Shown here in pieces: positions 1 through 64,000 of a stretch of DNA of 64,000 bases (positions within the stretch are counted from its first letter, which is position 1; every line of letters starts with the position of its first letter). A model generated the notes under the pieces. It was not told the DNA's origin. It did not search any database and saw only the letters and a list, made by a program, of their open reading frames with translations. The position numbers and the translations under genes were made by a program. The stretch is from Propionibacteriaceae bacterium (GTDB taxonomy: Bacteria > Actinomycetota > Actinomycetes > Propionibacteriales > Propionibacteriaceae): assembly GCA_009782785.1 (NCBI GenBank), contig WRIJ01000004.1, positions 1 to 64,000 of the forward strand, read 5' to 3'.

Positions 1-139
1 TGCGGAGCACTGCGAGTCGCCCTGGCGGGCTCCGCAGCACCACGACGCAGGTTGAGCGGAGAGTGCGCTTGCGCACTATCCCGAAACCAAGGAAGTGGTT
101 GACGAACGAAGTGAGGAGCACAGGCTCCGCGACTCGCAC
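1..139. repeat. Long palindromic element, truncated by window edge
   Basis: Nearly identical to positions 42010-42148. It has the palindromic head, then the CCACGACGCAGG segment, then the conserved tail AAGGAAGTGGTTGACGAACG, and ends at a GACTCGCA arm. The left arm lies outside the window. Short open frames here are read through the repeat and are not genes. Confidence 0.75.
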
Positions 140-233
140 AAGCGATCCAGAAACCATATTCAGCATGTGTGGGAGTCTGTGTGTCATGATCAACCACGAC
201 AGACTTACCAACTGTTGCTGGTTGCATTTCTGG

Positions 234-267
234 ATTCTGCGAGTCGGGCTAGCGCCCTCCGCGGAAT
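234..267. repeat. Short palindromic element (REP-like)
   Basis: Imperfect palindrome with arms ATTCTGCG and CGCGGAAT around a GGCTAGCGCC-type centre. It is followed by GAC, as in most other copies of this family in the window. Confidence 0.7.
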
Positions 268-308
268 GACTTTGTGAGTGAGCTGCGCAGCATGACAGGG
301 CAGGTGTC

Positions 309-416
309 ACCCTGCGGAGCGAAGCGACTCGCACCACGACGCAGACCGAGGGCAGGGGCGCTTGCGAACATGGCGAGGTCAAGGAAGTGGTTGACCGAAC
401 GGAGTGAGTAACAGGG
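309..416. repeat. Long palindromic element, diverged subtype
   Basis: Begins with the arm ACCCTGCG and contains GAGCGAAGCGACTC, CCACGACGCAGACCGAGGGC and the tail AAGGAAGTGGTTGAC. This subtype matches, in reverse orientation, the element inside folP (13330-13474). No gene is visible between position 1 and the TetR promoter. Confidence 0.65.
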
Positions 417-482
417 CCCAGACTGGTGATTGCCTGAGGGGGGAGTCCCGCTGGTTGGTAAATTTCAGTTGCGACAGTTTGC

Positions 483-508
483 GTGAGTGAGCACTCACTC
501 ACTAGACT
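483..508 (+). promoter_or_regulatory. TetR operator and -10 of the regulator/ABC operon
   Basis: 483-502 is a perfect inverted repeat, GTGAGTGAG-CA-CTCACTCAC, typical of TetR-family operators. It directly abuts a -10-like TAGACT at 503-508, which lies 7 nt before the GTG at 516. The operator would therefore cover the promoter, implying autoregulation and control of the downstream exporter. The GTG at 483 lies inside the operator, which argues against it as the start. Confidence 0.65.
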
Positions 509-515
509 ACCTTGT

Positions 516-1136
516 GTGGTACGAGCCCAACCCCTATCGAGCGAGCTAAGACGTCAAGAGATTATTGACGCGACCGTACCCTTGCTCGAAGAAGAAGGGT
601 TCACGGTGTCCACCAAGCGGATCGCAGAAGCAGCCGGGATCGCAGAGGGGACGATTTTTCGGGTTTTCCCTACGAAAGAAGACCTGATTCATGCGGCAAT
701 CTCCTCAGTGATGGATGTTCATGATCTGGTGGGTGACATCGAGAACATTGACCCTGCCACGCCACTGCCCGACAAGATCGCGCAGATATTCATGATTGTT
801 GAACAATCGGCGTCCCGCATCCACACCTTCATGGCGGCCATGGCGGGGCGCAGCCACAGAAAACCAGCCCACGGATTCTCGGGCAAGTTCACACCCCCCA
901 AACAGGGGGACCCTCGCCAGAGATTCTCTGCCCAAACTGGGGCCATCAAAGCCACCATCGAACACACCCTCACCCATAACACTGCCGAACTCACTGTGAA
1001 CCCCGATACGGCAGCAACCCACGTACTCACCGTCGCACTGGCTTCGGTCATGACCGACATGGTCATCGACCCGATGGATCCCACCACCACAGTGGCCCTG
1101 GTCGTACGCGCGCTGACCGGAAAGGAACCGGAATGA
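516..1136 (+). CDS. TetR/AcrR family transcriptional regulator
   Basis: The N-terminal helix-turn-helix is clear: RRQEIIDATVPLLEEEGF, then a recognition helix region with IAEAAGIAEGTIFRVFPTKE. The rest is a variable ligand-binding domain, giving about 206 residues, a normal TetR length. I start at GTG 516 because TAGACT ends 7 nt earlier and the operator occupies 483-502; a GTG at 483 in the same frame is the alternative. The stop overlaps the start of the first ABC gene (ATGA), so the three genes form one operon and this protein very likely represses the exporter. The ligand is unknown. Confidence 0.88.
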   Translation: MVRAQPLSSELRRQEIIDATVPLLEEEGFTVSTKRIAEAAGIAEGTIFRVFPTKEDLIHAAISSVMDVHDLVGDIENIDPATPLPDKIAQIFMIVEQSASRIHTFMAAMAGRSHRKPAHGFSGKFTPPKQGDPRQRFSAQTGAIKATIEHTLTHNTAELTVNPDTAATHVLTVALASVMTDMVIDPMDPTTTVALVVRALTGKEPE

Positions 1137-2878
1137 AACTCCCCTTGAACCGCCTGGTTTTCAGGTACTTGCAGCCCTATTGGGGGTGGCTTGCTGTGGT
1201 CATCTTCTTGCAATTCTGTGCCACTGTTGCGGGGTTAGAATTGCCGCGGCTCAACGCCGAGATCATAGACAACGGGGTCGCCAAGGGTGACACTGCGTAC
1301 ATTTGGAGTCACGGTGGTGTCATGCTCGCGGTTGCTGCCGCCCAAGTGATCTGCCAGATCCTCGCAGTGTTCTTTGGTGCACGATTGGCGATGTCTTTTG
1401 GGCGCGATATCCGTGGAGCGCTGTTCAAGAAGGTTCTGTCCTTCTCCACCCGTGAGATGAACAAGTTCGGCGCACCATCGCTCATCACCCGCAACACCAA
1501 CGATGTTCAACAGGTGCAGATGCTCGTACTGATGAGCTGCATCATTATCTTCGGCGCGCCCATCACCATGGTTGGTGGTGTCATCATGGCGATCCGTACC
1601 TCCTGGGGACTCTCGTGGATCATCCTCGCTGCGGTCTGCCTGCTCGGTTTGCTGGCAGCGATCATCATCACCAAGATGGGGCCGCTGTTTCAGTCCATGC
1701 AGAAACGCATTGACACCGTGAACCGGGTCCTGCGCGAGCACATCACCGGTATCAGGGTCGTACGAGCCTTCGTACGCGAACCCCACGAGGCAGCGCGTTT
1801 CGGTAAAGCCAACGCCGACCTGATGGAGGTCGGGGTGAAGGTTGGGCGCCTGATGATGACCATGTTCCCCTTGGTGATGTTCATCCTCAACCTCTCCACG
1901 GTTGCGGTCATGTGGTTCGGCGCGAAACAGATCAGCGCTATGGAGATGGAAGTCGGTGGATTGACCGCCTTCATCACGTACCTCATGCAGATCCTCATGT
2001 CGGTCATGATGGCGACGATGATGATCATTATGGTGCCACGCGCTGCGGTCTGCGCGGAGAGGATCATGGAGGTTTTCGACCAGAAGAATACGGTCGTTGC
2101 CGCCGAGAACCCGGTCACGGAACTCACTGGCGAATCCCGCGTTGTCTTTGAGGATGTTGCTTTTCGGTACGCGGGTGCGGACGAGCCAGTCATCTCCAAC
2201 ATCTCGTTCACCATGTCACCGGGTCAAACCACCGCCATCATTGGTTCCACCGGCTCCGGTAAGACCACACTGGTGAACCTCGTACCTCGTCTCTATGATG
2301 CCACCGAGGGTACGGTCAGTCTCGACGGGGTCGATATTCGACAGATCGATGAGCAACTCTTGTGGTCACGCATTGGGTTGATCCCCCAGAAGCCGTACCT
2401 CTTCACTGGTACGGTCGCCTCGAATCTGCGTCATGGGAAACCGGATGCCACCGATGAGGAGCTCTGGCACGCCCTGGAGATCGCGCAGGCGAAAGACTTC
2501 GTCGAGAAGATGCCTGCCGGGTTAGATGAACCCATTTCGCAGGGTGGTACGAATGTGTCTGGGGGTCAGCGACAGCGATTATCGATCGCCCGAGCGCTGG
2601 TGAAGAAACCCGACATCTATGTGTTCGATGATTCGTTTTCGGCCCTCGATGTGGCCACGGATGCGAAACTGCGCGCCGCCCTGCACGACGAAACTGAGGA
2701 CGCGGTGGTCATGATTGTTGCCCAGCGGGTCTCCACGATTCGTGGAGCTGACCGAATCATTGTTCTCGATGATGGGGGGATCGTTGGTGATGGCACCCAT
2801 GAGGAACTGTTGACCTCGTGCGACACCTACCAAGAGATTGTGGAATCACAGATGACAGCAGAGGAGGCCCTGGCATGA
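1133..2878 (+). CDS. ABC exporter subunit with degenerate ATPase site
   Basis: Half-transporter of 581 residues with six N-terminal membrane segments followed by a nucleotide-binding domain. Walker A is GSTGSGKTT near residue 371 and the signature is NVSGGQRQR. Walker B reads VFDDSFSALD, with Asp where the catalytic Glu normally sits, and the switch His is Gln (VAQRVSTI). Both changes are typical of the non-catalytic partner of heterodimeric multidrug exporters such as BmrC or TM287. It overlaps the regulator upstream and the second subunit downstream by 4 nt each. The exported compound cannot be told from sequence. Confidence 0.92.
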   Translation: MKLPLNRLVFRYLQPYWGWLAVVIFLQFCATVAGLELPRLNAEIIDNGVAKGDTAYIWSHGGVMLAVAAAQVICQILAVFFGARLAMSFGRDIRGALFKKVLSFSTREMNKFGAPSLITRNTNDVQQVQMLVLMSCIIIFGAPITMVGGVIMAIRTSWGLSWIILAAVCLLGLLAAIIITKMGPLFQSMQKRIDTVNRVLREHITGIRVVRAFVREPHEAARFGKANADLMEVGVKVGRLMMTMFPLVMFILNLSTVAVMWFGAKQISAMEMEVGGLTAFITYLMQILMSVMMATMMIIMVPRAAVCAERIMEVFDQKNTVVAAENPVTELTGESRVVFEDVAFRYAGADEPVISNISFTMSPGQTTAIIGSTGSGKTTLVNLVPRLYDATEGTVSLDGVDIRQIDEQLLWSRIGLIPQKPYLFTGTVASNLRHGKPDATDEELWHALEIAQAKDFVEKMPAGLDEPISQGGTNVSGGQRQRLSIARALVKKPDIYVFDDSFSALDVATDAKLRAALHDETEDAVVMIVAQRVSTIRGADRIIVLDDGGIVGDGTHEELLTSCDTYQEIVESQMTAEEALA

Positions 2879-4980
2879 GCACCGAAGCAAACATCGACGT
2901 GGTCGAGACCACTAACACTGAAACCACTGAGGTTCGCAAAGCCAACGAGCGACCTAAACATGGTCCCCAGCGCCGCGGGCGTGGTGGTGGCGGTCCCATG
3001 GGTGGAGGGGCCCCGGCTGAAAAGGCCGTCAACTTCTGGCCGAGTTTGAAGCGCCTGGCCACGTACCTCAAACCTGAGCGAATTCGCCTGGTTCTGGTGT
3101 TCATCCTCGGGACGATCGGTGTGGGTTTGAATGTGTACGGCCCGAAGCTGCTCGGCAAAGCTACCGACACGATCTTCTCCGGTGTGATCGGCATGATGGT
3201 GGGCAATCAACTCGATTCTGATGAGGTACGTGGCTCCTTGCCGCAGATCTGTGCCCAACTGGGGTGTGACCCAGGCAATCTGTCGAAAGATGATGTGTTG
3301 GCGCTCATGGAGTTGATGAGCCAGAATGCGGGTGCCGAGTCGCCGATTCCGCCATCCATGGTCGATATGCTGACCGCTATTGATTTCACCCCTGGGATGG
3401 GGATCGATTTTGCTCGCCTGCTCACGATCATTGGTCTGGCTGTTGGGCTCTATCTGGTGGCTGCCCTGGTGATGATTTGTATGGGGTGGATTCTCAACGG
3501 GATTGTTCAGCGTACGGTGTTCTCGATGAGGAACCAGATGGCCAGCAAACTCGATGAGTTGCCCCTGTCGTACTTCGACCATCAACCTCGCGGCGAGCTG
3601 TTGTCGCGGGTGACCAACGATATCGACAATATCTCGCAGTCCTTGCAGCAAACCCTTCAACAGGTGATGACCGCGGTGTTGACGGTGATTGGTGTGCTCA
3701 TCATGATGCTCACGATTTCGGGGCTTCTCACGATTGTGGCGTTGGTGACGATCCCAGTATCGATCCTTGTCGTCATGCAGATTGCGAAGAGATCCCAGAA
3801 GAAGTTTGCTGCCATGTGGGCGTCCACCGGTGAGCTGAATGCTGAAATCGAGGAGGCGTACTCCGGCCACTCTTTGGTCAAGGTCTTCGGTCGCCAAGAA
3901 GAGATTTCGGGAACTGTTGATGAGAAGAACCAGGAACTCTATGAGTCGGCTTTCGGGGCCCAGGCGCTATCGAACTCGATCATGCCGATCATGGGTTTCA
4001 TTGGGAACCTCGGTTATGTGGTGATCGCTGTGGTCGGTGGCCTGCGGGTCGCTTCGGGCAATATTTCGCTCGGTGGAGTACAGGCTTTCATACAGTATTC
4101 TCGCCAGTTCACCCAGCCGGTCAACCAGATCGCTTCGATGATGAACCTGTTGCAGTCCGGGGTGGCGTCCGCGGAGCGTGTCTTTGAGGTGCTCGATGAA
4201 CCGGAGCAGACTCCTGATGGTACGGGCGAACTGCCGGGGCCCATTCAGGGGCACGTTGAATTCAGCAATGTGGCATTCTCGTATACCCCAGAAAAGTCAC
4301 TGATTACGAACCTTAACCTTGTGGCCCAACCGGGCCAGACGATTGCGATCGTGGGGCCGACTGGTGCAGGTAAAACCACTTTGGTGAATCTGCTCATGCG
4401 TTTCTATGACATTGATGGTGGCATGATCCATCTTGATGGGATGGATACTGCCCTGGTTCCCCGTTCGGCTCTGCGTTCCTCGGTGGGCATGGTTCTCCAG
4501 GAGACCTGGCTGTTCCACGGCACGATTTGCGAGAACATCGCGTACGGTCGTCCTGATGCCACCGAGCAGGAGATTCGTGCTGCAGCCAAAGCTACTTACG
4601 TGGATCGTTTTGTACGCTCCCTGCCAGAAGGCTACGACACGATCATCGATGAAGAGGGCTCGAATGTGTCCACTGGCGAAAAGCAGCTGATCACGATTGC
4701 TCGGGCGTTCTTGGCAAACCCGTCGATCCTGATCCTCGATGAGGCCACCAGTTCGGTCGACACCCGTACCGAGGTCTTAGTTCAACGTGCCATGGGTGCC
4801 CTGCGCCAGGACCGTACGTCGTTCGTGATTGCCCACCGCTTGTCCACGATTCGTGACGCCGATGTGATCTTGGTGATGGAACACGGCGACATCGTCGAAC
4901 AAGGCAGCCACAAGGAGCTCCTCCGCGCCAAGGGTGCCTACTATCAGTTGTACCAATCCCAGTTCGCCTCAGGAGACTAA
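2875..4980 (+). CDS. ABC exporter subunit with intact catalytic site
   Basis: Second half-transporter, 701 residues. It starts at ATG 2875, which overlaps the stop of the previous gene; an upstream in-frame start at 2818 would lie deep inside that gene. A charged, glycine-rich N-terminal extension of about 50 residues precedes the membrane domain, and the TM1-TM2 loop is unusually long. Walker A is GPTGAGKTT near residue 495, Walker B is LILDEATSSVD with catalytic Glu, and the switch His is present (IAHRLST). The signature is altered (NVSTGEKQ). With its partner this predicts one degenerate and one consensus ATP site, as in LmrCD-type exporters. Confidence 0.92.
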   Translation: MSTEANIDVVETTNTETTEVRKANERPKHGPQRRGRGGGGPMGGGAPAEKAVNFWPSLKRLATYLKPERIRLVLVFILGTIGVGLNVYGPKLLGKATDTIFSGVIGMMVGNQLDSDEVRGSLPQICAQLGCDPGNLSKDDVLALMELMSQNAGAESPIPPSMVDMLTAIDFTPGMGIDFARLLTIIGLAVGLYLVAALVMICMGWILNGIVQRTVFSMRNQMASKLDELPLSYFDHQPRGELLSRVTNDIDNISQSLQQTLQQVMTAVLTVIGVLIMMLTISGLLTIVALVTIPVSILVVMQIAKRSQKKFAAMWASTGELNAEIEEAYSGHSLVKVFGRQEEISGTVDEKNQELYESAFGAQALSNSIMPIMGFIGNLGYVVIAVVGGLRVASGNISLGGVQAFIQYSRQFTQPVNQIASMMNLLQSGVASAERVFEVLDEPEQTPDGTGELPGPIQGHVEFSNVAFSYTPEKSLITNLNLVAQPGQTIAIVGPTGAGKTTLVNLLMRFYDIDGGMIHLDGMDTALVPRSALRSSVGMVLQETWLFHGTICENIAYGRPDATEQEIRAAAKATYVDRFVRSLPEGYDTIIDEEGSNVSTGEKQLITIARAFLANPSILILDEATSSVDTRTEVLVQRAMGALRQDRTSFVIAHRLSTIRDADVILVMEHGDIVEQGSHKELLRAKGAYYQLYQSQFASGD

Positions 4981-4986
4981 TCAGAC

Positions 4987-5028
4987 CTTGCTTGTGCACG
5001 ATCGCTGACGCGCTCTTACACAAGCAAG
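4987..5028 (+). terminator. Hairpin after the ABC exporter operon
   Basis: Perfect 10-bp arms CTTGCTTGTG and CACAAGCAAG flank a 22-nt loop, 6 nt after the stop codon. There is no long U tract, so rho-independent function is uncertain. Confidence 0.4.
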
Positions 5029-5085
5029 TTCTGCTTACTCGGTCAGTGTGGTTTCGGCTTCGCAGGGACTAATCAAACCCCCGTC

Positions 5086-5430
5086 ATCCTGCGGACGGAT
5101 GAAAACCGTCTCGCAGGATCGATCGCTGACGAGCCATCACAAACTGGTCATTCCGCGGAGCGCGCCAGCGCGACTTGGCAGGAATCCAGACATGCGATTT
5201 ACCACGGCTGTGGAGTCTGTTGGTGGTAGGTGCATTCGTTGGACTCTTCAACCAAGCGACTATGATATCTAGACCCTGCGAGTCGCTTCGCTCCGCAGGG
5301 TGACCGGGGTGGGTTGTCATTGCCCGCAACTGTTCAACGGTCATCGTTGCGTTGTGACTCTGTTTCCATGTCCGCGCACCCCACCCAGATGGTCTTTCCG
5401 CGGAGCGCGCTAGCGCGACTTGGCAGGAAT
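5086..5430. repeat. Cluster of four short palindromic elements
   Basis: Four copies of the family fill this gene-free stretch. 5086-5119 has arms ATCCTGCG/CGCAGGAT with inner GACGG/CCGTC. 5150-5185 starts ATTCCGCG, has a GCGCGCCAGCGCG core and ends GGAAT. 5273-5301 is ACCCTGCG/CGCAGGGT around GCTTCGC. 5396-5430 has a GCGCGCTAGCGCG core. Several are preceded by GTCA-like bases and followed by CCAGA. No coding capacity is evident from 4981 to 5614. Confidence 0.7.
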
Positions 5431-5456
5431 CCAGATACTCGAGTCGCCTGATGTTG

Positions 5457-5476
5457 AGCCTGTGTATAACGCCACG
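5457..5476 (+). repeat. 20-bp sequence shared with the vapBC leader
   Basis: AGCCTGTGTATAACGCCACG occurs here and identically at 7694-7713. In both places CAAGGAG, GTACGACT and CCCATAAA follow in the same order before a toxin-antitoxin operon. It may be a common upstream region or a recombination boundary. Confidence 0.6.
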
Positions 5477-5614
5477 GCGCTCAAGGAGAGGTCAATAGGC
5501 TGGCAGTACGACTGGTCGTTACGCGTACTGCTCATCTGAATGCAGAGCGCAGGGGCTCGACAGTCGAAGAATATGGTCAACTTTGCCCATAAACACTGGT
5601 AGAATGGAGCGACT

Positions 5615-5875
5615 GTGTACGAGATTCGTATTCGTCGACAGGAACAGAAAGCACTGAGTAACGTACCCATGCCGTACAGAGAGAAACTCGAAGATGCCAT
5701 AGAATCCTTGGCTGCCACACCGCGACCACACGGTGTGGCTAAACTCTCTGTCTCGAACGACCTCTACAGGATCCGAATCTCTCATTATCGGGTGGTGTAC
5801 ACCATCGACGATCTCAACTTGGTGGTTTCTATTGAGAAAGTTGCTCACCGAAGAGAAATCTATAAGGAGCTATAA
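5615..5875 (+). CDS. RelE/ParE-type toxin (putative mRNA interferase)
   Basis: An 86-residue basic protein with the RelE fold signature: YEIRIRRQEQKAL at the start, the central segment KLSVSNDLYRIRISHYRVVYTI, and an EKVAHRREIYKEL ending. RelE toxins cleave ribosome-bound mRNA; the R-x-R-x-x-x-Y-R-V pattern fits. It starts at GTG 5615 with GGAG just upstream and a TAGAAT -10-like hexamer at 5602-5607. It is followed 2 nt later by a YefM-like antitoxin, so the order is toxin first, as in higBA-like operons. Family assignment is firm; activity is inferred. Confidence 0.85.
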   Translation: MYEIRIRRQEQKALSNVPMPYREKLEDAIESLAATPRPHGVAKLSVSNDLYRIRISHYRVVYTIDDLNLVVSIEKVAHRREIYKEL

Positions 5876-5877
5876 CG

Positions 5878-6105
5878 ATGACTATGACCCATGTTGTTCC
5901 TGTCAGTGAGGCACGTGACAAGCTCACAGAACTACTTGACGACGCAAGAGATCACGACGTTGTGTTGCTCAAACACGGGCGCCCTGTCGGTGTGCTCTTG
6001 TCTGTGCCACGTTACGAAGCAATAGTGGAAAAGGCCGAAGAGTTGGAGGATATCCTCACCATGCAGGAGCCAGCTGACTACATCACCTTCAAACGCTCAA
6101 CATGA
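5878..6105 (+). CDS. YefM/Phd-family antitoxin
   Basis: A 75-residue protein with the Phd/YefM N-terminal DNA-binding core (VPVSEARDKLTELLDDA, then VLLKHGRPVGVLLS) and an acidic C-terminal tail suited to binding the toxin. It begins 2 nt after the toxin stop; ATG 5878 and ATG 5884 are both usable starts. Antitoxins of this family neutralise the toxin and repress the operon cooperatively with it. Confidence 0.85.
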   Translation: MTMTHVVPVSEARDKLTELLDDARDHDVVLLKHGRPVGVLLSVPRYEAIVEKAEELEDILTMQEPADYITFKRST

Positions 6106-6128
6106 CCGCGTGAAAACCCTCCGCACTA

Positions 6129-6158
6129 TTCATAAATAGTCGCTTATGCGACTATAAT
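6129..6158 (+). promoter_or_regulatory. Promoter and operator of the HTH/nucleotidyltransferase module
   Basis: A perfect inverted repeat ATAGTCGC-TTAT-GCGACTAT (6136-6155) overlaps a consensus -10 TATAAT (6153-6158), with TTCATA at 6129-6134 as a weak -35 18 bp upstream. The ATG at 6165 follows the -10 by only 6 nt, so the transcript is probably leaderless. The repeat is a natural autorepression site for the HTH protein it precedes. Confidence 0.6.
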
Positions 6159-6164
6159 TGAGGC

Positions 6165-6830
6165 ATGGAGATGACAACTGCTGAAGCAGCCACGTACCTT
6201 CAGGTCTCGCAGCGCCAGGTTGAGCGTCTTGCCCAGTACGGGGCGATCACCCGCGTGAAACAGGTGGGGCGTGTATGGATGGTGGATGTGGAATCGGTTA
6301 CTGCGTGGGCAAAGAAAGACCGCCACCGAGGGCGCCCCTGGGACGAAGCAACTGCCTGGGCTGGTTTATGGCAGTTATCTGGGTTAGACATACCATGGCT
6401 CACTGGGCAAGCAACTCGGCGCCTCAACGAAAGGCTAGCAACGATCGATGAGGCCAGATTTTCTTGGGTTTGTCGAACACGAGCACAGGTCAAGAAATTC
6501 CGTGTCAGCGAATCCTTCGTACCGCAGCTGGCTACATGCGTACGCACCTCTGGTCTTCAAGCGGTGGAACCGGGACGCGACCTGCTCTCTCCATCTGATG
6601 GTCGAGTGGAGGGATACGTCACCAGCGAAGAGTGCCATAGGGCTGTTGACGACTATTTCATGGTCGACGATCCTTCGGGGAACGCCGTCTTGCGTGTTAC
6701 TGATTTCCCTGTGGTTGACCAGTGGTCAGGAGTGATGCCAGTTGCTGTGGTGGCCATGGACTTAATAGACTGTGCCGACCCGAGAGCCTCGGCAGCCGGG
6801 CAACGGCTTATGGGGAGTTTATTAAGATGA
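6165..6830 (+). CDS. HTH DNA-binding protein, putative antitoxin of a nucleotidyltransferase module
   Basis: 221 residues. The N-terminus is an excisionase/MerR-like helix-turn-helix (TTAEAATYLQVSQRQVERLA, residues 4-23) followed by a wing-like GRVWMVDVESV. The remainder is not a family I recognise. Its stop overlaps the start of the next gene by 4 nt, and that gene encodes a nucleotidyltransferase-fold protein. This layout is that of type IV (AbiEi/AbiEii-like) and MenAT modules, where the first protein represses the operon and counteracts the second. That role is inference, supported by the palindrome over its promoter. Confidence 0.6.
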   Translation: MEMTTAEAATYLQVSQRQVERLAQYGAITRVKQVGRVWMVDVESVTAWAKKDRHRGRPWDEATAWAGLWQLSGLDIPWLTGQATRRLNERLATIDEARFSWVCRTRAQVKKFRVSESFVPQLATCVRTSGLQAVEPGRDLLSPSDGRVEGYVTSEECHRAVDDYFMVDDPSGNAVLRVTDFPVVDQWSGVMPVAVVAMDLIDCADPRASAAGQRLMGSLLR

Positions 6831-7561
6831 GCCGCAACGAACTCGTACTCCCGCCCGAAGGATATCCACCACCATGGCCACTCCTTCTGGAAATTGTGAG
6901 TCTTCCCCACAATGGTTCCTGGAGTGTGGTTGGTGGAATGATGGTGGACATTCATGCAAGGTTGGCCGGTGTGGCACCCGTTCGTGTCACCAACGATGTC
7001 GACCTCCTACTCGACCTTCTGACCAGACGAGCATCGGTCTCCTCTATTGTGGCTGATCTGGAGGGTTTGGGTTTTGCACTCCAAGAACCCGGATGGCCGG
7101 ACGCACCCTTTCACCGGCTTCGCCGCGGTGGCGATGTCATTGACATTCTGGTTCCCGATCACCTGCCCAAGCATGTACGCCCCAGGATTCTTCGTCGCTC
7201 AATTATGCCAATTGAAGGCGGTGCCCAAGCTCTGGAACGTACCATGGAAGTCCATATCGTTCACAACGACGCCCGATTCCTTGTTACTGTCCCCGATTTG
7301 CTCGGGGCGCTCATTTTGAAAGCTGCTGCAGCAGTGAAAGATAACCGAGACACAGATCGCCATGTGTTTGACGCTGCTTTCCTGGCAGCACTGATCACTG
7401 ATCATAGGTGGGAGAGGTCTCGCTTGCATGGTTCCGATCGAAAACGTTTGATGAAGTTGGAGTCCACCCTTCATGATCCGTTTCACCCTGCCTGGGTGGC
7501 TCTGCCGAATGACCTCGCCGTACGCGGGCAAGACACTCTGCGCATACTGACACAGTCGTAG
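6827..7561 (+). CDS. Nucleotidyltransferase-fold protein, putative AbiEii-like toxin
   Basis: 244 residues from ATG 6827 (ATGA overlap with the gene before, GGGGAG upstream); an earlier in-frame start at 6722 is rejected. The hallmark is VVGGMMVDIHARLAG followed by TNDVDLLLD (residues about 28-67), that is, the GG(x)n-D-x-D core of the Pol-beta/AbiEii nucleotidyltransferase fold. A third acidic position is plausible in GDVIDILVP. Related toxins nucleotidylate tRNA or other targets. It could also be a non-toxin nucleotidyltransferase. Operon structure and the island setting favour a toxin-antitoxin or phage-defence role. Confidence 0.6.
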   Translation: MSRNELVLPPEGYPPPWPLLLEIVSLPHNGSWSVVGGMMVDIHARLAGVAPVRVTNDVDLLLDLLTRRASVSSIVADLEGLGFALQEPGWPDAPFHRLRRGGDVIDILVPDHLPKHVRPRILRRSIMPIEGGAQALERTMEVHIVHNDARFLVTVPDLLGALILKAAAAVKDNRDTDRHVFDAAFLAALITDHRWERSRLHGSDRKRLMKLESTLHDPFHPAWVALPNDLAVRGQDTLRILTQS

Positions 7562-7622
7562 CAATGAGGAATAGCCGGGAGATAGCACCTCCGGCTGGAC
7601 GACGAGGAATTCCCCCCACATG

Positions 7623-7677
7623 CCCTTCGCGTACACAGAAAACGGTCATGATGACCGTTAACTGTGGACGCGAAGGG
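7623..7677. repeat. Long palindrome, second repeat family, copy 1
   Basis: Nested perfect arms: CCCTTCGCGT/ACGCGAAGGG (outer, 10 bp), CACAG/CTGTG (middle) and ACGGTCAT/ATGACCGT (inner). The central part, CACAG to CTGTG, recurs at 45953-45985 with different outer arms. It lies after the nucleotidyltransferase gene and could terminate transcription or bind a dimeric protein. Confidence 0.65.
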
Positions 7678-7693
7678 TGATTCCGGGGAATTC

Positions 7694-7713
7694 AGCCTGT
7701 GTATAACGCCACG
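7694..7713 (+). repeat. 20-bp sequence shared with the relE leader
   Basis: Identical to 5457-5476. Here it precedes the VapBC-like operon. Confidence 0.6.
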
Positions 7714-7823
7714 CTATGCAAGGAGCGGAAACTACTGTGGGAGTACGACTCATGCTCACAGGTGGCATCCACTACCCATAAAGGTGGATGCCACTTCGTT
7801 CAAAGGAGGCTACCATTAACACT

Positions 7824-8081
7824 ATGACTGCCACTCGTCAGCGCATACACCTGACCCAGACACCGCAACTCGCAGCGATCCTGGCTCGCCATCAGGTGCC
7901 CGGTGAACCCAAGACTGCCACGCTCGTACGCTTAGTGGAGAAGGCCGATGCCCTGCTGGATGTACCAGAAGAAGACTTTCTTATTTTCCATCCGGATAGA
8001 CCACCCCTCACAGTAGAAGAGATCAAACGAATTGAGGAGGAGGATTTTCTCAATCACTACCTGGAGTCTATCCATGGCTAG
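7824..8081 (+). CDS. Small antitoxin-like protein of a VapBC module
   Basis: 85 residues from ATG 7824; CAAAGGAGG lies about 20 nt upstream. The sequence is not a clear AbrB, RHH or Phd match. The middle is basic/hydrophobic (PKTATLVRLVEKADALLD) and the C-terminus is acidic with a predicted helix (VEEIKRIEEEDFLNHYLESI). It overlaps the PIN-domain toxin by 8 nt, the position expected of its antitoxin. I assign the role from context; family is uncertain. Confidence 0.6.
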   Translation: MTATRQRIHLTQTPQLAAILARHQVPGEPKTATLVRLVEKADALLDVPEEDFLIFHPDRPPLTVEEIKRIEEEDFLNHYLESIHG

Positions 8082-8514
8082 CAAGGTTTTCCTTCTCGAC
8101 GTGAACCTCCTGCTAGCAGCACACCTTGGTATACATCCGTATCACAACCTGGCAGTGAGCTGGCTGCGTACTGCTGATCATTTCGCAACATGTGCAACAA
8201 CGGAACAAGGATTTCTTAGATTACTGTCCAACCCGGTGATTAATCCTGGCGCCTCATGCGCTGATGCTTTGGTAGCTCTGGGCAGGGTACGGCGTCGATC
8301 GCAACATGAGTACTGGGTCGAGAATTCTTCACTCGATGAACCATTCATCAGCACTGCTCCCCTGCGAGGGTATCGACAAGTCACCGATTTTCATTTGGTG
8401 AATCTTGCCGCCTCCCGTGATGGCATCTTGGCGACCTATGACACTGGAATCGAGCGGGCACTCCCGCCTGCTGATCGCCGGTTTGTCAAGACCCTGAAAC
8501 CGTCACATTGTTGA
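8074..8514 (+). CDS. VapC-type PIN-domain ribonuclease toxin
   Basis: 146 residues from ATG 8074. PIN-domain landmarks: LLDVNLLLAAH (first acidic residue), TTEQGFLRLLSNP (the T-E-x-x-x-R signature of the VapC subgroup), a C-terminal DFHLVNLAA segment and LATYDTGIE (the T-x-D/x-x-F-like end). VapC toxins are Mg-dependent RNases that cut tRNA or rRNA. An in-frame upstream ATG at 8032 lies inside the antitoxin gene and is less likely. This is the third toxin-antitoxin-like pair within 3 kb. Confidence 0.85.
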   Translation: MASKVFLLDVNLLLAAHLGIHPYHNLAVSWLRTADHFATCATTEQGFLRLLSNPVINPGASCADALVALGRVRRRSQHEYWVENSSLDEPFISTAPLRGYRQVTDFHLVNLAASRDGILATYDTGIERALPPADRRFVKTLKPSHC

Positions 8515-8598
8515 GTTTGGTGAATGTGGCCACTCCCCGGTCGTTGGGGGTTACGCTGTTACACTGGAGTGCGCCGTACTCCACTGAAAGGCACTCCC

Positions 8599-9615
8599 AT
8601 GCACATGACTGACGCGCTGGTCTCCCCAGTCGTCGGACTTGCCATGGACGCTGTCGCCATCGCAGTCGTCGCAGGTACGGTCGCTCGAATCAAAAAAGAC
8701 CAATTTGCCGACAAAAAAGTACCCCTCATGGGGGTCGCTGGTGCGCTGATCTTTGCCGGTCAAATGATCAACTTCGCAATCCCCGGTACGGGATCCTCGG
8801 GCCATATCGGGGGTGGAATCCTCCTAGCGGGACTCGTCGGTGCGATCCCCGCCTTCCTGACGATGACGGTCGTACTCACCATTCAATGCCTCTTCTTCGC
8901 TGATGGTGGTCTGCTCGCCCTGGGATGCAATATCTTCAACCTGGGAGTCATCCCGTGCCTCATCGTCTTCCCGCTGATATTTGCACCCATCATTCGAGGA
9001 GGTACGAGCCGTCCTCGCCTCACCCTCGCCTCCCTGCTCTCTGTGATCCTCGCCCTGCAACTTGGTGCACTCGGGGTCGTTCTGCAAACCTTGTTCTCGG
9101 GGATCGTCGAACTTCCTTTCACCGTCTTCCTCGCCACTATGCTGCCTATCCACCTGGTCATCGGTGTGATTGAAGGGATCATCACAGCAGCCGTCCTGGG
9201 GTTCGTCTACATGATGCGCCCCGAGATCCTGAGCGCCACCCATGGCCCGGCCACAGCGAAGACCTCCAAGAAACTCTTGGTCACCCTTGCTGTCGCTACT
9301 GTCCTCATCGCTGGAGGGCTGAGTTGGTTTGCTTCCACCAACCCTGATGGGTTGGAGTGGGCTGTTGGGCGTACGACAGAAAAAACCGGCACCACCGAAC
9401 CTGAAGGAACCACACCCATCCACCAGGGAGCAGAAGAAGCCCAAAATACCACTGCTGGATTCCCTGGTTATTCACTCCCTGGGAACCCTGACAATCCGAT
9501 CGGCACCCCGCTCAGTGGTCTCGTGGGTGCTGGAGTTACCTTCCTTGTCGCAGCCGGAACAGGACTAACCATCTCGGGAATCAAGAAACGCAGGCGGGTC
9601 AAAGTCGATGCCTGA
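8599..9615 (+). CDS. cbiM: Cobalt/nickel ECF importer, substrate-binding membrane component with PDGLE domain
   Basis: 338 residues, start ATG 8599. This start is supported by the MHM N-terminus, because His2 is a metal ligand in CbiM/NikM. The core (KVPLMGVAGALIFAGQMINF, GTGSSGHIGGG, ADGGLLALGCNIFNLG) is the CbiM family. After about residue 230 a further membrane segment and PDGLEW follow, matching the CbiN/NikN PDGLE domain, so M and N components are fused. It heads a three-gene operon with cbiQ and cbiO. Co versus Ni cannot be decided from sequence. No cobalamin riboswitch fits in the 84 nt upstream. Confidence 0.9.
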   Translation: MHMTDALVSPVVGLAMDAVAIAVVAGTVARIKKDQFADKKVPLMGVAGALIFAGQMINFAIPGTGSSGHIGGGILLAGLVGAIPAFLTMTVVLTIQCLFFADGGLLALGCNIFNLGVIPCLIVFPLIFAPIIRGGTSRPRLTLASLLSVILALQLGALGVVLQTLFSGIVELPFTVFLATMLPIHLVIGVIEGIITAAVLGFVYMMRPEILSATHGPATAKTSKKLLVTLAVATVLIAGGLSWFASTNPDGLEWAVGRTTEKTGTTEPEGTTPIHQGAEEAQNTTAGFPGYSLPGNPDNPIGTPLSGLVGAGVTFLVAAGTGLTISGIKKRRRVKVDA

Positions 9616-10384
9616 TGTGAGTGCACGGGTACGTGAACTGCGTGCCCTCGACAACCTCTCCCTGGGTACCACGGTCATCCATCGCCTCCATCCGCTTGTC
9701 AAACTCATCATGACACTTGTGTTCATTGTGGTGGTTGCCTCATTCAACAGGTACGCTTTCGTGTCGCTCACACCGTACCTCTTCTATCCTTTTCTGATGA
9801 TGGCGCTGGCTGAACTCCCTTACCGAGTTATTGGTCCGCGAGTTCTCATTGCACTACCGTTCGTACTCTTCGCCGGGTTGGCTAATATCATTTTCGACCG
9901 TGACTTGGCTTTCACGATCGGCCCTGTGAACGTCTCCATGGGTGTGCTCTCCATGGCGACGATCCTGCTCAAAATGTACCTCTGCGTCATGGCTGCACTC
10001 ATCCTCGTCGCGACCACGCCCTTCACCGATCTCACTTTCCAATTGCGCCGACTCAAAGTACCGATGATCTTCATTATGGTCTTCGAAATGACCTACCGCT
10101 ATATCGGGGTACTTTTCGAAGAGGTTCACGCCATGGTCACCGCGTACCGCCTCAGGTCTGGCATGACCAAGGGCCCGCGCATCACTCACGCGGGGTCTTT
10201 CTTGGGCCAACTCACGTTGCGGGCCCTCGAGCGTGCCGAGCGAGTACACGCTGCGATGCGATGTCGCGGGTATTCCCTCAAAGCAACGCACCGCCCACGA
10301 CGACCACTGCGAGCTGGAGAGATCAGTACACTAGTGTTGGTTTGTCTCGCCATTGTTCTTCTACGATTCTTCACGATTGGGTAG
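9608..10384 (+). CDS. cbiQ: ECF transporter transmembrane protein (T component)
   Basis: 258 residues with about five to six hydrophobic segments. The coupling motif RALERAERVHAAMRCRGY, near residues 200-217, is the EcfT signature that docks on the ATPase. It overlaps the end of cbiM by 8 nt and is followed 2 nt later by cbiO. It links the metal-binding CbiM subunit to ATP hydrolysis by CbiO. Confidence 0.92.
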   Translation: MPDVSARVRELRALDNLSLGTTVIHRLHPLVKLIMTLVFIVVVASFNRYAFVSLTPYLFYPFLMMALAELPYRVIGPRVLIALPFVLFAGLANIIFDRDLAFTIGPVNVSMGVLSMATILLKMYLCVMAALILVATTPFTDLTFQLRRLKVPMIFIMVFEMTYRYIGVLFEEVHAMVTAYRLRSGMTKGPRITHAGSFLGQLTLRALERAERVHAAMRCRGYSLKATHRPRRPLRAGEISTLVLVCLAIVLLRFFTIG

Positions 10385-10386
10385 GT

Positions 10387-11079
10387 ATGCTCCACGTCAC
10401 TGATATAGTCATCGACTACCCTGATGGTACGCGAGCAGTCGATGGAATGAGTCTTGCCATAGCGCCTGGAGAATCGGTGGCACTCATTGGTGCGAATGGT
10501 GCTGGAAAGACTTCACTGCTGCTGGCACTGGTTGGCATTCTTCCGCTAGCGCGCGGTGACATCATGATCGCTGGTCTCCAGTTGTCGAAGAAGACTCTGC
10601 GTGAGGTACGTGCAAAAGTCGGTCTGGTGTTTCAAGATCCTGATGATCAGCTCTTCATGCCCACCGTCGGTGAGGATGTGGGGTTTGGGCCACGCAGTTT
10701 TGGGTGCGATGAGTCCGAGACGACCATGCGGGTGGAGGCAGCTCTTGGTGGTCTGTCGATCAGTCACCTTGGGGATCGTTCACCACTGAAACTTTCTGCT
10801 GGCGAGAAACGTCTCGGTGCGATAGCGAGCGTACTATCGATGAAACCAGAACTCCTCCTTTTTGATGAACCGACTGCTTTCCTCGATCCGAAAGCACGGC
10901 GAAACCTCATTGCGCTGATGTCGGATCTTCCGCAAGCTAAGCTCATTGCCACCCATGATCTGGATTTTGCTCACCAGGTGTGTAGCCGCGTACTGCTCAT
11001 CGAAAAAGGAACACTCATCGAGGATAGTGGAGTGGAACTTCTTGACGACCGACAGCGCCTAGAAGGCTCAGGGTTATAA
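10387..11079 (+). CDS. cbiO: ECF transporter ATPase for cobalt/nickel
   Basis: 230 residues from ATG 10387. Walker A is GANGAGKTS, the Q-loop region is LVFQDPDDQLF (characteristic of CbiO/EcfA), the signature is a variant LSAGEKR, Walker B is LLLFDEPTAFLD, and the switch His is in IATHDLDF. A start at 10261 in the same frame would overlap cbiQ by over 100 nt and is rejected. It is somewhat shorter than EcfA proteins. A hairpin terminator follows at 11133. Confidence 0.93.
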   Translation: MLHVTDIVIDYPDGTRAVDGMSLAIAPGESVALIGANGAGKTSLLLALVGILPLARGDIMIAGLQLSKKTLREVRAKVGLVFQDPDDQLFMPTVGEDVGFGPRSFGCDESETTMRVEAALGGLSISHLGDRSPLKLSAGEKRLGAIASVLSMKPELLLFDEPTAFLDPKARRNLIALMSDLPQAKLIATHDLDFAHQVCSRVLLIEKGTLIEDSGVELLDDRQRLEGSGL

Positions 11080-11132
11080 CCCCTCACCAAGATGTGGGGG
11101 TGAACCAACCCGTGGGATGGGACATAAAGAAT

Positions 11133-11162
11133 GAGGGGCCTGCACAAAAGCACAGGCCCCTC
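11133..11162 (+). terminator. Terminator hairpin after cbiO
   Basis: Perfect 10-bp stem GAGGGGCCTG/CAGGCCCCTC with a 10-nt loop, followed by TCTCT. It lies between convergent genes and could serve both strands. Confidence 0.65.
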
Positions 11163-11166
11163 TCTA

Positions 11167-11196
11167 CGACAAGGCACTGGGAGGCGGGCCTTGTCG
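11167..11196. other. Second GC-rich hairpin between convergent genes
   Basis: 9-bp arms CGACAAGGC/GCCTTGTCG with a 12-nt loop, 4 nt after the first hairpin. Further on, 7-bp arms ATGATAG (11243-11249) and CTATCAT (11270-11276) form another inverted repeat. There is no gene in 11080-11380; I cannot assign a function beyond possible termination for the minus-strand fol operon. Confidence 0.35.
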
Positions 11197-11380
11197 CGGT
11201 CTAGTGTGGTGTAGCGAACCCCCACGAGGCTCAGCTACCACTATGATAGTTAATGCTACCCCGCATCAGCTATCATTGTTGTGGAAATACTAGCATAACG
11301 AATGAACTGTCAATACCACTGCGTTACCGTGATGGTGACCTGGTGACATGGCGAGAAACCCCTGGTGAGTGGTCGTACGG

Positions 11381-12427
11381 CTACGGTAGGAATAGTGAGT
11401 CCCCAGTCTTTCGTACTCCTTGATCCAATAACCCACTGACAAGGATATTTACCGGCTCATCAGAGAGAATCGCCCCTGGATCGAGCTCCATCCAAGGGGT
11501 GAGTACGAACGCTCGCAAAGCTGCTCGTGGGTGCGGAAGCACCAGAATATCGGTGTCGGAAGTCTCGTTCCCGACCGTAATTAGGTCGATATCTAAAGTC
11601 CGAGGTCCGTGAGATATCTCATGGGTTCTTCCGCAAATATCCTCAATTTCTTGGGATCGACGCAAGAGTTCGACGCTCGACAATGACGATTCCGCGATAA
11701 GAATGGCATTGAGGAAGTCGGATTGTGGGACCTCAGATTGGGGTGTGGTTTCGTAAACCGAGGAGACTCGCGGATGGTGAATCCCAGGAGTTGATGCTAA
11801 GGCGGTAACACCGAATTGGAGGTAATCCAACCGGGGTTCGATGTTGGATCCCAAGGAGAAGACGCAGGTGCGAAGTTCATGAGGGTCCGTGCGATGATGT
11901 GGATTCTGGACCCTGCGAGTCGCGGAGCCTGCGCTGCGGAGCCCGCTAGAGCGACTCGCAGTGCTCCGCAGGGTGACGGGAGTGGGGGCTTCACTGGCAC
12001 GTAGGAGGAGGTGGTCTTGGCCCGTTTCTTCTGCCATGGTGAGAGTCAAGACGACATCATCAAACTCCACATCGAGTGGTGCATCCGGTTTGTGCAGTAC
12101 GATTCGAGCGTACTCAAAACCAAAACGAGTGAACAAGCGGTCGAGGATCTGGTACCCCAGAGTTTCGATGAGGTCCACTTGCGTACCCTGCAAGAGCTCA
12201 ATGACGAAATTCGAGACCTCCCCATAATCGGCGGTACGCCCAAGATCGTCGAACTCGGCAGCTGAAGCCATGGGTTGCCACCAGGAGAGGTCCACGATAA
12301 AAGGTTGCCCGTCCCTACGTTCATGATCGAAGACACCGTGGTACGCCCAGGTGGTGATCCCTTGGACCTCCATACGGTCAAGGGTCTCCATGCGGGTGAG
12401 GTCGTGGTCAGACAATGGTCTCATCAT
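11381..12427 (-). CDS. folB-folK: Bifunctional dihydroneopterin aldolase / HPPK, with repeat in linker
   Basis: 348 residues. Residues about 13-135 are FolB (VQGITTWAYHGVFDHERRDG), which cleaves dihydroneopterin. Residues about 187-335 are FolK (FSLGSNIEPR, SSVYETTPQ, GPRTLDIDLI), which pyrophosphorylates hydroxymethyldihydropterin. Between them, residues about 150-175 (PVTLRSTAS..., ending SATRRVQ) are translated from the window's palindromic repeat at 11910-11974, so the linker is a repeat insertion that kept the frame. The start is one of two adjacent ATGs with GGAAGAG upstream. It is the last gene of ftsH-folE-folP-folBK. Confidence 0.92.
   Translation of the reverse strand: MMRPLSDHDLTRMETLDRMEVQGITTWAYHGVFDHERRDGQPFIVDLSWWQPMASAAEFDDLGRTADYGEVSNFVIELLQGTQVDLIETLGYQILDRLFTRFGFEYARIVLHKPDAPLDVEFDDVVLTLTMAEETGQDHLLLRASEAPTPVTLRSTASRSSGLRSAGSATRRVQNPHHRTDPHELRTCVFSLGSNIEPRLDYLQFGVTALASTPGIHHPRVSSVYETTPQSEVPQSDFLNAILIAESSLSSVELLRRSQEIEDICGRTHEISHGPRTLDIDLITVGNETSDTDILVLPHPRAALRAFVLTPWMELDPGAILSDEPVNILVSGLLDQGVRKTGDSLFLP
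11910..11974. repeat. Palindromic element inside the FolB-FolK reading frame
   Basis: Arms ACCCTGCG/CGCAGGGT enclose GAGTCGCGGAGC and GAGCGACTCGC segments seen in intergenic copies; GTGAC follows. Its minus-strand reading frame encodes PVTLRSTAS, the same peptide frame as the element in folP (PVTLRCTAS). Confidence 0.8.
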
Positions 12428-12451
12428 TACTCTTCCGACTCAGTTTGGTGG

Positions 12452-12558
12452 TTGATGCGGTTCTGTTCCTCACTTCGTTCGTCAACCATTTCCTTGCTCC
12501 GCGGGACGATTCCACCAACCCCGTCATGCTGCGCGCGGAGAATACCGCGTCGCAGTAT
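12452..12558. repeat. Palindromic element between folP and folBK
   Basis: Two parts. The tail segment at 12452-12496 matches 13330-13374 inside folP at all but one of 45 positions (shared core CCTCACTTCGTTCGTCAACC). A short palindrome at 12526-12558 has arms ATGCTGCG/CGCAGTAT with inner GCGCGG/CCGCGT-like arms. It separates the two fol genes by 183 bp, whereas other junctions of the operon are 3-9 bp. Confidence 0.7.
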
Positions 12559-12610
12559 CCAGAATTCACACTGCCACGATAAACAGTACGCACGAAACAA
12601 TCACCCACCA

Positions 12611-13783
12611 TCACATGTCCTCACGCTCAGTCTCATCCACATGGTATCGATCAAGGTGATGCACTCGTAAACCCCAAACACCGGCATGAATCAGGGCTTG
12701 CCCCACGTCAACAGAGGCATCATCACGTTCCCAGGGATGAGTGTCGTGGTTGTACATCGTTGCCAGAAACCTCTTGCGTGACACCCCCCACAATGTCGGA
12801 AACCCGAGTGATTGAATCTCATCGACATGCGCAATCAGCTCCCAATTCTGTTCTGCAGATTTACCAAAACCAATACCGGGATCAACGACGAGATGCCCAG
12901 GATCAAGACCCGCATTTAGTGCTGATTTAATACGGTCGGTGAGCTCAGAAAGAACCTCGTTAACCACAGACTCGTGGGTGGACTCATGGTCGAAAGGAGT
13001 ACGCCAATGCCCCAGGATGAAACCCACCTTGTGTGACGCTGCAACCCCCATGATCTCTGGTTCCACCAATCCACCCGAGACATCATTGATGATCACCGCC
13101 CCAACCTCGATGGCTCGCTTTGCCACGGTGGCGCGCACTGTATCTATACTGACAGCGACCCCTTCACTGGCCAGCGCCTCCACCACTGGAATCACACGAG
13201 CCAACTCTTCAGCTTCCGATACTCGGTGAGCTCCTGGGCGGGTAGACTCCCCACCCACATCGACGATGGCAGCACCCTTGCGGGCATGGTCGAGTCCCAG
13301 GGTAATGGAGGAGTCAATGAGTGTTGTGGTTGATGTGGTTCTGTTCCTCACTTCGTTCGTCAACCATTTCCTTGACTTCGGCATGTATGCAAGCATCCCT
13401 GCCCTCGGTCTGCGTCGTGGTAGACCCTGTGAGTCGCACTGCTCGCGCTTCGCACTCGCAGTGCACCGCAGGGTGACAGGGCTGGGGGTGTGCTCTTTGG
13501 ATGGGGATGGGGGTGCACTCCTTGGATGGGGATGGGGGCCGTAGGGCGACGGGGAAGCCGCCATCGCGGTGGCGGGGAAGCTGCCAGAATCCACACTGCC
13601 ACTAAAAGAGTCCGGGGTCACATTGACGATCCCCATCAAGCGCGTCGGTCCTCCGGTGAACAGGGATGCCAACGAAGGACGACTCTGGCTGGTCACGGGT
13701 CCTGTGCCCCTTCGCTCGCGTATGGAGACATGCGACCCGAAATCCGCACAAGCCACCCTACGATCGACTTCCGCCTCGGACAC
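12611..13783 (-). CDS. folP: Dihydropteroate synthase with large repeat-encoded insertion
   Basis: DHPS condenses pABA with dihydropterin pyrophosphate. Family blocks are all present: LMGIVNVTPDSFS (49-61), AAIVDVGGESTRPGA (171-185), SIDTVRATVA, VIINDVSGG, DPGIGFGKSAEQNW and GVSRKRFL near the end. The protein is 390 residues, against about 280 normally. The excess lies at residues about 63-157, between the first beta-strand loop and helix, exactly where the palindromic repeat (13330-13474) and a G-rich duplication are translated. The frame is intact and all catalytic blocks survive, so the enzyme may work with a disordered loop. Start 3 nt after folE. Confidence 0.9.
   Translation of the reverse strand: MSEAEVDRRVACADFGSHVSIRERRGTGPVTSQSRPSLASLFTGGPTRLMGIVNVTPDSFSGSVDSGSFPATAMAASPSPYGPHPHPRSAPPSPSKEHTPSPVTLRCTASAKREQCDSQGLPRRRPRAGMLAYMPKSRKWLTNEVRNRTTSTTTLIDSSITLGLDHARKGAAIVDVGGESTRPGAHRVSEAEELARVIPVVEALASEGVAVSIDTVRATVAKRAIEVGAVIINDVSGGLVEPEIMGVAASHKVGFILGHWRTPFDHESTHESVVNEVLSELTDRIKSALNAGLDPGHLVVDPGIGFGKSAEQNWELIAHVDEIQSLGFPTLWGVSRKRFLATMYNHDTHPWERDDASVDVGQALIHAGVWGLRVHHLDRYHVDETEREDM
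13330..13474. repeat. Long palindromic element inside folP
   Basis: 145 bp, opposite orientation to the copy at 309-416 and of the same subtype. Tail segment 13330-13374, then CCCTCGGTCTGCGTCGTGG, then the palindromic head with arms ACCCTGTG/CGCAGGGT (13424-13474). Read on the minus strand it gives an open frame including SRKWLTNEVRN, which also appears in translations of the intergenic copies. Confidence 0.82.
13497..13538. repeat. G-rich direct duplication inside folP
   Basis: TTGGATGGGGATGGGGG occurs twice with 25-bp spacing, on the plus (template) strand, giving four runs of 4-5 G. It encodes a Pro/Ser/His-rich peptide on the minus strand. Potential G-quadruplex. Confidence 0.6.
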
Positions 13784-13786
13784 TGG

Positions 13787-14362
13787 TCAACGACCTTGGG
13801 GAGCAGAAATCAAACTCATGGCCTCAGCACGAGTCGTCGGGTTCATCAGAGCCCCACGTACTGCTGAAGTGAGAGTACGCGAACCCGGTTTACGTACCCC
13901 ACGCATCGACATACACAGATGCTCAGCTTCAATGACAACGATGACTCCGGCTGCATCCAGCTCCTCCATGAGTGCATCCGCAATCTGGGTCGTGAGCCGC
14001 TCTTGCACCTGGAGCCTCTTTGCGAAAACATCCACCAGGCGCGCAATCTTCGACAACCCAACGATTTCGCGACTCTTGCCCGGGATATATCCCACATGAG
14101 CCAATCCAGTGAAAGGCACCAGATGGTGCTCGCAATAACTCCACAACTCAATATCGCGTACCAGGATCATCTCCTGATGATCAATATTGAACCGTGTCCC
14201 CAACACCTGCGAAGGGTCCTGGTACAACCCAGCAAAAGCCTCCTCATAGGCACGCGCTACCCGTGAAGGAGTCTCGCGCAATCCTTCACGATCAGGGTCC
14301 TCCCCGATCCCGATGAGCAACTCCCGTACTGCGGATTGAACACGTTCAGCATCAAAAGTCAT
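13787..14362 (-). CDS. folE: GTP cyclohydrolase I
   Basis: 191 residues, normal family length. It converts GTP to dihydroneopterin triphosphate, the first step of folate synthesis. Zinc and catalytic residues are visible in [10 protein letters not shown] and [32 protein letters not shown] is the conserved core. It lies 9 nt downstream of ftsH and 3 nt upstream of folP on the minus strand, so it is cotranscribed. Confidence 0.96.
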
Positions 14363-14371
14363 GACTCCTCC

Positions 14372-16546
14372 TCAAACTTTTGGTGGGGGAAAATCCTCTG
14401 GAGACTGAGGATCAATCCACGTTCCTGGTCCCATGGGATTCTCCGGCCCTAAAGGCGTGGGGGTGATTTTCTTCGGTACGAGCCGACCAGACTCATGGGA
14501 TGCATTTGCTGGCTCCGCCGCATCAGTGGGTTCTGCATTGCTCGGTCCTTCAGCCTTGGAACCGGGCTCCTGGGTCGCAGAGTCGTCGAGGACAGGTTCA
14601 GGAACCTCAGGGGCTGGAATGGGTGGAATCTTTGACGGTTTGCGTGTCTTGGACCCTGTCCATGCTGGTCGCGGGGGCCTCAGATTCAAGTCTGTGAAGA
14701 TCTCCGCAACCTGCTCCTTGCCCAGGGTCTCCAGCTCCAACAGCTGACGTACCAACTCATCGAGGATCTCCCGATTATCCACCAGCGCATCGAAAGCCTC
14801 CTGGTGGGCGGTGTTGATGAGTAGAGAAATCTCTGAATCGATCATCGCCGCAGTGGCTGGGGACACGGTCGAAGAATGCCCCACTTCCATGCCCACAAAC
14901 GGTTCCCGATCATCCGATCCGTACCGTACTGCTCCTAAGGCCTCAGTCATCCCGTACTGGGTCACCATTGCGCGAGCAAGCTTCGTTGCTTTCTCAATGT
15001 CATTGCCCGCACCAGTCGTAGGGTCATGGAAGATCAGCTCCTCCGCCGCTCGTCCACCGAGAGTGTACGCCAACTGATCCAGCAACTGGCCGCGAGTTTG
15101 AGAATACTTGTCCTGATCAGGCATGACCATGGTGTACCCCAAGGCCTTGCCTCGCGGGAGGATCGTGATCTTCTGGACCGGATCGTTGCCCGGCATAGCT
15201 GCTGCCACCAGAGCATGGCCCGCCTCATGATAGGCCGTGATGAGGATCTCTTGAGAGTTCATGATGCGGGTACGCTTCTGGGGCCCAGCGATCACGCGAT
15301 CAATCGACTCATCGAGGACTGAGTTGGAGATCTGTTTCAGGTTCGTACGGGCTGCAAGCAGGGCCGCCTCATTGAGAACATTAGCCAAGTCAGCGCCAGT
15401 GAACCCCGGTGTACGGCGAGCAACCGACTCCAGATCGACACCCTCTTCGAGAGGTTTATCTTGGGCATGAACCTTCAGGATGTTGAAACGCCCCTTCAAG
15501 TCGGGAGCATCAACAGCGATCTGGCGATCGAAACGCCCCGGACGAAGCAGGGCCGGATCGAGAACATCAGGCCGGTTGGTTGCTGCGATGAGAATGACCC
15601 CAGAATGGGCATCGAAGCCATCCATCTCGACCAGGAGTTGATTGAGGGTCTGCTCACGTTCATCGTGGCCTCCACCCATACCAGCACCACGGTGACGGCC
15701 AACAGCATCAATTTCATCGATGAACACAATAGCCGGCGGGTGGGCTTTCGCTTGCTCAAAGAGGTCGCGTACCCGTGAAGCACCCACACCCACAAACATC
15801 TCCACGAAGTCTGACCCAGAAATGGTATAGAACGGTACACCGGCCTCCCCAGCGACAGCTCTCGCGAGCAGAGTTTTTCCTGTTCCTGGTGGGCCATAGA
15901 GCAACACCCCTTTGGGGATCTTTGCACCAAGGGCTTTGAATTTGCCCGGATCAGCGAGGAATTCTTTAATCTCCTGGAGTTCTTCAACCGCTTCGTCGAC
16001 CCCTGCAACATCCTCGAATGTTGTCTTCGGATTATCCTTGTTGGCCACCTTGGCTTTGGATCGCCCAAAACTCATGGCTCTCCCACCAGCCCCCATCGTA
16101 CTCATCATGAACCAGATCAGTATCACGATAAAAAGGATGGGGATGATCCAGCCCAGGACAGCATCCCACACACTGGGCATAGGGTTTTTGCCATTCCAGG
16201 TCTTGACTGACCCTTCGGCGTACCGCTCATTCAGGCGTTCAACAAGTTGATCGGAACCCTGACCAATCCAGTACGCCTTGAGATTGCAGGGAATTTCTTT
16301 ATCTTTGGCATCCTTCTTCGGAGCACACGTGTCAGGGCTTCTGGTGATTTCGATCGATTGGGTCTGGTCAGTGAGAACGACCTCATCGAGTTGGTCCGTA
16401 CCCATGATGATCATGATGGCTTCAGAGGTGGAGATCTCTTCAACCTCCGGCTGGGATCGTACCTGAACAATGACGAATCCTATGATCGCCAGCACGATCA
16501 TGATCCACAGGAAGGGACTGCGAAGAAGTGCTTTCAGAAGTTTCAT
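14372..16546 (-). CDS. ftsH: ATP-dependent zinc metalloprotease FtsH
   Basis: 724 residues. TM1 is at about 11-28 and TM2 at about 131-150, around an exoplasmic domain. The AAA domain has Walker A GPPGTGKT (218-225) and Walker B IVFIDEID, plus the second region of homology ([20 protein letters not shown]). The zinc protease site is HEAGH. The C-terminal tail of about 110 residues is rich in Pro, Glu and Ala and is poorly conserved, as in other actinobacteria. It degrades misfolded membrane proteins and some regulators. It leads the fol genes. Confidence 0.97.
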
Positions 16547-16599
16547 GGGGTTCAGTTCTCATTCATGGGTGTTGTTTCGTGCACGTTGGTGGTGGGCTG

Positions 16600-17151
16600 T
16601 CAGGAATATACCGCGGGGTCGAGCACACCAAGCCCGCGCAGATTGCGGTATCTTCCGGCATAGTCCAGCCCATATCCCACCACGAAATCACCAGGGATGT
16701 CGAATCCGAGGTACTTCACTGGGACATTCTTGCTTGCTGCATCAGGTTTGCGGAACCCTGCACACACTTCAATACTGGCCGGATTGCGGGACTTGAGGTT
16801 GTCAATAAGGTACGCCAAAGTCAAACCGGTGTCGACAATATCTTCGACGATGAGTACGTGGCGGCCCTCAACCGAGATGTTGAGGTCTTTGAGGATGCGT
16901 ACCACCCCAGACGAGGCGACCCCCGAACCGTACGAGGAGATGGCCATCCAGTCCATTTCACAGTGAATGCGCATGGCTCGTGACAGATCAGCCATAACCA
17001 TGACCGCACCGGAGAGGATCCCCACCAAGAGTGGTTGTAGCCCGTCATAGTCCCGGTCGATCTCAGCTGCGAGTTCGTTGATTCGGTTCGTAATCTGCTC
17101 TTCAGTGAACAGTACGGTGGTCAGGTCGCCTTGGACATCATCTATATTCAC
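16600..17151 (-). CDS. hpt: Hypoxanthine phosphoribosyltransferase
   Basis: 183 residues. The PRPP-binding loop is VLIVEDIVDTGLTL and the other conserved blocks are GILSGAVMVMADL and VGYGLDYAGRYRNL. It salvages hypoxanthine/guanine to IMP/GMP. Start GTG 17151; a -10-like TAGAGT (17158-17163, minus strand) ends 6 nt before it, so the mRNA is probably leaderless. It precedes ftsH, as usual in actinobacteria; tilS, often next upstream, is absent. Confidence 0.95.
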   Translation of the reverse strand: MNIDDVQGDLTTVLFTEEQITNRINELAAEIDRDYDGLQPLLVGILSGAVMVMADLSRAMRIHCEMDWMAISSYGSGVASSGVVRILKDLNISVEGRHVLIVEDIVDTGLTLAYLIDNLKSRNPASIEVCAGFRKPDAASKNVPVKYLGFDIPGDFVVGYGLDYAGRYRNLRGLGVLDPAVYS

Positions 17152-17324
17152 AAACCAACTCTACCTCGCTGGCAAGGGTCCTGCGTACTGCACCTGAATG
17201 CCGGTGGGGCAATGGCCCCCGACATGTGGGGACCCGGTGGACTGTGACACGAAGGGGCTCTACGATTCGTCCCTCCTCGGTACACATGTGAGACGATGGA
17301 ACCTGCAACTCAAAGGAGATAATC

Positions 17325-17777
17325 ATGGCTGACCTCAAAGACCAACTACGAAGTGACCTCATGATCGCGATGAAAGCGAAGGATTCCTTCACCACCGGAG
17401 TACTGCGAATGGCCATTGCTGCCATTGCCAACGAAGAAGTCGCTGGGGATGAGGCCCGCGAACTGAGTTCTGATGAAGAGTTGGCTATCGTGACCCGTGA
17501 AGCGCGCAAGCGCCGCGAATCTGCCGAAGCGTACGCAGAAGGCAATCGCCCTGAACTCGCTGAGAAGGAGACTCGCGAAGCCGAGTTGTTGGGTACGTAC
17601 CTTCCTGCTCCCCTCACCGAAGAGGAACTCGATGTCATCGTTGCCGAGGAAGTGAGTGCCATCGAGGATGCCACCATCAAACAGATGGGACTCATCGTCA
17701 AAGCAGTGAATGCTCGCGTTCAGGGCCGCGCCGAGGGCTCACTCGTGGCCTCCAAAGTGAAAGCCTCGCTGCTGTAG
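17325..17777 (+). CDS. GatB/YqeY domain protein
   Basis: 150 residues matching the stand-alone YqeY family: KDQLRSDLMIAMKAKDSFTTGVLRM, an REARKRRESAEAYAEGNRPELAEKE-type helix, and a C-terminal KQMGLIVKAVNARVQGRAEGS. This domain is the tRNA-binding tail of GatB amidotransferase subunits; the function of the free form is not settled. AAAGGAG lies 6 nt upstream of ATG 17325. Transcribed divergently from hpt across a 173-bp gap. Confidence 0.92.
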   Translation: MADLKDQLRSDLMIAMKAKDSFTTGVLRMAIAAIANEEVAGDEARELSSDEELAIVTREARKRRESAEAYAEGNRPELAEKETREAELLGTYLPAPLTEEELDVIVAEEVSAIEDATIKQMGLIVKAVNARVQGRAEGSLVASKVKASLL

Positions 17778-17782
17778 TGCAA

Positions 17783-18751
17783 TCACTGGCCCAACAGTTC
17801 CTTGCGTAATCGACGATGAGCGACCTGGAAGTTGCTCGATCGGTGCTTGAGTTGTTTGCCCAGCTTCTGCGCAAGGAGCCGTACCACTTTTTCAAACTCC
17901 TCCACGTCGTAGAGCTGCTGCTTAGTGACAATGATCGGTGGATACCCCATGGACGAGAGCAAATTCCGACGTTTGGAGTCATCGAAAATTTTCTCTGCAC
18001 CACAGTGGTACTGTTCGGAGTCATATTCAACGGCAAGTTTCACACTTGGCCACAAGAGATCACAACGGTAATGAGAGGTGTTCGTGCTGCGCTTCGTGAC
18101 CCCTACAGGGTTGATCTGGTAGTTGAGTTCTGGCATTGGTAACCCATATCCACCCAAGCGATAGGGCAGGGTCAACAACATGACCAAGATAGTTTCCATC
18201 GGAGATCCTGAATTATTGGTGACGTATTTCAAAGCATTGAAAGCCTGCCCGCTTCCTTTCTCTGACTTCACACAGCCTATGAACACTGAAAGTTTCCGCA
18301 CATTGGTCAACTCTGGCAGAGAGTATTGGCAGTTGCTGGCTGGAGTCTTGAGGCCGGCATGGTGAGTAATCGCAGGAAGACAGTACGATCCACACAGCTC
18401 AAATCCGAGTTGAATAGTCTCAATGAGCGTCAGTTTCCGGGCAAGCTGCTGGAAGCAGAATTCGGGGGAACAAACGAAGAGACCGCTCCCCAGGAGAGCA
18501 AAAGAGTTATAGGGCAACACTCCGCTATAGACGTGTGGGCAAAACAGCGGGTGACGCGGTCTAGCACTTCGTTGAGCAACCAGGATGTCGTATGGTGGTT
18601 CAAGTAGCTTGGGGATAGCCGTCTTCACCGCTGAGACTTGCCCAATGGTGGGCAGTGTCTTCCGACGGGCTCGCTGGGGGGAGGAACTGCGTGTTCGTCC
18701 CTGCAACCTCCAGAACTGCAATGCTGTGTCGTGTGAGAAATAAACCTCCAT
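17783..18751 (-). CDS. Protein with C-terminal endonuclease-like (DUF559-type) domain
   Basis: 322 residues. The last third contains YRCDLLWPSVKLAVEYDSEQ followed by KRRNLLSSMGYPPIIVTKQQ, the pattern of very-short-patch-repair-like nucleases (PD-(D/E)xK fold: D, then E-x-D). The N-terminal two thirds (YFSHDTALQFWR, PLFCPHVYSG, CSPEFCFQQLAR) resemble a group of uncharacterised actinobacterial proteins. Base composition is lower in GC than neighbours and phenylalanine/cysteine use is higher, suggesting acquisition. Whether it acts on DNA is unknown. It is convergent with yqeY (5-bp gap). Confidence 0.6.
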   Translation of the reverse strand: MEVYFSHDTALQFWRLQGRTRSSSPQRARRKTLPTIGQVSAVKTAIPKLLEPPYDILVAQRSARPRHPLFCPHVYSGVLPYNSFALLGSGLFVCSPEFCFQQLARKLTLIETIQLGFELCGSYCLPAITHHAGLKTPASNCQYSLPELTNVRKLSVFIGCVKSEKGSGQAFNALKYVTNNSGSPMETILVMLLTLPYRLGGYGLPMPELNYQINPVGVTKRSTNTSHYRCDLLWPSVKLAVEYDSEQYHCGAEKIFDDSKRRNLLSSMGYPPIIVTKQQLYDVEEFEKVVRLLAQKLGKQLKHRSSNFQVAHRRLRKELLGQ

Positions 18752-18955
18752 GCACAGACAGTGACGATTTTTATCCGAGAATGGCTCTTGTGCACAGAGT
18801 TTTTGTCTAAATCACTCAGTTTGGTGGGTTATTCACACCCCCAGGCGCCCCTCTCTGAGAGTTTGATGGGTTTTTGTGTGCACAAGAGGCCATTTGGGAT
18901 AAAAAGCTCAGAAAACTGTGGACGCGGTGAGTGGGGAGTAGCCATCGAGTGCTGG

Positions 18956-19029
18956 TGGAGCGAGTGACGGGAATCGAACCCGCATTGACAGCTTGGGAAG
19001 CTGTTGTTCTGCCATTGAACTACACTCGC
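18956..19029 (-). tRNA. tRNA-Gly (CCC)
   Basis: Minus-strand cloverleaf: acceptor GCGAGTG/CACTCGC, anticodon arm ACAGC-TTCCCAA-GCTGT giving anticodon CCC, T arm GCGGGTTCGATTCCCGT, encoded CCA end. Confidence 0.95.
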
Positions 19030-19209
19030 AAAATCATCAGTGAGTATAGCAGTACGACTGCGACCCCCGTGGGTGAGGTACGGCACATAGAACTGCCCGA
19101 GCTCTTTCGTGGAGTCCGATTGGGGTGCCACCAACTCTCCGCACGACCAAGGATTCTGATATGATGTGTGTTGTGAAGAGCCGAAGTGGCTCACCGGGAA
19201 GGGAAGGCC

Positions 19210-20118
19210 ATGTCTGAACACACCAACTCGTACCAGCCAAAAAAGAAGCGCGGCTGGATTGTCGCCGTACTGCTGGTTGCAGTACTTGTAGGGCTTCTTG
19301 TTGCCGGTTTCATTCTGGGCTGGTTTGATGGGTTGAAACCCCAAACATCCACACCCACGGACACTGGCACTCCAGCAGTCGAAGCACAGGTGCTCAGTAT
19401 TGATGACCCCCTCGTGGAACAGCTCTACGGTTATGTTGGCCACAACAATCTGATGTGGACAGGTCCGTCAACCTTCTATCAGGACAAGCTGGTGACGGTG
19501 GAGGACATTTCTGCTCTTCATGCGTCACGAATCATTTACAACCACTTTGACCCTGCACAATTCACCGATGCTGGCACCTTGTCATCAGAGGAACTCGTGG
19601 GCTGTTTGGATGGATTGTTTGACACTGCACAGGATATGACTGATGCCATTAATGAAGGCACCATGGTCGCCCCCCAGTTGTATCCACAAGACACGGTCGA
19701 TGCTTTACTCCATAAAATCTTTGGCCCCACCTTACCGGCGCTCACTGCTGATAAAGGAATGGGTGAAGGATTCTATCCTTGCCGCGGTGGTGTGGTGTCC
19801 GCGCAGTATCCTGGTGGTGGCGGCTTCCCAGCGTACGACAACTCCGTACTGCTCAAAGCCGAACAGCTCGGTAACGAGATCTATTTGTACGACCAGTACT
19901 TCAGGGTCAGTGAGGACTCCACGACAGTGTATGGCAGCTTCGGGAATGACAAGATCGGCTCGACAGGCATCACGACTGAAGGTGACATCTGGTTGGGTTA
20001 TGCTGACGACGTACAGCGGATTATCGACCAAGGTGCGGTTCCGACCTATCGTCACACCTTCCAGCAAGCTGAAGACGGCAGCTATTTCTGGGTGAGTTCA
20101 GAGATCGTACGCGACTGA
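19210..20118 (+). CDS. Membrane-anchored exported protein of unknown function
   Basis: 302 residues from ATG 19210 (GGGAAGGG upstream). A short basic cytoplasmic start (QPKKKRGW) precedes one membrane segment (about 17-38), then a Thr/Pro linker and an outside domain of about 250 residues. That domain holds a Cys pair (VGCLDG and FYPCRGG) likely to form a disulfide, and a Gly-rich QYPGGGGFP stretch. I recognise no catalytic motif. It is single-gene, between two tRNAs. Confidence 0.75.
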   Translation: MSEHTNSYQPKKKRGWIVAVLLVAVLVGLLVAGFILGWFDGLKPQTSTPTDTGTPAVEAQVLSIDDPLVEQLYGYVGHNNLMWTGPSTFYQDKLVTVEDISALHASRIIYNHFDPAQFTDAGTLSSEELVGCLDGLFDTAQDMTDAINEGTMVAPQLYPQDTVDALLHKIFGPTLPALTADKGMGEGFYPCRGGVVSAQYPGGGGFPAYDNSVLLKAEQLGNEIYLYDQYFRVSEDSTTVYGSFGNDKIGSTGITTEGDIWLGYADDVQRIIDQGAVPTYRHTFQQAEDGSYFWVSSEIVRD

Positions 20119-20201
20119 TGGTTCGCCCCGCTTGGGTACCACACAGCTTCACCCTGAGGGCCTAACACTCAGCGACTGCATGTCAACCAGTACGAGGGCA
20201 G

Positions 20202-20289
20202 TGGCGGAGGATACGAGATTCGAACTCGTGAGGGCGTGAACCCAACCCGCTTTCCAAGCGAGCGCCATAGGCCTCTAGGCGAATCCTCC
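20202..20289 (-). tRNA. tRNA-Ser (GGA)
   Basis: Minus strand: acceptor GGAGGAT/ATCCTCC, anticodon loop TTGGAAA (GGA), long variable arm typical of class II tRNA, T loop GTTCGAATC, encoded CCA. Confidence 0.95.
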
Positions 20290-20378
20290 GCCAAGGATCA
20301 TACCGAAGATTGACCCTCGGGGGCGAACTCACGGGCGATCAGGTTGGGCATTCAGCCGGAGACTTGGACTAGAATGGT

Positions 20379-20468
20379 GGGCGGTCCCCGTACGGCGGTA
20401 CCTCCCCGAACTCCTCCAGGGCCGGAAGGCAGCAAAGGTAAGGGAGCTCTTCCGGGTGTACGGGGCCG
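20379..20468 (+). ncRNA. ffs: Signal recognition particle RNA (4.5S, small bacterial type)
   Basis: Contains the conserved SRP domain IV tip GGCCGGAAGGCAGCAA and the symmetric-loop partner GGTAAGGGAGC. The closing stem is CCCCGTAC/GTACGGGG. A -10-like TAGAAT at 20370-20375 places the 5' end near 20381. It is the RNA partner of Ffh. Confidence 0.9.
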
Positions 20469-20577
20469 TTTGTTTACTCAGCGTGGGACAGATCAGAGAA
20501 TCCCCACTGTCCCACCGCAAACAACGACTGCGGGGCAACACGTCAAGCATTGCCCCGGCAGTCAAGAGTTCAGCTCT

Positions 20578-23295
20578 TTAGGTCATCACTACTTCACCGA
20601 TCTTGGAGTAACCGACCGCGTCGTACACGAGCACTGAGGTCCCAGCAACAACATAGAACTCTCCACCGAGGCGTACTCCGCGAGCAGAGTCAAACCCATA
20701 ATCATTGCTGGCGGTCTTGTGAACCCCATCCAGATTCATGAGTGCTACTTGGTCAAAGGTGAATCCATTCCAGGAGAACAGATGGTAATTCCATTCCCCT
20801 GGTTTCGAATCAAGAACAGCCACAGTAGCCGTACAGTACTTCGCTAGATCATTGCAGTCCAAGGCAGTGATCGACATGTCATGAGCGACAGTTCCGGACA
20901 CCACACGAGTGTTGAATTGAAAACCAGCATCGGTGATCGTGGACACACCATCTTTGTAACTCATCCCCACCACACCGGGTACGGTCGACGGCTGAGAAGT
21001 CGCACTTGGAACAGGGGCCTCCCCGACAGGTCCGCAATCACGAGGATTCGAATCCTGAGTCGGATGACCACAAGGAACAGGATCCTGGTCGTCGATCACA
21101 TCAACGAAAGTTTGAAGATCCACAGTCAGTGTGACGAGAGTGTCGCGAGAGATTGTCGAACCCGCTGTTGGTTCCATCCGGGACACTGTGTTGTCGTTGT
21201 TGCCCGACGTGTTCCATTCGATACGGATCGATGACATGGGTACTCCAGCATCCCCGAGTTGGCGTATCACTCGCTCCGGGCGGGAACCCACTCCATCGGG
21301 CAGTGTCACGGTTTGCGTGAAATCAAGTCCTCTGGTTTCTGAGTGGCTCAATGCCGCAAAACCGAGTAAGCCTTTGGCGGGATCCACGTACACTGCCTTA
21401 TGGTCGACACTGATTTCTGAGTCGTAGGCATCGATGCGGAAGTTCACGAGCTCTATCACATCGTACGGATCGGAGACATCGAACATCGACAGCTTCATTC
21501 CACCGTTGAGACCTCGCTGGGTCCCATCTTGGCCTATTCCTAAGAGGAGTCCAGAGCCGAAGGGATGGAGGTACGAGGAGAATCCAGGGATCTCCAAGGC
21601 CCCTTGAACTTCGGGAGCCTTCGGATTGGATAAATCGATCGTGAACAGTGGATCGGTCTGCTGGAAGGTCACCACGTACGCGGTGGTCTCCGCGAAGTGT
21701 ACTGAGCGTACTGACTCGTTAGTAACGATGGAAGCAACCGAGCCAACATGATCGAGTGACGAGTCCATGATCCACAATCCAGCATATTCGCCCCAGGATT
21801 CCCGCGGGGATGAATAGCTCCAATTGGTGACAGCGCGCAGATGGCCATCGTACTCGTCGAGGGAATACTGGTTGAGCACTGTCCCGGGCAGTACGCCGCG
21901 CGCAGCTACAGTGATATTGCCATCAGTCAGTGACAGGCGTACAACGTTGGTGACTTTCATGTTGTATCCCAGTTTCGAGGCAACCTCTTCAGGCAGACTG
22001 CGAGCATCAAAAGCCTCCGAGCTTGCAGCAGTGAGATAGAGATTATCGTAAGCCATGTACACCGTGTCGGTCTCCCCCAAAACTGCATGTCGGCTGACCA
22101 GTTCACCACTGGTGGAGGTGATTGCTGTTGCCACTGTGTACGAGGGGGCCCTCACACCAGGGAAGAGCGTCACATCATCAGAGCTGAAGGGCTCGATGGT
22201 GCCATCTCGCTCAAGAGCCGGTACGAAAGTGAGCGGCTCTTTTGATTGTGGTTTCTCGACGATGTCAAACGTACTCACCAAGTAGAGGACACCATCTTTC
22301 AACCGTGAGGTGACGTAATCTCCTGACTGTGTCATCGTGGTCTTCACCTTAGGGGCAGTTGGATCACTGACATCGTAAAATACGGCGGTCAAAGCACCGT
22401 CAGATACTTCTTCATCCTCGTCTTGGCACTCTGGCAAGATGTCACACTTGGGTGTGATGGTCAATCGAGGTGTCGACATCAGTACGACAGCGGTTCCGGA
22501 ATCGAGCATGAGATCAACGATTCGCCCTGACTTGGCTTCGTGAGTGACATCGATAGACGACAGTTGGGTCGACGCAGCGCCATCAGCTTTCACGATGGCG
22601 AGAGTCGTCGGACCAGCGATGTACAGGTTGGTCCCATCAGTTTTGACGATGTCGCCCTCATCGATACCCTCGACTTGGGTGTTTGTCCCTGTGTCTGGAG
22701 TGGTGGTGATCGGCCCTGTCCCTTCTGATGGTCCCTGGAAGACACCATCGGTCCATCTACCGAAGTCAGAGTCTGAGGCCCAACCAGGTGGGATATCCCC
22801 CCGCTGAAGACTTCCCTTATTCTTGGGATCTTTGCTGTGCCCGGTCCATGCAGAGTCCACCACATGATAGATCGCAGCGTAGTCGTGCTGAGTGGTCCGT
22901 GGGGAGAGGTTCACCATGGTCACGATGAGTACCGCTGCCATCACTGTTGCAGTGGCAGCAGAGGCTAACACGGTCAGTCGCCTTTTCTTCCTTGGTCGAG
23001 TGCCAGGCCCGGTGGCATCGCTACGATTTCGCGGTGCTTTCGTCCCTCTCCTGGTTCGCGAGGGTCGCAGAGCACCAGCAGAAGAGCGCCCCGACCCAAC
23101 ACCTACGGTGGTGTCGGCGGCTTCTGCGTTCAGGGTTTCGATATCCTCGACTTCACTCGTCACACTATCGCCATCCGCTGTCACGGCCGGCCCTTGATCA
23201 GCATCAAGGGCAGCCGTCAACCGAGCCATCAATTCGGGGCTTGGTTCCATTAGTTCTTTCATTGCTTGGAACTTTTCAGCAAATTCGTCAGCCAT
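20578..23295 (-). CDS. Membrane beta-propeller protein with two PASTA-like domains; putative anti-sigma sensor
   Basis: 905 residues. Cytoplasmic N-terminus of about 106 residues (KFQAMKELMEPSPELMARL, then a basic stretch), one membrane helix at 107-129, then an outside beta-propeller of the family marked by VEGIDEGDIVKTDG near residue 210. Before the last blade two PASTA-like units are inserted: about 667-726 and about 772-830 (VPGVVGMSYKDGV). PASTA units in PknB bind cell-wall fragments. The start overlaps the end of an ECF sigma gene by 8 nt, so it is likely the anti-sigma partner, sensing an envelope signal. That role is inference; no canonical ZAS motif is visible. Confidence 0.75.
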   Translation of the reverse strand: MADEFAEKFQAMKELMEPSPELMARLTAALDADQGPAVTADGDSVTSEVEDIETLNAEAADTTVGVGSGRSSAGALRPSRTRRGTKAPRNRSDATGPGTRPRKKRRLTVLASAATATVMAAVLIVTMVNLSPRTTQHDYAAIYHVVDSAWTGHSKDPKNKGSLQRGDIPPGWASDSDFGRWTDGVFQGPSEGTGPITTTPDTGTNTQVEGIDEGDIVKTDGTNLYIAGPTTLAIVKADGAASTQLSSIDVTHEAKSGRIVDLMLDSGTAVVLMSTPRLTITPKCDILPECQDEDEEVSDGALTAVFYDVSDPTAPKVKTTMTQSGDYVTSRLKDGVLYLVSTFDIVEKPQSKEPLTFVPALERDGTIEPFSSDDVTLFPGVRAPSYTVATAITSTSGELVSRHAVLGETDTVYMAYDNLYLTAASSEAFDARSLPEEVASKLGYNMKVTNVVRLSLTDGNITVAARGVLPGTVLNQYSLDEYDGHLRAVTNWSYSSPRESWGEYAGLWIMDSSLDHVGSVASIVTNESVRSVHFAETTAYVVTFQQTDPLFTIDLSNPKAPEVQGALEIPGFSSYLHPFGSGLLLGIGQDGTQRGLNGGMKLSMFDVSDPYDVIELVNFRIDAYDSEISVDHKAVYVDPAKGLLGFAALSHSETRGLDFTQTVTLPDGVGSRPERVIRQLGDAGVPMSSIRIEWNTSGNNDNTVSRMEPTAGSTISRDTLVTLTVDLQTFVDVIDDQDPVPCGHPTQDSNPRDCGPVGEAPVPSATSQPSTVPGVVGMSYKDGVSTITDAGFQFNTRVVSGTVAHDMSITALDCNDLAKYCTATVAVLDSKPGEWNYHLFSWNGFTFDQVALMNLDGVHKTASNDYGFDSARGVRLGGEFYVVAGTSVLVYDAVGYSKIGEVVMT

Positions 23296-23818
23296 GGTCC
23301 TTCTCCTTCGACAAAACCTCGCGGAGCATGGTACGCCCGCGCGAGAGCCTCATTTTGATTGCACCCGGCTTAGCATCTAGCACACCGGCGATTTCATCGA
23401 CAGATTGATCCTCGAAATAGAACAAGTGAATGACCGTACGATACTCGTGCGGTATCGACCTCAACGCTGTAAACAATTCGTCGTACTCATGGTTGTCGAA
23501 CCGGTACGAACTATCACCCAGGTCACTGGCATCCACAGGGACTACTTTCGTACTCCATGAAGAACCAGCCACACGTCGAGCAATATTCAACGTTGTGGTG
23601 ATGAGCCAGGCTTTGCGATGATCCTCATGTTCGCAGGGTGGATTCTTACGATGATAAGTGAGGAACACCTCCTGGAAGACATCATCAGCGTCGTTGCGCG
23701 TTGGTGAATGTGTGAGAGCAATGGCGTACACCATGGTTTGGTAACGCTCCACAATCGTCGTGGTATCAATGCCTGTTGGCATGAGATCCACTGGATCTGC
23801 TATGGCGATTGGCCCCAT
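23288..23818 (-). CDS. ECF-family RNA polymerase sigma factor
   Basis: 176 residues. Region 2 is VERYQTMVYAIALTHSPTRNDADDVFQEVFLTYHR; region 4 is IPHEYRTVIHLFYFEDQSVDEIAGVL followed by AIKMRLSRGRTMLRE. I start at ATG 23818 because GAGGGAAGG ends 9 nt before it; an upstream in-frame codon at 23839 would put that ribosome site inside the gene. It overlaps the membrane propeller/PASTA gene downstream by 8 nt, forming a sigma/anti-sigma-like pair. Confidence 0.93.
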   Translation of the reverse strand: MGPIAIADPVDLMPTGIDTTTIVERYQTMVYAIALTHSPTRNDADDVFQEVFLTYHRKNPPCEHEDHRKAWLITTTLNIARRVAGSSWSTKVVPVDASDLGDSSYRFDNHEYDELFTALRSIPHEYRTVIHLFYFEDQSVDEIAGVLDAKPGAIKMRLSRGRTMLREVLSKEKDHG

Positions 23819-23954
23819 GTAGTATGCCTTCCCTCGCAATTGAGATCACATCCTAGTGATCATCCTGTCATGAACAACTCCTGCGAGGAACCCAAAAGGT
23901 AACAGGAGTTGGAAGGATTGTTGACCATAGGGTCGAGCAGGGGTTGGGGTTGTG

Positions 23955-25028
23955 TTACTGGGTTGGGGTGGGTTGGCGTACTCGGGATTCGTGGGTGGGA
24001 GGATCAGAGGGTACGAGCGCAGGACGGCGAGCATCGAATTCTTTCTTGAGTGCAGGTGCGACCGCACCACCAAGAATCTCGAGTTGTTCCAGGACTGCCC
24101 ACAAGGGCATTCCACCGGGATCGACGAGGAAGAGTTGGCGTTGATAGTCACCATAGAGCTCCCGCATTTTGAGGATCTTTTCGATGACCTGCGCAGGGGA
24201 TCCTACTGCGAGAGAAGTGTGGAGGGCGGCGTCTTCAAGATTCATTGAGTACATGGCATTCGCATTGCAGTACGGTCGTAACCCTGCGAAAGCATCCTGT
24301 GTCGTACGGCCCACAAAGATCTGACCACCCAAACTGACGGGTGCACCAGTGGCAGGTCCGTGATTGTATTTCTCGTAGGCTTGACGATAGTGGGCCACAA
24401 GCGCAACATCTTTGCGTAAAGAGTTCATGTTGTTGGCAAAGAAGCCGTCACCATAGAACCCTGCCTGGTCGGCAATATCGATCGAGTGTCCTTGATGCCA
24501 AACGAAGGGTGGTACGCCGTCGAGCGGACGTGGTGTGGACGTGAAGCTCACGAGGGGAGTGTGGTATTCCCCTTCCCATTCCACCGATTCCTCATGCCAC
24601 AGACGGCGAAGCAGATAGTAATTTTCTGTGGCGATGTCGAGTCCTACGGGGAAGTCATCTCCCTGCCAGGGGTACATGAGGGCGGAACCTCCGCACCCGA
24701 TCATGAGATCTGCTCGCCCATGTGCGATGTGTTGAAGAAGGGCGTACTCTTCAGCAATGCGTACTGGATCATTGTTGGTGATCAGTGTTGCCGCAGTTGT
24801 GACAGTAATCTTGGTTGTCTCAGCAGCGATGGCTGCGAGAATCGTGGGAGGAGAGGACCCCACAAAATGTGAGTCGTGGTGTTCCCCTAGTGCGAAAACA
24901 TCTAAACCAACCTCTTCGGCGACTTTGGCGATGAGCCGAATTTCGTCGATGCGCGCAGCGTGTGACATGGTCATTCCTGTCACGGGATCGCGGGTGACAT
25001 CGGCGAGAGTTAAGATACCGAATTGCAT
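23955..25028 (-). CDS. Luciferase-like flavin-dependent monooxygenase
   Basis: 357 residues. The start MQFGILTLADVTRD and the blocks DVFALGEHHDSHFVGSSPP, KITVTTAATLITNNDPVRIAEEYA and GRADLMIGCGGS are the bacterial luciferase (LLM) TIM-barrel family, using reduced FMN/F420-type cofactors. The substrate is unknown. The last 30 residues are Pro-rich and variable. It lies on the same strand as the sigma gene, 136 bp upstream of it, with a repeat field upstream. Confidence 0.88.
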   Translation of the reverse strand: MQFGILTLADVTRDPVTGMTMSHAARIDEIRLIAKVAEEVGLDVFALGEHHDSHFVGSSPPTILAAIAAETTKITVTTAATLITNNDPVRIAEEYALLQHIAHGRADLMIGCGGSALMYPWQGDDFPVGLDIATENYYLLRRLWHEESVEWEGEYHTPLVSFTSTPRPLDGVPPFVWHQGHSIDIADQAGFYGDGFFANNMNSLRKDVALVAHYRQAYEKYNHGPATGAPVSLGGQIFVGRTTQDAFAGLRPYCNANAMYSMNLEDAALHTSLAVGSPAQVIEKILKMRELYGDYQRQLFLVDPGGMPLWAVLEQLEILGGAVAPALKKEFDARRPALVPSDPPTHESRVRQPTPTQ

Positions 25029-25178
25029 AGTGGTGCTCCTGGTTTCACACTATGTCAACATAGGTTCGGGTGGCCCTATTCCTTAATCGTGGGAATACGT
25101 GAGCCGTCTCATGGAAAGTGAGTCCGTGGGTGGTCCTAAGCAGCCGTCGATCAACATCGGGGTTAATGTGGATACTGG

Positions 25179-25487
25179 ATTCCGCGAGTCGGGCTGACGC
25201 CCTCCGCGGAATGACGGGAGGGTGGGGCCCACAGGATGACGGGAGGGCGCACTCCGCAGATTGACACACCCGGTTACTGTGAGCCCGCCGGGGTGACTTG
25301 CAGTGCTCCGCGGAATGACGGGAGGGTGGGGCCCACAGGATGACGGGAGGGCGCACTCCGCAGATTGACACACTCGGTTACCGTGAGCCCGCCGGGGTGA
25401 CTTGCGGTGCTCCGCGGAATGACGGGAGGGTGCACTCCGCGGAATGACACACCTGGTCACCCTGCGGAACGAAGTGACTCGCAGGGT
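25179..25487. repeat. Palindromic element field with 104-bp tandem duplication
   Basis: 25179-25212 is a short palindrome (ATTCCGCG/CGCGGAAT). A 104-bp unit beginning CTCCGCGGAATGACGGGAGG starts at 25202 and 25306, with a shortened third copy at 25410. Units carry GTGAC/GTCA-like edges and CTCCGCGG cores of the same family. 25459-25487 is another short palindrome (ACCCTGCG/CGCAGGGT), followed by CCAGATATCACAC. No gene is evident in 25029-25533. Confidence 0.75.
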
Positions 25488-25533
25488 CCAGATATCACAC
25501 TGGCTATGGTGGTGACCGTCGGTGGTTTGGGGA

Positions 25534-26109
25534 TCAGAACCGGCTACCAATCAAGGGTTGCGGTCCGTACTTAATCCCAGAAGTGGGAACCACCGGTTTG
25601 GGTACCGCATGGAACTCCTCGACCGCCTGACAATAAGCACCATAGGGTGGAAAGAGCAGGAGGATACCACCCAGTGCGAGCGGAATCATGGCCACCATAA
25701 ACCACCAGTTGAGAAGGTACGACAACCCAGTAACACCCAGCAGGCCCCATACACCAAAACGAACCCACAACTGACCCTTCCAGGCGTTATATCCAGCGAT
25801 GCCAGCAGCGATCACCATCAGTGCTGTGATCAGACCGACCACCATCACCATGATGACAGCCAGCCAACTCACTGGTGGAGGTTCGAGCCGTTCCAGGAGC
25901 CAAGCCGAATAATGGAAACCATCAACACCAGAACAAATGATCCACCACCGGGCGTACGCCACGATCGTGACCGGTACAGACAACCAACACAGCAACGATG
26001 CGATGACGAGGAGAACCGGGTGGCGGGGTTCGCCCGTACGCACGCTCAAGGGGTAGGCGAGAGGCGCCTTCCCCATGAACGCGGGTAGGGTTGCAATGTC
26101 TGAGGTCAT
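25534..26109 (-). CDS. Small integral membrane protein, unknown
   Basis: 191 residues with four predicted membrane helices (roughly 31-52, 84-106, 113-133, 136-155). The N-terminus is cytosolic and the C-terminus Pro-rich. No family motif recognised. Its ATG follows immediately after the stop of the CoA-transferase gene (0-bp gap), so it is cotranscribed and possibly coupled, but I see no functional link. Confidence 0.75.
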   Translation of the reverse strand: MTSDIATLPAFMGKAPLAYPLSVRTGEPRHPVLLVIASLLCWLSVPVTIVAYARWWIICSGVDGFHYSAWLLERLEPPPVSWLAVIMVMVVGLITALMVIAAGIAGYNAWKGQLWVRFGVWGLLGVTGLSYLLNWWFMVAMIPLALGGILLLFPPYGAYCQAVEEFHAVPKPVVPTSGIKYGPQPLIGSRF

Positions 26110-27615
26110 CTAGACTTTCATCGATCCTGTCTCCAAGAACCGTGCATGCCAGCTCAAGGCTTCAGTCATATCTTGTGGGGTGTGCAAGGAAGTGGTCTTC
26201 TCAGCGCGCTCCAAATAATCGAGCAACATCGGCTGATAATCAGGATGTGCACATTTCTCGATGATCGCACGAGCTCTCTTGCGTGGAGACAAGCGGCGAA
26301 GATCAGCGATCCCCTGTTCGGTCACGATGACCATCACGTCATGCTCAGTATGATCATGGTGGCTCACCATGGGTACGATGCAGGAGATGTCACCACCTTT
26401 AGCAACGGATGGAGTCACGAAGCAAGAGATATAGGAGTTGCGGGTGAAGTCTCCCGACCCACCGATACCGTTCATCATCTTGGACCCCATGATGTGGGTC
26501 GAGTTCACGTTGCCGAACATGTCTGCTTCGATGAGACCATTACATGAGATGACACCTAGTCGACGAATCGGTTCGGGGTTGTTGGAGATCTCTTGCGGCC
26601 TCAGTACGATCGACTTGCGATAGTGGGCAGCATTTTCGTTCATCTTCACTGCGTACTCTGGTGATAGTGAGAACGCTGTCGCAGACGCAACCTTCAGCTT
26701 GCCAGAATCAATAAGGTCAACCATGCCATCTTGGATCACTTCAGTGTATGAGGTGAGGTTTTCCAGATCGGATTCGAGCAACCCACTCAAAACAGCATTA
26801 GCAATATTGCCTACACCTGACTGTAATGGAAGCAGGCTCTTGGGGATACGGCCTTGTTTGACCTCGTTTTTGAGGAAGTCAATGAAATAACCGGCAATGG
26901 CTTTAGAATCCTCATCGAGGGGTTTGAAGGGAGTGTTGCGATCGGCAGCATCAGTCTCAACGACAGCAACAACCTTGTCAGGATCGACACGGAAATGCGG
27001 CTGACCGATGCGATCCCCAGGGGCAAGGATAGGGATGGGTACGTTGTTGGGAGGCAACTGTGTACCGTAATAAATATCGTGCATGCCTTCGAGATCTTCT
27101 GACTGCCAAGAGTTGACCTCGATGATGACTTTCTCGGCACAATCGATATACACATTGTTGGCACCCACTGACGATGAGGGGATCAGTTCCCCGTCTTCAG
27201 TGATCGCGGTCACCTCGACAATGGCTGCACCCATGGGTCCGAGGAAGCCTTGGCGTACCTGGGCTGACGTGTGGGATAGGTGCGGATCAACATAGTCAGT
27301 GATTCCTGCATTGATAGCATTGCGCATCGCAGGCTCTGATTGATAGGGAGTACGGTAACTGATGGCACCAGTCTCACCGAGTACGCCATCAAGTTCGGGT
27401 GCGGTCGAAGCGCCGGTGAACAAACCGATGCGGAACTCTTCGCCCTTCGCTTTTGCGTCGTTGATTCTGTCAGCAAGAGCACCGGGAAGTACTTTCGGAT
27501 ATCCTGCACCAGTGAATCCGGCGACGCCAACATTATCGCCATTCTCGATAAAACTGGCAGCATCGGCAGCACTCATCACTTTGGCTTGGAACTTGGGGGA
27601 ACGAATACGCGACAT
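26110..27615 (-). CDS. Acetyl-CoA hydrolase/transferase family, probable succinyl-CoA:acetate-type CoA-transferase
   Basis: 501 residues from ATG 27615 (AAAGGACG upstream); an 11-residue longer start is possible. Family blocks: GVAGFTGAGYPKVLP, GLFTGASTAPELDG, TSYTEVIQDGMVDLID (with the Glu expected to form the CoA thioester) and GNVNSTHIMGSKMMNGIGG, typical of the AarC/SucC-like branch rather than acetyl-CoA hydrolases. In propionic-acid bacteria a member swaps CoA between succinate and propionate or acetate, closing the Wood-Werkman cycle. Substrate choice here is inferred. Confidence 0.9.
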   Translation of the reverse strand: MSRIRSPKFQAKVMSAADAASFIENGDNVGVAGFTGAGYPKVLPGALADRINDAKAKGEEFRIGLFTGASTAPELDGVLGETGAISYRTPYQSEPAMRNAINAGITDYVDPHLSHTSAQVRQGFLGPMGAAIVEVTAITEDGELIPSSSVGANNVYIDCAEKVIIEVNSWQSEDLEGMHDIYYGTQLPPNNVPIPILAPGDRIGQPHFRVDPDKVVAVVETDAADRNTPFKPLDEDSKAIAGYFIDFLKNEVKQGRIPKSLLPLQSGVGNIANAVLSGLLESDLENLTSYTEVIQDGMVDLIDSGKLKVASATAFSLSPEYAVKMNENAAHYRKSIVLRPQEISNNPEPIRRLGVISCNGLIEADMFGNVNSTHIMGSKMMNGIGGSGDFTRNSYISCFVTPSVAKGGDISCIVPMVSHHDHTEHDVMVIVTEQGIADLRRLSPRKRARAIIEKCAHPDYQPMLLDYLERAEKTTSLHTPQDMTEALSWHARFLETGSMKV

Positions 27616-27789
27616 TCGTCGTCCTTTCTCGTGGAACCCACGCTTCACTGTGGGTGAACCTCAAGGCTAGCTCAGGTAACACACTGCGATCTAGTCTTTT
27701 CACAAAACGGTCCACTACGTGGGACGGGAGTACCAATCGGCAACCTCTATAATGAAGGTCAGTTTTCTTTCGCGATAGAGAGGTCACAG

Positions 27790-29640
27790 GTGTCGACAGT
27801 ACGCGAAACCGCCACCACTCTTGGCTTCTTGTGGACCCATGGCGCACGCGTACTCAAAGCCAAATTCCACAAGCTTTTTTTGCTTTTTCTTGTGGGCTGG
27901 GTGGGTTATTACCTCACTGTGCTTCTTGCGGGAACTATCGCAGTGACTTGGTCCTGGGCTGTGATACCTCTCATGGCTGGCGGATGCCTCATCCAGTTGA
28001 CTGTTACCTTGGCTGCCTACCAGATGGCGATCCGTGCTTCTGAAAAATCCATGGATGCTCCATCACTGCCGTCCTTGCTGCTGCTCGCTTTGGTCACGAG
28101 CCTTTTGGTTCCTTTCTCAGCGGCTTTTTCGTCGTTCGGCTATTTCGGTCAGTACGCTCACGATGCTTTGGTAGCTTCGACGTACATGAGTGGAACTCTG
28201 GCAGATTCCAAGTTCCTCATTAATCTCAATCCTTTCCAATCCCCGATCACCTTGGCCATCACCTTAGGGGTTTTCACAGCATTGTGGATGAGTGTCGTCG
28301 TGATCAAACAGGTCACGAGTAAAAAGCAGTGGCCGGTGTTGTCGATCATGCGTACTTTCTTTTCTGCATGCATGACCTTTCTCGTACTGTTTTCTCTCTT
28401 CCATGTGTTCTCTGCAATAAGTTTTTGGTGGAAGACACGGCGTTTTATGATGTGGACTGATCAGGGGTTTGAGTGGATCACCCATCGCATCACTCTTCCC
28501 CAGGGCATCATGGTGGTGTGGGAGTGGCTCGTCAACAATCTGTGGCCTCTGTTCTGGAATACGCTCACACAACCGATTGTGTGGTTGGCAGTTGTCGGCG
28601 TGGTCGGTGGAATGCAGCTCATGAAGATCGACACTGTCTGGAGCTCTGTACGCCGCCGTCGAGGATCCCACCGAGACAATGCAGCGTCCACAATGGTGAT
28701 CCATCATGCACCAGATTTTCTTGTTGGCCCACTGCCTGGGTTCTTGCGCATCTTTCACATGTTTACTGTGGTGTTGCGTTCGGGGGTTCCCTTCTTGGCT
28801 GCCCTCATTGTGAGTTATTCCATCATCGATCTCGCTGGTCGGTGGCTGACTCATGGCCTCACCCAGGCTATCGGGCCCGTACAGCATAAATATGTCATGC
28901 TTGTTCAGCCGATTCTCACGGTGATTCCCATGGTTGTGGTGGCCATGTGCCAAGCGGCCATCCTGGCTGTGGCGTACGTACGCATGCGCCTACTGAAGGT
29001 TGATCTCAGCGCAGAATCGGTTCTGACTAATCTGCCACTGCCATCATGGGATACTGCCACGAGTCCTACTGCATCAAGCACCAAGAAACACCCACAAATA
29101 TCACGGAGACTGAGCACAGTTCTCGTTGCTGTACTCGCTATTGCTTTGGCAGGTGGACTGACCTATCTTCGCCCCGGTTCTACAGATCCGGTCCACAATA
29201 TCGAGCTGGGACAATCGGTGACCTTGATGGGTGAATCGGTGTCGATCAGTAATCTCCAGGTGGGTACGTCACTGAATGGAACCATCACTGGGGTATACAC
29301 CGAGGATTCTGTGGACAGTGTGGGGGTTTTTGTTGCTGTGACAGTGAGTGTTTCGGGATATTCTTCGGGGGCTGTGGGGGTTGCTGCTCGCGCTCACGGG
29401 GTGGATTATCCTGGTTGGCATGGTTATGTGAGTCTGACTCACAGTGCTGGTTTCACCTCATTGACTGATGTTGTCTTCGAGATTCCTGCTGATGGACTCG
29501 GCGATCTCACGGTTGTGATCTATCCGATCAGTGCAGACTTTACGAGTTTGCCTCGCGGCGTACTCCATATCCCTGCCGACACTCCTGTGTCCGAGGTGAT
29601 TGTCGTGAATGAAACATCCATTGAGGAGGTGAGCAGGTGA
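27790..29640 (+). CDS. Polytopic membrane protein with C-terminal exported domain
   Basis: 616 residues, start GTG 27790 with AGAGAGG upstream. Around seven or eight hydrophobic segments occupy the first 430 residues, with a short cytoplasmic stretch. The last helix (about 437-457) leads to a beta-rich outside domain (SVTLMGESVSISNLQVGTSL). No transport motif recognised. It overlaps the next gene by 4 nt; both end in exported beta domains, suggesting a joint envelope function. Confidence 0.72.
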   Translation: MSTVRETATTLGFLWTHGARVLKAKFHKLFLLFLVGWVGYYLTVLLAGTIAVTWSWAVIPLMAGGCLIQLTVTLAAYQMAIRASEKSMDAPSLPSLLLLALVTSLLVPFSAAFSSFGYFGQYAHDALVASTYMSGTLADSKFLINLNPFQSPITLAITLGVFTALWMSVVVIKQVTSKKQWPVLSIMRTFFSACMTFLVLFSLFHVFSAISFWWKTRRFMMWTDQGFEWITHRITLPQGIMVVWEWLVNNLWPLFWNTLTQPIVWLAVVGVVGGMQLMKIDTVWSSVRRRRGSHRDNAASTMVIHHAPDFLVGPLPGFLRIFHMFTVVLRSGVPFLAALIVSYSIIDLAGRWLTHGLTQAIGPVQHKYVMLVQPILTVIPMVVVAMCQAAILAVAYVRMRLLKVDLSAESVLTNLPLPSWDTATSPTASSTKKHPQISRRLSTVLVAVLAIALAGGLTYLRPGSTDPVHNIELGQSVTLMGESVSISNLQVGTSLNGTITGVYTEDSVDSVGVFVAVTVSVSGYSSGAVGVAARAHGVDYPGWHGYVSLTHSAGFTSLTDVVFEIPADGLGDLTVVIYPISADFTSLPRGVLHIPADTPVSEVIVVNETSIEEVSR

Positions 29641-30257
29641 GTGAAGATGTGGGTGGCACCCCAGTGAACACCGCACCTCAGCGGAAGTCCTGGCATTGGA
29701 TGAGTGCTGGATGGCTTACTGTCGTGATTGGCGTTGTGGTGTGGGTACTCATGGTGGTGGGTTTTTCTGTTGCTTGGCAAGGCGATCGACTCCCCACCAC
29801 ACCCCTGGATGAATCGTGGAGCGTTGACGTGATGACTTTCACCGTTGGTGAGATGCACACTGGGGCACCACTGGTCACTCCTTGGGGTGAGAGGGTCGAT
29901 CCTCAACCGCGAGCATCTTGGGTGATCGTGAGTGTCGATTATTCAACGCGAGATCCTGAGGTTGAGTATTCCTGCTATCTGGAGCTTGTGGGCAAGGATC
30001 GTACGTGGAATCCTACCTATGATTCTCGACTGGATCTGTCGCGGTTCTTCGATTCCTATCATTCGAACTGTGACACTAACGACTTTGGAATGCTGACGAC
30101 TAGTGGAACGATTGCGGGACTCTTTGAGATTCCTTTAGATGCGGTCGATGAACTTCAAGCAGTACGGCTCACACTCATTGCGAGGACTGAATTGTCGTGG
30201 ACTCTCGATGATGCATGGGACACTGAGTTGATTCGAATGAATTTCGCACTACAGTAA
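29637..30257 (+). CDS. Membrane-anchored exported protein, unknown
   Basis: 206 residues from GTG 29637, overlapping the previous stop (GTGA). One membrane helix at about 25-48, then an outside domain of about 155 residues with two Cys (YSCYLEL and SNCDTND). The pattern ASWVIVSVDYSTRDPEVEYSCYLELV suggests an immunoglobulin-like fold, as in DUF4352-type proteins. Function unknown. Confidence 0.72.
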   Translation: MSEDVGGTPVNTAPQRKSWHWMSAGWLTVVIGVVVWVLMVVGFSVAWQGDRLPTTPLDESWSVDVMTFTVGEMHTGAPLVTPWGERVDPQPRASWVIVSVDYSTRDPEVEYSCYLELVGKDRTWNPTYDSRLDLSRFFDSYHSNCDTNDFGMLTTSGTIAGLFEIPLDAVDELQAVRLTLIARTELSWTLDDAWDTELIRMNFALQ

Positions 30258-30291
30258 GCCGATCTTTGATACCAGGAGGGTCGCTGGGCAC

Positions 30292-31008
30292 CTAGTCGGA
30301 GTCTATGAGCTCCGGGATGATGACATATAGCCAGTACGATGTTGTTGAGGGGTCCCGTTCCCAAGACGGGGAGTCAGAGAGATTGAGGATAGCTGCTCTG
30401 TCTCGTACGGCCGGAAAGACTCCGAACTTTATCCCTTGGCTCCATTGAACTTGTTGATTGACCTGTGCTTGGAAACACACGGACATTGGCCCAGAATTTG
30501 GTGGAATCACTTGACGTGGACTCCTGTTGATGGTGTCCAGGTCGGCGATGAGGTAAATGACGACCTGTGCGTCTTGTTGCTGGCCTTGGGCATCGTGGTA
30601 AACCATGGCGGTGACATTCGACAAGGATTCAGTTGTAAAAGGGTAATCCGAGGTATTGCTGACTTCAGCCATGACCGAAATCTCCCAGGTGCCGGGTTCC
30701 CATGATTCACGTGCAGTTGCTTTCACGACGCGAACATCAGCCATGGAGTTGTTGATGAGTGATCCTGGGTCAACATTGATTTGTGAGTCGGCGCGTTGAT
30801 GGAATCCGCCCAACACAGCGATCAATCCAAGAGCGAATACTACGCCAATCAGAACAAAGTACGACGTCCTCCAGGTGAAGGTTCGCCGTGGCTGAGCGTC
30901 AGATTCGCTATCGTGATGCATCACCTGCCCTTCCATATCCAGTACGGGGACTGGTACGTCGTCGTGGGGTGGCGCCAGCCAGTCTGGCCCAGGATGATGC
31001 GTACTCAC
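30292..31008 (-). CDS. Membrane-anchored exported protein, unknown
   Basis: 238 residues on the minus strand, convergent with the gene before. A Pro/His/Asp-rich cytoplasmic N-terminus of about 47 residues, one helix at about 48-68, then a beta-rich outside domain (TWEISVMAEVSNTSDYPFTT). General layout resembles 29637-30257, so all three proteins of 27.8-31.0 kb share an anchor plus Ig-like domain design. Confidence 0.7.
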   Translation of the reverse strand: MSTHHPGPDWLAPPHDDVPVPVLDMEGQVMHHDSESDAQPRRTFTWRTSYFVLIGVVFALGLIAVLGGFHQRADSQINVDPGSLINNSMADVRVVKATARESWEPGTWEISVMAEVSNTSDYPFTTESLSNVTAMVYHDAQGQQQDAQVVIYLIADLDTINRSPRQVIPPNSGPMSVCFQAQVNQQVQWSQGIKFGVFPAVRDRAAILNLSDSPSWERDPSTTSYWLYVIIPELIDSD

Positions 31009-31089
31009 CCGACCAGTCTAGTGGGTGACATCTTTCGTGTTCTATGACCCGGGTTCAAATGAGAAGTGCAACGTCTTAGCTAGGATGTG

Positions 31090-31373
31090 GTGTGCACATA
31101 TCAATTTCTAGGAAGGGTTGCAATTCTATGGGTAAACAATACTGTCATCTCAGACAGTGTTCTTGACCAACTGACCGGGAATCTCACTCCCTAGGCAATT
31201 GGGGTGGCAATCAACACTGGCCCACACTGGACCCTGACCTTTTTGATTTGCAAGGCTGGTTCGTTGCTGTCATCGCAGAAGATGGGCAACTCTATCGCTG
31301 GTCGGGGGTCTCTACAGCACCTGAAGACTTCCAACACATCTACGACGCCTTCCTGGAACTCGTACACGAGTAG
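31090..31373 (+). pseudogene. Possible frameshifted small gene
   Basis: Frame 1 runs from GTG 31090 to TAG 31194, ending SDSVLDQLTGNLTP. A second frame, open from 31167 to TAG 31373 but without a normal start, reads LFDLQGWFVAVIAEDGQLYR and EDFQHIYDAFLELVHE, which looks like genuine coding sequence. Joining them by a one-base shift near 31170-31190 gives about 94 residues. No family recognised. Either a pseudogene or a sequence error. Confidence 0.35.
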
Positions 31374-31406
31374 AGCAAAACATGAGCGTACTGGACTCAA
31401 CTCTAC

Positions 31407-31439
31407 TTGACAGCCAAACCTGAGTCTATTACACTCATG
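31407..31439 (+). promoter_or_regulatory. dnaK promoter with HAIR element (HspR operator)
   Basis: TTGACA (31407-31412) and TACACT (31430-31435) are 17 bp apart. Overlapping them, CCTGAGT-N7-ACTCATG (31419-31439) matches the HAIR consensus CTTGAGT-N7-ACTCAAG at 12 of 14 positions. HspR, encoded at the end of this operon, should bind here and repress with DnaK as corepressor. Confidence 0.8.
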
Positions 31440-31491
31440 TTTCACATCGTGTGCCGCAGTGGCACAACACACAACCATCATGGAGGAAATA

Positions 31492-33339
31492 ATGGCTCGT
31501 GCAGTAGGGATCGACCTCGGCACAACAAACTCAGTTGTCGCAGTACTAGAAGGTGGCGAACCCACCGTTATCGCGAACGCCGAAGGTGCGCGTACGACCC
31601 CATCCGTGGTCGCCTTTGCCAAAGGTGGTGAAGTGCTCGTCGGTGAAGTTGCCAAAAGGCAGGCTGTCACCAACGTTGATCGTACGATTCGCTCAGTCAA
31701 ACGCCACATGGGCACTGACTGGTCAGTCGACATTGACGACAAAAACTACAAACCCCAACAGATCTCAGCCTTCGTGCTTCAGAAACTCAAAAGAGACGCG
31801 GAAGCTCACCTGGGTGAACCAGTCACCAATGCAGTGATCACCGTCCCTGCGTACTTCTCTGATGCTGAACGCCAAGCCACCAAAGAAGCCGGAGAAATCG
31901 CTGGTCTCACCGTGGACCGTATCATCAACGAACCCACTGCAGCTGCGCTGGCGTACGGCCTCGACAAGGGTGACAAGGAACAAACAGTTCTCGTGTTCGA
32001 CCTTGGAGGTGGGACCTTTGACGTTTCCCTGCTCGAAATCTCTGATGGTGTCTTCGAAGTGAAAGCCACCAAAGGTGACAACCGTCTCGGTGGTGACGAC
32101 TGGGATCAATGCGTGGTCGACTGGATGGTCAAAGAGTTCAAAAACTCCAACGGAATCGACCTTTCCAAAGACAAGATGGCCCGCCAGCGCCTCCAAGAGG
32201 CTGCAGAACGCGCCAAGATCGAACTCAGCTCTGCACAAGAAACAGACATCAATCTGCCGTACATTACTGCGGGTGAAAATGGTGCCCTGCACCTGGAAGC
32301 CAAACTCACCAGAGCAGAATTCCAGCGCATGACCCAAGATCTTCTTGATCGTTGTCGCGCACCATTCAATGCAGTCATCTCAGATGCAAAAACTTCTGTC
32401 TCAGCAATCAACGAGGTCATCTTGGTCGGTGGCTCCACTCGTATGCCTGCTGTGGTTGACCTCGTCAAAGAACTCGCAGGGAAAGATGCCCACAAAGGTG
32501 TGAACCCTGATGAGGTGGTGGCCCTTGGTGCCGCACTTCAAGCTGGCGTCCTCAAAGGAGAAGTCAAAGATGTTCTCCTGCTCGATGTGACCCCCCTCAG
32601 TCTCGGTATCGAAACCAAAGGCGGAGTGATGTCGCGCATCATTGAGCGGAACACCACTATCCCGACCAAGCGTTCTGAGATCTTCACCACCGCTGATGAT
32701 AATCAGCCCTCGGTCATGATCCAGGTTTATCAAGGTGAGCGCGAATTTGCTCGTGACAACAAGTCCCTCGGCAACTTCGAGTTGACCGGAATCATGCCTG
32801 CGCCACGCGGCGTACCGCAAATCGAGGTTGGTTTCGATATTGATGCCAACGGAATCGTACACGTGTCAGCGAAAGACCTCGCCACAGGAAAAGAACAATC
32901 CATGACTGTCACTGGTGGGTCGGCTCTCAACAAAGATGAGATCGACAAGATGATGGCTGAAGCTGAATCGCACGCGGAAGAAGACAAGAAGCGTCGCGAA
33001 TCCGTTGAGATGCGTAATACCGCTGATGGGCTCGCATTCTCCACTGAGAAACTACTCGATGAGCATGATGAGATCCTTGATGACGAGGTGAAGAACCCTG
33101 TCAAGGAAGCTGTCGCTGCCCTGAAAGAAGCCTTAGAAGGTACCGACAACGACGATGCAGTGAAAGCGGCCATGGAAGACCTCAACACCAAGGCGGCTGC
33201 CATGGGCCAGGCCGTTTATGCTGCAGCCCAAGCACGAGAGGCCGAGGAGGGTGCCAGTGAAGGCAATGAGAGCTCCGAAACCTCGAGTGATGACGATGTT
33301 GTTGATGCGGAAATCGTGGATGAAGACGACGAGAAATGA
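31492..33339 (+). CDS. dnaK: Chaperone DnaK (Hsp70)
   Basis: 615 residues from ATG 31492, preceded by GGAGG. The ATPase domain begins [23 protein letters not shown] and [15 protein letters not shown] are the Hsp70 signatures. The substrate domain starts after [17 protein letters not shown]. The C-terminus is an acidic tail ending DEDDEK. It is the first gene of the HspR-controlled heat-shock operon and overlaps grpE by 4 nt. DnaK also acts as the corepressor of HspR. Confidence 0.98.
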
Positions 33340-33980
33340 CCGACGACAACCACAATTGGGATGAGGAACTAGAAAACCTCGTTGCCGGGTTAGGAGCATC
33401 CCCGGATGCTCCGCCCGAGATCCCAGAGCCCAACACCGTACCCATTGATGAGGTAGCTGACGTACCCGAGGTGCCCAAGACCCCTGAGCAGCTGCTCGAA
33501 GAGAGAACTGCTGACCTCCAACGCCTCCAAGCGGAATACGCCAACTATAAGAAACGCGTCGATCGTGATCGTGATCAGGCGCGTGGACGCGGCATCGAAG
33601 CCGTACTCGTTGATCTGCTGCCCATGCTGGATGGAATCGACGGGGCACGTGCTCACGATGAGCTCACTGGTGGTGCAGCCATGCTCGCCGAAGAAGTGGC
33701 CAAGGTTGCATCCAAGTATGGCCTGGAAGCTTTCGGGGAAGCCGATGATGTTTTCGATCCGCACATCCATGAGGCACTCATGCACATGGACAAACCAGGG
33801 TACGAGGTCGACAGTGTCGTGCAAGTGTTTCAGCGGGGCTACCGTATTGGTGAGAGAATCGTGAGACCGGCACGAGTAGGTGTTGCCAGCGGAGAAACTC
33901 AGGGTGTGGATGAGAACATCGATGAAACCGAGGCCCCCAGTGCCTCGACAGAGATAAACGACGAAGGGAACCAAGAATGA
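33336..33980 (+). CDS. grpE: Nucleotide exchange factor GrpE
   Basis: 214 residues. A long acidic N-terminal extension, then the coiled-coil dimer region ([22 protein letters not shown]) and the C-terminal head ([34 protein letters not shown]). It releases ADP from DnaK. It overlaps dnaK by 4 nt and the cysteine-rich gene by 4 nt (ATGA), so translation of all three is probably coupled. Confidence 0.96.
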
Positions 33981-34186
33981 CAACCAAGAAATGCTGCTGC
34001 TGCGAAGAATGCGATTGCTGCTACAAAGACTCGGCATGCTGTGAATCACCAGACAAATGTGTGGAATGCACCTGCGAATGCACCAACTGCCAATGCTGCC
34101 GTGATGATGACTGCCGCAGTGCAGCCTCCAATGACTGCTGTGGCACAGCCTCGGTTGGCTGCTGCTCAAGCGCCAACGCAACCTAA
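33977..34186 (+). CDS. Metallothionein-like cysteine-rich protein in the heat-shock operon
   Basis: 69 residues with 21 Cys (about 30%), in CC, CCCC, CxC and CxxC arrangements: KKCCCCEECDCCYKD, ECTCECTNCQCC, then two late CC pairs. It has few hydrophobic or aromatic residues, as expected for a protein folded around metal (Zn, Cu, Cd). It starts inside the grpE stop (ATGA), has GAAGGG upstream, and ends 24 bp before dnaJ. I know of no described family member in this position. It may protect or supply zinc for DnaJ, or be a redox/metal buffer induced by heat. Role is inferred. Confidence 0.75.
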   Translation: MTTKKCCCCEECDCCYKDSACCESPDKCVECTCECTNCQCCRDDDCRSAASNDCCGTASVGCCSSANAT

Positions 34187-34210
34187 AACACTCCCGGATG
34201 AAGAGGTGCC

Positions 34211-35338
34211 ATGAGTCAAAAAGACTGGCTTGAGAAAGACTATTACTCTGTCTTAGGCGTCAAAAAAGATGCCACAGATGCAGAGATTAAGAAAGCTTTC
34301 CGCAAACTCGCGCGCCAATATCATCCCGATCAGAACAAGGATTCCACAGCGGAAAAGAAATTCAAAGAAGTCACCGAAGCCAACGACGTACTCTCTGACC
34401 CGAAGAAACGTGCCGAATATGATGAAGCACGTTCTCTGTTCGGTTCAGGATTCCGCTTCCCTGGAGGAGGTGGAGCTCGTGGGCCCTCCATGGGGTTTGA
34501 AGACTTTTTCACCTCAGCAGGGGGCTCAGGTCTCGGCGATCTGTTCGGTGGGCTGTTTAATAATGCTGGTTCAAGTACGAGGAGCCCCCGTCGCGGATCG
34601 GATGTAGAAACCGAAGTCAGGATCGGATTCAAAGACGCTGCACAGGGAACTATGATCTCGGTACGCCTCAGTTCTGAGACAGCCTGCGATGCATGCCGAG
34701 GGACGGGTGCACGCGCGGGCACAAAACCACAAGCGTGCCCGACATGTCGAGGCTCTGGGATGACTGCCCGCCAATCCGGGGCATTCGCTTTCTCCGAACC
34801 TTGCGACACTTGCCATGGGCGCGGGCTCACCATCACCGACCCTTGCCCGAATTGTTCCGGTACGGGCCAAGGGCGGGCGAATCGTACAATTCAAGTACGC
34901 ATCCCTGCCGGGGTTAATGATGGACAACGCATCCGTATTAAAGGAAAAGGGACACCCTCATCTAACGGTGGAACTGCCGGTGATCTCTATGTCGTCGTCC
35001 ACGTGAACCCCGATCCGCTCTTCACTCGCCAAGGCAACAACCTCGCCATCACCGTTCCAGTCACCTATGTTGAAGCAGCCCTCGGTGCAGAGATCGGCGT
35101 ACCCACCCTTGATGGGGGCCAGGTTCGGTTAAAGATCCCTGCAGGAACCAAGTCTGGGCGTACTTTTAGGGCAAAAAACAAGGGCATCGAAAAAAAGGCA
35201 GGGAAAACTGATCTGCTCGTCACAGTCAATGTGCACGTTCCGGAGTTTCTCTCCCCCGAGGCCCAAGATGCCCTCCGGGTCTATGAAACTCTCGCTGGCG
35301 AAGGAAACCCCCGCGCAGATTTGAGAGCAGAAAGCTAA
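34211..35338 (+). CDS. dnaJ: Chaperone DnaJ (Hsp40)
   Basis: 375 residues. J domain at about 10-73 with the HPD triad (RQYHPDQN), then a Gly/Phe region, then four CxxCxGxG zinc repeats ([32 protein letters not shown]) and the substrate domain. It stimulates DnaK ATPase. The gene sits after the cysteine-rich gene and shares one base with hspR. Confidence 0.97.
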
Positions 35339-35736
35339 TGGTGCAGGTCAAGAATCATCTCCCAGCGAGGTACGATGCCTCGGCCCCGATGTTTCTCATC
35401 TCCACTGCGGCCCGACTCGCAGGAATGCATCCCCAAACCTTGCGTACCTATGATCGTCTCGGTCTCGTCACACCGAAACGCACCTCGGGACGAGGGCGAC
35501 GCTATTCAATGGTGGATGTCGACAAGCTGCGCCTCGTGCACTATCTCACGCAAGAAGAGGGAATCAACCTTGAGGGCGTACGCCATATTCTTGAACTGCG
35601 GGAACAAGTCGAGCGGCTTCAAAGTGAGGTTCTGCATCTCACCCAGGAACTGCACAACCCTCGTACCTCCACTACAGTGAGCCGAGTATTTACTGCCTCC
35701 GCTGAAGAAGTGTGGGTACGTACACGCAAGGTGTAA
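35338..35736 (+). CDS. hspR: Heat-shock repressor HspR (MerR family)
   Basis: 132 residues. The MerR-type helix-turn-helix (FLISTAARLAGMHPQTLRTYDRLGLV) is followed by GRGRRYSMVDVDKLR, then a short coiled coil (LELREQVERLQSEVLHL) and a C-terminal VRTRKV tail. It represses the operon at the HAIR site 31419-31439. The TAATG overlap couples it to dnaJ. Confidence 0.95.
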   Translation: MVQVKNHLPARYDASAPMFLISTAARLAGMHPQTLRTYDRLGLVTPKRTSGRGRRYSMVDVDKLRLVHYLTQEEGINLEGVRHILELREQVERLQSEVLHLTQELHNPRTSTTVSRVFTASAEEVWVRTRKV

Positions 35737-35902
35737 CAGGCCTTTAGCCCTTGGAAACGAGCAACACGCGGATTAGGAACCATCATATCCACCACAAAAC
35801 CCTCCCAAAAGAAATAGCTTTCTTAGTTCCATTGCTGTACCACACAACAAACAAGCCATGGTGATCCCCACTACTCAATAATTGAATCTAGGGGCGGTTA
35901 TC

Positions 35903-36358
35903 TCACAGAGGAATCTCCCAGTTGGTGAGACCCTGGCGATCCAATTCGCCCTCTGGCCATACAGCTCGCACAATACCTGCAGCCGCCAAAGCTTTGCGGC
36001 ATCCCGGACACGGAGGTTCAGAAATGTAAGCGGTCGCACCTTTAGTATCCCTTGTAGCATAGAGCAAGGCATTGACCTCCCCATGGATTGCTATGCAGAA
36101 CCCTGGTGTACCCGGTCGGTCATAGTCACCCAAACCTGGCACAGTCGCATAGTCGAGAAGCCCCCGTGGACAAGCGCCCTCTAAACAATCAGGTTCACCT
36201 GATGGGGCACCGTTGTAACCAGTGGAGATGATCCGATGATCCAAGGTCAATACCGCACCCACCTTGCGCCGACGACACTTGGCGCGGGCTGATACTGCCT
36301 TGGCGATACCCAGAAAATATTCATCCCAATCCGGTACGGCGTACTGTTCCTCGACCAT
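35903..36358 (-). CDS. Deoxycytidylate (dCMP) deaminase family protein
   Basis: 151 residues. The zinc site is H-x-E in AIHGEVNALLYA plus PPCPGCRKALAAAGI. RKVGAVLTLDHRIISTGYNGAPSG and an inserted Cys segment (EPDCLEGACPRG) match ComEB/dCMP deaminases rather than cytidine deaminases. It makes dUMP from dCMP for thymidylate synthesis. Single gene; GAGGGAAAG precedes the start. I see no gene in the 166 bp between it and hspR. Confidence 0.9.
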   Translation of the reverse strand: MVEEQYAVPDWDEYFLGIAKAVSARAKCRRRKVGAVLTLDHRIISTGYNGAPSGEPDCLEGACPRGLLDYATVPGLGDYDRPGTPGFCIAIHGEVNALLYATRDTKGATAYISEPPCPGCRKALAAAGIVRAVWPEGELDRQGLTNWEIPL

Positions 36359-36433
36359 GGCTTTCCCTCACTTCAATCACCCTCGGCAGGGTGCAACAAT
36401 GTCTTAAGGTCCACACTAGTGGTCGATCAATGG

Positions 36434-36511
36434 ATTCTGCGAGTCGCGCTGGCGCGCTCCGCAAAATGACGGTGACCATGTCACCCTGCGGCACGAAGTG
36501 ACTCGCAGGGT
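36434..36511. repeat. Two short palindromic elements
   Basis: 36434-36467 has arms ATTCTGCG/CGCAAAAT around GCGCTGGCGCGC; 36483-36511 has ACCCTGCG/CGCAGGGT around GCACGAAGTGAC and is followed by CCAGATATCACA. The rest of the gap (36512-36680) holds nothing I can identify. Confidence 0.7.
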
Positions 36512-36680
36512 CCAGATATCACATCAAGTGCAAGGGTGGGTCTGTCGAATATGCTCACAACTGCGGAAAGACCGTCTGGGTGGGGAACGCGGACATGGAA
36601 ACAGAGTTGCACCGCAACGATCTTGTGGGCACGCCGCTAAGCAGTCGTGGACATGGAATGACCCACCACCACCCGTACTC

Positions 36681-37628
36681 TTAGAACCACTTCTTGCGGA
36701 TGAAAATCATCATGACAATCAAAGCAATGAGGAACGAAATGCCGACGACGAGGGCAAAACCCCACACCGTGGCCGATAACGGCATCCCGTCAAGATTCAA
36801 GTTCATACCGTATGCGCTAAAAATCATGGTAGGGATCGACAGCACGATCGTAATCAGTGCCAGGGTTTTAATAATCACATTTTGATTGTTGGCAATAACC
36901 GACGCATAGGCATCCATGGTTCCTGACAGAATCCCCGAATAGATATTCGCCATTTCCACAGCCTGCTCATTTTCCACGATCGTATCCTGCAAAAGGTCGT
37001 CATCGTCCGGATACTTTTTGATAGCAGAAGTACGAGCGATAGACTCCAGAACCTTCTGATTCGACACCAACGACGTACTGATATACACCAAAGATTTCTC
37101 CAAATTGAGCATCTGCACCAGTGACTCATTTGTTGTCGACTTTCGCAGAGCCGCCTCCTGGCGGTCAATCATCTTCTCAATATCTTTCAATGCGACAATG
37201 TACGACCGCGCTGTCCGCATAAGAATCTGGAGAGTAAACCGCGTCTTTTGAGTCGTGTTCAAGTACCGTACTCGCCCGGCTTCAAGCTCAGCCAAAACAG
37301 GAACCTTCTGAAGAGAAACAGTGATGACATTCTTGGCAGAAATAAGGATGCCGATCGGAATAGTGATGTGGCTCGGACCGAAGTCGTCCTCCTCCTCTAT
37401 TGTGGGAGCATCCACCAGAATCAGTACGCATCCGCGTTCCGGGCTTACACGGGAATGCTCTTCCACATCCAGAGCTGCAGCGAGCTCTTCCACATCAACA
37501 TCGCAGGTCGTAGCTACATGTCGCAGTTCCTCCATTGTGGGGTTCACCAACGACACCCACGCCCCCTCAGTGATGTCATCTAACTCAGTTATTTGTCCGG
37601 CTTGGTTGGACATGTATACATTCAGCAT
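36681..37628 (-). CDS. corA: CorA-family divalent cation transporter
   Basis: 315 residues. A long cytoplasmic N-terminal domain, then two C-terminal membrane helices with the selectivity motif YGMN (in SAYGMNLNLDG) after TM1, and a basic end RKKWF. CorA channels carry Mg or Co. It starts at ATG 37628 with GAGGAGG upstream and lies 32 bp after rarD on the same strand. No riboswitch is present in that gap. Confidence 0.92.
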   Translation of the reverse strand: MLNVYMSNQAGQITELDDITEGAWVSLVNPTMEELRHVATTCDVDVEELAAALDVEEHSRVSPERGCVLILVDAPTIEEEDDFGPSHITIPIGILISAKNVITVSLQKVPVLAELEAGRVRYLNTTQKTRFTLQILMRTARSYIVALKDIEKMIDRQEAALRKSTTNESLVQMLNLEKSLVYISTSLVSNQKVLESIARTSAIKKYPDDDDLLQDTIVENEQAVEMANIYSGILSGTMDAYASVIANNQNVIIKTLALITIVLSIPTMIFSAYGMNLNLDGMPLSATVWGFALVVGISFLIALIVMMIFIRKKWF

Positions 37629-37660
37629 GATGACCTCCTCTTCGGAACTTCACATTGACC

Positions 37661-38605
37661 CTAGCCAACCCTACACTGATCTTGTTCCGCCTGCCCGCTA
37701 GTACGGGCTGTCTTCACCAGGTCAAAACTAAGAACAACCAAAGCCAACCAGATCAAGCAAAAACCGATCCAACGAGACAGTGGCATCAACTCGTGGAAGA
37801 ACAGGACACCAACAAGAAACTGTCCAATAGGTGCCAGGTATTGAATGAAAGCCAAAGACACCAAGGGCAACCTGGACGCTCCCACAGCAAATAGCAATAA
37901 GGGAACAGCAGTGACCACTCCCGTACCTATAAGAAGCAGAGCATAGATTGGTGACATGGTAGTGAACGTGCTCCGGTTGCCCAACTCCAGAAAGAGGAGA
38001 AACCCGACACTGACCGGCGCTAGAGCCAAGGTTTCGACCCCTAACCCAACGAAGGCCGACACCCTGGACCCAACCTTCGATTTCACTAAGGAATAGAACC
38101 CGAAACTGAAGGCCAAGCCGAGCCCAATCCATGGTACGCGCCCAAGCCCAACAACAAGGACTAGAACAGCTGCCACCCCTATCCCCAAGGCAACAACCTG
38201 CAGTGGGCGGAGCCTCTCACGAAGAAAGACCACGGCCAACCCGACCGTGACCAAAGGATTAATGAAATAACCCAGGGCACCATCAACAACATGCCCGCCA
38301 TGCACAGCATAAATATAGATAAGCCAATTAGCACTGACTAAGACACCTGCCCCCAATAGTGTCCCCAGGAGTCGACGATCGCCCAAGACGGTACGTACCT
38401 TGTGCCATGCCCCTATCAGTGAAATACCTGCCACACAGAAAACGAGGGTCCACACTATGCGGTGGGCGACCACCTCCACGGACCCACTGCGCCCAAGAAG
38501 ATAAAAGTACAGTGGGAATCCGCCCCACAACCCGTAGGCTGCAACAGCAGCAACCAAACCAGTCTTGTCGAGAGTTTTCACTGGCGTCAGCACCACTGAG
38601 GGCAC
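37661..38605 (-). CDS. rarD: EamA-family permease RarD
   Basis: 314 residues with ten predicted helices. AAYGLWGGFPLYFYLL and VVAHRIVWTLVFC are diagnostic of the RarD branch of the drug/metabolite transporter superfamily. The substrate is unknown. It uses GTG 38605, directly abutting the stop of the permease upstream (0-bp gap), so the two are cotranscribed. Confidence 0.88.
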   Translation of the reverse strand: MPSVVLTPVKTLDKTGLVAAVAAYGLWGGFPLYFYLLGRSGSVEVVAHRIVWTLVFCVAGISLIGAWHKVRTVLGDRRLLGTLLGAGVLVSANWLIYIYAVHGGHVVDGALGYFINPLVTVGLAVVFLRERLRPLQVVALGIGVAAVLVLVVGLGRVPWIGLGLAFSFGFYSLVKSKVGSRVSAFVGLGVETLALAPVSVGFLLFLELGNRSTFTTMSPIYALLLIGTGVVTAVPLLLFAVGASRLPLVSLAFIQYLAPIGQFLVGVLFFHELMPLSRWIGFCLIWLALVVLSFDLVKTARTSGQAEQDQCRVG

Positions 38606-39901
38606 CTAGTGGTGATGGGGGAGGATTGAATCAGCAAATTCGTCATCATGGTCGGCTGCATGATCCACTTCAAGGGCTTCCAGCTCTTCCTGTGCCGCTA
38701 GTGCATCTTCAGCAGATACCCCAGGTTTTTGTACACGAGCAGACAGTTTTCGCATTCGCTTCGTACGAGCAAGGATATTCGACAGCTTCATCGGATCCTG
38801 ATCTGAGGTGTGCGGATTCGAGGCGATGAAAGCATTCAACCAGCGATTACGCGGATCAATATCAATAAATATTGTTTTCACCAGCAGAGTAGCAGGAATG
38901 GCGAGAATGGCGCCCAAGGGTCCAAGAATATAGGCCCAGAGGAACAGTGACAGTACGGCCATGGTCGGAGTGATCCCCACAGCATCACCAGCAAATTTCG
39001 GCTGGACAAGGTTCTGGATTCCAGTGAACACGCAGTAGCCCACGACCACCCACAGAGCCGTCCACGGATCTGTAGCGAGTAAAGCCATGAGCACTGGTGG
39101 AACAACACCCAGAAGGAAACCCACATTCGGAATGTAGTTGGTCACAAAACTGAACACAGCCCACACTCCGGCTAATGGAACACCAAGCACCACCAACAAA
39201 ATCCAGTTACAGATACCAACAATGACACCGAAGACGGTCGACACCACCCAGTATTTTCTTGTTCCTTTGGCGAAGGACGACAATCCCCACGCTAGGGTGG
39301 GATTATGGCGCTCACCGAGGCGTTTCATTCTTTCAGAGAACCCCACTGAATCAATCACCATGAAAATCAGCACGAGAGCAATCATGAACATGATACCCAA
39401 GAAGCTCGACAATCCAGCAGCAATCCCGCCCAGGGTCGAGGTGATGGTCGACAGTTCGAGACCCCGCAACCGGTTGATACCCTCTTCGACAAGCAGGTTT
39501 GTGTTGATATTGAAACTCTCAGCTAATCCCACAGTCTCAGAGATCATTAAATTGAACTGCGAGGAATACTTCGGCAATTCTTTAATCAAGGACGCAATCG
39601 TCCATCCAACCGTCCACACGAGGGCAACCAAGATAGCAATCGCCGTCAAACCGGCCACCAGGGATGCCAAGAATCGTGGAACAATTTTGGACAAGTAATG
39701 CTGGATGGGGAAAACCACGATGACAACATTGAGAGCCAGGAATGCTGCAGCAAACGTCGACTTGATGGGTTGAATCCCTTGAGCTGCGAGTACGACCGCC
39801 ATCAAACCAAGCAGAATCGACAATGCGCGCGGAACCATTCGCCCCCGGTCAGTGGGCATCGTTTCATCAACAGGTAGTTCATCGCTGTGGGAGAGTGCCA
39901 T
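38606..39901 (-). CDS. AI-2E family (PerM-like) transporter
   Basis: 431 residues from ATG 39901. Family blocks are SNWILLVVLGVPLAG-type (NWILLVVLGVPLAGVWA), FVTNYIPNVGFLLGVVPPV and GPLGAILAIPATLL. The open frame extends upstream to 40057, but that part reads through an IS3 transposase remnant in another frame, so I reject it. The C-terminus is a charged coiled stretch ending in DHDDEFADSILPHHH. Substrate unknown; some relatives export signals or Na+. Confidence 0.88.
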   Translation of the reverse strand: MALSHSDELPVDETMPTDRGRMVPRALSILLGLMAVVLAAQGIQPIKSTFAAAFLALNVVIVVFPIQHYLSKIVPRFLASLVAGLTAIAILVALVWTVGWTIASLIKELPKYSSQFNLMISETVGLAESFNINTNLLVEEGINRLRGLELSTITSTLGGIAAGLSSFLGIMFMIALVLIFMVIDSVGFSERMKRLGERHNPTLAWGLSSFAKGTRKYWVVSTVFGVIVGICNWILLVVLGVPLAGVWAVFSFVTNYIPNVGFLLGVVPPVLMALLATDPWTALWVVVGYCVFTGIQNLVQPKFAGDAVGITPTMAVLSLFLWAYILGPLGAILAIPATLLVKTIFIDIDPRNRWLNAFIASNPHTSDQDPMKLSNILARTKRMRKLSARVQKPGVSAEDALAAQEELEALEVDHAADHDDEFADSILPHHH

Positions 39902-39975
39902 AGTCAATAATTCTCTCACACGAGGAACACTGATCGTGACGGGACCCCTTGTTTGGGTCAACTTGGTGTGAGAGG

Positions 39976-40093
39976 TCAATTGTCTTGCTTGTAGTCGGCG
40001 GTGTATTCGGCTGGGGTTTTGTATCCCAGTGCGGAATGCCATCTTTTGTGCTTGCATTCCATTCTCCAGTCATTGATGACCACCCACATTCAA
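39976..40093 (-). pseudogene. IS3-family transposase, C-terminal remnant
   Basis: Translating the minus strand, the last about 36 codons of an IS3/IS150-type integrase are visible: INDWRMECKHKRW followed by HSALGYKTPAEY and a stop at 39976. Nothing of the catalytic core remains. The IS arrived upstream of the permease and only its end is left. Confidence 0.7.
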
Positions 40094-40131
40094 TTCTGAA
40101 GTGCACCAGTGTTGCACATCAGAATTGAATG
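40087..40131. repeat. 13-bp perfect inverted repeat beside the IS remnant
   Basis: Arms CATTCAATTCTGA and TCAGAATTGAATG, with further partial pairing inside (GTGCA...TGCAC). It may be a deleted IS junction or a hairpin in the region upstream of fumarase. Confidence 0.5.
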
Positions 40132-40195
40132 GGGAACTGTGCCTGGTTGCTCAACGGGTCTACGATGTCTAGTAACCCATTGGGAAAGGACAACC

Positions 40196-41863
40196 ATGGC
40201 CGAATTCAGCTTTACAGATATTCTTCCGGCAACCGAAGATTCAACGGTCTATCGCTTGCTCTCCAGTGACGGAGTACGACTCGTGGAAGCTGGTGGGCGC
40301 TCCTTTCTAGACATCGACCCTTCCGCTCTCACCCTGCTTGCCGAGACGGCTTTTCACGACATTGCTTTCTACCTGCGTACATACCATCTCGAGCAGTTGC
40401 GGGCGATCCTCGATGATCCTGAAGCCTCCAACAACGACAAGTTTGTGGCCCTCGATTTACTCAAGAACTCGGTGATTTCTGCTGCGGGCGTACTGCCGAT
40501 GTGCCAGGACACCGGAACCGCGATCATCATGGGGAAAAAAGGTACGCGAGTTCTTGCTGGGGAATCTGAGCGTGACGAGGAGAGCCTGAGCCGGGGAGTG
40601 TACAACGCGTACACCACCCTAAATCTGCGCTATTCCCAGAATGCTCCCTTGTCGATGTTTGAGGAAGTCAATACTGGTACGAACCTTCCAGCCCAAATCG
40701 AACTCTATGCCGACACCGAACCGGGCCACGAGAACACCTACAAATTCTTGTTCATGGCTAAGGGTGGTGGCTCTGCTAATAAGTCTTTCCTCTATCAACA
40801 GACCAAGGCGCTACTCAACGAGGAATCCCTCATGACGTTCCTGCGTGACAAGATCGCTGAATTGGGTACCTCTGCTTGCCCTCCCTATCACCTGGCTATT
40901 GTGGTTGGTGGCACCTCGGGAGAGTACGCCCTCAAGACGGCGAAATATGCTTCGGCGAAATACCTCGATGGTTTGCCCACCTCGGGGTCCCCTGGAGGGA
41001 ACGGTTTCAGGGACCTCGACATGGAAGCCAGGGTCTTGGAGTTGACTCGCGAGATCGGGATCGGCGCGCAGTTTGGCGGGAAATACTTCTGTCATGACGT
41101 ACGCGTGGTGCGGCTGCCACGCCATGGCGCATCAGTCCCAGTGGCGATCTCTTTGTCCTGTTCTGCTGATCGCCAATGTGTGGGCAAGATCACACCTGAG
41201 GGTGTGTTCATTGAGCAGCTGGACACTGATCCTGGGCAGTATCTTCCCGATGTGACCGCTGACGAACTCGGCGGCGAGGTGGTCAAGATTGATCTGACGA
41301 AACCCATGGAAGAGATTCTTGCCGAGTTGAGCCAGTACCCTATTCGTACTCGTCTCTCCCTGACTGGTCCGATGATTGTTGGTCGCGATATTGCACACGC
41401 CAAGATCAAGGAGCGCTTGGACGCTGGTGAGCCGATGCCTTCCTATCTCAAGGATCATCCTGTCTATTATGCTGGGCCCGCTAAAACACCTGAGGGGATG
41501 GCATCCGGGTCTTTCGGTCCTACGACAGCGGGGCGCATGGATGCGTACGTGAAACAATTCCAGGAAGCCGGTGGGTCGAAAATCATGGTCGCCAAAGGGA
41601 ATCGTACGAGACAGGTCACTGAGTCATGCCAGAACAATGGAGGATTCTATTTGGGTTCGATTGGTGGGCCTGCTGCACGACTCGCGCAGGATTGCATCAC
41701 GAAAGTGGAGGTCCTGGAATACCCTGAGCTCGGCATGGAAGCGATCTGGCGGATCGAAGTCGAGGATTTCCCCGCATTCATTGTGGTCGATGACAAGGGC
41801 AACGATTTCTTCGCGTCTATTCTGGCTGTGATTCCCACGATTAGTACGAAACCTTCGCGGTAG
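40196..41863 (+). CDS. Class I (iron-sulfur) fumarate hydratase
   Basis: 555 residues from ATG 40196 (GGAAAGGAC upstream; an in-frame codon at 40109 lies in the IS repeat and is rejected). Blocks: [19 protein letters not shown] with a cluster Cys, [38 protein letters not shown] and [18 protein letters not shown]. It interconverts fumarate and malate and is oxygen-sensitive, which suits an anaerobic or microaerophilic fermenter using the reductive branch. Confidence 0.95.
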
Positions 41864-41926
41864 TCTGCCCTGCGTAGTGGCGGGAGTGTTCTTTAGCTAT
41901 CTCTATGTTCACCATGGAACTGATGG

Positions 41927-41955
41927 ATTCTGCGAGTCGCTTCGCTCCGCAGAAT
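41927..41955. repeat. Short palindromic element
   Basis: ATTCTGCG/CGCAGAAT arms around AGTCGCTTCGCTC; followed by GAC. A second, degenerate GTCGCTCTGGTGCGGTCCGCAG lies just downstream. Confidence 0.75.
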
Positions 41956-42005
41956 GACGGGGGAGTCGCTCTGGTGCGGTCCGCAGGATGTGCCCCTGCT
42001 GTGTC

Positions 42006-42151
42006 ACCCTGCGGAGCACTGTGAGTCGCCCTAGTGGGCTCCGCAGCACCACGACGCAGGTTGAGCGGAGAGTGCGCTTGCGCACTATCCCGAAACCAAG
42101 GAAGTGGTTGACGAACGAAGTGAGAAACACAGGCTCCGCGACTCGCAGGGT
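42006..42151. repeat. Complete long palindromic element (best example)
   Basis: 146 bp bounded by ACCCTGCG and CGCAGGGT and followed by CCAGATATCACAC. Internal modules in order: palindromic head, CCACGACGCAGG, GTGCGCTTGCGCAC hairpin, tail AAGGAAGTGGTTGACGAACG, and a closing CTCCGCGACTCGCA. Nearly identical to 1-139. It lies just upstream of the promoter of the next gene. Confidence 0.8.
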
Positions 42152-42187
42152 CCAGATATCACACTCGGCACGATATAGAATGTGGCC

Positions 42188-43576
42188 ATGGTCGTGCACC
42201 AAGAACAGAGTCCTGAAGGCAAAATCCAAGCTATAGAAAAAATGGTTCAACGGGGGGTTTCACCGTCCGCCATCGCGATCTTTGCTTACAATTGGGATCA
42301 ACTAGCTAGCGGGGCAACCGGTATGATCCCCGAATCCACGATCACTCCATTAGCCAATCCTGACTCCTACCAAGGTGAAGACACCGATACCCGCGACAAT
42401 CGTGAGGCTCTCGCTTCCACAGCAATGATTAAACTCAATGGTGGGTTGGGTACCACCATGGGACTCAACAAAGCCAAGAGCCTGCTCCAGGTCACCAACA
42501 CCATGACCTTCGTCGACCTCATGGTGCGCCAAGTGCTCTGGACGCGGAAAAAGTACGACGTACGACTTCCGTTGATCTTCCTCCATTCCTTTAACACTCA
42601 AAGTGATGTCCTTCAGGGGCTCAGTGTGTACCCAGAACTCCGCGTCGGGGATCTTCCCCTCGACATGTTGCAATCCGAGGAACCTAAACTTCTTCAAGAT
42701 AATCTGACTCCAGTGTCATGGCCCAGCAACCCGCACCTGGAGTGGTGTCCACCTGGGCATGGCGATCTCTATCCCACAATGCTCGACTCGGGCATTCTCG
42801 ACCAGCTCATCGACGAGGGGTTCTTGTACGCTAACGTATCCAATTCAGATAACCTCGGAGCTTCCCCCGATCTGGGGCTCGCTGGATGGTTCGCACGAAG
42901 TGGTGCCCCTTTCGCAACAGAGATCACCGCCCGTACTCCCATGGATCTTAAAGGTGGACATATTGCTGTGAGACGTCACGACAACCAACTCATTTTGCGT
43001 GAATCAGCACAGACTCCTCCAGAAGAGATGGTCTCTTTCACTGACCCCACCATCCACCCCCATGCCCACTGCAACAATCTCTGGTTTGATCTTCATGCCC
43101 TCCGCGACAAGCTTCGTGCGACCAAGGGTGTTCTGGGTCTTCCCCTGATCCGCAATGCCAAACATGTGGACCCCCACGATCCTGCCTCACCTGCTGTCAT
43201 CCAGATAGAGACAGCAATGGGTGCGGCCATAGAATCATTTGAAGGAGCCAAGGCTATCGTCGTACCTCGATCACGATTCCTCCCAGTCAAATCCACTAAT
43301 GAACTCGCCCTCCTGCGCAGTGACGCCTTCACCTTGGGTGAAGATTTCGTACCGCGGGCACAGGTGAATCCCCTGCCAGTTGTCCGCCTTGGCCAGGCGT
43401 ACGCCGCACTCGATAGTTTCGAGCAACGCATCCCCTCTCCACTGTTTCTCCGCCACACCCGCAGCCTCACTGTTGATGGTGACTGGTTCTTTGGTGAGGG
43501 TGTTCACATCGAAGGCGATGTTCATCTGGGCCCAGAGGGTGGAAGAATCCCTGATGGAACAATCCTCACCAGCTGA
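42188..43576 (+). CDS. UTP-glucose-1-phosphate uridylyltransferase (eukaryotic-type UDPGP family)
   Basis: 462 residues. MIKLNGGLGTTMGLNKAKSLL is the nucleotide-binding motif of the UDPGP family found in eukaryotes and in some actinobacteria such as bifidobacteria, unlike the GalU fold. GHGDLYPTMLDSG, SNSDNLGASPD and ENNLWFDL-like CNNLWFDLHAL follow. It makes UDP-glucose for glycan synthesis. TAGAAT (42176-42181) ends 6 nt before ATG 42188, so I choose that start over GTG 42182; the mRNA is probably leaderless. Confidence 0.88.
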   Translation: MVVHQEQSPEGKIQAIEKMVQRGVSPSAIAIFAYNWDQLASGATGMIPESTITPLANPDSYQGEDTDTRDNREALASTAMIKLNGGLGTTMGLNKAKSLLQVTNTMTFVDLMVRQVLWTRKKYDVRLPLIFLHSFNTQSDVLQGLSVYPELRVGDLPLDMLQSEEPKLLQDNLTPVSWPSNPHLEWCPPGHGDLYPTMLDSGILDQLIDEGFLYANVSNSDNLGASPDLGLAGWFARSGAPFATEITARTPMDLKGGHIAVRRHDNQLILRESAQTPPEEMVSFTDPTIHPHAHCNNLWFDLHALRDKLRATKGVLGLPLIRNAKHVDPHDPASPAVIQIETAMGAAIESFEGAKAIVVPRSRFLPVKSTNELALLRSDAFTLGEDFVPRAQVNPLPVVRLGQAYAALDSFEQRIPSPLFLRHTRSLTVDGDWFFGEGVHIEGDVHLGPEGGRIPDGTILTS

Positions 43577-43618
43577 CCAGACCTGCGGTAGGCTAACGGG
43601 GCCCAGAAAGGCGGCATC

Positions 43619-44908
43619 GTGCACAACTTCAAAGCCCTCATAGTGGGCACCTGTTCATTTTTCCTGCTTCTCGGTGCGCCCCTGCTCGCCCAAGGCGAAC
43701 CCCCAGAGAACCTCACCAACGATGAATACACTGCGCTGGCTGCTGGTTTCCTCGCTCGCCAATTGGCTGCTAGTGAGAATGGGATCTATATCTCACCTAG
43801 TGATGAGGCTGGCACCGGTGAGCAGTACGCCACCACTGTCTACGCGATTCTGGGTATGGCTGGCGCAGGTATTGGGCGAGACCAAATTCTTGCCTCAACC
43901 CAGGGGCTCATCGCTGCTGGAGAAGACTTCATTGGCCTGCTCGATGAGGCCAATGAGTCGATCCCCGAGATTTCTCTCATGATCCTTGCCATGAAAGCAG
44001 CCTCGCTCGATCCTTCCCTCTATGAGTACGAGGGTGGGTTCAGAGACCTCTATATGGACGTCACCAACCAAGTCAGTGGTGATGGTTACATCGGTGAGGA
44101 GCCCTATGTCTTTGGACAGTCGATTGCCTTGCTGGCCCTAGCGACCCGGGACCAACCAGTGCCTGGGGAAGCAATCGAATGGTTGCTCAATGCCGCCTGT
44201 AGCGAGCCGACCTCCCCCAATGTCGGTGGGTATCACTTCGCGGAACCAGGGAGTTGCGAGGATCCTGATCCTGATTCCACTGGGCTTGCACTCAATGCCC
44301 TCCACGCAGCTGGCGTGGACGCTACGCGCTTGGAAACCTCAGCGGCATTCCTTGCCTCCCGCCAAGACGACTTGGGTGGTTTCTTCTCCGATTGGTCAGG
44401 TACGAATACTTACACCACTGGATTCGCTGTTGCAGGGCTTGGTTCCTTGGGTAGCCACGGTGAACTAGTGGAACGAGGACAGGACTATCTTCGTGCAATG
44501 AGTTACGGATGCGAATCCACTGCTGCTGAGTCCATGGACACCATTGGGGCACTTGCAGCCAGTATGGAGGTACGTTCTGGGCCTGTTGATGAACTTGACC
44601 CGATTGAGACCACCGAGTACCTTTTCGAATCAACGGCACAAGGGCTCTTCGGATTATTGGGGGGGATCCCTGTTCCAGGTGTCACCACAGGGTCGTTGAG
44701 CACTATCAATAATGAAGCACCTGGTCCTGGGTTTTGTCGCGGAGAAACTGACGTACTGATTGCCTCACCAATCTCGGATAAGAGCTCATCTTTTTGGTTG
44801 TGGCTCCATGACAATGCCCGTACCCTTGCCCCCTATGTCGGGGGTGCTCTCGTGATTGTTGTGGCCATCATGATCGTCAAAAGAAAACGAACTTCACAAG
44901 AGAAATAG
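43619..44908 (+). CDS. Exported, membrane-anchored toroid (terpenoid-cyclase-like) protein
   Basis: 429 residues, GTG 43619 with AGAAAGGCGG upstream. A signal peptide occupies about 1-25; helical repeats with the pattern GGF, FGQSIALLALA, DSTGLALNALHAAGVD and GGFFSDWSGTNTYTTGFAVAGL follow, as in prenyltransferase/squalene-cyclase alpha-alpha toroids; a C-terminal helix (about 398-420) and KRKRTSQEK end it. Related bacterial toroids outside the cell bind rather than catalyse, some linked to cobalamin. No catalytic Asp motif seen. Role unknown. Confidence 0.75.
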   Translation: MHNFKALIVGTCSFFLLLGAPLLAQGEPPENLTNDEYTALAAGFLARQLAASENGIYISPSDEAGTGEQYATTVYAILGMAGAGIGRDQILASTQGLIAAGEDFIGLLDEANESIPEISLMILAMKAASLDPSLYEYEGGFRDLYMDVTNQVSGDGYIGEEPYVFGQSIALLALATRDQPVPGEAIEWLLNAACSEPTSPNVGGYHFAEPGSCEDPDPDSTGLALNALHAAGVDATRLETSAAFLASRQDDLGGFFSDWSGTNTYTTGFAVAGLGSLGSHGELVERGQDYLRAMSYGCESTAAESMDTIGALAASMEVRSGPVDELDPIETTEYLFESTAQGLFGLLGGIPVPGVTTGSLSTINNEAPGPGFCRGETDVLIASPISDKSSSFWLWLHDNARTLAPYVGGALVIVVAIMIVKRKRTSQEK

Positions 44909-45016
44909 GGGCACAAAAGAGTAGTTTGTCTCACACAGTGAGAAAAATGGCCCTGATCTAGCCGTTTCAATTGTCTCAGCTGGCGGTACAAACAGACGGG
45001 GTGGTATCTTCGCACC

Positions 45017-45907
45017 ATGAGTGATGGAGCCGGGGGCATCAGTGGAATTGCACGGGCATTAGCCGTACTGTCTGCTTTTCACTCCCGAGACCGCGAATTA
45101 TCTGCTGCCGAACTCGCACGCCGAGTCGGCTTCCCCCGTTCAACGGTGTATCGCCTAGTCGGTGAGCTCTCCGAATTGGGGGCCCTCGAACAGACCCCTG
45201 ATGGCCATTATCGCCTGGGTACGAAAGTGCTCGAACTTGGCCACCAAGCCCAATATCAGCGTGGACTTCGAGAATTGGCTTCCCCATTCCTGGCGGACTT
45301 GGCCATGACCACTCGCCAAACAACACATCTGGCTGTCCTTGATCATCATGATGTGGTGTTCCTTGACCGTATTCGACCAACATCGGTCCCTCAGCGTTGG
45401 ACTCGTCCAGGTGGACGCCTGCCAGCAAGTGTCACTGGAGCAGGAAAAGCCATCTTGGCCTTTTCACCACCAGAGCTTGTTGAAGCCATTTTCGCCAAAG
45501 GACTGCCCGTACTCACCCCCCACACCATTACTGATGAAGAACGTTTACGTCACGAATTGGCGAAAGCTCGCCAAACGGGCATAGCGTTCTCTCGCCAGGA
45601 GCATGCGGTGGGAACGAGTTGTTGTGGTGCACCAATCTTTGGAGACAAGCGCCGCGTTCTGGGAGCCGTGTCGGTGTCTGGTCCAACCTCAACCATTCGC
45701 CTTGATCTGATTGCTGTTGCTGTCCAAGCGGCTGCCGCAGGCATCTCCCGGCTCTACAGCCAAGGGCTCGCCAGCGACAAACGCCAAGGTTCTGGGTCGG
45801 GCCAAGCGGCTTCCCCTGCTGGCATTGTTCCTCAAGGCGCCATGCCCCAGATTCCTAGCGCACAGTTAGAAACCCAATCAAGTGCCCCAGTAACCCCGGA
45901 AGCCTGA
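45017..45907 (+). CDS. IclR-family transcriptional regulator
   Basis: 296 residues. The winged helix-turn-helix is GIARALAVLSAFHSRDRELSAAELARRVGFPRSTVYRLV (first 50 residues). The effector domain has LPASVTGAGKAILAF and SCCGAPIFGDKRRVLGAVSVSGP. A Gln/Pro/Ser-rich tail of about 45 residues is extra. TATCTT (45005-45010) lies 6 nt before ATG 45017, so a leaderless transcript is likely. Target genes are not evident. Confidence 0.92.
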   Translation: MSDGAGGISGIARALAVLSAFHSRDRELSAAELARRVGFPRSTVYRLVGELSELGALEQTPDGHYRLGTKVLELGHQAQYQRGLRELASPFLADLAMTTRQTTHLAVLDHHDVVFLDRIRPTSVPQRWTRPGGRLPASVTGAGKAILAFSPPELVEAIFAKGLPVLTPHTITDEERLRHELAKARQTGIAFSRQEHAVGTSCCGAPIFGDKRRVLGAVSVSGPTSTIRLDLIAVAVQAAAAGISRLYSQGLASDKRQGSGSGQAASPAGIVPQGAMPQIPSAQLETQSSAPVTPEA

Positions 45908-45944
45908 ACACCACCCAACACACTGGGACGTACCTTTTATGCTG

Positions 45945-45996
45945 CTCCCCTCCACAGTTAACGGTTATGATGACCGTTTACTGTGGGTACGAGGGA
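45945..45996. repeat. Long palindrome, second repeat family, copy 2
   Basis: Outer CTCCC/GGGAG, middle CACAG/CTGTG, inner ACGGT/ACCGT around TATGATG. Shares its centre with 7623-7677. Located between the IclR gene and the promoter of the fhaA operon, with a -10-like TAGGAT at 46006. Confidence 0.65.
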
Positions 45997-46055
45997 GAAA
46001 TTAGGTAGGATGGTGAAACGTAGGTCAGTACGTTCTCACTCAAGGAGGTTGAGCG

Positions 46056-46763
46056 ATGGGTATCTTCTCCCAAGCTGAGAGAAAACTTGAAGGAGCCGTG
46101 GGAGGTATTTTCGCTCGAGCATTCAAAGGTGACGTACAGCCTGTGGAGATCACTCACCGCCTGTGCAAAGAACTTGATTCAACCGCTCAAATCATGGGCG
46201 ACGACCGCTATCTGGTTCCCAATGACTTTCTGATCTCCCTCTCCAAACACGACTATTCACGCCTCTTCCCGTACTCCAAAACGATGACCGCAGAAATGAC
46301 AGCCGATATCCGCGAGTACGCTGCTACCAATGACTATATTTTTAACGGACCCATCACGATCAATCTTGAAGAACGCCCTGACCTTCCCGTGGGAAGATTC
46401 CATGTCGGATGCCACACTGTGGCCGGTGTGGATGCACCTCGAAGTTCGCCAGGATCGATGCGCTCAGCCAATTTAGTGGTCGAAGTCAATGGGGTACGCC
46501 ACCCACTGACACCCCCAGGTTTCACTGTTGGGCGAGGCTCTGATGCTGATCTTCGTATCAACGACCCAGGAATCTCAAGGGTCCATGCCCGCTTCGTCGT
46601 GAGCGGATCTGGGGCAACGATGAAAGTCCAAATTCAAGATCTTCAATCCACCAATGGAATCCTCGTCGATGGACGCAAGATGGTCCAAGCAGATTTGCAT
46701 GACGGTTCCAGGATTGACATAGGAAAAACACACATGCTGGTCTACACCCCCACAGGGAGCTGA
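46056..46763 (+). CDS. fhaA: FHA-domain protein FhaA
   Basis: 235 residues. The N-terminal DUF3662 domain (AERKLEGAVGGIFARAFKGDVQPVEI) and a C-terminal FHA domain (FTVGRGSDADLRINDPGISR, DLQSTNGILVDG). In mycobacteria FhaA binds phosphorylated MviN to control peptidoglycan export. The linker between domains is shorter than in Mycobacterium. AAGGAGG lies 6 nt upstream. First gene of the fhaA-fhaB-pstP-rodA-pbpA-pknB cluster. Confidence 0.95.
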   Translation: MGIFSQAERKLEGAVGGIFARAFKGDVQPVEITHRLCKELDSTAQIMGDDRYLVPNDFLISLSKHDYSRLFPYSKTMTAEMTADIREYAATNDYIFNGPITINLEERPDLPVGRFHVGCHTVAGVDAPRSSPGSMRSANLVVEVNGVRHPLTPPGFTVGRGSDADLRINDPGISRVHARFVVSGSGATMKVQIQDLQSTNGILVDGRKMVQADLHDGSRIDIGKTHMLVYTPTGS

Positions 46764-46764
46764 C

Positions 46765-47235
46765 GTGGCTGAATTTACCGTACTGGTGCTGAAGATTGCC
46801 TTCTTGGCAGTCCTGTGGCTGTTCATTCTCCTCGTTGCAGCTGTGGTGAACTCTGACATGATCGGACGACGTCAACGCAAAACCAGTGAGGTTGACCTGC
46901 CACCGCAACCAGATATGCGCAAAGCTTCGAAGAGGGGAAAGCGGGAACCATGGATTCTCGCCATCGATTCTGGGATCCATGCAGGGGACCGCCTCCAGCT
47001 CGTACCCGAAGTGCGCATCGGACGCTCCGACGGTTGCGAACTCGTCCTTGACGATGACTATGTTTCCTCCACTCACGCAGTGTTGAGCCATCGCGAAGAA
47101 GGTGGATGGTTCCTCAAAGATTTAGGCTCAACGAATGGCACCTTCGTCAATGCGGAAAGAATCTCCCACGCAAGAGCAGTCGGCATCAAAGATGTGATCC
47201 GTATTGGTGAAATACAAATGAGGTTGGAGATCTAG
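46765..47235 (+). CDS. fhaB: FHA-domain protein FhaB (FipA)
   Basis: 156 residues from GTG 46765, 1 bp after fhaA. An N-terminal membrane helix (about 5-27) and a C-terminal FHA domain (VRIGRSDGCELVLDDDYVSSTHAVL, DLGSTNGTFVN). It is a phosphothreonine reader that links PknB signalling to the divisome. It shares one base with pstP. Confidence 0.95.
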   Translation: MAEFTVLVLKIAFLAVLWLFILLVAAVVNSDMIGRRQRKTSEVDLPPQPDMRKASKRGKREPWILAIDSGIHAGDRLQLVPEVRIGRSDGCELVLDDDYVSSTHAVLSHREEGGWFLKDLGSTNGTFVNAERISHARAVGIKDVIRIGEIQMRLEI

Positions 47236-48677
47236 TGACTATCACACTTCGGCCACTGGCCCACTCTGAGATTGGTTTGGTTCGTAAAACCAACCAAGAC
47301 TCCGGTTTTGTTTCCACCACCATGTTGCTCGTCGCTGATGGGATGGGTGGAGCTGCAGCCGGGGATGTTGCCTCGGCTGTGGCCGTACGAGAACTTCGGC
47401 GCTTGAATAATACGTCAGGTACTGGTGAAGAAATACTCGACACATGGCGTGAAGCACTCGAATCGGTCAACCTTGACATGGCGAACCTCATCATTGCCAA
47501 CCCGCGACTTGATGGAATGGGTACGACTATCTGTGGGGGAATCTTTGACGGTGAGAACCTCCACATTGCTCACATTGGTGATTCTCGCGGATACCTCTAC
47601 AGCCAAGGTGCCCTCACCCAATTCACCCACGACCATTCGTACGTCCAGTCACTCGTCGATGAGGGAAAGATCGAAGCCAGCGAAGCAATGATCCACCCCC
47701 ATCGTTCCCTGCTGCTCAAAGTGCTCAACGGCCAACCTTCACTCCAGCCAGACTTCTTCTCTGTTGAAGTAAAAGCCGGTGATCGGGTCATGTTCTGTTC
47801 GGATGGATTGTGTGGATTAGTTACTGATGAGGATATTGCTCTCGGGCTAGCTGCGGAGGATCCAGGTGTTGCCCTCCACAATCTCATTGGTCTAGCCCAT
47901 GATGCGGGAGGAACCGATAACATCACAATCGTCATTGCTGACGTGGTTGAAATCAAGGCCCTGCCTAGTAGTGGTGATTCTCCTGAAAACCTCGGAGATC
48001 ACACCATCACGTTCATTGCCGACCCTGACACTCTCGACCAAGAGATTCTCCCTGTCATGGAGTTTAAAACTTCTGGACTTCTCGGAGCAGCCTGTGACCC
48101 TAAGATCATTTCCCGAGTGAAAGCAGCGAAGAAAACCGGCCAAAAATTGAACCCCAAGTTGGCTCTGAAACCAAGCGCAAAAGAGAGCTCGAAAAATTCC
48201 GACGCATCGGCTTCCTCCAGTACGCGAGAACTCTCACCGGCTGAGGCCACCTCCGGTGAAACAGAAAGTTTCCGCTATTCACTCCTGTCGAAGAAGAGAC
48301 GCTGGATACAATTGTTCATCACCTTGCTGATTCTTGGTGGCCTTGGTGCGGCAGCTTGGGGCGTACGTACGTACGTCTTTAACCAGTACTACATTGGTGA
48401 ATCGGGGGGGAAGGTCGCCATCTATCAAGGGCTTCCCGGGGATATCGCCGGAATTCAGACTTCTTGGCTCTATGAAGACCCGACTCCACAGCCCTCGATC
48501 AAACTCACCGATCTCACCTTCAACAGCCGTGACCGCGTCAAGTCACACATCATCACTACTGGTGGGATTGATGGAGCCAGAGCTACTGTGAAACAGCTTG
48601 AAGAGGAATCAAAGAAGTGCCAAGAACGTCGCCACAGTAGGCTCCCCGATGCCCCAGCACCACTGGACGGGTGCTGA
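47235..48677 (+). CDS. pstP: Serine/threonine protein phosphatase PstP (PP2C)
   Basis: 480 residues. PP2C metal-binding motifs: IGLVRKTNQDSG, LLVADGMGGAAAGDVAS, ENLHIAHIGDSRGYL, DHSYVQSLVDEG and HDAGGTDNITIVI. A linker of about 120 residues, a membrane helix near 354-376 and an outside tail follow. It reverses PknB phosphorylation. Tandem NNN-rich GCGTACGTACGTACG lies in the helix-to-tail junction. Confidence 0.95.
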   Translation: MTITLRPLAHSEIGLVRKTNQDSGFVSTTMLLVADGMGGAAAGDVASAVAVRELRRLNNTSGTGEEILDTWREALESVNLDMANLIIANPRLDGMGTTICGGIFDGENLHIAHIGDSRGYLYSQGALTQFTHDHSYVQSLVDEGKIEASEAMIHPHRSLLLKVLNGQPSLQPDFFSVEVKAGDRVMFCSDGLCGLVTDEDIALGLAAEDPGVALHNLIGLAHDAGGTDNITIVIADVVEIKALPSSGDSPENLGDHTITFIADPDTLDQEILPVMEFKTSGLLGAACDPKIISRVKAAKKTGQKLNPKLALKPSAKESSKNSDASASSSTRELSPAEATSGETESFRYSLLSKKRRWIQLFITLLILGGLGAAAWGVRTYVFNQYYIGESGGKVAIYQGLPGDIAGIQTSWLYEDPTPQPSIKLTDLTFNSRDRVKSHIITTGGIDGARATVKQLEEESKKCQERRHSRLPDAPAPLDGC

Positions 48678-48678
48678 C

Positions 48679-50349
48679 ATGGATGCTGAGGTACGCGGGT
48701 ACCGCAATCGCGGTGTGGTGCAACTCATTCTCATCATCGTCGGGCAAGCTATAGGTTTTGCCGGATATATTCTCTCGAGCCTGTTCCCGCACAACACACT
48801 GCCCGAGAACTGGATGACTTTCGCGATCCTCTGGTTTGGGTTAGGTTTTCTGATCTATATCGGATCTCGGATTGCTGTCCCCTATGCGGACCCAGTCATC
48901 GTACCGCTCGTACTCACCTTGACTGGAATAGGATTGGCCACCCTCCATCGCTTCGACATGGGAGTTCCTACAGACCCCCCTATGCTCGGTAGCCAATTCA
49001 TTGCCGTCTGTTTGGGTGTTGCTACCCTCTTCATTATTGTCTTCCTGATTAAGAACCCGCGGCGATTGAAAGGATTCCCTTTTCTGCTCTCCGGTTTCGG
49101 TGTCGTCCTGCTTCTTCTTCCCCTCATTCCCGGTATCGGCACCTCATCTTATGGTTCCCAGATTTGGATCACTGTGGGAGGGTACTCTTTCCAACCAGCA
49201 GAAATAGCCAAGATCGTCCTGGCAGCCTCTTTTGCTGCCTACCTGGCTGACAAACGCGAGGTCCTCTCTAGTGCTGGTAAAAGTTTTCTCGGTATTGATC
49301 TCCCTCGCATGCGTGACCTCGGGCCCGTACTCATCATGTGGGGTATCTCTCTCGCGATCATGATTTTCCAAAATGATCTGGGTACATCCCTGCTGTTCTT
49401 CGGATTATTCGTCATGATGCTCTATGCGTCGACAGGAAAATCCTCCTGGGTGATCTTAGGATTGGCGCTCTTCGGGCTCGGTGGTGTTGCAGCACTGAAA
49501 TTCACCAGCCATGTTCAATCACGCTTTGACTACTGGTTGCACCCTTTCGACTATCCCTACGATGCTACACAAATCATCCAAGCCCAGTTTGCTCTGTCCC
49601 ACGGTGGCTTGCTCGGGTCCGGATGGGGGTTGGGGAAACCACACACGATCATTCTCGGATTTTCTGACATGATACCGGCCGCCATCGGGGAGGAGATCGG
49701 CATCGTAGGACTCATGGGTATCATCATGATTTACGGGATCCTCGTCTTTCGTGGGTTCAAAACTGCACTGATCACTGCTGATCCTTTCACGAAACTTTTC
49801 GCCGCTGGACTCAGTTTTGCTTTCCTCCTCCAAACCTTTGCCATTATCGGTGGAGTCACCCGCTTGCTTCCTTTAACGGGCCTCACCACACCCTTCCTGT
49901 CTCAAGGTGGATCTTCTATGATCGCCAACTGGATTCTCATAGCCCTGCTCTTGGTGATGTCACACCAGGCCCGACGTCCTCAAGCCCAAAGTGCTGAAGT
50001 GGGTGTCGGTGGGGTCACCGCACTCAGTGATGAAAAGACCCAAGTCTTCTCCACTCGCGAACTTGCCCGCGTTGGTGTGGGAGAAATCCAACCAGTGATG
50101 GAGATTAATGCCGAGCAGGTACGCCTTACCCTTGCTGGGGCACCCATCTCGGAGGATGCCGACTTCACTGGTGATGAGGAACTCACCGCTGCAGTGTCGC
50201 CCGATCAACTCCCTGATCTTTTCGCTGCGGCAGCCAAACGCGGTACGAGGCGGGTGTCGGACATTTTTGTTGAAGAAACACCTGCTGCTTCCCCCCAACC
50301 CCCGAAAGAATTCGATGAGGATGATTACTTTATTAGGGGGGAAGAGTGA
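48679..50349 (+). CDS. rodA: SEDS-family peptidoglycan glycosyltransferase (RodA/FtsW)
   Basis: 556 residues from ATG 48679, 1 bp after pstP. About ten membrane segments; SEDS blocks include GYSFQPAEIAKI, FQNDLGTSLLFFG, GLLGSGWGLGKPHTI, IPAAIGEEIGIVGL and TTPFLSQGGSSMIANW. A cytoplasmic tail of about 120 acidic residues follows. It polymerises lipid II with PbpA. Overlaps pbpA by 4 nt. Confidence 0.95.
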   Translation: MDAEVRGYRNRGVVQLILIIVGQAIGFAGYILSSLFPHNTLPENWMTFAILWFGLGFLIYIGSRIAVPYADPVIVPLVLTLTGIGLATLHRFDMGVPTDPPMLGSQFIAVCLGVATLFIIVFLIKNPRRLKGFPFLLSGFGVVLLLLPLIPGIGTSSYGSQIWITVGGYSFQPAEIAKIVLAASFAAYLADKREVLSSAGKSFLGIDLPRMRDLGPVLIMWGISLAIMIFQNDLGTSLLFFGLFVMMLYASTGKSSWVILGLALFGLGGVAALKFTSHVQSRFDYWLHPFDYPYDATQIIQAQFALSHGGLLGSGWGLGKPHTIILGFSDMIPAAIGEEIGIVGLMGIIMIYGILVFRGFKTALITADPFTKLFAAGLSFAFLLQTFAIIGGVTRLLPLTGLTTPFLSQGGSSMIANWILIALLLVMSHQARRPQAQSAEVGVGGVTALSDEKTQVFSTRELARVGVGEIQPVMEINAEQVRLTLAGAPISEDADFTGDEELTAAVSPDQLPDLFAAAAKRGTRRVSDIFVEETPAASPQPPKEFDEDDYFIRGEE

Positions 50350-51782
50350 ACAAGCAAATCCGTATCGTGAGCCTTCTGTCAGCTATGCTCGTCTTCGCTC
50401 TGCTGGCCAATTTGACGTACATCAATATTGCCCGTGAAGAGGCCCTCGAAGCTGATCCCAACAACAGGCGTGCCCGTGAAGCCGAGTACGACATTCACCG
50501 CGGGCAGATCCTCGCTGGTCCAGTGGTGATTGCTGAGTCTGTTGCTAAAGATCCGGACCCGAATGATCCTTTGAAGTATCAGCGCGTTTATATCGATGGG
50601 CCCATGTACGCCCACATTACTGGGTTCTATTCACAGACCTATGGTTCTACTGGTTTGGAACACTCCTATAACAGTTACCTGGTGGGTACCTCAGCTTCCC
50701 AATGGATGCAGCGTACGGTCGATACGTTGAGTGGAAAGAGCCTCCAGGGTGCCTCTGTCGTCACCTCTATTGATCCTGTCCTTCAACAGTCAGCTTGGGA
50801 TGCTCTCCAAGGATATACGGGGGCTATTGTTGCCATGGACCCGCACACTGGGGCGATCCTAGCTTTCGTTTCCACCCCGAGTTATGATCCTAATCAACTC
50901 GCCTCACATGACATTGATGTCGAGCAGGAGTACTGGGTGAGTAATGACCACGGCAACAGTCCAGCTATGCACGATCGCGCCAGCAGGGAATTCGCACACC
51001 CAGGATCCACCTTCAAACTCGTTGTGGCTGCCTCAGCTTTGGAAAGTGGCCTCACACCAGACACGATGGTTGATACTCCCTCTCGAGTGCTCTACCCCGG
51101 TTCAACAACTTACCTCTACAACTCGAGCAACTGCGGGAATACCCAAGTAACTCTCACTCGTGCACTCCAACTATCCTGCAATACTGCTTTTGCGAACTTG
51201 GGTCGAGGTTTGGGTCCCACAGCCTTGCAGACACAAGCGGAAAAGTTCGGGTTCAATGACACTCTTCTGCCCGAGTTGGGCGGGGTTGCTTCACAGTTCC
51301 CCCAAGACCTGGACGACGCTTTTATCATGCAGGCTTCTATTGGCCAGTACGACGTACAAGCCACACCCTTGCAGATGGCTGTGGTTGCTTCGTCGTTCCT
51401 CAATGGCGGGCGCCAACCTGATCCGTACCTCGTCCAAGAAGTTCGTGCCCCGGATCTGTCTGTCTTGTATGAACACCAGGTGAAAACGACTCCAGTAGTC
51501 TCACCAGCAACTGCAGCGTCGATGAAAGAAATGATGATCGGTGTGGTCACCAATGGTACGGCCCAGGGTGCCAAGATCGCGGGAGCTCGCGTGGGTGGAA
51601 AGACTGGTACGGCAGAAACTGATCCTTCGTCTCCGACACTCGCCTGGTTTGTTAGCTTCATTGAGGATCCCGATGTTGTTGTTGTTGTCTTCCTCGAACG
51701 CAACGATTCCACCTCTGCAGACCTGTGGGGTGGTGGCGATGCTGCCCCGCTGGCAAAGAAAGTACTCCAGGCAACGCGATGA
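50346..51782 (+). CDS. pbpA: Class B penicillin-binding protein (PbpA)
   Basis: 478 residues from GTG 50346. One N-terminal helix, a dimerisation domain, then the transpeptidase with active-site Ser in HPGSTFKLV, the SxN motif in LSCNTAFANL and KTGTAE. It cross-links peptidoglycan alongside RodA and is a PknB-related cell-division protein in mycobacteria. Confidence 0.96.
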   Translation: MNKQIRIVSLLSAMLVFALLANLTYINIAREEALEADPNNRRAREAEYDIHRGQILAGPVVIAESVAKDPDPNDPLKYQRVYIDGPMYAHITGFYSQTYGSTGLEHSYNSYLVGTSASQWMQRTVDTLSGKSLQGASVVTSIDPVLQQSAWDALQGYTGAIVAMDPHTGAILAFVSTPSYDPNQLASHDIDVEQEYWVSNDHGNSPAMHDRASREFAHPGSTFKLVVAASALESGLTPDTMVDTPSRVLYPGSTTYLYNSSNCGNTQVTLTRALQLSCNTAFANLGRGLGPTALQTQAEKFGFNDTLLPELGGVASQFPQDLDDAFIMQASIGQYDVQATPLQMAVVASSFLNGGRQPDPYLVQEVRAPDLSVLYEHQVKTTPVVSPATAASMKEMMIGVVTNGTAQGAKIAGARVGGKTGTAETDPSSPTLAWFVSFIEDPDVVVVVFLERNDSTSADLWGGGDAAPLAKKVLQATR

Positions 51783-51917
51783 TTTTCAGTTTCTTCTCAG
51801 CAATACACGCCAGAATAGAAGCACACAGCGTGCAACCAGCCACACCATGTAATCTCTTTGGTGTAGCGTTGAGAAAGGATCCAGGTTCATGACCCTCACC
51901 ATGAGGAAAGGACGGCT

Positions 51918-53684
51918 ATGACCGACAACACCATCCAGGATCGCTACATACTCGGTCCTGCGATCGGACGTGGTGGCATGGCTGAGGTCCGTCGTGCACG
52001 CGATACACGTCTGGAAAGGGATGTTGCCATTAAGCGGCTCAAGCCCGATCTTGCTGGAGATCCCATATTCCAGGAGAGATTCCGTCGTGAAGCCCATTCG
52101 GCGGCTGGGTTGAACCACCCCAATATTGTGTCTGTCTATGACACTGGCGAAGCCTGGGATGACACCCATCAGGTCATGATCCCATACATTGTCATGGAGC
52201 TTGTCGTCGGTCACACTCTGCGCGAAATCCTTCACGATGGGCGAAAGATCCAACCGACCAAAGCCTTAGAACTCACCCAATGTGTGCTGGATGCACTCGA
52301 CTATTCTCACCGCCACGGAATCGTTCACCGCGATATTAAACCAGCCAATGTCATGCTGACTAATACTGGTCAAGTGAAAGTCATGGACTTCGGCATTGCC
52401 CGCGCTGTGTCAGATACTGCAGCTTCCATGACTCAAACTGCTTCAGTGATTGGCACTCCACAATATCTCTCACCTGAGCAGGTCCGCGGTGAGACTGTTG
52501 ACCGCCGCTCTGACCTGTATTCGACAGGGGTTCTTCTCTATGAACTCCTCACTGGAAAACCGCCTTTTGAAGGTGATTCCCCAGTGTCCTTGGCCTACCA
52601 GCACGTACGCGCCACTCCCGTACCTCCTTCTGAAGTCGACCATATGATCACACCACAGATGGACAAGGTGACGCTGAAGGCCCTTGCAAAGAATGTCACC
52701 GATCGCTATCAGACGGCACACGAAATGTACGAGGACATTGATCGTCTTCTCGCTGGGCAGAAAGTCCAAGCACAGATTCCTCCCTCGGTGGAAGACACCC
52801 CCACCCAAGTGGTGACCTATGGGACACCTACCCAGGTCATGACAACAAGTCCAAGTAGCGGGCCACCTGATGACGAAGAGGAGCCCCCCAACAAACTGGG
52901 GAGAATCATTGCCATAGGTTTGGGTGCCGTACTTGTGGTCGCTTTGGCAGCCCTGGCACTGGTTCTTGCGCTCAATGGTGGTGGAAAGAACGGGCCTGTG
53001 GATCCTTCGGCTAGTGCCATTCCTGTCCCTATGGTGATTGGTCTCCAGAAGGATGTTGCTATCGAGAGGCTTGAATCTCATGGTCTGGAAGCTGAGGAGG
53101 TGCATGTCTTCGGTGCAGATGACAATACGGTGGGAACAGTCATTGAGCAAAATCCTCCAGCAGAATCTGGTGTGCCACCGGGAAGTGTGGTGCGCATCAC
53201 TATCAACGATGGTTCAGAAAAAATCGCTATTCCTGAGGTTATTGGTAAGGATGTTGAAGAAGCGAGGAAGATTCTTGGAGAGCAAGGGTTCACTTCTGTT
53301 GAGGTACGCCCTGCTGAAGACGAGGGACCGGAAGCGAAACTCAATTCGGTGCTCTCCATTGATCCTGCCACTGGTGGCATGGTGACCAAGGATCAGCTCA
53401 TCACTTTGTACATTGCTACAGGGAATATCAAGATGCCTCAGGTTGCTGGTCAGGATGCAAAATCAGCTAAGGAACTACTGACTGGGCCACAGTATCGCTT
53501 CAAGACTGTGAATATCGAATATGTCCCGATCACTGAGGGAACCGAAAATACGGTCATGCACACCCTGCCTCAAGCCGGTGATCCTATCGCCAGAGATACG
53601 CCTATCACACTTTATGTCACGAAGAAGCAAACCGCCACGACACCGAGCACTGATCCCACTGGCGGTGAAGATGGTGGAGGATAG
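51918..53684 (+). CDS. pknB: Serine/threonine protein kinase PknB
   Basis: 588 residues. The kinase domain (about 8-270) has GRGGMAEV, the catalytic VHRDIKPANVM, MDFGIA and the activation segment SMTQTASVIGTPQYLSPEQ. A membrane helix at about 332-354 leads to three PASTA units (VPMVIGL, IPEVIGK and MPQVAGQ). The juxtamembrane part is Pro/Thr-rich, with TPTQV repeats. GGAAAGG lies upstream of ATG 51918. It senses muropeptides and controls growth and division. Confidence 0.97.
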   Translation: MTDNTIQDRYILGPAIGRGGMAEVRRARDTRLERDVAIKRLKPDLAGDPIFQERFRREAHSAAGLNHPNIVSVYDTGEAWDDTHQVMIPYIVMELVVGHTLREILHDGRKIQPTKALELTQCVLDALDYSHRHGIVHRDIKPANVMLTNTGQVKVMDFGIARAVSDTAASMTQTASVIGTPQYLSPEQVRGETVDRRSDLYSTGVLLYELLTGKPPFEGDSPVSLAYQHVRATPVPPSEVDHMITPQMDKVTLKALAKNVTDRYQTAHEMYEDIDRLLAGQKVQAQIPPSVEDTPTQVVTYGTPTQVMTTSPSSGPPDDEEEPPNKLGRIIAIGLGAVLVVALAALALVLALNGGGKNGPVDPSASAIPVPMVIGLQKDVAIERLESHGLEAEEVHVFGADDNTVGTVIEQNPPAESGVPPGSVVRITINDGSEKIAIPEVIGKDVEEARKILGEQGFTSVEVRPAEDEGPEAKLNSVLSIDPATGGMVTKDQLITLYIATGNIKMPQVAGQDAKSAKELLTGPQYRFKTVNIEYVPITEGTENTVMHTLPQAGDPIARDTPITLYVTKKQTATTPSTDPTGGEDGGG

Positions 53685-53773
53685 TCTCCTTATTGGGTAT
53701 GCTCTTAGGCGAACTATTTCAGTACGACAGCCAGAATCCAAGCAGTCAGCTATGAAGAAAGGTGGTACCCCTG

Positions 53774-54058
53774 GTGCCCGAGTCAAAAGTACGCGCCGGT
53801 GCGGAACAAAAGAGGAAACTTCGTCGCCTTGAACAGGCCGCTGATGTCCAACGGGAAAAGGAACGCAAAGGTCTTCCCGGTGAGCGCAATTGGGTTCCAC
53901 CGCTGTTCATTAGTTGCTTACTTTTGGGAGTCGCCTGGCTTGTCATCACCAACATAGCTCCGGACGCCCCAGTGATCGCCTCCTTGAAGAACTGGAATAT
54001 TTTCATCGGCATCTCCCTCATTGGGTCCTCCTTCGTCTTGATGACTTTGTGGAAATAG
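53774..54058 (+). CDS. crgA: Cell division protein CrgA
   Basis: 94 residues. I choose GTG 53774 because the result, MPESKVR, matches the CrgA N-terminus (MPKSKVRKK in mycobacteria); GAAAGG lies about 12 nt upstream. A charged N-terminus (QKRKLRRLEQAADVQREKER), then two helices with NWVPPLF, GVAWLVITNIAP, NWNIFIGISLI and TLWK, all family-typical. It recruits divisome components. Sits 89 bp after pknB. Confidence 0.92.
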   Translation: MPESKVRAGAEQKRKLRRLEQAADVQREKERKGLPGERNWVPPLFISCLLLGVAWLVITNIAPDAPVIASLKNWNIFIGISLIGSSFVLMTLWK

Positions 54059-54085
54059 TGACACCGTCCATCTTTTGTCGATGTC

Positions 54086-55540
54086 ATGGAAGACCCACAC
54101 CCACCAGTAGGGCGGCGTGTTTCGCTGCTGAAAACCCTACGTAGTTTCCTGGGCCTGGAGGGTCGCAGCTTCCAGGACGTGGATCCTCATCCTCTTCTTT
54201 CTCGCAGTGTTCTCTCACGCCGTTTGGGTGGGGTAATGGGGCAGAGAAAGGCATGGCTCTCACCAGCGTGGGCCTATATTTTGGCTTCCCTTTCTTGGCT
54301 GGTGTGTATGACCCGGCAGATACCCTGTCACCAGTCTTTGAACAACACCAACCCTGATCGTTTCTCGTGGATGTGCTACACCGACATCACTGCCTTGTAT
54401 TTCCGCGCTGAGACGAGTCTTGGCCAGGTTGCACAAGTCCATGGCGGCATCCCCTATGTCAACGCTGTGTGGGAATACCCTGTTCTTACCGGGTATTTTG
54501 CCACCATCTCGAACTTCATTGCTTCCCTGCTTGGAGCGGACCTCAGCTCCGAGATCACGACAACTCAGGCGTACGTTAACACGGAAATCTATTTCAGTGT
54601 CAGTGCTGTGGGGCTCTTCATTTGCTGGTTGTGGCTGATTTCCACCATGATGCGTATCGCAGGGGATAGACCTTTCATCATCTATGGCCTTGCTCTGTCC
54701 CCACTGGTGATGACCACTGGACTCATCAACTGGGATCTGCTCGTGGTGGCTCTGACTGTTGCTGGTTTGGCCGCCTGGCGAGAGGGCAAACCTGTGTGGG
54801 CTGGCTTGTGGTGGGGGCTTGGCATCGCTGCCAAGTTATATCCTCTCGTGATTGTGGGTGCACTGATCGTTTTGTGCGTACGCAAAGGAGCTTGGAAGAC
54901 TCCTGTGACCCGGAATTGGTTCCTTATGGCTGGTACGACCGTGGCTGCCTGGATTCTGGTCAACCTTCCTATGATGATCACTAACACCGAAGGGTGGGCG
55001 TACTTCTACACTTACAACTATCTTTCTCGAGGGGCAGACTTGGGTTCAATCTTCTTGGCTACTCAATTGGTTGGTTTTCCGCTGAGCAATCCTGAGTTCT
55101 GGTCACGTGCGGTCATGATCTTTGGGTACGCCGCGTTGGCTGTGGTGATTTTCCTCGCTCGAAGAACTCCTAGTGCTGCCCAGATCGCTTACCTTGCGGT
55201 TGGAATCTTCGTGGTCGGAAATCTGGTTTATTCACCGCAATATGTCTTGTGGATGCTACCCCTGCTGATTCTTGTGCGTCCGTACCGTTTGGACATGGTG
55301 ATCTTTACCCTGTCCGAATTGTTCTATTTTGTCCTCATCTGGCGGTATTTGGCTGGGGCTCATCTCTCGTTGGGGTTGGGTACTGTTCCGTGGCTGTATG
55401 TCCTCGCCATCCTGGTGCGGATCGGGGTCTCGGTGTGGTTGATGTATCGGGTGGTACGAGACGTGCTACACCGCGAACAGCTGCCTCATGTATCATCCGA
55501 TCCCCGCATGGGTTCCAGGACTGTTGGTTGGGAAAGATAA
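54086..55540 (+). CDS. GT87-family polyprenol-linked mannosyltransferase-like membrane protein
   Basis: 484 residues with about ten helices. Conserved signatures of the DUF2029/GT87 family: GGIPYVNAVWEYPVLTGY, LINWDLLVVAL and GLGIAAKLYPLVI, and PQYVLWMLPLL near the C-terminus. Such enzymes add mannose from polyprenol phosphate to cell-envelope glycolipids. The start may instead be ATG 54236 (MGQRKAWLS). No SD is obvious at either. Confidence 0.85.
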   Translation: MEDPHPPVGRRVSLLKTLRSFLGLEGRSFQDVDPHPLLSRSVLSRRLGGVMGQRKAWLSPAWAYILASLSWLVCMTRQIPCHQSLNNTNPDRFSWMCYTDITALYFRAETSLGQVAQVHGGIPYVNAVWEYPVLTGYFATISNFIASLLGADLSSEITTTQAYVNTEIYFSVSAVGLFICWLWLISTMMRIAGDRPFIIYGLALSPLVMTTGLINWDLLVVALTVAGLAAWREGKPVWAGLWWGLGIAAKLYPLVIVGALIVLCVRKGAWKTPVTRNWFLMAGTTVAAWILVNLPMMITNTEGWAYFYTYNYLSRGADLGSIFLATQLVGFPLSNPEFWSRAVMIFGYAALAVVIFLARRTPSAAQIAYLAVGIFVVGNLVYSPQYVLWMLPLLILVRPYRLDMVIFTLSELFYFVLIWRYLAGAHLSLGLGTVPWLYVLAILVRIGVSVWLMYRVVRDVLHREQLPHVSSDPRMGSRTVGWER

Positions 55541-55571
55541 CATGGACACTGCGGCGAGAACCACCACAATG

Positions 55572-55644
55572 CGCGCCTGGAGGGAGTCGAACCCCCAACC
55601 TTCTGATCCGTAGTCAGATGCTCTATCCATTAAGCTACAGGCGC
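55572..55644 (-). tRNA. tRNA-Arg (ACG)
   Basis: Minus strand: acceptor GCGCCTG/CAGGCGC, anticodon arm TCTGA-CTACGGA-TCAGA giving ACG, T arm GGGGGTTCGACTCCCTC. The CCA end is not encoded. The following 55645-55918 contains no gene I can see. Confidence 0.95.
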
Positions 55645-55918
55645 TGGGCGAAGAACAGTGTAGCAAACCGAGCTCATTGATCGCGAACTCGAACTCCCGC
55701 AGGCGGACATATTCACATGAGTCCACGAATCAGCGGGTATCGACCATTGGCGTACAGCTCTCTCCGTCTTCCCTCATCCCCATCACCTCATCCCATCCCG
55801 GCATCCTCACTGTGGACAACACCTCCACCCAGGAAGCCAACACTTTCTTGTGGATAACCTCCTGCGTACCCGTACCCAGTGGTGAGAATAGAACTGTTCA
55901 ACAAAGAAAGAGGCGCAG

Positions 55919-56587
55919 ATGGGGATAGGAATAGGTCTAGTGTCGGGGGTCGCCTGCGGGGAGATTCTGCGGCGATTGCTCAACCGACTCGACTATCGAG
56001 TGACATGGGAAGGCGATAACGGTGCCATCAACGAGAGGCTTTTCGCTCTCCCCGGCCCGCGACGGTGGATCCCCATCTGCTTGGGTGTGGGTTGGGCCCT
56101 CACCTTAGGTACGAGTCAATATTCGACCACTTTCTTATCCTGGTGGATCTGTGCTGGATGGCTGTGTTTTTGCGCTGTCGGATTATGGCTAGCAGCTGTT
56201 GACCTGGATGTTCAGCGACTTCCTGATGTGGGGCAACTCATTCTCGCGGCCACCTCGGTCATCGCTGGTGTGGTGACCTTCTGGACTGAGCCCGCCGTAC
56301 TGGTTGCAGGGCTTGTCTGCGCCCTCACCTGTGGGCTTGCTTTCTTTGTCGTACACATGATCAGTCGCGGAGGCCTCGGTTTCGGAGACGTCAAACTTGC
56401 CATGATCTGTGGATGGTGGTTGGGGTTGGGGTCCATGACCATGGTGATCGCGGGAATGATCGTTGCTTGCTTGTTAGCTCTTGGCTATTCGGTCATATCG
56501 AAAGTCAAGGTCTTCGCTTTCGGCCCGTGGCTCGTGGTGGGTACCATCCTAGCCGGGCTCGTACTGCCCCCCTGGAGCCACCTATGA
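55919..56587 (+). CDS. Prepilin peptidase (A24 family)
   Basis: 222 residues with about six helices. Both catalytic aspartates are present: AVDLDVQRLPDV and GGLGFGDVKLAMICGWWLG. It processes type IV prepilins. AGAGG lies upstream of ATG 55919. No pilin or pilus motor gene occurs nearby; 24 bp later a secreted surface protein and then a sortase-like gene follow, so the link to pili is unclear. Confidence 0.9.
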   Translation: MGIGIGLVSGVACGEILRRLLNRLDYRVTWEGDNGAINERLFALPGPRRWIPICLGVGWALTLGTSQYSTTFLSWWICAGWLCFCAVGLWLAAVDLDVQRLPDVGQLILAATSVIAGVVTFWTEPAVLVAGLVCALTCGLAFFVVHMISRGGLGFGDVKLAMICGWWLGLGSMTMVIAGMIVACLLALGYSVISKVKVFAFGPWLVVGTILAGLVLPPWSHL

Positions 56588-56611
56588 CACCCCATGATAA
56601 GGAGATAAACC

Positions 56612-58468
56612 ATGATCCAGCAGCACTCAACTCTCGTATTTCGCCGTAGAGCCTGTCGGCGCCTGACCCGACTGTGTGTCACCATTGGAATGGCACTCTT
56701 CACCAGCGTACTCAGTGTCCTTCCTGGGCAGACCCAACCTGCACAAGGGGCCACCACCGTGACCGGTCATGGGGTGGGAAGCATGGTGACCTGGGGGAAT
56801 GCCGCAACCCTGTGGATGGGGGCCTACAACACGTCACACGGCCCAGCGTTCTGCGTAGATCCTGGAGGGGTGGGTCCTGTAGGCAAACCGGGCAAGGACC
56901 CCTCGGTGATGAAGAGCTGGACGAATAGACAAGGCAAAGCCGTGTCAGCCGATCAACTAGCGCAGGCTTCTGCGCTGATGGTGTGGTACTCCGAGAATCC
57001 GAAAACGAAAGCAAATGCAGCTGCAGTGAAGCTTGCTCTGTCCACCATTCTTGGTCTCACCAACCAAGAGATTTATGGGGCCTCAGGCCTGCGATTGAAC
57101 TTTGATGTTACTGTTTCAGGATCACCGGGGCGCCAGTTTGCCTCTCGGCTAGGGATTCTGGGCAAGACCCTCGACTTGGTCAACTACGCCCGTACCCACG
57201 CCTCCTCGTGGGATGGTACAACAGCCGAAGTGACACACAATCTCACCGATATCCGCTGGCCGGGAGAGGTCCTGGACTTTTCAGTACGACTGCCTGGTGT
57301 CCCTGCTGGCCATAACATTGTTTTCGTGATCACGAAACCGGATGGGTCACAAAATCGCATCACCGTACCCACTGACCATACTGGTCGGGCCCGGGCGACG
57401 TACGAAACCTCTGAACAACTCCCTGGGGTCTACCAGGTACAGTGGTCGATCAGTGGTGTCCCGGATCGCTACCCGCGCGCGTTCAATGGTGGAGGTACGC
57501 CTTCACAGAAACTGATGCTTGCTGGTGGTGCGCGAAGTGGTTCGGGTGCGGTGTTGTCTGTCGCCTTGCGTGATGGTGTTGTCTCGGTAGCAACAAAGAT
57601 CTCTGATCAACAAGCTGTTCCAGGGTCGATCATTCGTGATGAGGTGGCTGCGCAAGGGTTAGTTCCTCGGGTCTATGACCAGGATGTTGTGTGGATGGTC
57701 ACTGGAGTGATCTACCGCGGGACTCCGGTCACCCTCGATTGTGAAAAGGTTGATTGGTCCGCCTCCACACCAGTCCATGAATTTACCCACCAGCTGGACA
57801 ATTCCACGATCGACAATGCAGGAGCAGTCACCATCGCCTTGGGTGAATTCCTTGTGCCACGCCTCGAACCAGCGTACTGCTACACCTATGAAGTCCAACT
57901 CACAGGTACGGTGCCCAAGGATGACGAGGAGGTGATGATAGCCGATCACGATCGCGGGGAACCAGAAGAGACAACCTTTGTTCACAGCGACCTTCCTGAT
58001 ATTTCCACCCAGATCTCGGACCAACATGCTGGGCCTGGTTCAACGATCACAGATAGGATCACTATCTCCAACCTTCACTTCCAGGATGTTGACGGCGATG
58101 AGGTGTCATGGTCTGTTGATGGAGTCCTTATCCGTGCGGCTTCGGTTCAGGGATCATGTACGAGCGTTGATTGGACTCAAGCGACACAGGTGGCCACGTT
58201 TGGGTTTGATCTTCTTCCAGACAGTGTTGATGAGGATGGCTTTGGTGAGTTCGAGGGTGTCGGGCCCTACACCATAGCGAAAGCAGAACCCAGTTATTGT
58301 TACTCCTATGGTGAAACCTTGGTCGCCACCTGGGCGTCTATGGACACCCCCATCAGGGTCGAACATCGCCCAGGATTAGCTCCACAGACCACTCACACTA
58401 TCTCAGGTATCAAGGTGCCCACTGGTGGAGTACGAGTAGGCCTACCTCGGCCAACTGTTGGGCGATGA
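56612..58468 (+). CDS. Secreted surface protein with two repeat domains
   Basis: 618 residues, AAGGAG 8 nt upstream. Signal peptide about 1-45 (cleavage near QGATT). The N-terminal domain has FCVDPGGVGP, which looks like the Cys region of thioester or related adhesin domains, but the partner Gln motif is not clear (AAVKLALSTI). Two C-terminal repeats of about 130 residues share ISDQQAVPGSIIRDEV / ISDQHAGPGSTITDRI and each ends with a YCYTY/YCYSY motif. The C-terminus LPRPTVGR lacks the hydrophobic anchor of a sorting signal. ATGA overlap with the sortase gene. Confidence 0.75.
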   Translation: MIQQHSTLVFRRRACRRLTRLCVTIGMALFTSVLSVLPGQTQPAQGATTVTGHGVGSMVTWGNAATLWMGAYNTSHGPAFCVDPGGVGPVGKPGKDPSVMKSWTNRQGKAVSADQLAQASALMVWYSENPKTKANAAAVKLALSTILGLTNQEIYGASGLRLNFDVTVSGSPGRQFASRLGILGKTLDLVNYARTHASSWDGTTAEVTHNLTDIRWPGEVLDFSVRLPGVPAGHNIVFVITKPDGSQNRITVPTDHTGRARATYETSEQLPGVYQVQWSISGVPDRYPRAFNGGGTPSQKLMLAGGARSGSGAVLSVALRDGVVSVATKISDQQAVPGSIIRDEVAAQGLVPRVYDQDVVWMVTGVIYRGTPVTLDCEKVDWSASTPVHEFTHQLDNSTIDNAGAVTIALGEFLVPRLEPAYCYTYEVQLTGTVPKDDEEVMIADHDRGEPEETTFVHSDLPDISTQISDQHAGPGSTITDRITISNLHFQDVDGDEVSWSVDGVLIRAASVQGSCTSVDWTQATQVATFGFDLLPDSVDEDGFGEFEGVGPYTIAKAEPSYCYSYGETLVATWASMDTPIRVEHRPGLAPQTTHTISGIKVPTGGVRVGLPRPTVGR

Positions 58469-59100
58469 AACCCCAGCGTATTGCCCGTCAGAGAGGCCAC
58501 TGGGGATGGGTAGTCGATTGTCTCATCGTGGCTGGTGTGATTCTCGTGATCGCTTTGGTGGTTGACACTGGTGAAGTCACCTTGACTGACATGAATGGTG
58601 ACCTGGTCATAGCTGACGATGATTCCAGAACCCCAGACGACCAAGCCATTGGTATGGTTCTTCATCAACGCTCCGGCGAATTTCAGATCCCTTCCGTTGG
58701 GCTCTCCGCTGACTTGGGTTCAATTAATGATGTTGACGGGGTGATGTACCCGCCGAACTATGAGTCGGTTTTCCATGTACGCAATCGTGGTGTGGGTTTA
58801 ACAAACGCTGAGGAAGGGACAGTGTTCCTGGTCACCCATGCCACTGCTGGTGGACGATCCCCGGGGAACTATGTGCAAGTTGATCAGAATGTGATGCTCA
58901 ACGCTGGTGAGTTCATCATCATTGGTGACCTGACCTACCTGGTGGTGGACATATACACTGTCCCCAAAACAGAGATTGGTGAAGATGCTCGTTTGTGGGA
59001 ATCAACTCCTGGGCGACTAGTGTTCATGACCTGCTTGGTTGAACCATCAGATGGGCCATCGACCACAAATATCGTGATCATTGGTGATCTGGTCACCTAA
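58465..59100 (+). CDS. Sortase-like protein (class E/F-like), altered catalytic Arg
   Basis: 211 residues. One N-terminal helix (about 14-34), then a beta-barrel with catalytic His in FLVTHATAGG and Cys in LVFMTCLVEP. Where class F sortases have an Arg (R-D-N-x-V-V) this one reads TTNIVIIG, so the third catalytic residue appears to be missing. It overlaps the surface protein by 4 nt and probably acts on it, if active. Confidence 0.78.
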   Translation: MKPQRIARQRGHWGWVVDCLIVAGVILVIALVVDTGEVTLTDMNGDLVIADDDSRTPDDQAIGMVLHQRSGEFQIPSVGLSADLGSINDVDGVMYPPNYESVFHVRNRGVGLTNAEEGTVFLVTHATAGGRSPGNYVQVDQNVMLNAGEFIIIGDLTYLVVDIYTVPKTEIGEDARLWESTPGRLVFMTCLVEPSDGPSTTNIVIIGDLVT

Positions 59101-59123
59101 CCAGGATGTGTCATAATGAAAGA

Positions 59124-59351
59124 GTGTATGAATACCAGGCTGTTCGTGTTCGAAATCTCGGGTTAGTAGGCTTTGGCTCGTGGGATGAGTCCGGGGCAAT
59201 CCCAGGAGCAGTCGGAGTGAATGTTGACCAGCGGCTCACCCAACTCATGAACTATTACGTTCAATCAGGATGGGAAGTCGACCATACAAGTATTGGTGGA
59301 ACACAAGGCAATTTGTTTGTACTGGTGATCTTTCGTCGCCTCTTGAAGTAG
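59124..59351 (+). CDS. DUF4177-like small protein
   Basis: 75 residues. MYEYQAVRVRNLG followed by LTQLMNYYVQSGWEVDHTS and a beta-strand LFVLVIFRR ending match DUF4177. CATAAT ends 6 nt before GTG 59124, so I take this start over ATG 59106. Function unknown. Confidence 0.7.
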   Translation: MYEYQAVRVRNLGLVGFGSWDESGAIPGAVGVNVDQRLTQLMNYYVQSGWEVDHTSIGGTQGNLFVLVIFRRLLK

Positions 59352-59389
59352 TCCCACCACCAGAAATCCTCTCGCGATAGTCTGTTGAT

Positions 59390-59974
59390 ATGTCCATGGA
59401 TTTCACCGTGTACGCACGCAAGCCACTCATGATGGAGCAATGGAAGACGATATGCTCTGCCCAGGGAAAGACTATCTCCCAGATCGAAAAGGACATGCTC
59501 TCCATCTGTGAAAGATCAGGGGAGCAGATCGCTCTGGTCTATATCGTCACCAATAATCACCGTGACTGGCTGGAGATGACCATCGATGCCATGGCTGCAG
59601 CTGAGCTCGTGAAGATTCAAGTACTTTACCTCGTGACCGAAGTGTTTGAGGACATCACCGATCTCCTTCGAGCTGTCTCTCACGCAGGTGCAGGATGGCT
59701 CCACGATCCGCAAACAGACCAGTGGTGGCCTGTGGCACCTCCTCGCGCCGAATCGGAGCTAGTCCATGCGAGAGCCGACCTTGCACCAATGAGTAAGGGT
59801 AGGTTCCTAGGTTTCTGCCTTGCTATCTTCTTGTTCATTGTTTTCATCCCGTGGACCTTAGGGCCGCTGTTCATTGAAGAGATGCCCGTGGGAATCGCTT
59901 TAGGGGTGGGGTTACCTATAGTGGGGTTTGCCGTTGCCCTGATGGTGAGACTGTGGGGAAACCCACCTGGCTAA
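59390..59974 (+). CDS. Uncharacterised membrane protein
   Basis: 194 residues. A mixed N-terminal cytoplasmic domain (about 1-140) with WWPVAPPRAESELVHARADL, then two helices (about 143-160 and 167-185). No family recognised. TAGTCT (59378-59383) lies 6 nt before ATG 59390, suggesting a leaderless transcript. Independent of argS, which begins 82 bp later. Confidence 0.65.
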   Translation: MSMDFTVYARKPLMMEQWKTICSAQGKTISQIEKDMLSICERSGEQIALVYIVTNNHRDWLEMTIDAMAAAELVKIQVLYLVTEVFEDITDLLRAVSHAGAGWLHDPQTDQWWPVAPPRAESELVHARADLAPMSKGRFLGFCLAIFLFIVFIPWTLGPLFIEEMPVGIALGVGLPIVGFAVALMVRLWGNPPG

Positions 59975-60056
59975 CCCCACACAGCCCACGGCTGTATGAC
60001 TGCCTGGGTGAGACTGCGGTGAAGGACGGTTCTTTTCCTTGAGTAGAATAGAGCCC

Positions 60057-61697
60057 ATGGTTTCTCTTCTGGAGGTTATCTCTGCCCGGATGCAGGCGGT
60101 TACTCACATCGACCCCGAACTACGCTTGTCAACGAAACCGGCTTTCGGTCATTATCAATGCAATGTTGCTCTGCGCTTAGCTAAAGAGACGGGCCGAAAC
60201 CCGAGAGATATCGCTAAAGAAATCGTGGAAGAACTAGACATTTCTGATCTGTGCGAACCTCTCGAAATCGCAGGACCAGGATTCATCAATATCCGCATCC
60301 GTGCTGATCGCTTGGGGGAAGCGGTGACCACGCATCTAGCTGACCCTCATGGGGGGATCCCTCAACAGGAATCACCTCAGCGGGTGGTTGTCGATTATTC
60401 TGCACCTAATGTGGCCAAACCTATGCATGTCGGTAATCTGCGTTCAACGATTATTGGGGATTGTTTGGTACGAGTCCTTCGAGCAGTGGGAAACATCGTG
60501 ATTCCCCAAAATCATATTGGTGACTGGGGAACCCAATTCGGCATGCTCGTCGAACAAATTCTTGATGAAGATATTGACCCCACTACCTTGACCCTTGAAA
60601 CCTCGGTGGAGCTCTATCAACGAGCACAGACCCATTTCCGCAGCGATGAGGACTTCATGGAAGCTGCACGCAAGCGAGTCGTCGCTTTGCAAAGTGGAGA
60701 TGAAGAAACCATACGAATCTGGCAAACCCTCATTGAGGTATCCAAGGTTGGATTCAACCAAGCGTACGCCCGTTTGGGTGTTCTTCTCACCGACGAGGAC
60801 CTTGCTGGTGAATCCATGTACAACTTCATGCTGGATGCTGTGGCCACAGACCTTGAGGATCTGGGATTAGCCACCGAAGACAATGGGGCCTTGTGTGTCT
60901 TTCTTGACGAGGGAGACTCGCCTTTGATCGTACGCAAGTCTGATGGCGGGTACGGCTATTCAACCACTGATCTTGCTGCGATTCGTTACCGCGTTGATGC
61001 TTTGACCGCTGACCGAATTATTTATGTTGTCGGCTCACCCCAGTCCCATCACTTTGAGCAGGTTTTTGCTACAGCTACTCTCGCCAACTGGCTCAGTTGT
61101 GAGGTACGAGCAGAGCATGTGGGTTTCGGATCAGTTCTCGGCCCTGATGGCAAGATGTTCAAGACCCGTGATGGGAAGGCTGTGACCTTGGATACGTTGT
61201 TGGATGCAGCCGAAGAGGTGGCGACCCCTGAGGTTGCCATGGCGGCAGTGAAGTACGCTGACCTGTCTAATGGGCTCCACAAGGATTATGTCTTTGATGT
61301 CACACGGATGACAGCAACAACTGGTGATACGGGGCCGTACCTCCAATATGCCCATGCGCGTGTCTCGCAGATTCTTCGCCGCGCGGAAGCTGATGGTGAC
61401 GTGGTGGATGACAACAATGCGGAGATCCAAGCACTGACCGAACCTGCCGAGGAACTTCTCGCTTTAACGCTGAGTCGCTTCCCGGAGGTTGTGGAGGATG
61501 TGGCTGAGAATCTCCAGCCACACAAACTCTGTGGGTATCTTTTTGAATTGGCCACGTACTTGTCTGTGTTCTATGAGCAGTGCCCTGTCCTTCACAGCGA
61601 GGAAAGATCATCACGACTCGTGCTGTGTCGAGCCACACAACGTGTTCTTGCTACAGGGTTGGACCTTCTGGGAATCCATGCTCCTCACACCATGTAA
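60057..61697 (+). CDS. argS: Arginyl-tRNA synthetase
   Basis: 546 residues from ATG 60057; TAGAAT (60044-60049) ends 7 nt before, suggesting a leaderless mRNA. The class I HIGH site is APNVAKPMHVGNLRS; AHVGFGSVLGPDGKMFKTRDG carries the KMSKS equivalent. The C-terminal anticodon-binding domain ends in GIHAPHTM. Charges tRNA-Arg. Confidence 0.97.
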   Translation: MVSLLEVISARMQAVTHIDPELRLSTKPAFGHYQCNVALRLAKETGRNPRDIAKEIVEELDISDLCEPLEIAGPGFINIRIRADRLGEAVTTHLADPHGGIPQQESPQRVVVDYSAPNVAKPMHVGNLRSTIIGDCLVRVLRAVGNIVIPQNHIGDWGTQFGMLVEQILDEDIDPTTLTLETSVELYQRAQTHFRSDEDFMEAARKRVVALQSGDEETIRIWQTLIEVSKVGFNQAYARLGVLLTDEDLAGESMYNFMLDAVATDLEDLGLATEDNGALCVFLDEGDSPLIVRKSDGGYGYSTTDLAAIRYRVDALTADRIIYVVGSPQSHHFEQVFATATLANWLSCEVRAEHVGFGSVLGPDGKMFKTRDGKAVTLDTLLDAAEEVATPEVAMAAVKYADLSNGLHKDYVFDVTRMTATTGDTGPYLQYAHARVSQILRRAEADGDVVDDNNAEIQALTEPAEELLALTLSRFPEVVEDVAENLQPHKLCGYLFELATYLSVFYEQCPVLHSEERSSRLVLCRATQRVLATGLDLLGIHAPHTM

Positions 61698-61985
61698 ACC
61701 ATGGCAGGCAAATGGTGTTCACACGTCTTGTCTCATGGTCAAATGTCTGGGGAGGATTGATGGTTGCCTTATATAATATGTCCGGTTTGTGGTTAGTGTG
61801 ACATTGACTCATGGGAGTCCACCATCCATAATCGAGTAAAGAAAATCTGAAGTAAACGAGCACAACGCGCACGCTGGGCGGGGGGCTTGTCGAGGACGTG
61901 TTGAGGTTGCAACCACCGTCGGCAGGTGACCATGGCTGGGATGGAGCTGGGCTCACTGCTTTGACACCACTGTGAAGGAAAAACG

Positions 61986-64000
61986 ATGACGGGTGCATCC
62001 CTGCTTGGAAGCTGGGTGGTTGGAGCTGTCATCCTCATGTCCATCCTCTTCATTGTTGCTACGATTTTTCACGCTCGCCATGCTCCGAGAGTCACCCACT
62101 ACAAACGTCTTCCTGATGTCTTCCAGAAACTTCGCATTGTGCGCGGTGCCGCCCTGCTCATTGGTCTTGTCGTCGGGATTATTGTCGGAGTCACCAGTGC
62201 ACACTTGAAGAACATCTTGATTGCCCCCGCTGTGGGGGCAATAGTGGCCATGGTCGTCATTGTCCCGGGGGACTGGTTCCTTCTGGGACGTACCCCTGGA
62301 GACAGGAGCGACCACAACCAGGATCGTTTAGATTATCCCTTGCGGTATGTGAAAGATATCTTTCCTTGGAGAGTTCTCGCTGTAGCCATGGGCTGCCTCA
62401 TTGTCCTGATCGCGTACTGCTTCTGGGCAGTGGCGGAAGCGAGCCCCGGTCAGCGCAGTCGTACCACCTCATGGAACGATGCTGGAAGCTTCGGATGGGG
62501 AATACGTGAACCGTTTGCGGGAACCTTCTACACTGCTGGACTGGTCTATGCTCTGCCGCTGGTGTTCGTGGTCGGTGTTATGGCCATTGCAGCCATTGTG
62601 GCACGACCGGCGTATCTTCCACTGCCCAAATATCGAGCTATCGATCGGGGGCTCCGCAAGCGTACGATCCGGGTGATCTGTTTGCTCGTGGTTTTAGCTA
62701 TTGCTCCTGCGATGACCATGGTCGCAGCTGATATTGCTTGGGCTTTCGGCAGTCTTGGTCATGGTTCTGTTCGCGAAACCCACATCGTACTTCTTGGTGC
62801 TGCGGTGTCTGTCATCGGACTCGTAGTAACTCTCGGGGCTGGGGCACACTATTTCTCTTTGCCTGCGATCGAAGAAGAGGAAGACCTTCTTCCTGGGGCA
62901 GTACGCAGCGGCCTGCGAGCATTGTCGGAGATTGAAAGAGAGAACCGAGCTCAACGCATGTTGGCCTGGCGTATTGCACTTGGTGAGGTCGATCAGGAGG
63001 TCATTACCGAGGAAAACGTTGACGAGGCGGAGGCCGCCACTGAGGAGGATGCGCCCGAGACAGCGGACAACAGCCCGCAAAGTGAGGATGACAATGTTCC
63101 TGAAGAAGAAGACATCACAGCAGAGGGTGTGGAACACGACGGTGACGACGAGGAAACCACTCCCGGTGAGGAATCCGAGGGCGACGACTTTGTTGAAGTA
63201 GAGGACTCGGGTGAAGAAACCTCTCAGGAAGACTCTGAACAGGGGGACATAGAACCACCTATCACCGAGAATGAAGAAGCCAGTGCTGACGAGGAGTCAC
63301 CAGAGGACAGTGGAGAAGAAACCAGCGAAGAAGATCCCACTGACGCCACCACTGCTGAGGACAGTGAGGAGCCATTCCAGGAGTCACAAGAGGGTGGCAC
63401 CCCAGACGAGGGCACCCAGGATCAGGAATCAGAAGAAGAGCCTGTTGGGGAGGGTGTCGACCAGGTTTCTGGTGAAGCAGAGAACTCCGACGAGGAGACC
63501 TCTAACTTGGAAACCTCCAGCGAGGAGGACTCGGATAAGAAAGACTCTGGTGAGGCAATTCCAGAAGAGGGCACTAGGGCTGTTGCAGATAGTGACACCG
63601 ATAACATAGCACCCAATGGTGTGAATATCGATACTACCGAAGAGCAAGAGGAAAACTCTGAGGACGAGGACGACAAGTTCATGGAGGTCGTCGAGTATAT
63701 CGAGGGTGTCGCTCGCAAAGTCAGAGGAAAGCTGGTTCGGGGAGTACGGAAGTCTGGGAAATTCCTCGCCCATCAATTCGTGACACTCGTGCATAAACCC
63801 ATTCCTCCTGAAGCCCCTGATGCACTCGAAGTGATGGAAAAGTCAACACGATCAATGATGAGCCGGTGGTTCCCACCAGAACTTGTCCTCGATCCACGCT
63901 TGATTCCCTATGAGGAACCCACCATCCTTGATGCTACCGACAAGGCTGCTTGGGCAGGGTGGGCAATTGTGGAATTGGACCGGGTAGAAACTGACTCCCT
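61986..64000 (+). CDS. Membrane protein with long acidic domain (runs past window)
   Basis: An open frame of at least 671 codons from ATG 61986 (GGAAAAACG upstream) reaches the edge with no stop. The first about 290 residues contain seven or so hydrophobic helices. Then about 260 residues very rich in Glu, Asp, Ser and Thr (for example EEETSEEDPTDATTAEDSEE-like runs), then a basic stretch (KVRGKLVRGVRKSGK) and a folded-looking segment (MMSRWFPPELVLDPRL). No family recognised. It is a real gene: codon use is even through the acidic part. The 288 bp after argS hold TATAAT at 61771 and no clear RNA. Confidence 0.7.
   Translation, partial: MTGASLLGSWVVGAVILMSILFIVATIFHARHAPRVTHYKRLPDVFQKLRIVRGAALLIGLVVGIIVGVTSAHLKNILIAPAVGAIVAMVVIVPGDWFLLGRTPGDRSDHNQDRLDYPLRYVKDIFPWRVLAVAMGCLIVLIAYCFWAVAEASPGQRSRTTSWNDAGSFGWGIREPFAGTFYTAGLVYALPLVFVVGVMAIAAIVARPAYLPLPKYRAIDRGLRKRTIRVICLLVVLAIAPAMTMVAADIAWAFGSLGHGSVRETHIVLLGAAVSVIGLVVTLGAGAHYFSLPAIEEEEDLLPGAVRSGLRALSEIERENRAQRMLAWRIALGEVDQEVITEENVDEAEAATEEDAPETADNSPQSEDDNVPEEEDITAEGVEHDGDDEETTPGEESEGDDFVEVEDSGEETSQEDSEQGDIEPPITENEEASADEESPEDSGEETSEEDPTDATTAEDSEEPFQESQEGGTPDEGTQDQESEEEPVGEGVDQVSGEAENSDEETSNLETSSEEDSDKKDSGEAIPEEGTRAVADSDTDNIAPNGVNIDTTEEQEENSEDEDDKFMEVVEYIEGVARKVRGKLVRGVRKSGKFLAHQFVTLVHKPIPPEAPDALEVMEKSTRSMMSRWFPPELVLDPRLIPYEEPTILDATDKAAWAGWAIVELDRVETDS

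Follow-up and report, generated by a model that had tools for sequence, protein, structure and literature searches.

The window, by which we mean the whole stretch of 64,000 nucleotides analysed here, comes from the draft genome of a Propionibacteriaceae bacterium and contains folP, the gene for dihydropteroate synthase (DHPS), adjoining folE and a gene for a FolB-FolK fusion protein. FolP is an essential folate-making enzyme and a classical drug target. The features of the two genes treated here are:

12611..13783, minus strand: folP, dihydropteroate synthase, 390 aa, GTG start (Pfam PF00809, E 2.6e-64; TIGR01496, 231 bits against a cut-off of 162.6)
13319..13603, minus strand: in-frame inserted block of folP, about 93-95 aa (absent from 28 aligned relatives and from solved DHPS; codon reading)
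11381..12427, minus strand: FolB-FolK fusion gene (Pfam FolB and HPPK)
11897..11990, minus strand: in-frame REP hairpin in the FolB-FolK linker (element mask; comparison with solved homologues)

The folP reading frame is open throughout, and the inserted block begins directly after GAC TCT TTT AGT, the codons for DSFS of the VTPDSFS motif; the preliminary description had made both observations, and its coordinates for the insertion hold. It had also considered FolP about 110 residues longer than usual, an excess of which the insert supplies some 93-95 residues, while part belongs to an N-terminal leader before residue 44, outside the insert. The Pfam Pterin_bind domain spans residues 157-375 only, and the two best solved DHPS chains align to FolP residues 36-69 or 45-62 and then to 156/157-377/378, leaving the part between without counterpart. 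The best solved sequence matches are 6omz (Mycobacterium smegmatis) and 1eye (M. tuberculosis), in keeping with the actinobacterial host assumed at the outset. The NCBIfam Sul models match FolP far below their cut-offs.

A FolP match was present in 56 of the 57 genomes searched, the host genome included. The alignment set consisted of 29 loci from the 55 other FolP-bearing genomes, from which the partial locus L034 was dropped, and none of the remaining 28 full-length proteins contains a comparable block; conservation of the segment among relatives, which had been named as a possible objection, is not what is seen. In this alignment the loop of the L018 FolP exceeds those of its neighbours by about a dozen residues. 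The DGG that follows DSFS is lost in FolP and is also missing from close relatives. Six weaker matches starting inside or before the insert (G022 97-342, G035 77-342, G053 74-341, G021 75-342, G054 119-351 and G052 28-342, the last with 3 TGA) were not counted as insert-bearing; they represent second, more distant DHPS-like places, and the best match of each of these genomes starts past the insert. A second, intact folP in the host genome had been named as a possible objection, but the sole DHPS match outside element peptides is folP itself (genome 96.8% complete). In two uncultured Bacteroidales, FolP (L076 2635-3771 and L077 4-741) has an extra segment of its own just before VSVDTT, which in L077 consists of direct repeats of about 33 residues.

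Along the gene, the inserted DNA shows an ordered composition, listed here together with a partial copy found nearby:

13584..13595, minus strand: TGTGGATTCTGG end, as in other copies (read 13595-13584; pairs with the far end in the RNA fold)
13479..13528, minus strand: two 25-bp tandem units, 84% alike, G-rich on the plus strand (repeat listing)
13420..13478, minus strand: REP-like hairpin TGTC-ACCCTG...CAGGGT-CTA (arm at 13467-13477; folding)
13339..13425, minus strand: 81-bp-type A module (repeat comparison)
12442..12496, minus strand: partial copy downstream of folP, 0.9 kb away, 95% identical to 13320-13374 (read in reverse orientation, as in folP)

Next to the TGTGGATTCTGG end come a GC-rich stretch, the two tandem units, the hairpin and the 81-bp-type module, and the far end is worn; a second element-like end, CAGAACCACATCAACCACA, lies at about 13343-13325. 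The insert had earlier been equated with a palindrome at 13330-13474 plus a G-rich duplication; the duplication stands, but the element is wider than that palindrome and reaches to the two ends given above. A single stable DNA hairpin over 13330-13480 was rejected (z -0.67, 47 of 200 shuffles as good). In the family as a whole, a hairpin GTCACCCTGCGGAGC...GCGACTCGCAGGGTCCAGA is joined by a module of about 81 bp, often with G-rich spacers, and the module, which can be tandem, is often placed in the hairpin loop. Tandem repetition of the module is seen at L039 3175-3365 and L044 39-283. The copy at 12442-12496 and the folP copy have common variants that are missing from the other listed copies, which suggests, on the sequences compared, that the two are related by local copying. 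No target-site duplication is evident by eye at the folP ends. A RAYT-type mobiliser (Y1_Tnp, PF01797), the only transposase family searched, was absent from the host genome and found in 5 of 14 control genomes.

The dispersal of the repeat was followed in the host genome (G000; 1.9 Mb in 26 contigs, 96.8% complete, 6.5% contamination) and in a sister species of the same genus, available as a separate assembly (G003; 1.6 Mb, 93% complete); both carriers are small, though a few other genomes are equally small. A blastn search with 13200-13700, in which 40 of 95 candidates were scored, returned at least 54 matches in the host genome, counting the query region, with E values elsewhere down to 2.8e-27, and a hairpin query returned at least 59 (40 of 159 candidates scored). 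Within the window the arm GTCAYYCYGCG is present 15 times, where 0.48 would be expected by chance. The arm GTCAYYCYGCGSARC is found 211 times in the host genome and 152 times in the sister species, with 0-5 occurrences per genome in 29 others, against 0, 0 and 0-2 for its reversed control. Likewise, the two carriers contain 39 and 46 exact copies of the 17-mer GACTCGCAGGGTCCAGA, which is absent from the remaining 196 of 198 family genomes, its control being absent throughout all 198. Further copies in the window are:

1..416, plus strand: two element copies at the contig start (repeat listing)
5083..5445, no strand assigned: REP cluster (repeat listing; arm pattern)
25170..25505, no strand assigned: REP cluster with a 104-bp tandem duplication (repeat listing; arm pattern)
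36426..36625, no strand assigned: REP cluster flanked by a cytidine/deoxycytidylate-deaminase-type gene and a CorA-like gene (ORF pairs and Pfam)
41925..42170, no strand assigned: composite copy with hairpin arms and the A module in the loop (repeat comparison)

A different dispersed palindrome, around AACGGTYATGATGACCGTT, lies at 7620-7676 and 45939-45995 of the window (75% identical).

Copies inside other genes were sought in stretches sampled mostly around copies, covering 520,959 distinct bases of the host genome (27.8%; 526,964 in all) and 202,504 of the sister species. The element mask on these stretches comprises 147 clusters in the former, 146 of them distinct since overlapping stretches counted one twice, and 60 in the latter; hairpin, ORF and frame counts rest on the set that includes the overlapping stretches. 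In the sampled part of the host genome, 12 of the 146 distinct clusters lie in frame inside 11 Pfam-supported genes: FolP, FolB-FolK, GcvT, MnmA, a GlcNAc-epimerase/sulfoquinovose-isomerase-like protein (two clusters), Ppx, a fused two-subunit ABC exporter that we take to be CydDC-like, a double-ATPase ABC protein, a bPH_2 protein, a DUF2344 protein and a TsaD-family protein, presumably TsaB-like, in which the far side of the insert has no Pfam match. Interdomain linkers account for two of the 12 (FolB-FolK and the double ATPase). More broadly, 20 of the 147 clusters are flanked within an ORF by 50 residues on either side; eight of these are no more than candidates for a place inside a gene. 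For six genes compared with solved homologues (FolP, GcvT, MnmA, the sugar isomerase with its two clusters, Ppx and FolB-FolK) the element supplies additional residues every time, which in FolB-FolK take the form of a lengthened linker. Creation of the FolB-FolK fusion by the element was considered and rejected: the sister species has the fusion without a masked linker element, and several same-genus relatives have FolB and FolK in a single frame. For GcvT and MnmA, the proteins of relatives can be aligned to either side of the insert and reach at most about 10 residues into it. In the sister species the GcvT and MnmA queries yield element matches only; no match lies outside the element peptide, though MnmA is present in 13 of 13 other same-genus genomes in this search; gene loss or incompleteness (93%) may be the cause.

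The sister species has in-frame clusters of its own, three in each of two DnaE-type genes and one each in the ABC exporter, an oligopeptide-type ATPase and the DUF2344 protein. The clusters of the two DnaE-type polymerase genes (L074 1683-5450 and L098 3522-7481) lie partly at corresponding places. In the ABC exporter and the DUF2344 protein the element occupies a corresponding place in both species, so that either some insertions date far back or the site is a preferred one. The FolP of the sister species is without the loop insert, yet has element-derived stretches at both ends; its gene (L071 4055-5476) also encodes about 27 extra residues after SRKRFLA, outside the element mask.

The same family being in frame in other genes and in a separate assembly, a sequencing error in folP, which had been raised as an objection, is unlikely. 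A misjoining of a repeat copy into folP during assembly of this metagenome-type draft could be imagined from its 26 contigs, several of which end in copies of the repeat or inside the 81-bp module, and from its 6.5% contamination; since, however, FolP resembles the same relatives before and after the insert (identity to the sister species at 17 of 19 and 145 of 224 residues), the reading frame is preserved and comparable inserts occur in other genes, we regard such an artefact as very unlikely and the least credible of the readings weighed here.

The forward arm, counted in 17 genes of both species with at most one mismatch and chance matches included, occurs in frames 0, 1 and 2 in 10, 17 and 9 cases, and clusters of 80-300 nt leave on average 2.1 of their 6 frames open, compared with 1.4 after base shuffling (n = 83, 14 with none). 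Genes broken by an element were sought among 68 same-strand ORF pairs meeting at an element (37 in the host, 31 in the sister species), of which 15 host pairs were compared with Pfam. None of these 15 revealed a gene interrupted out of frame, in a small test with six informative pairs, which have differing families on their two sides; the other nine say little because at least one side is without a family.

These counts speak to the idea that the insert is cut from the RNA or skipped by the ribosome, leaving a mature enzyme with a normal loop. In an RNA fold of the whole insert the ends TGTGGATTCTGG and CAGAACCACATCAACCACA do pair (z -2.18, 4 of 200 shuffles as good), so that the insert can close, and bypassed palindromes are described for Magnusiomyces mitochondria in the available part of the source (PMC6649704). 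Yet bypassing needs no open frame, and many intragenic copies would then be expected out of frame or with stops, whereas 12 host clusters are in frame and none of the 15 pairs, six of them informative, was seen to be a broken gene; no Rfam match up to E 1 lies within 11000-15000 either. We consider RNA removal or bypassing very improbable and the insert most likely to be translated.

Whether FolP still functions with such a segment is not to be assumed because loop 1 of DHPS, where it is inserted, takes part in substrate binding, as far as the consulted part of the source goes (PMC10328974). The protein keeps 62 of the 68 columns that are at least 90% conserved among the 28 relatives and loses six, and in a leave-one-out comparison each relative loses 0-7 such columns. 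An AlphaFold2 model from a seven-row alignment has a mean pLDDT of 72 and a pTM of 0.68; in ten-residue blocks pLDDT is 32-53 for residues 61-150 and 71-98 for 151-380, except for 57 at 261-270. All 50 solved matches listed for the predicted structure are DHPS, with TM-scores by target length of 0.83-0.84 for the first two. The insert consists of 15% Pro, 14% Ser and 11% each of Thr and Arg, with a net charge of +9. FolP is thus predicted to combine a confident DHPS core with a disordered insert. Activity is judged from conservation and the absence of a second copy, and the enzyme most likely still works because the barrel and the conserved residues are kept and the insert looks disordered.

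That folP is instead a decaying pseudogene, or that the cell takes up folate, with the frame open by luck, might be argued from the position of the insert beside the active site of the only DHPS and from the six changed near-invariant positions; given that the frame is open over all 390 residues, that the losses do not exceed those seen among the relatives (0-7) and that the neighbouring folE and FolB-FolK genes are intact, we hold this to be very unlikely. Retention of the insert as something helpful, for instance through altered substrate or inhibitor binding at loop 1, would suit the binding role of that loop (PMC10328974, as available) and the recurrence of the CydDC-like and DUF2344 insertions at corresponding places in both species. 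It fits poorly with the same family in many unrelated genes and different frames and with a sister FolP that lacks the insert, and its probability appears slighter still.

The insertion first described is confirmed and its interpretation supported, as one of many insertions by a lineage-specific repeat. The folP segment is very probably a copy of a multiplied palindromic repeat family, tolerated and translated selfish DNA in an enzyme that most likely works. A non-autonomous palindromic repeat, similar to CGTC-tagged REPs and often with an 81-bp module, would have multiplied in the lineage; where a copy landed in a gene and kept the frame, it would be translated as a flexible peptide rich in Pro, Ser, Thr and Arg because several element frames are without stops, and copies breaking needed genes would be lost by selection. 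In FolP the insert lies at loop 1 on the rim of the active site, apparently disordered and with the barrel kept. The sequences establish the insertion, the family it belongs to, its lack in relatives, the open frame, the conserved core and the recurrence in other genes; from these we infer translation, folding, activity, the selection against broken genes and the mode of movement.

Rickettsia is the best-known host of palindromes inserted in frame into conserved genes. We lean towards the view that a REP family of the superfamily found in Rickettsia and Neisseria separately invaded a non-proteobacterial, probably actinobacterial, lineage and, since several of its frames lack stops, acts as a natural insertion scan of the proteome, in which long disordered segments within catalytic domains of essential enzymes, DHPS loop 1 included, are kept while functional. 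Such a further lineage, densely documented in two species and many genes and with repeat-free relatives for comparison, allows one to ask how selfish DNA turns into protein sequence, which protein sites accept inserts and whether one REP class is specially able to provide them; in FolP, a classical drug target with the insert next to its active site, tolerance is directly measurable.

The kind of event is already known; what is new, as far as searched, is its host lineage, its arrangement and its placement in DHPS. The open-access literature yielded no account of comparable insertions in an actinobacterium, most subscription journals lying outside this coverage. The available part of the source on CGTC-tagged REPs (PMC3733652) describes a tag that is often TGTC or CCTC, an 8-9 bp stem beginning with A-T pairs, a tail that is mostly CCA, loops of 4-5 nt with exceptions, predominantly head-to-head and rarely tail-to-tail dimers, and many copies, some within genes, with no dedicated transposase reported; it includes Rickettsia RPE-4 and RPE-6 and Neisseria dRS3 and names Proteobacteria, Chlorobi, Bacteroidetes, Spirochaetes and Thermotogae as hosts. 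Among 149 host hairpins, found with a pattern that fixed GTC and left only the first base free, the tag is CGTC in 75, TGTC in 51, GGTC in 17 and AGTC in 6, and in the sister species it is CGTC in 48 of 60, against a background of 5.6% for CG before TCA. The tail is CCA in 125 of 149 and 58 of 60 hairpins, respectively; the folP copy has the tag TGTC and the tail CTA. Complementarity of the 8-bp stem is 0.97 and 0.998, largely fixed by the search pattern, with T-A or C-G as the second pair. The commonest loops are 13 and 6 nt, others being 18 and 49 nt, and neighbours are tail-to-tail, head-to-head and head-to-tail in 28, 15 and 4 cases in the host and in 12, 3 and 2 in the sister species.

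The repeat thus resembles CGTC-tagged REPs in its CGTC/TGTC tag, CCA tail and many, partly intragenic copies; its 8-bp stem is largely set by the search pattern, and among transposases Y1_Tnp was sought, with no match. It differs from them in loops of 6 and 13 or more nt, mostly tail-to-tail neighbours, the extra 81-bp module and the lineage. Because loop length and dimer orientation do not fit, the family is, as judged from sequence, CGTC-REP-like rather than a plain member, and it is at the level of this superfamily that the likeness to Rickettsia elements first proposed finds support. MITEs with in-frame ORFs, namely ERIC, the Correia 107-bp element and YPAL (PMC2229807, available part), are likewise small non-autonomous repeats translatable within genes, but their sequences are different, and the target-site duplication that is a MITE feature is the one not evident by eye at the folP ends. 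Rickettsia palindromic elements, compared here by description rather than by RPE sequence, are described in the accessible parts of two sources as lying in frame inside many unrelated conserved genes, and a guanylate kinase bearing one is reported to be translated and active (PMC10969869, PMC2229807). In-frame palindromic repeats in unrelated conserved genes are common to both systems; whereas one conserved peptide per RPE is described in the review, the same arm is read here in three frames and in a different host lineage.
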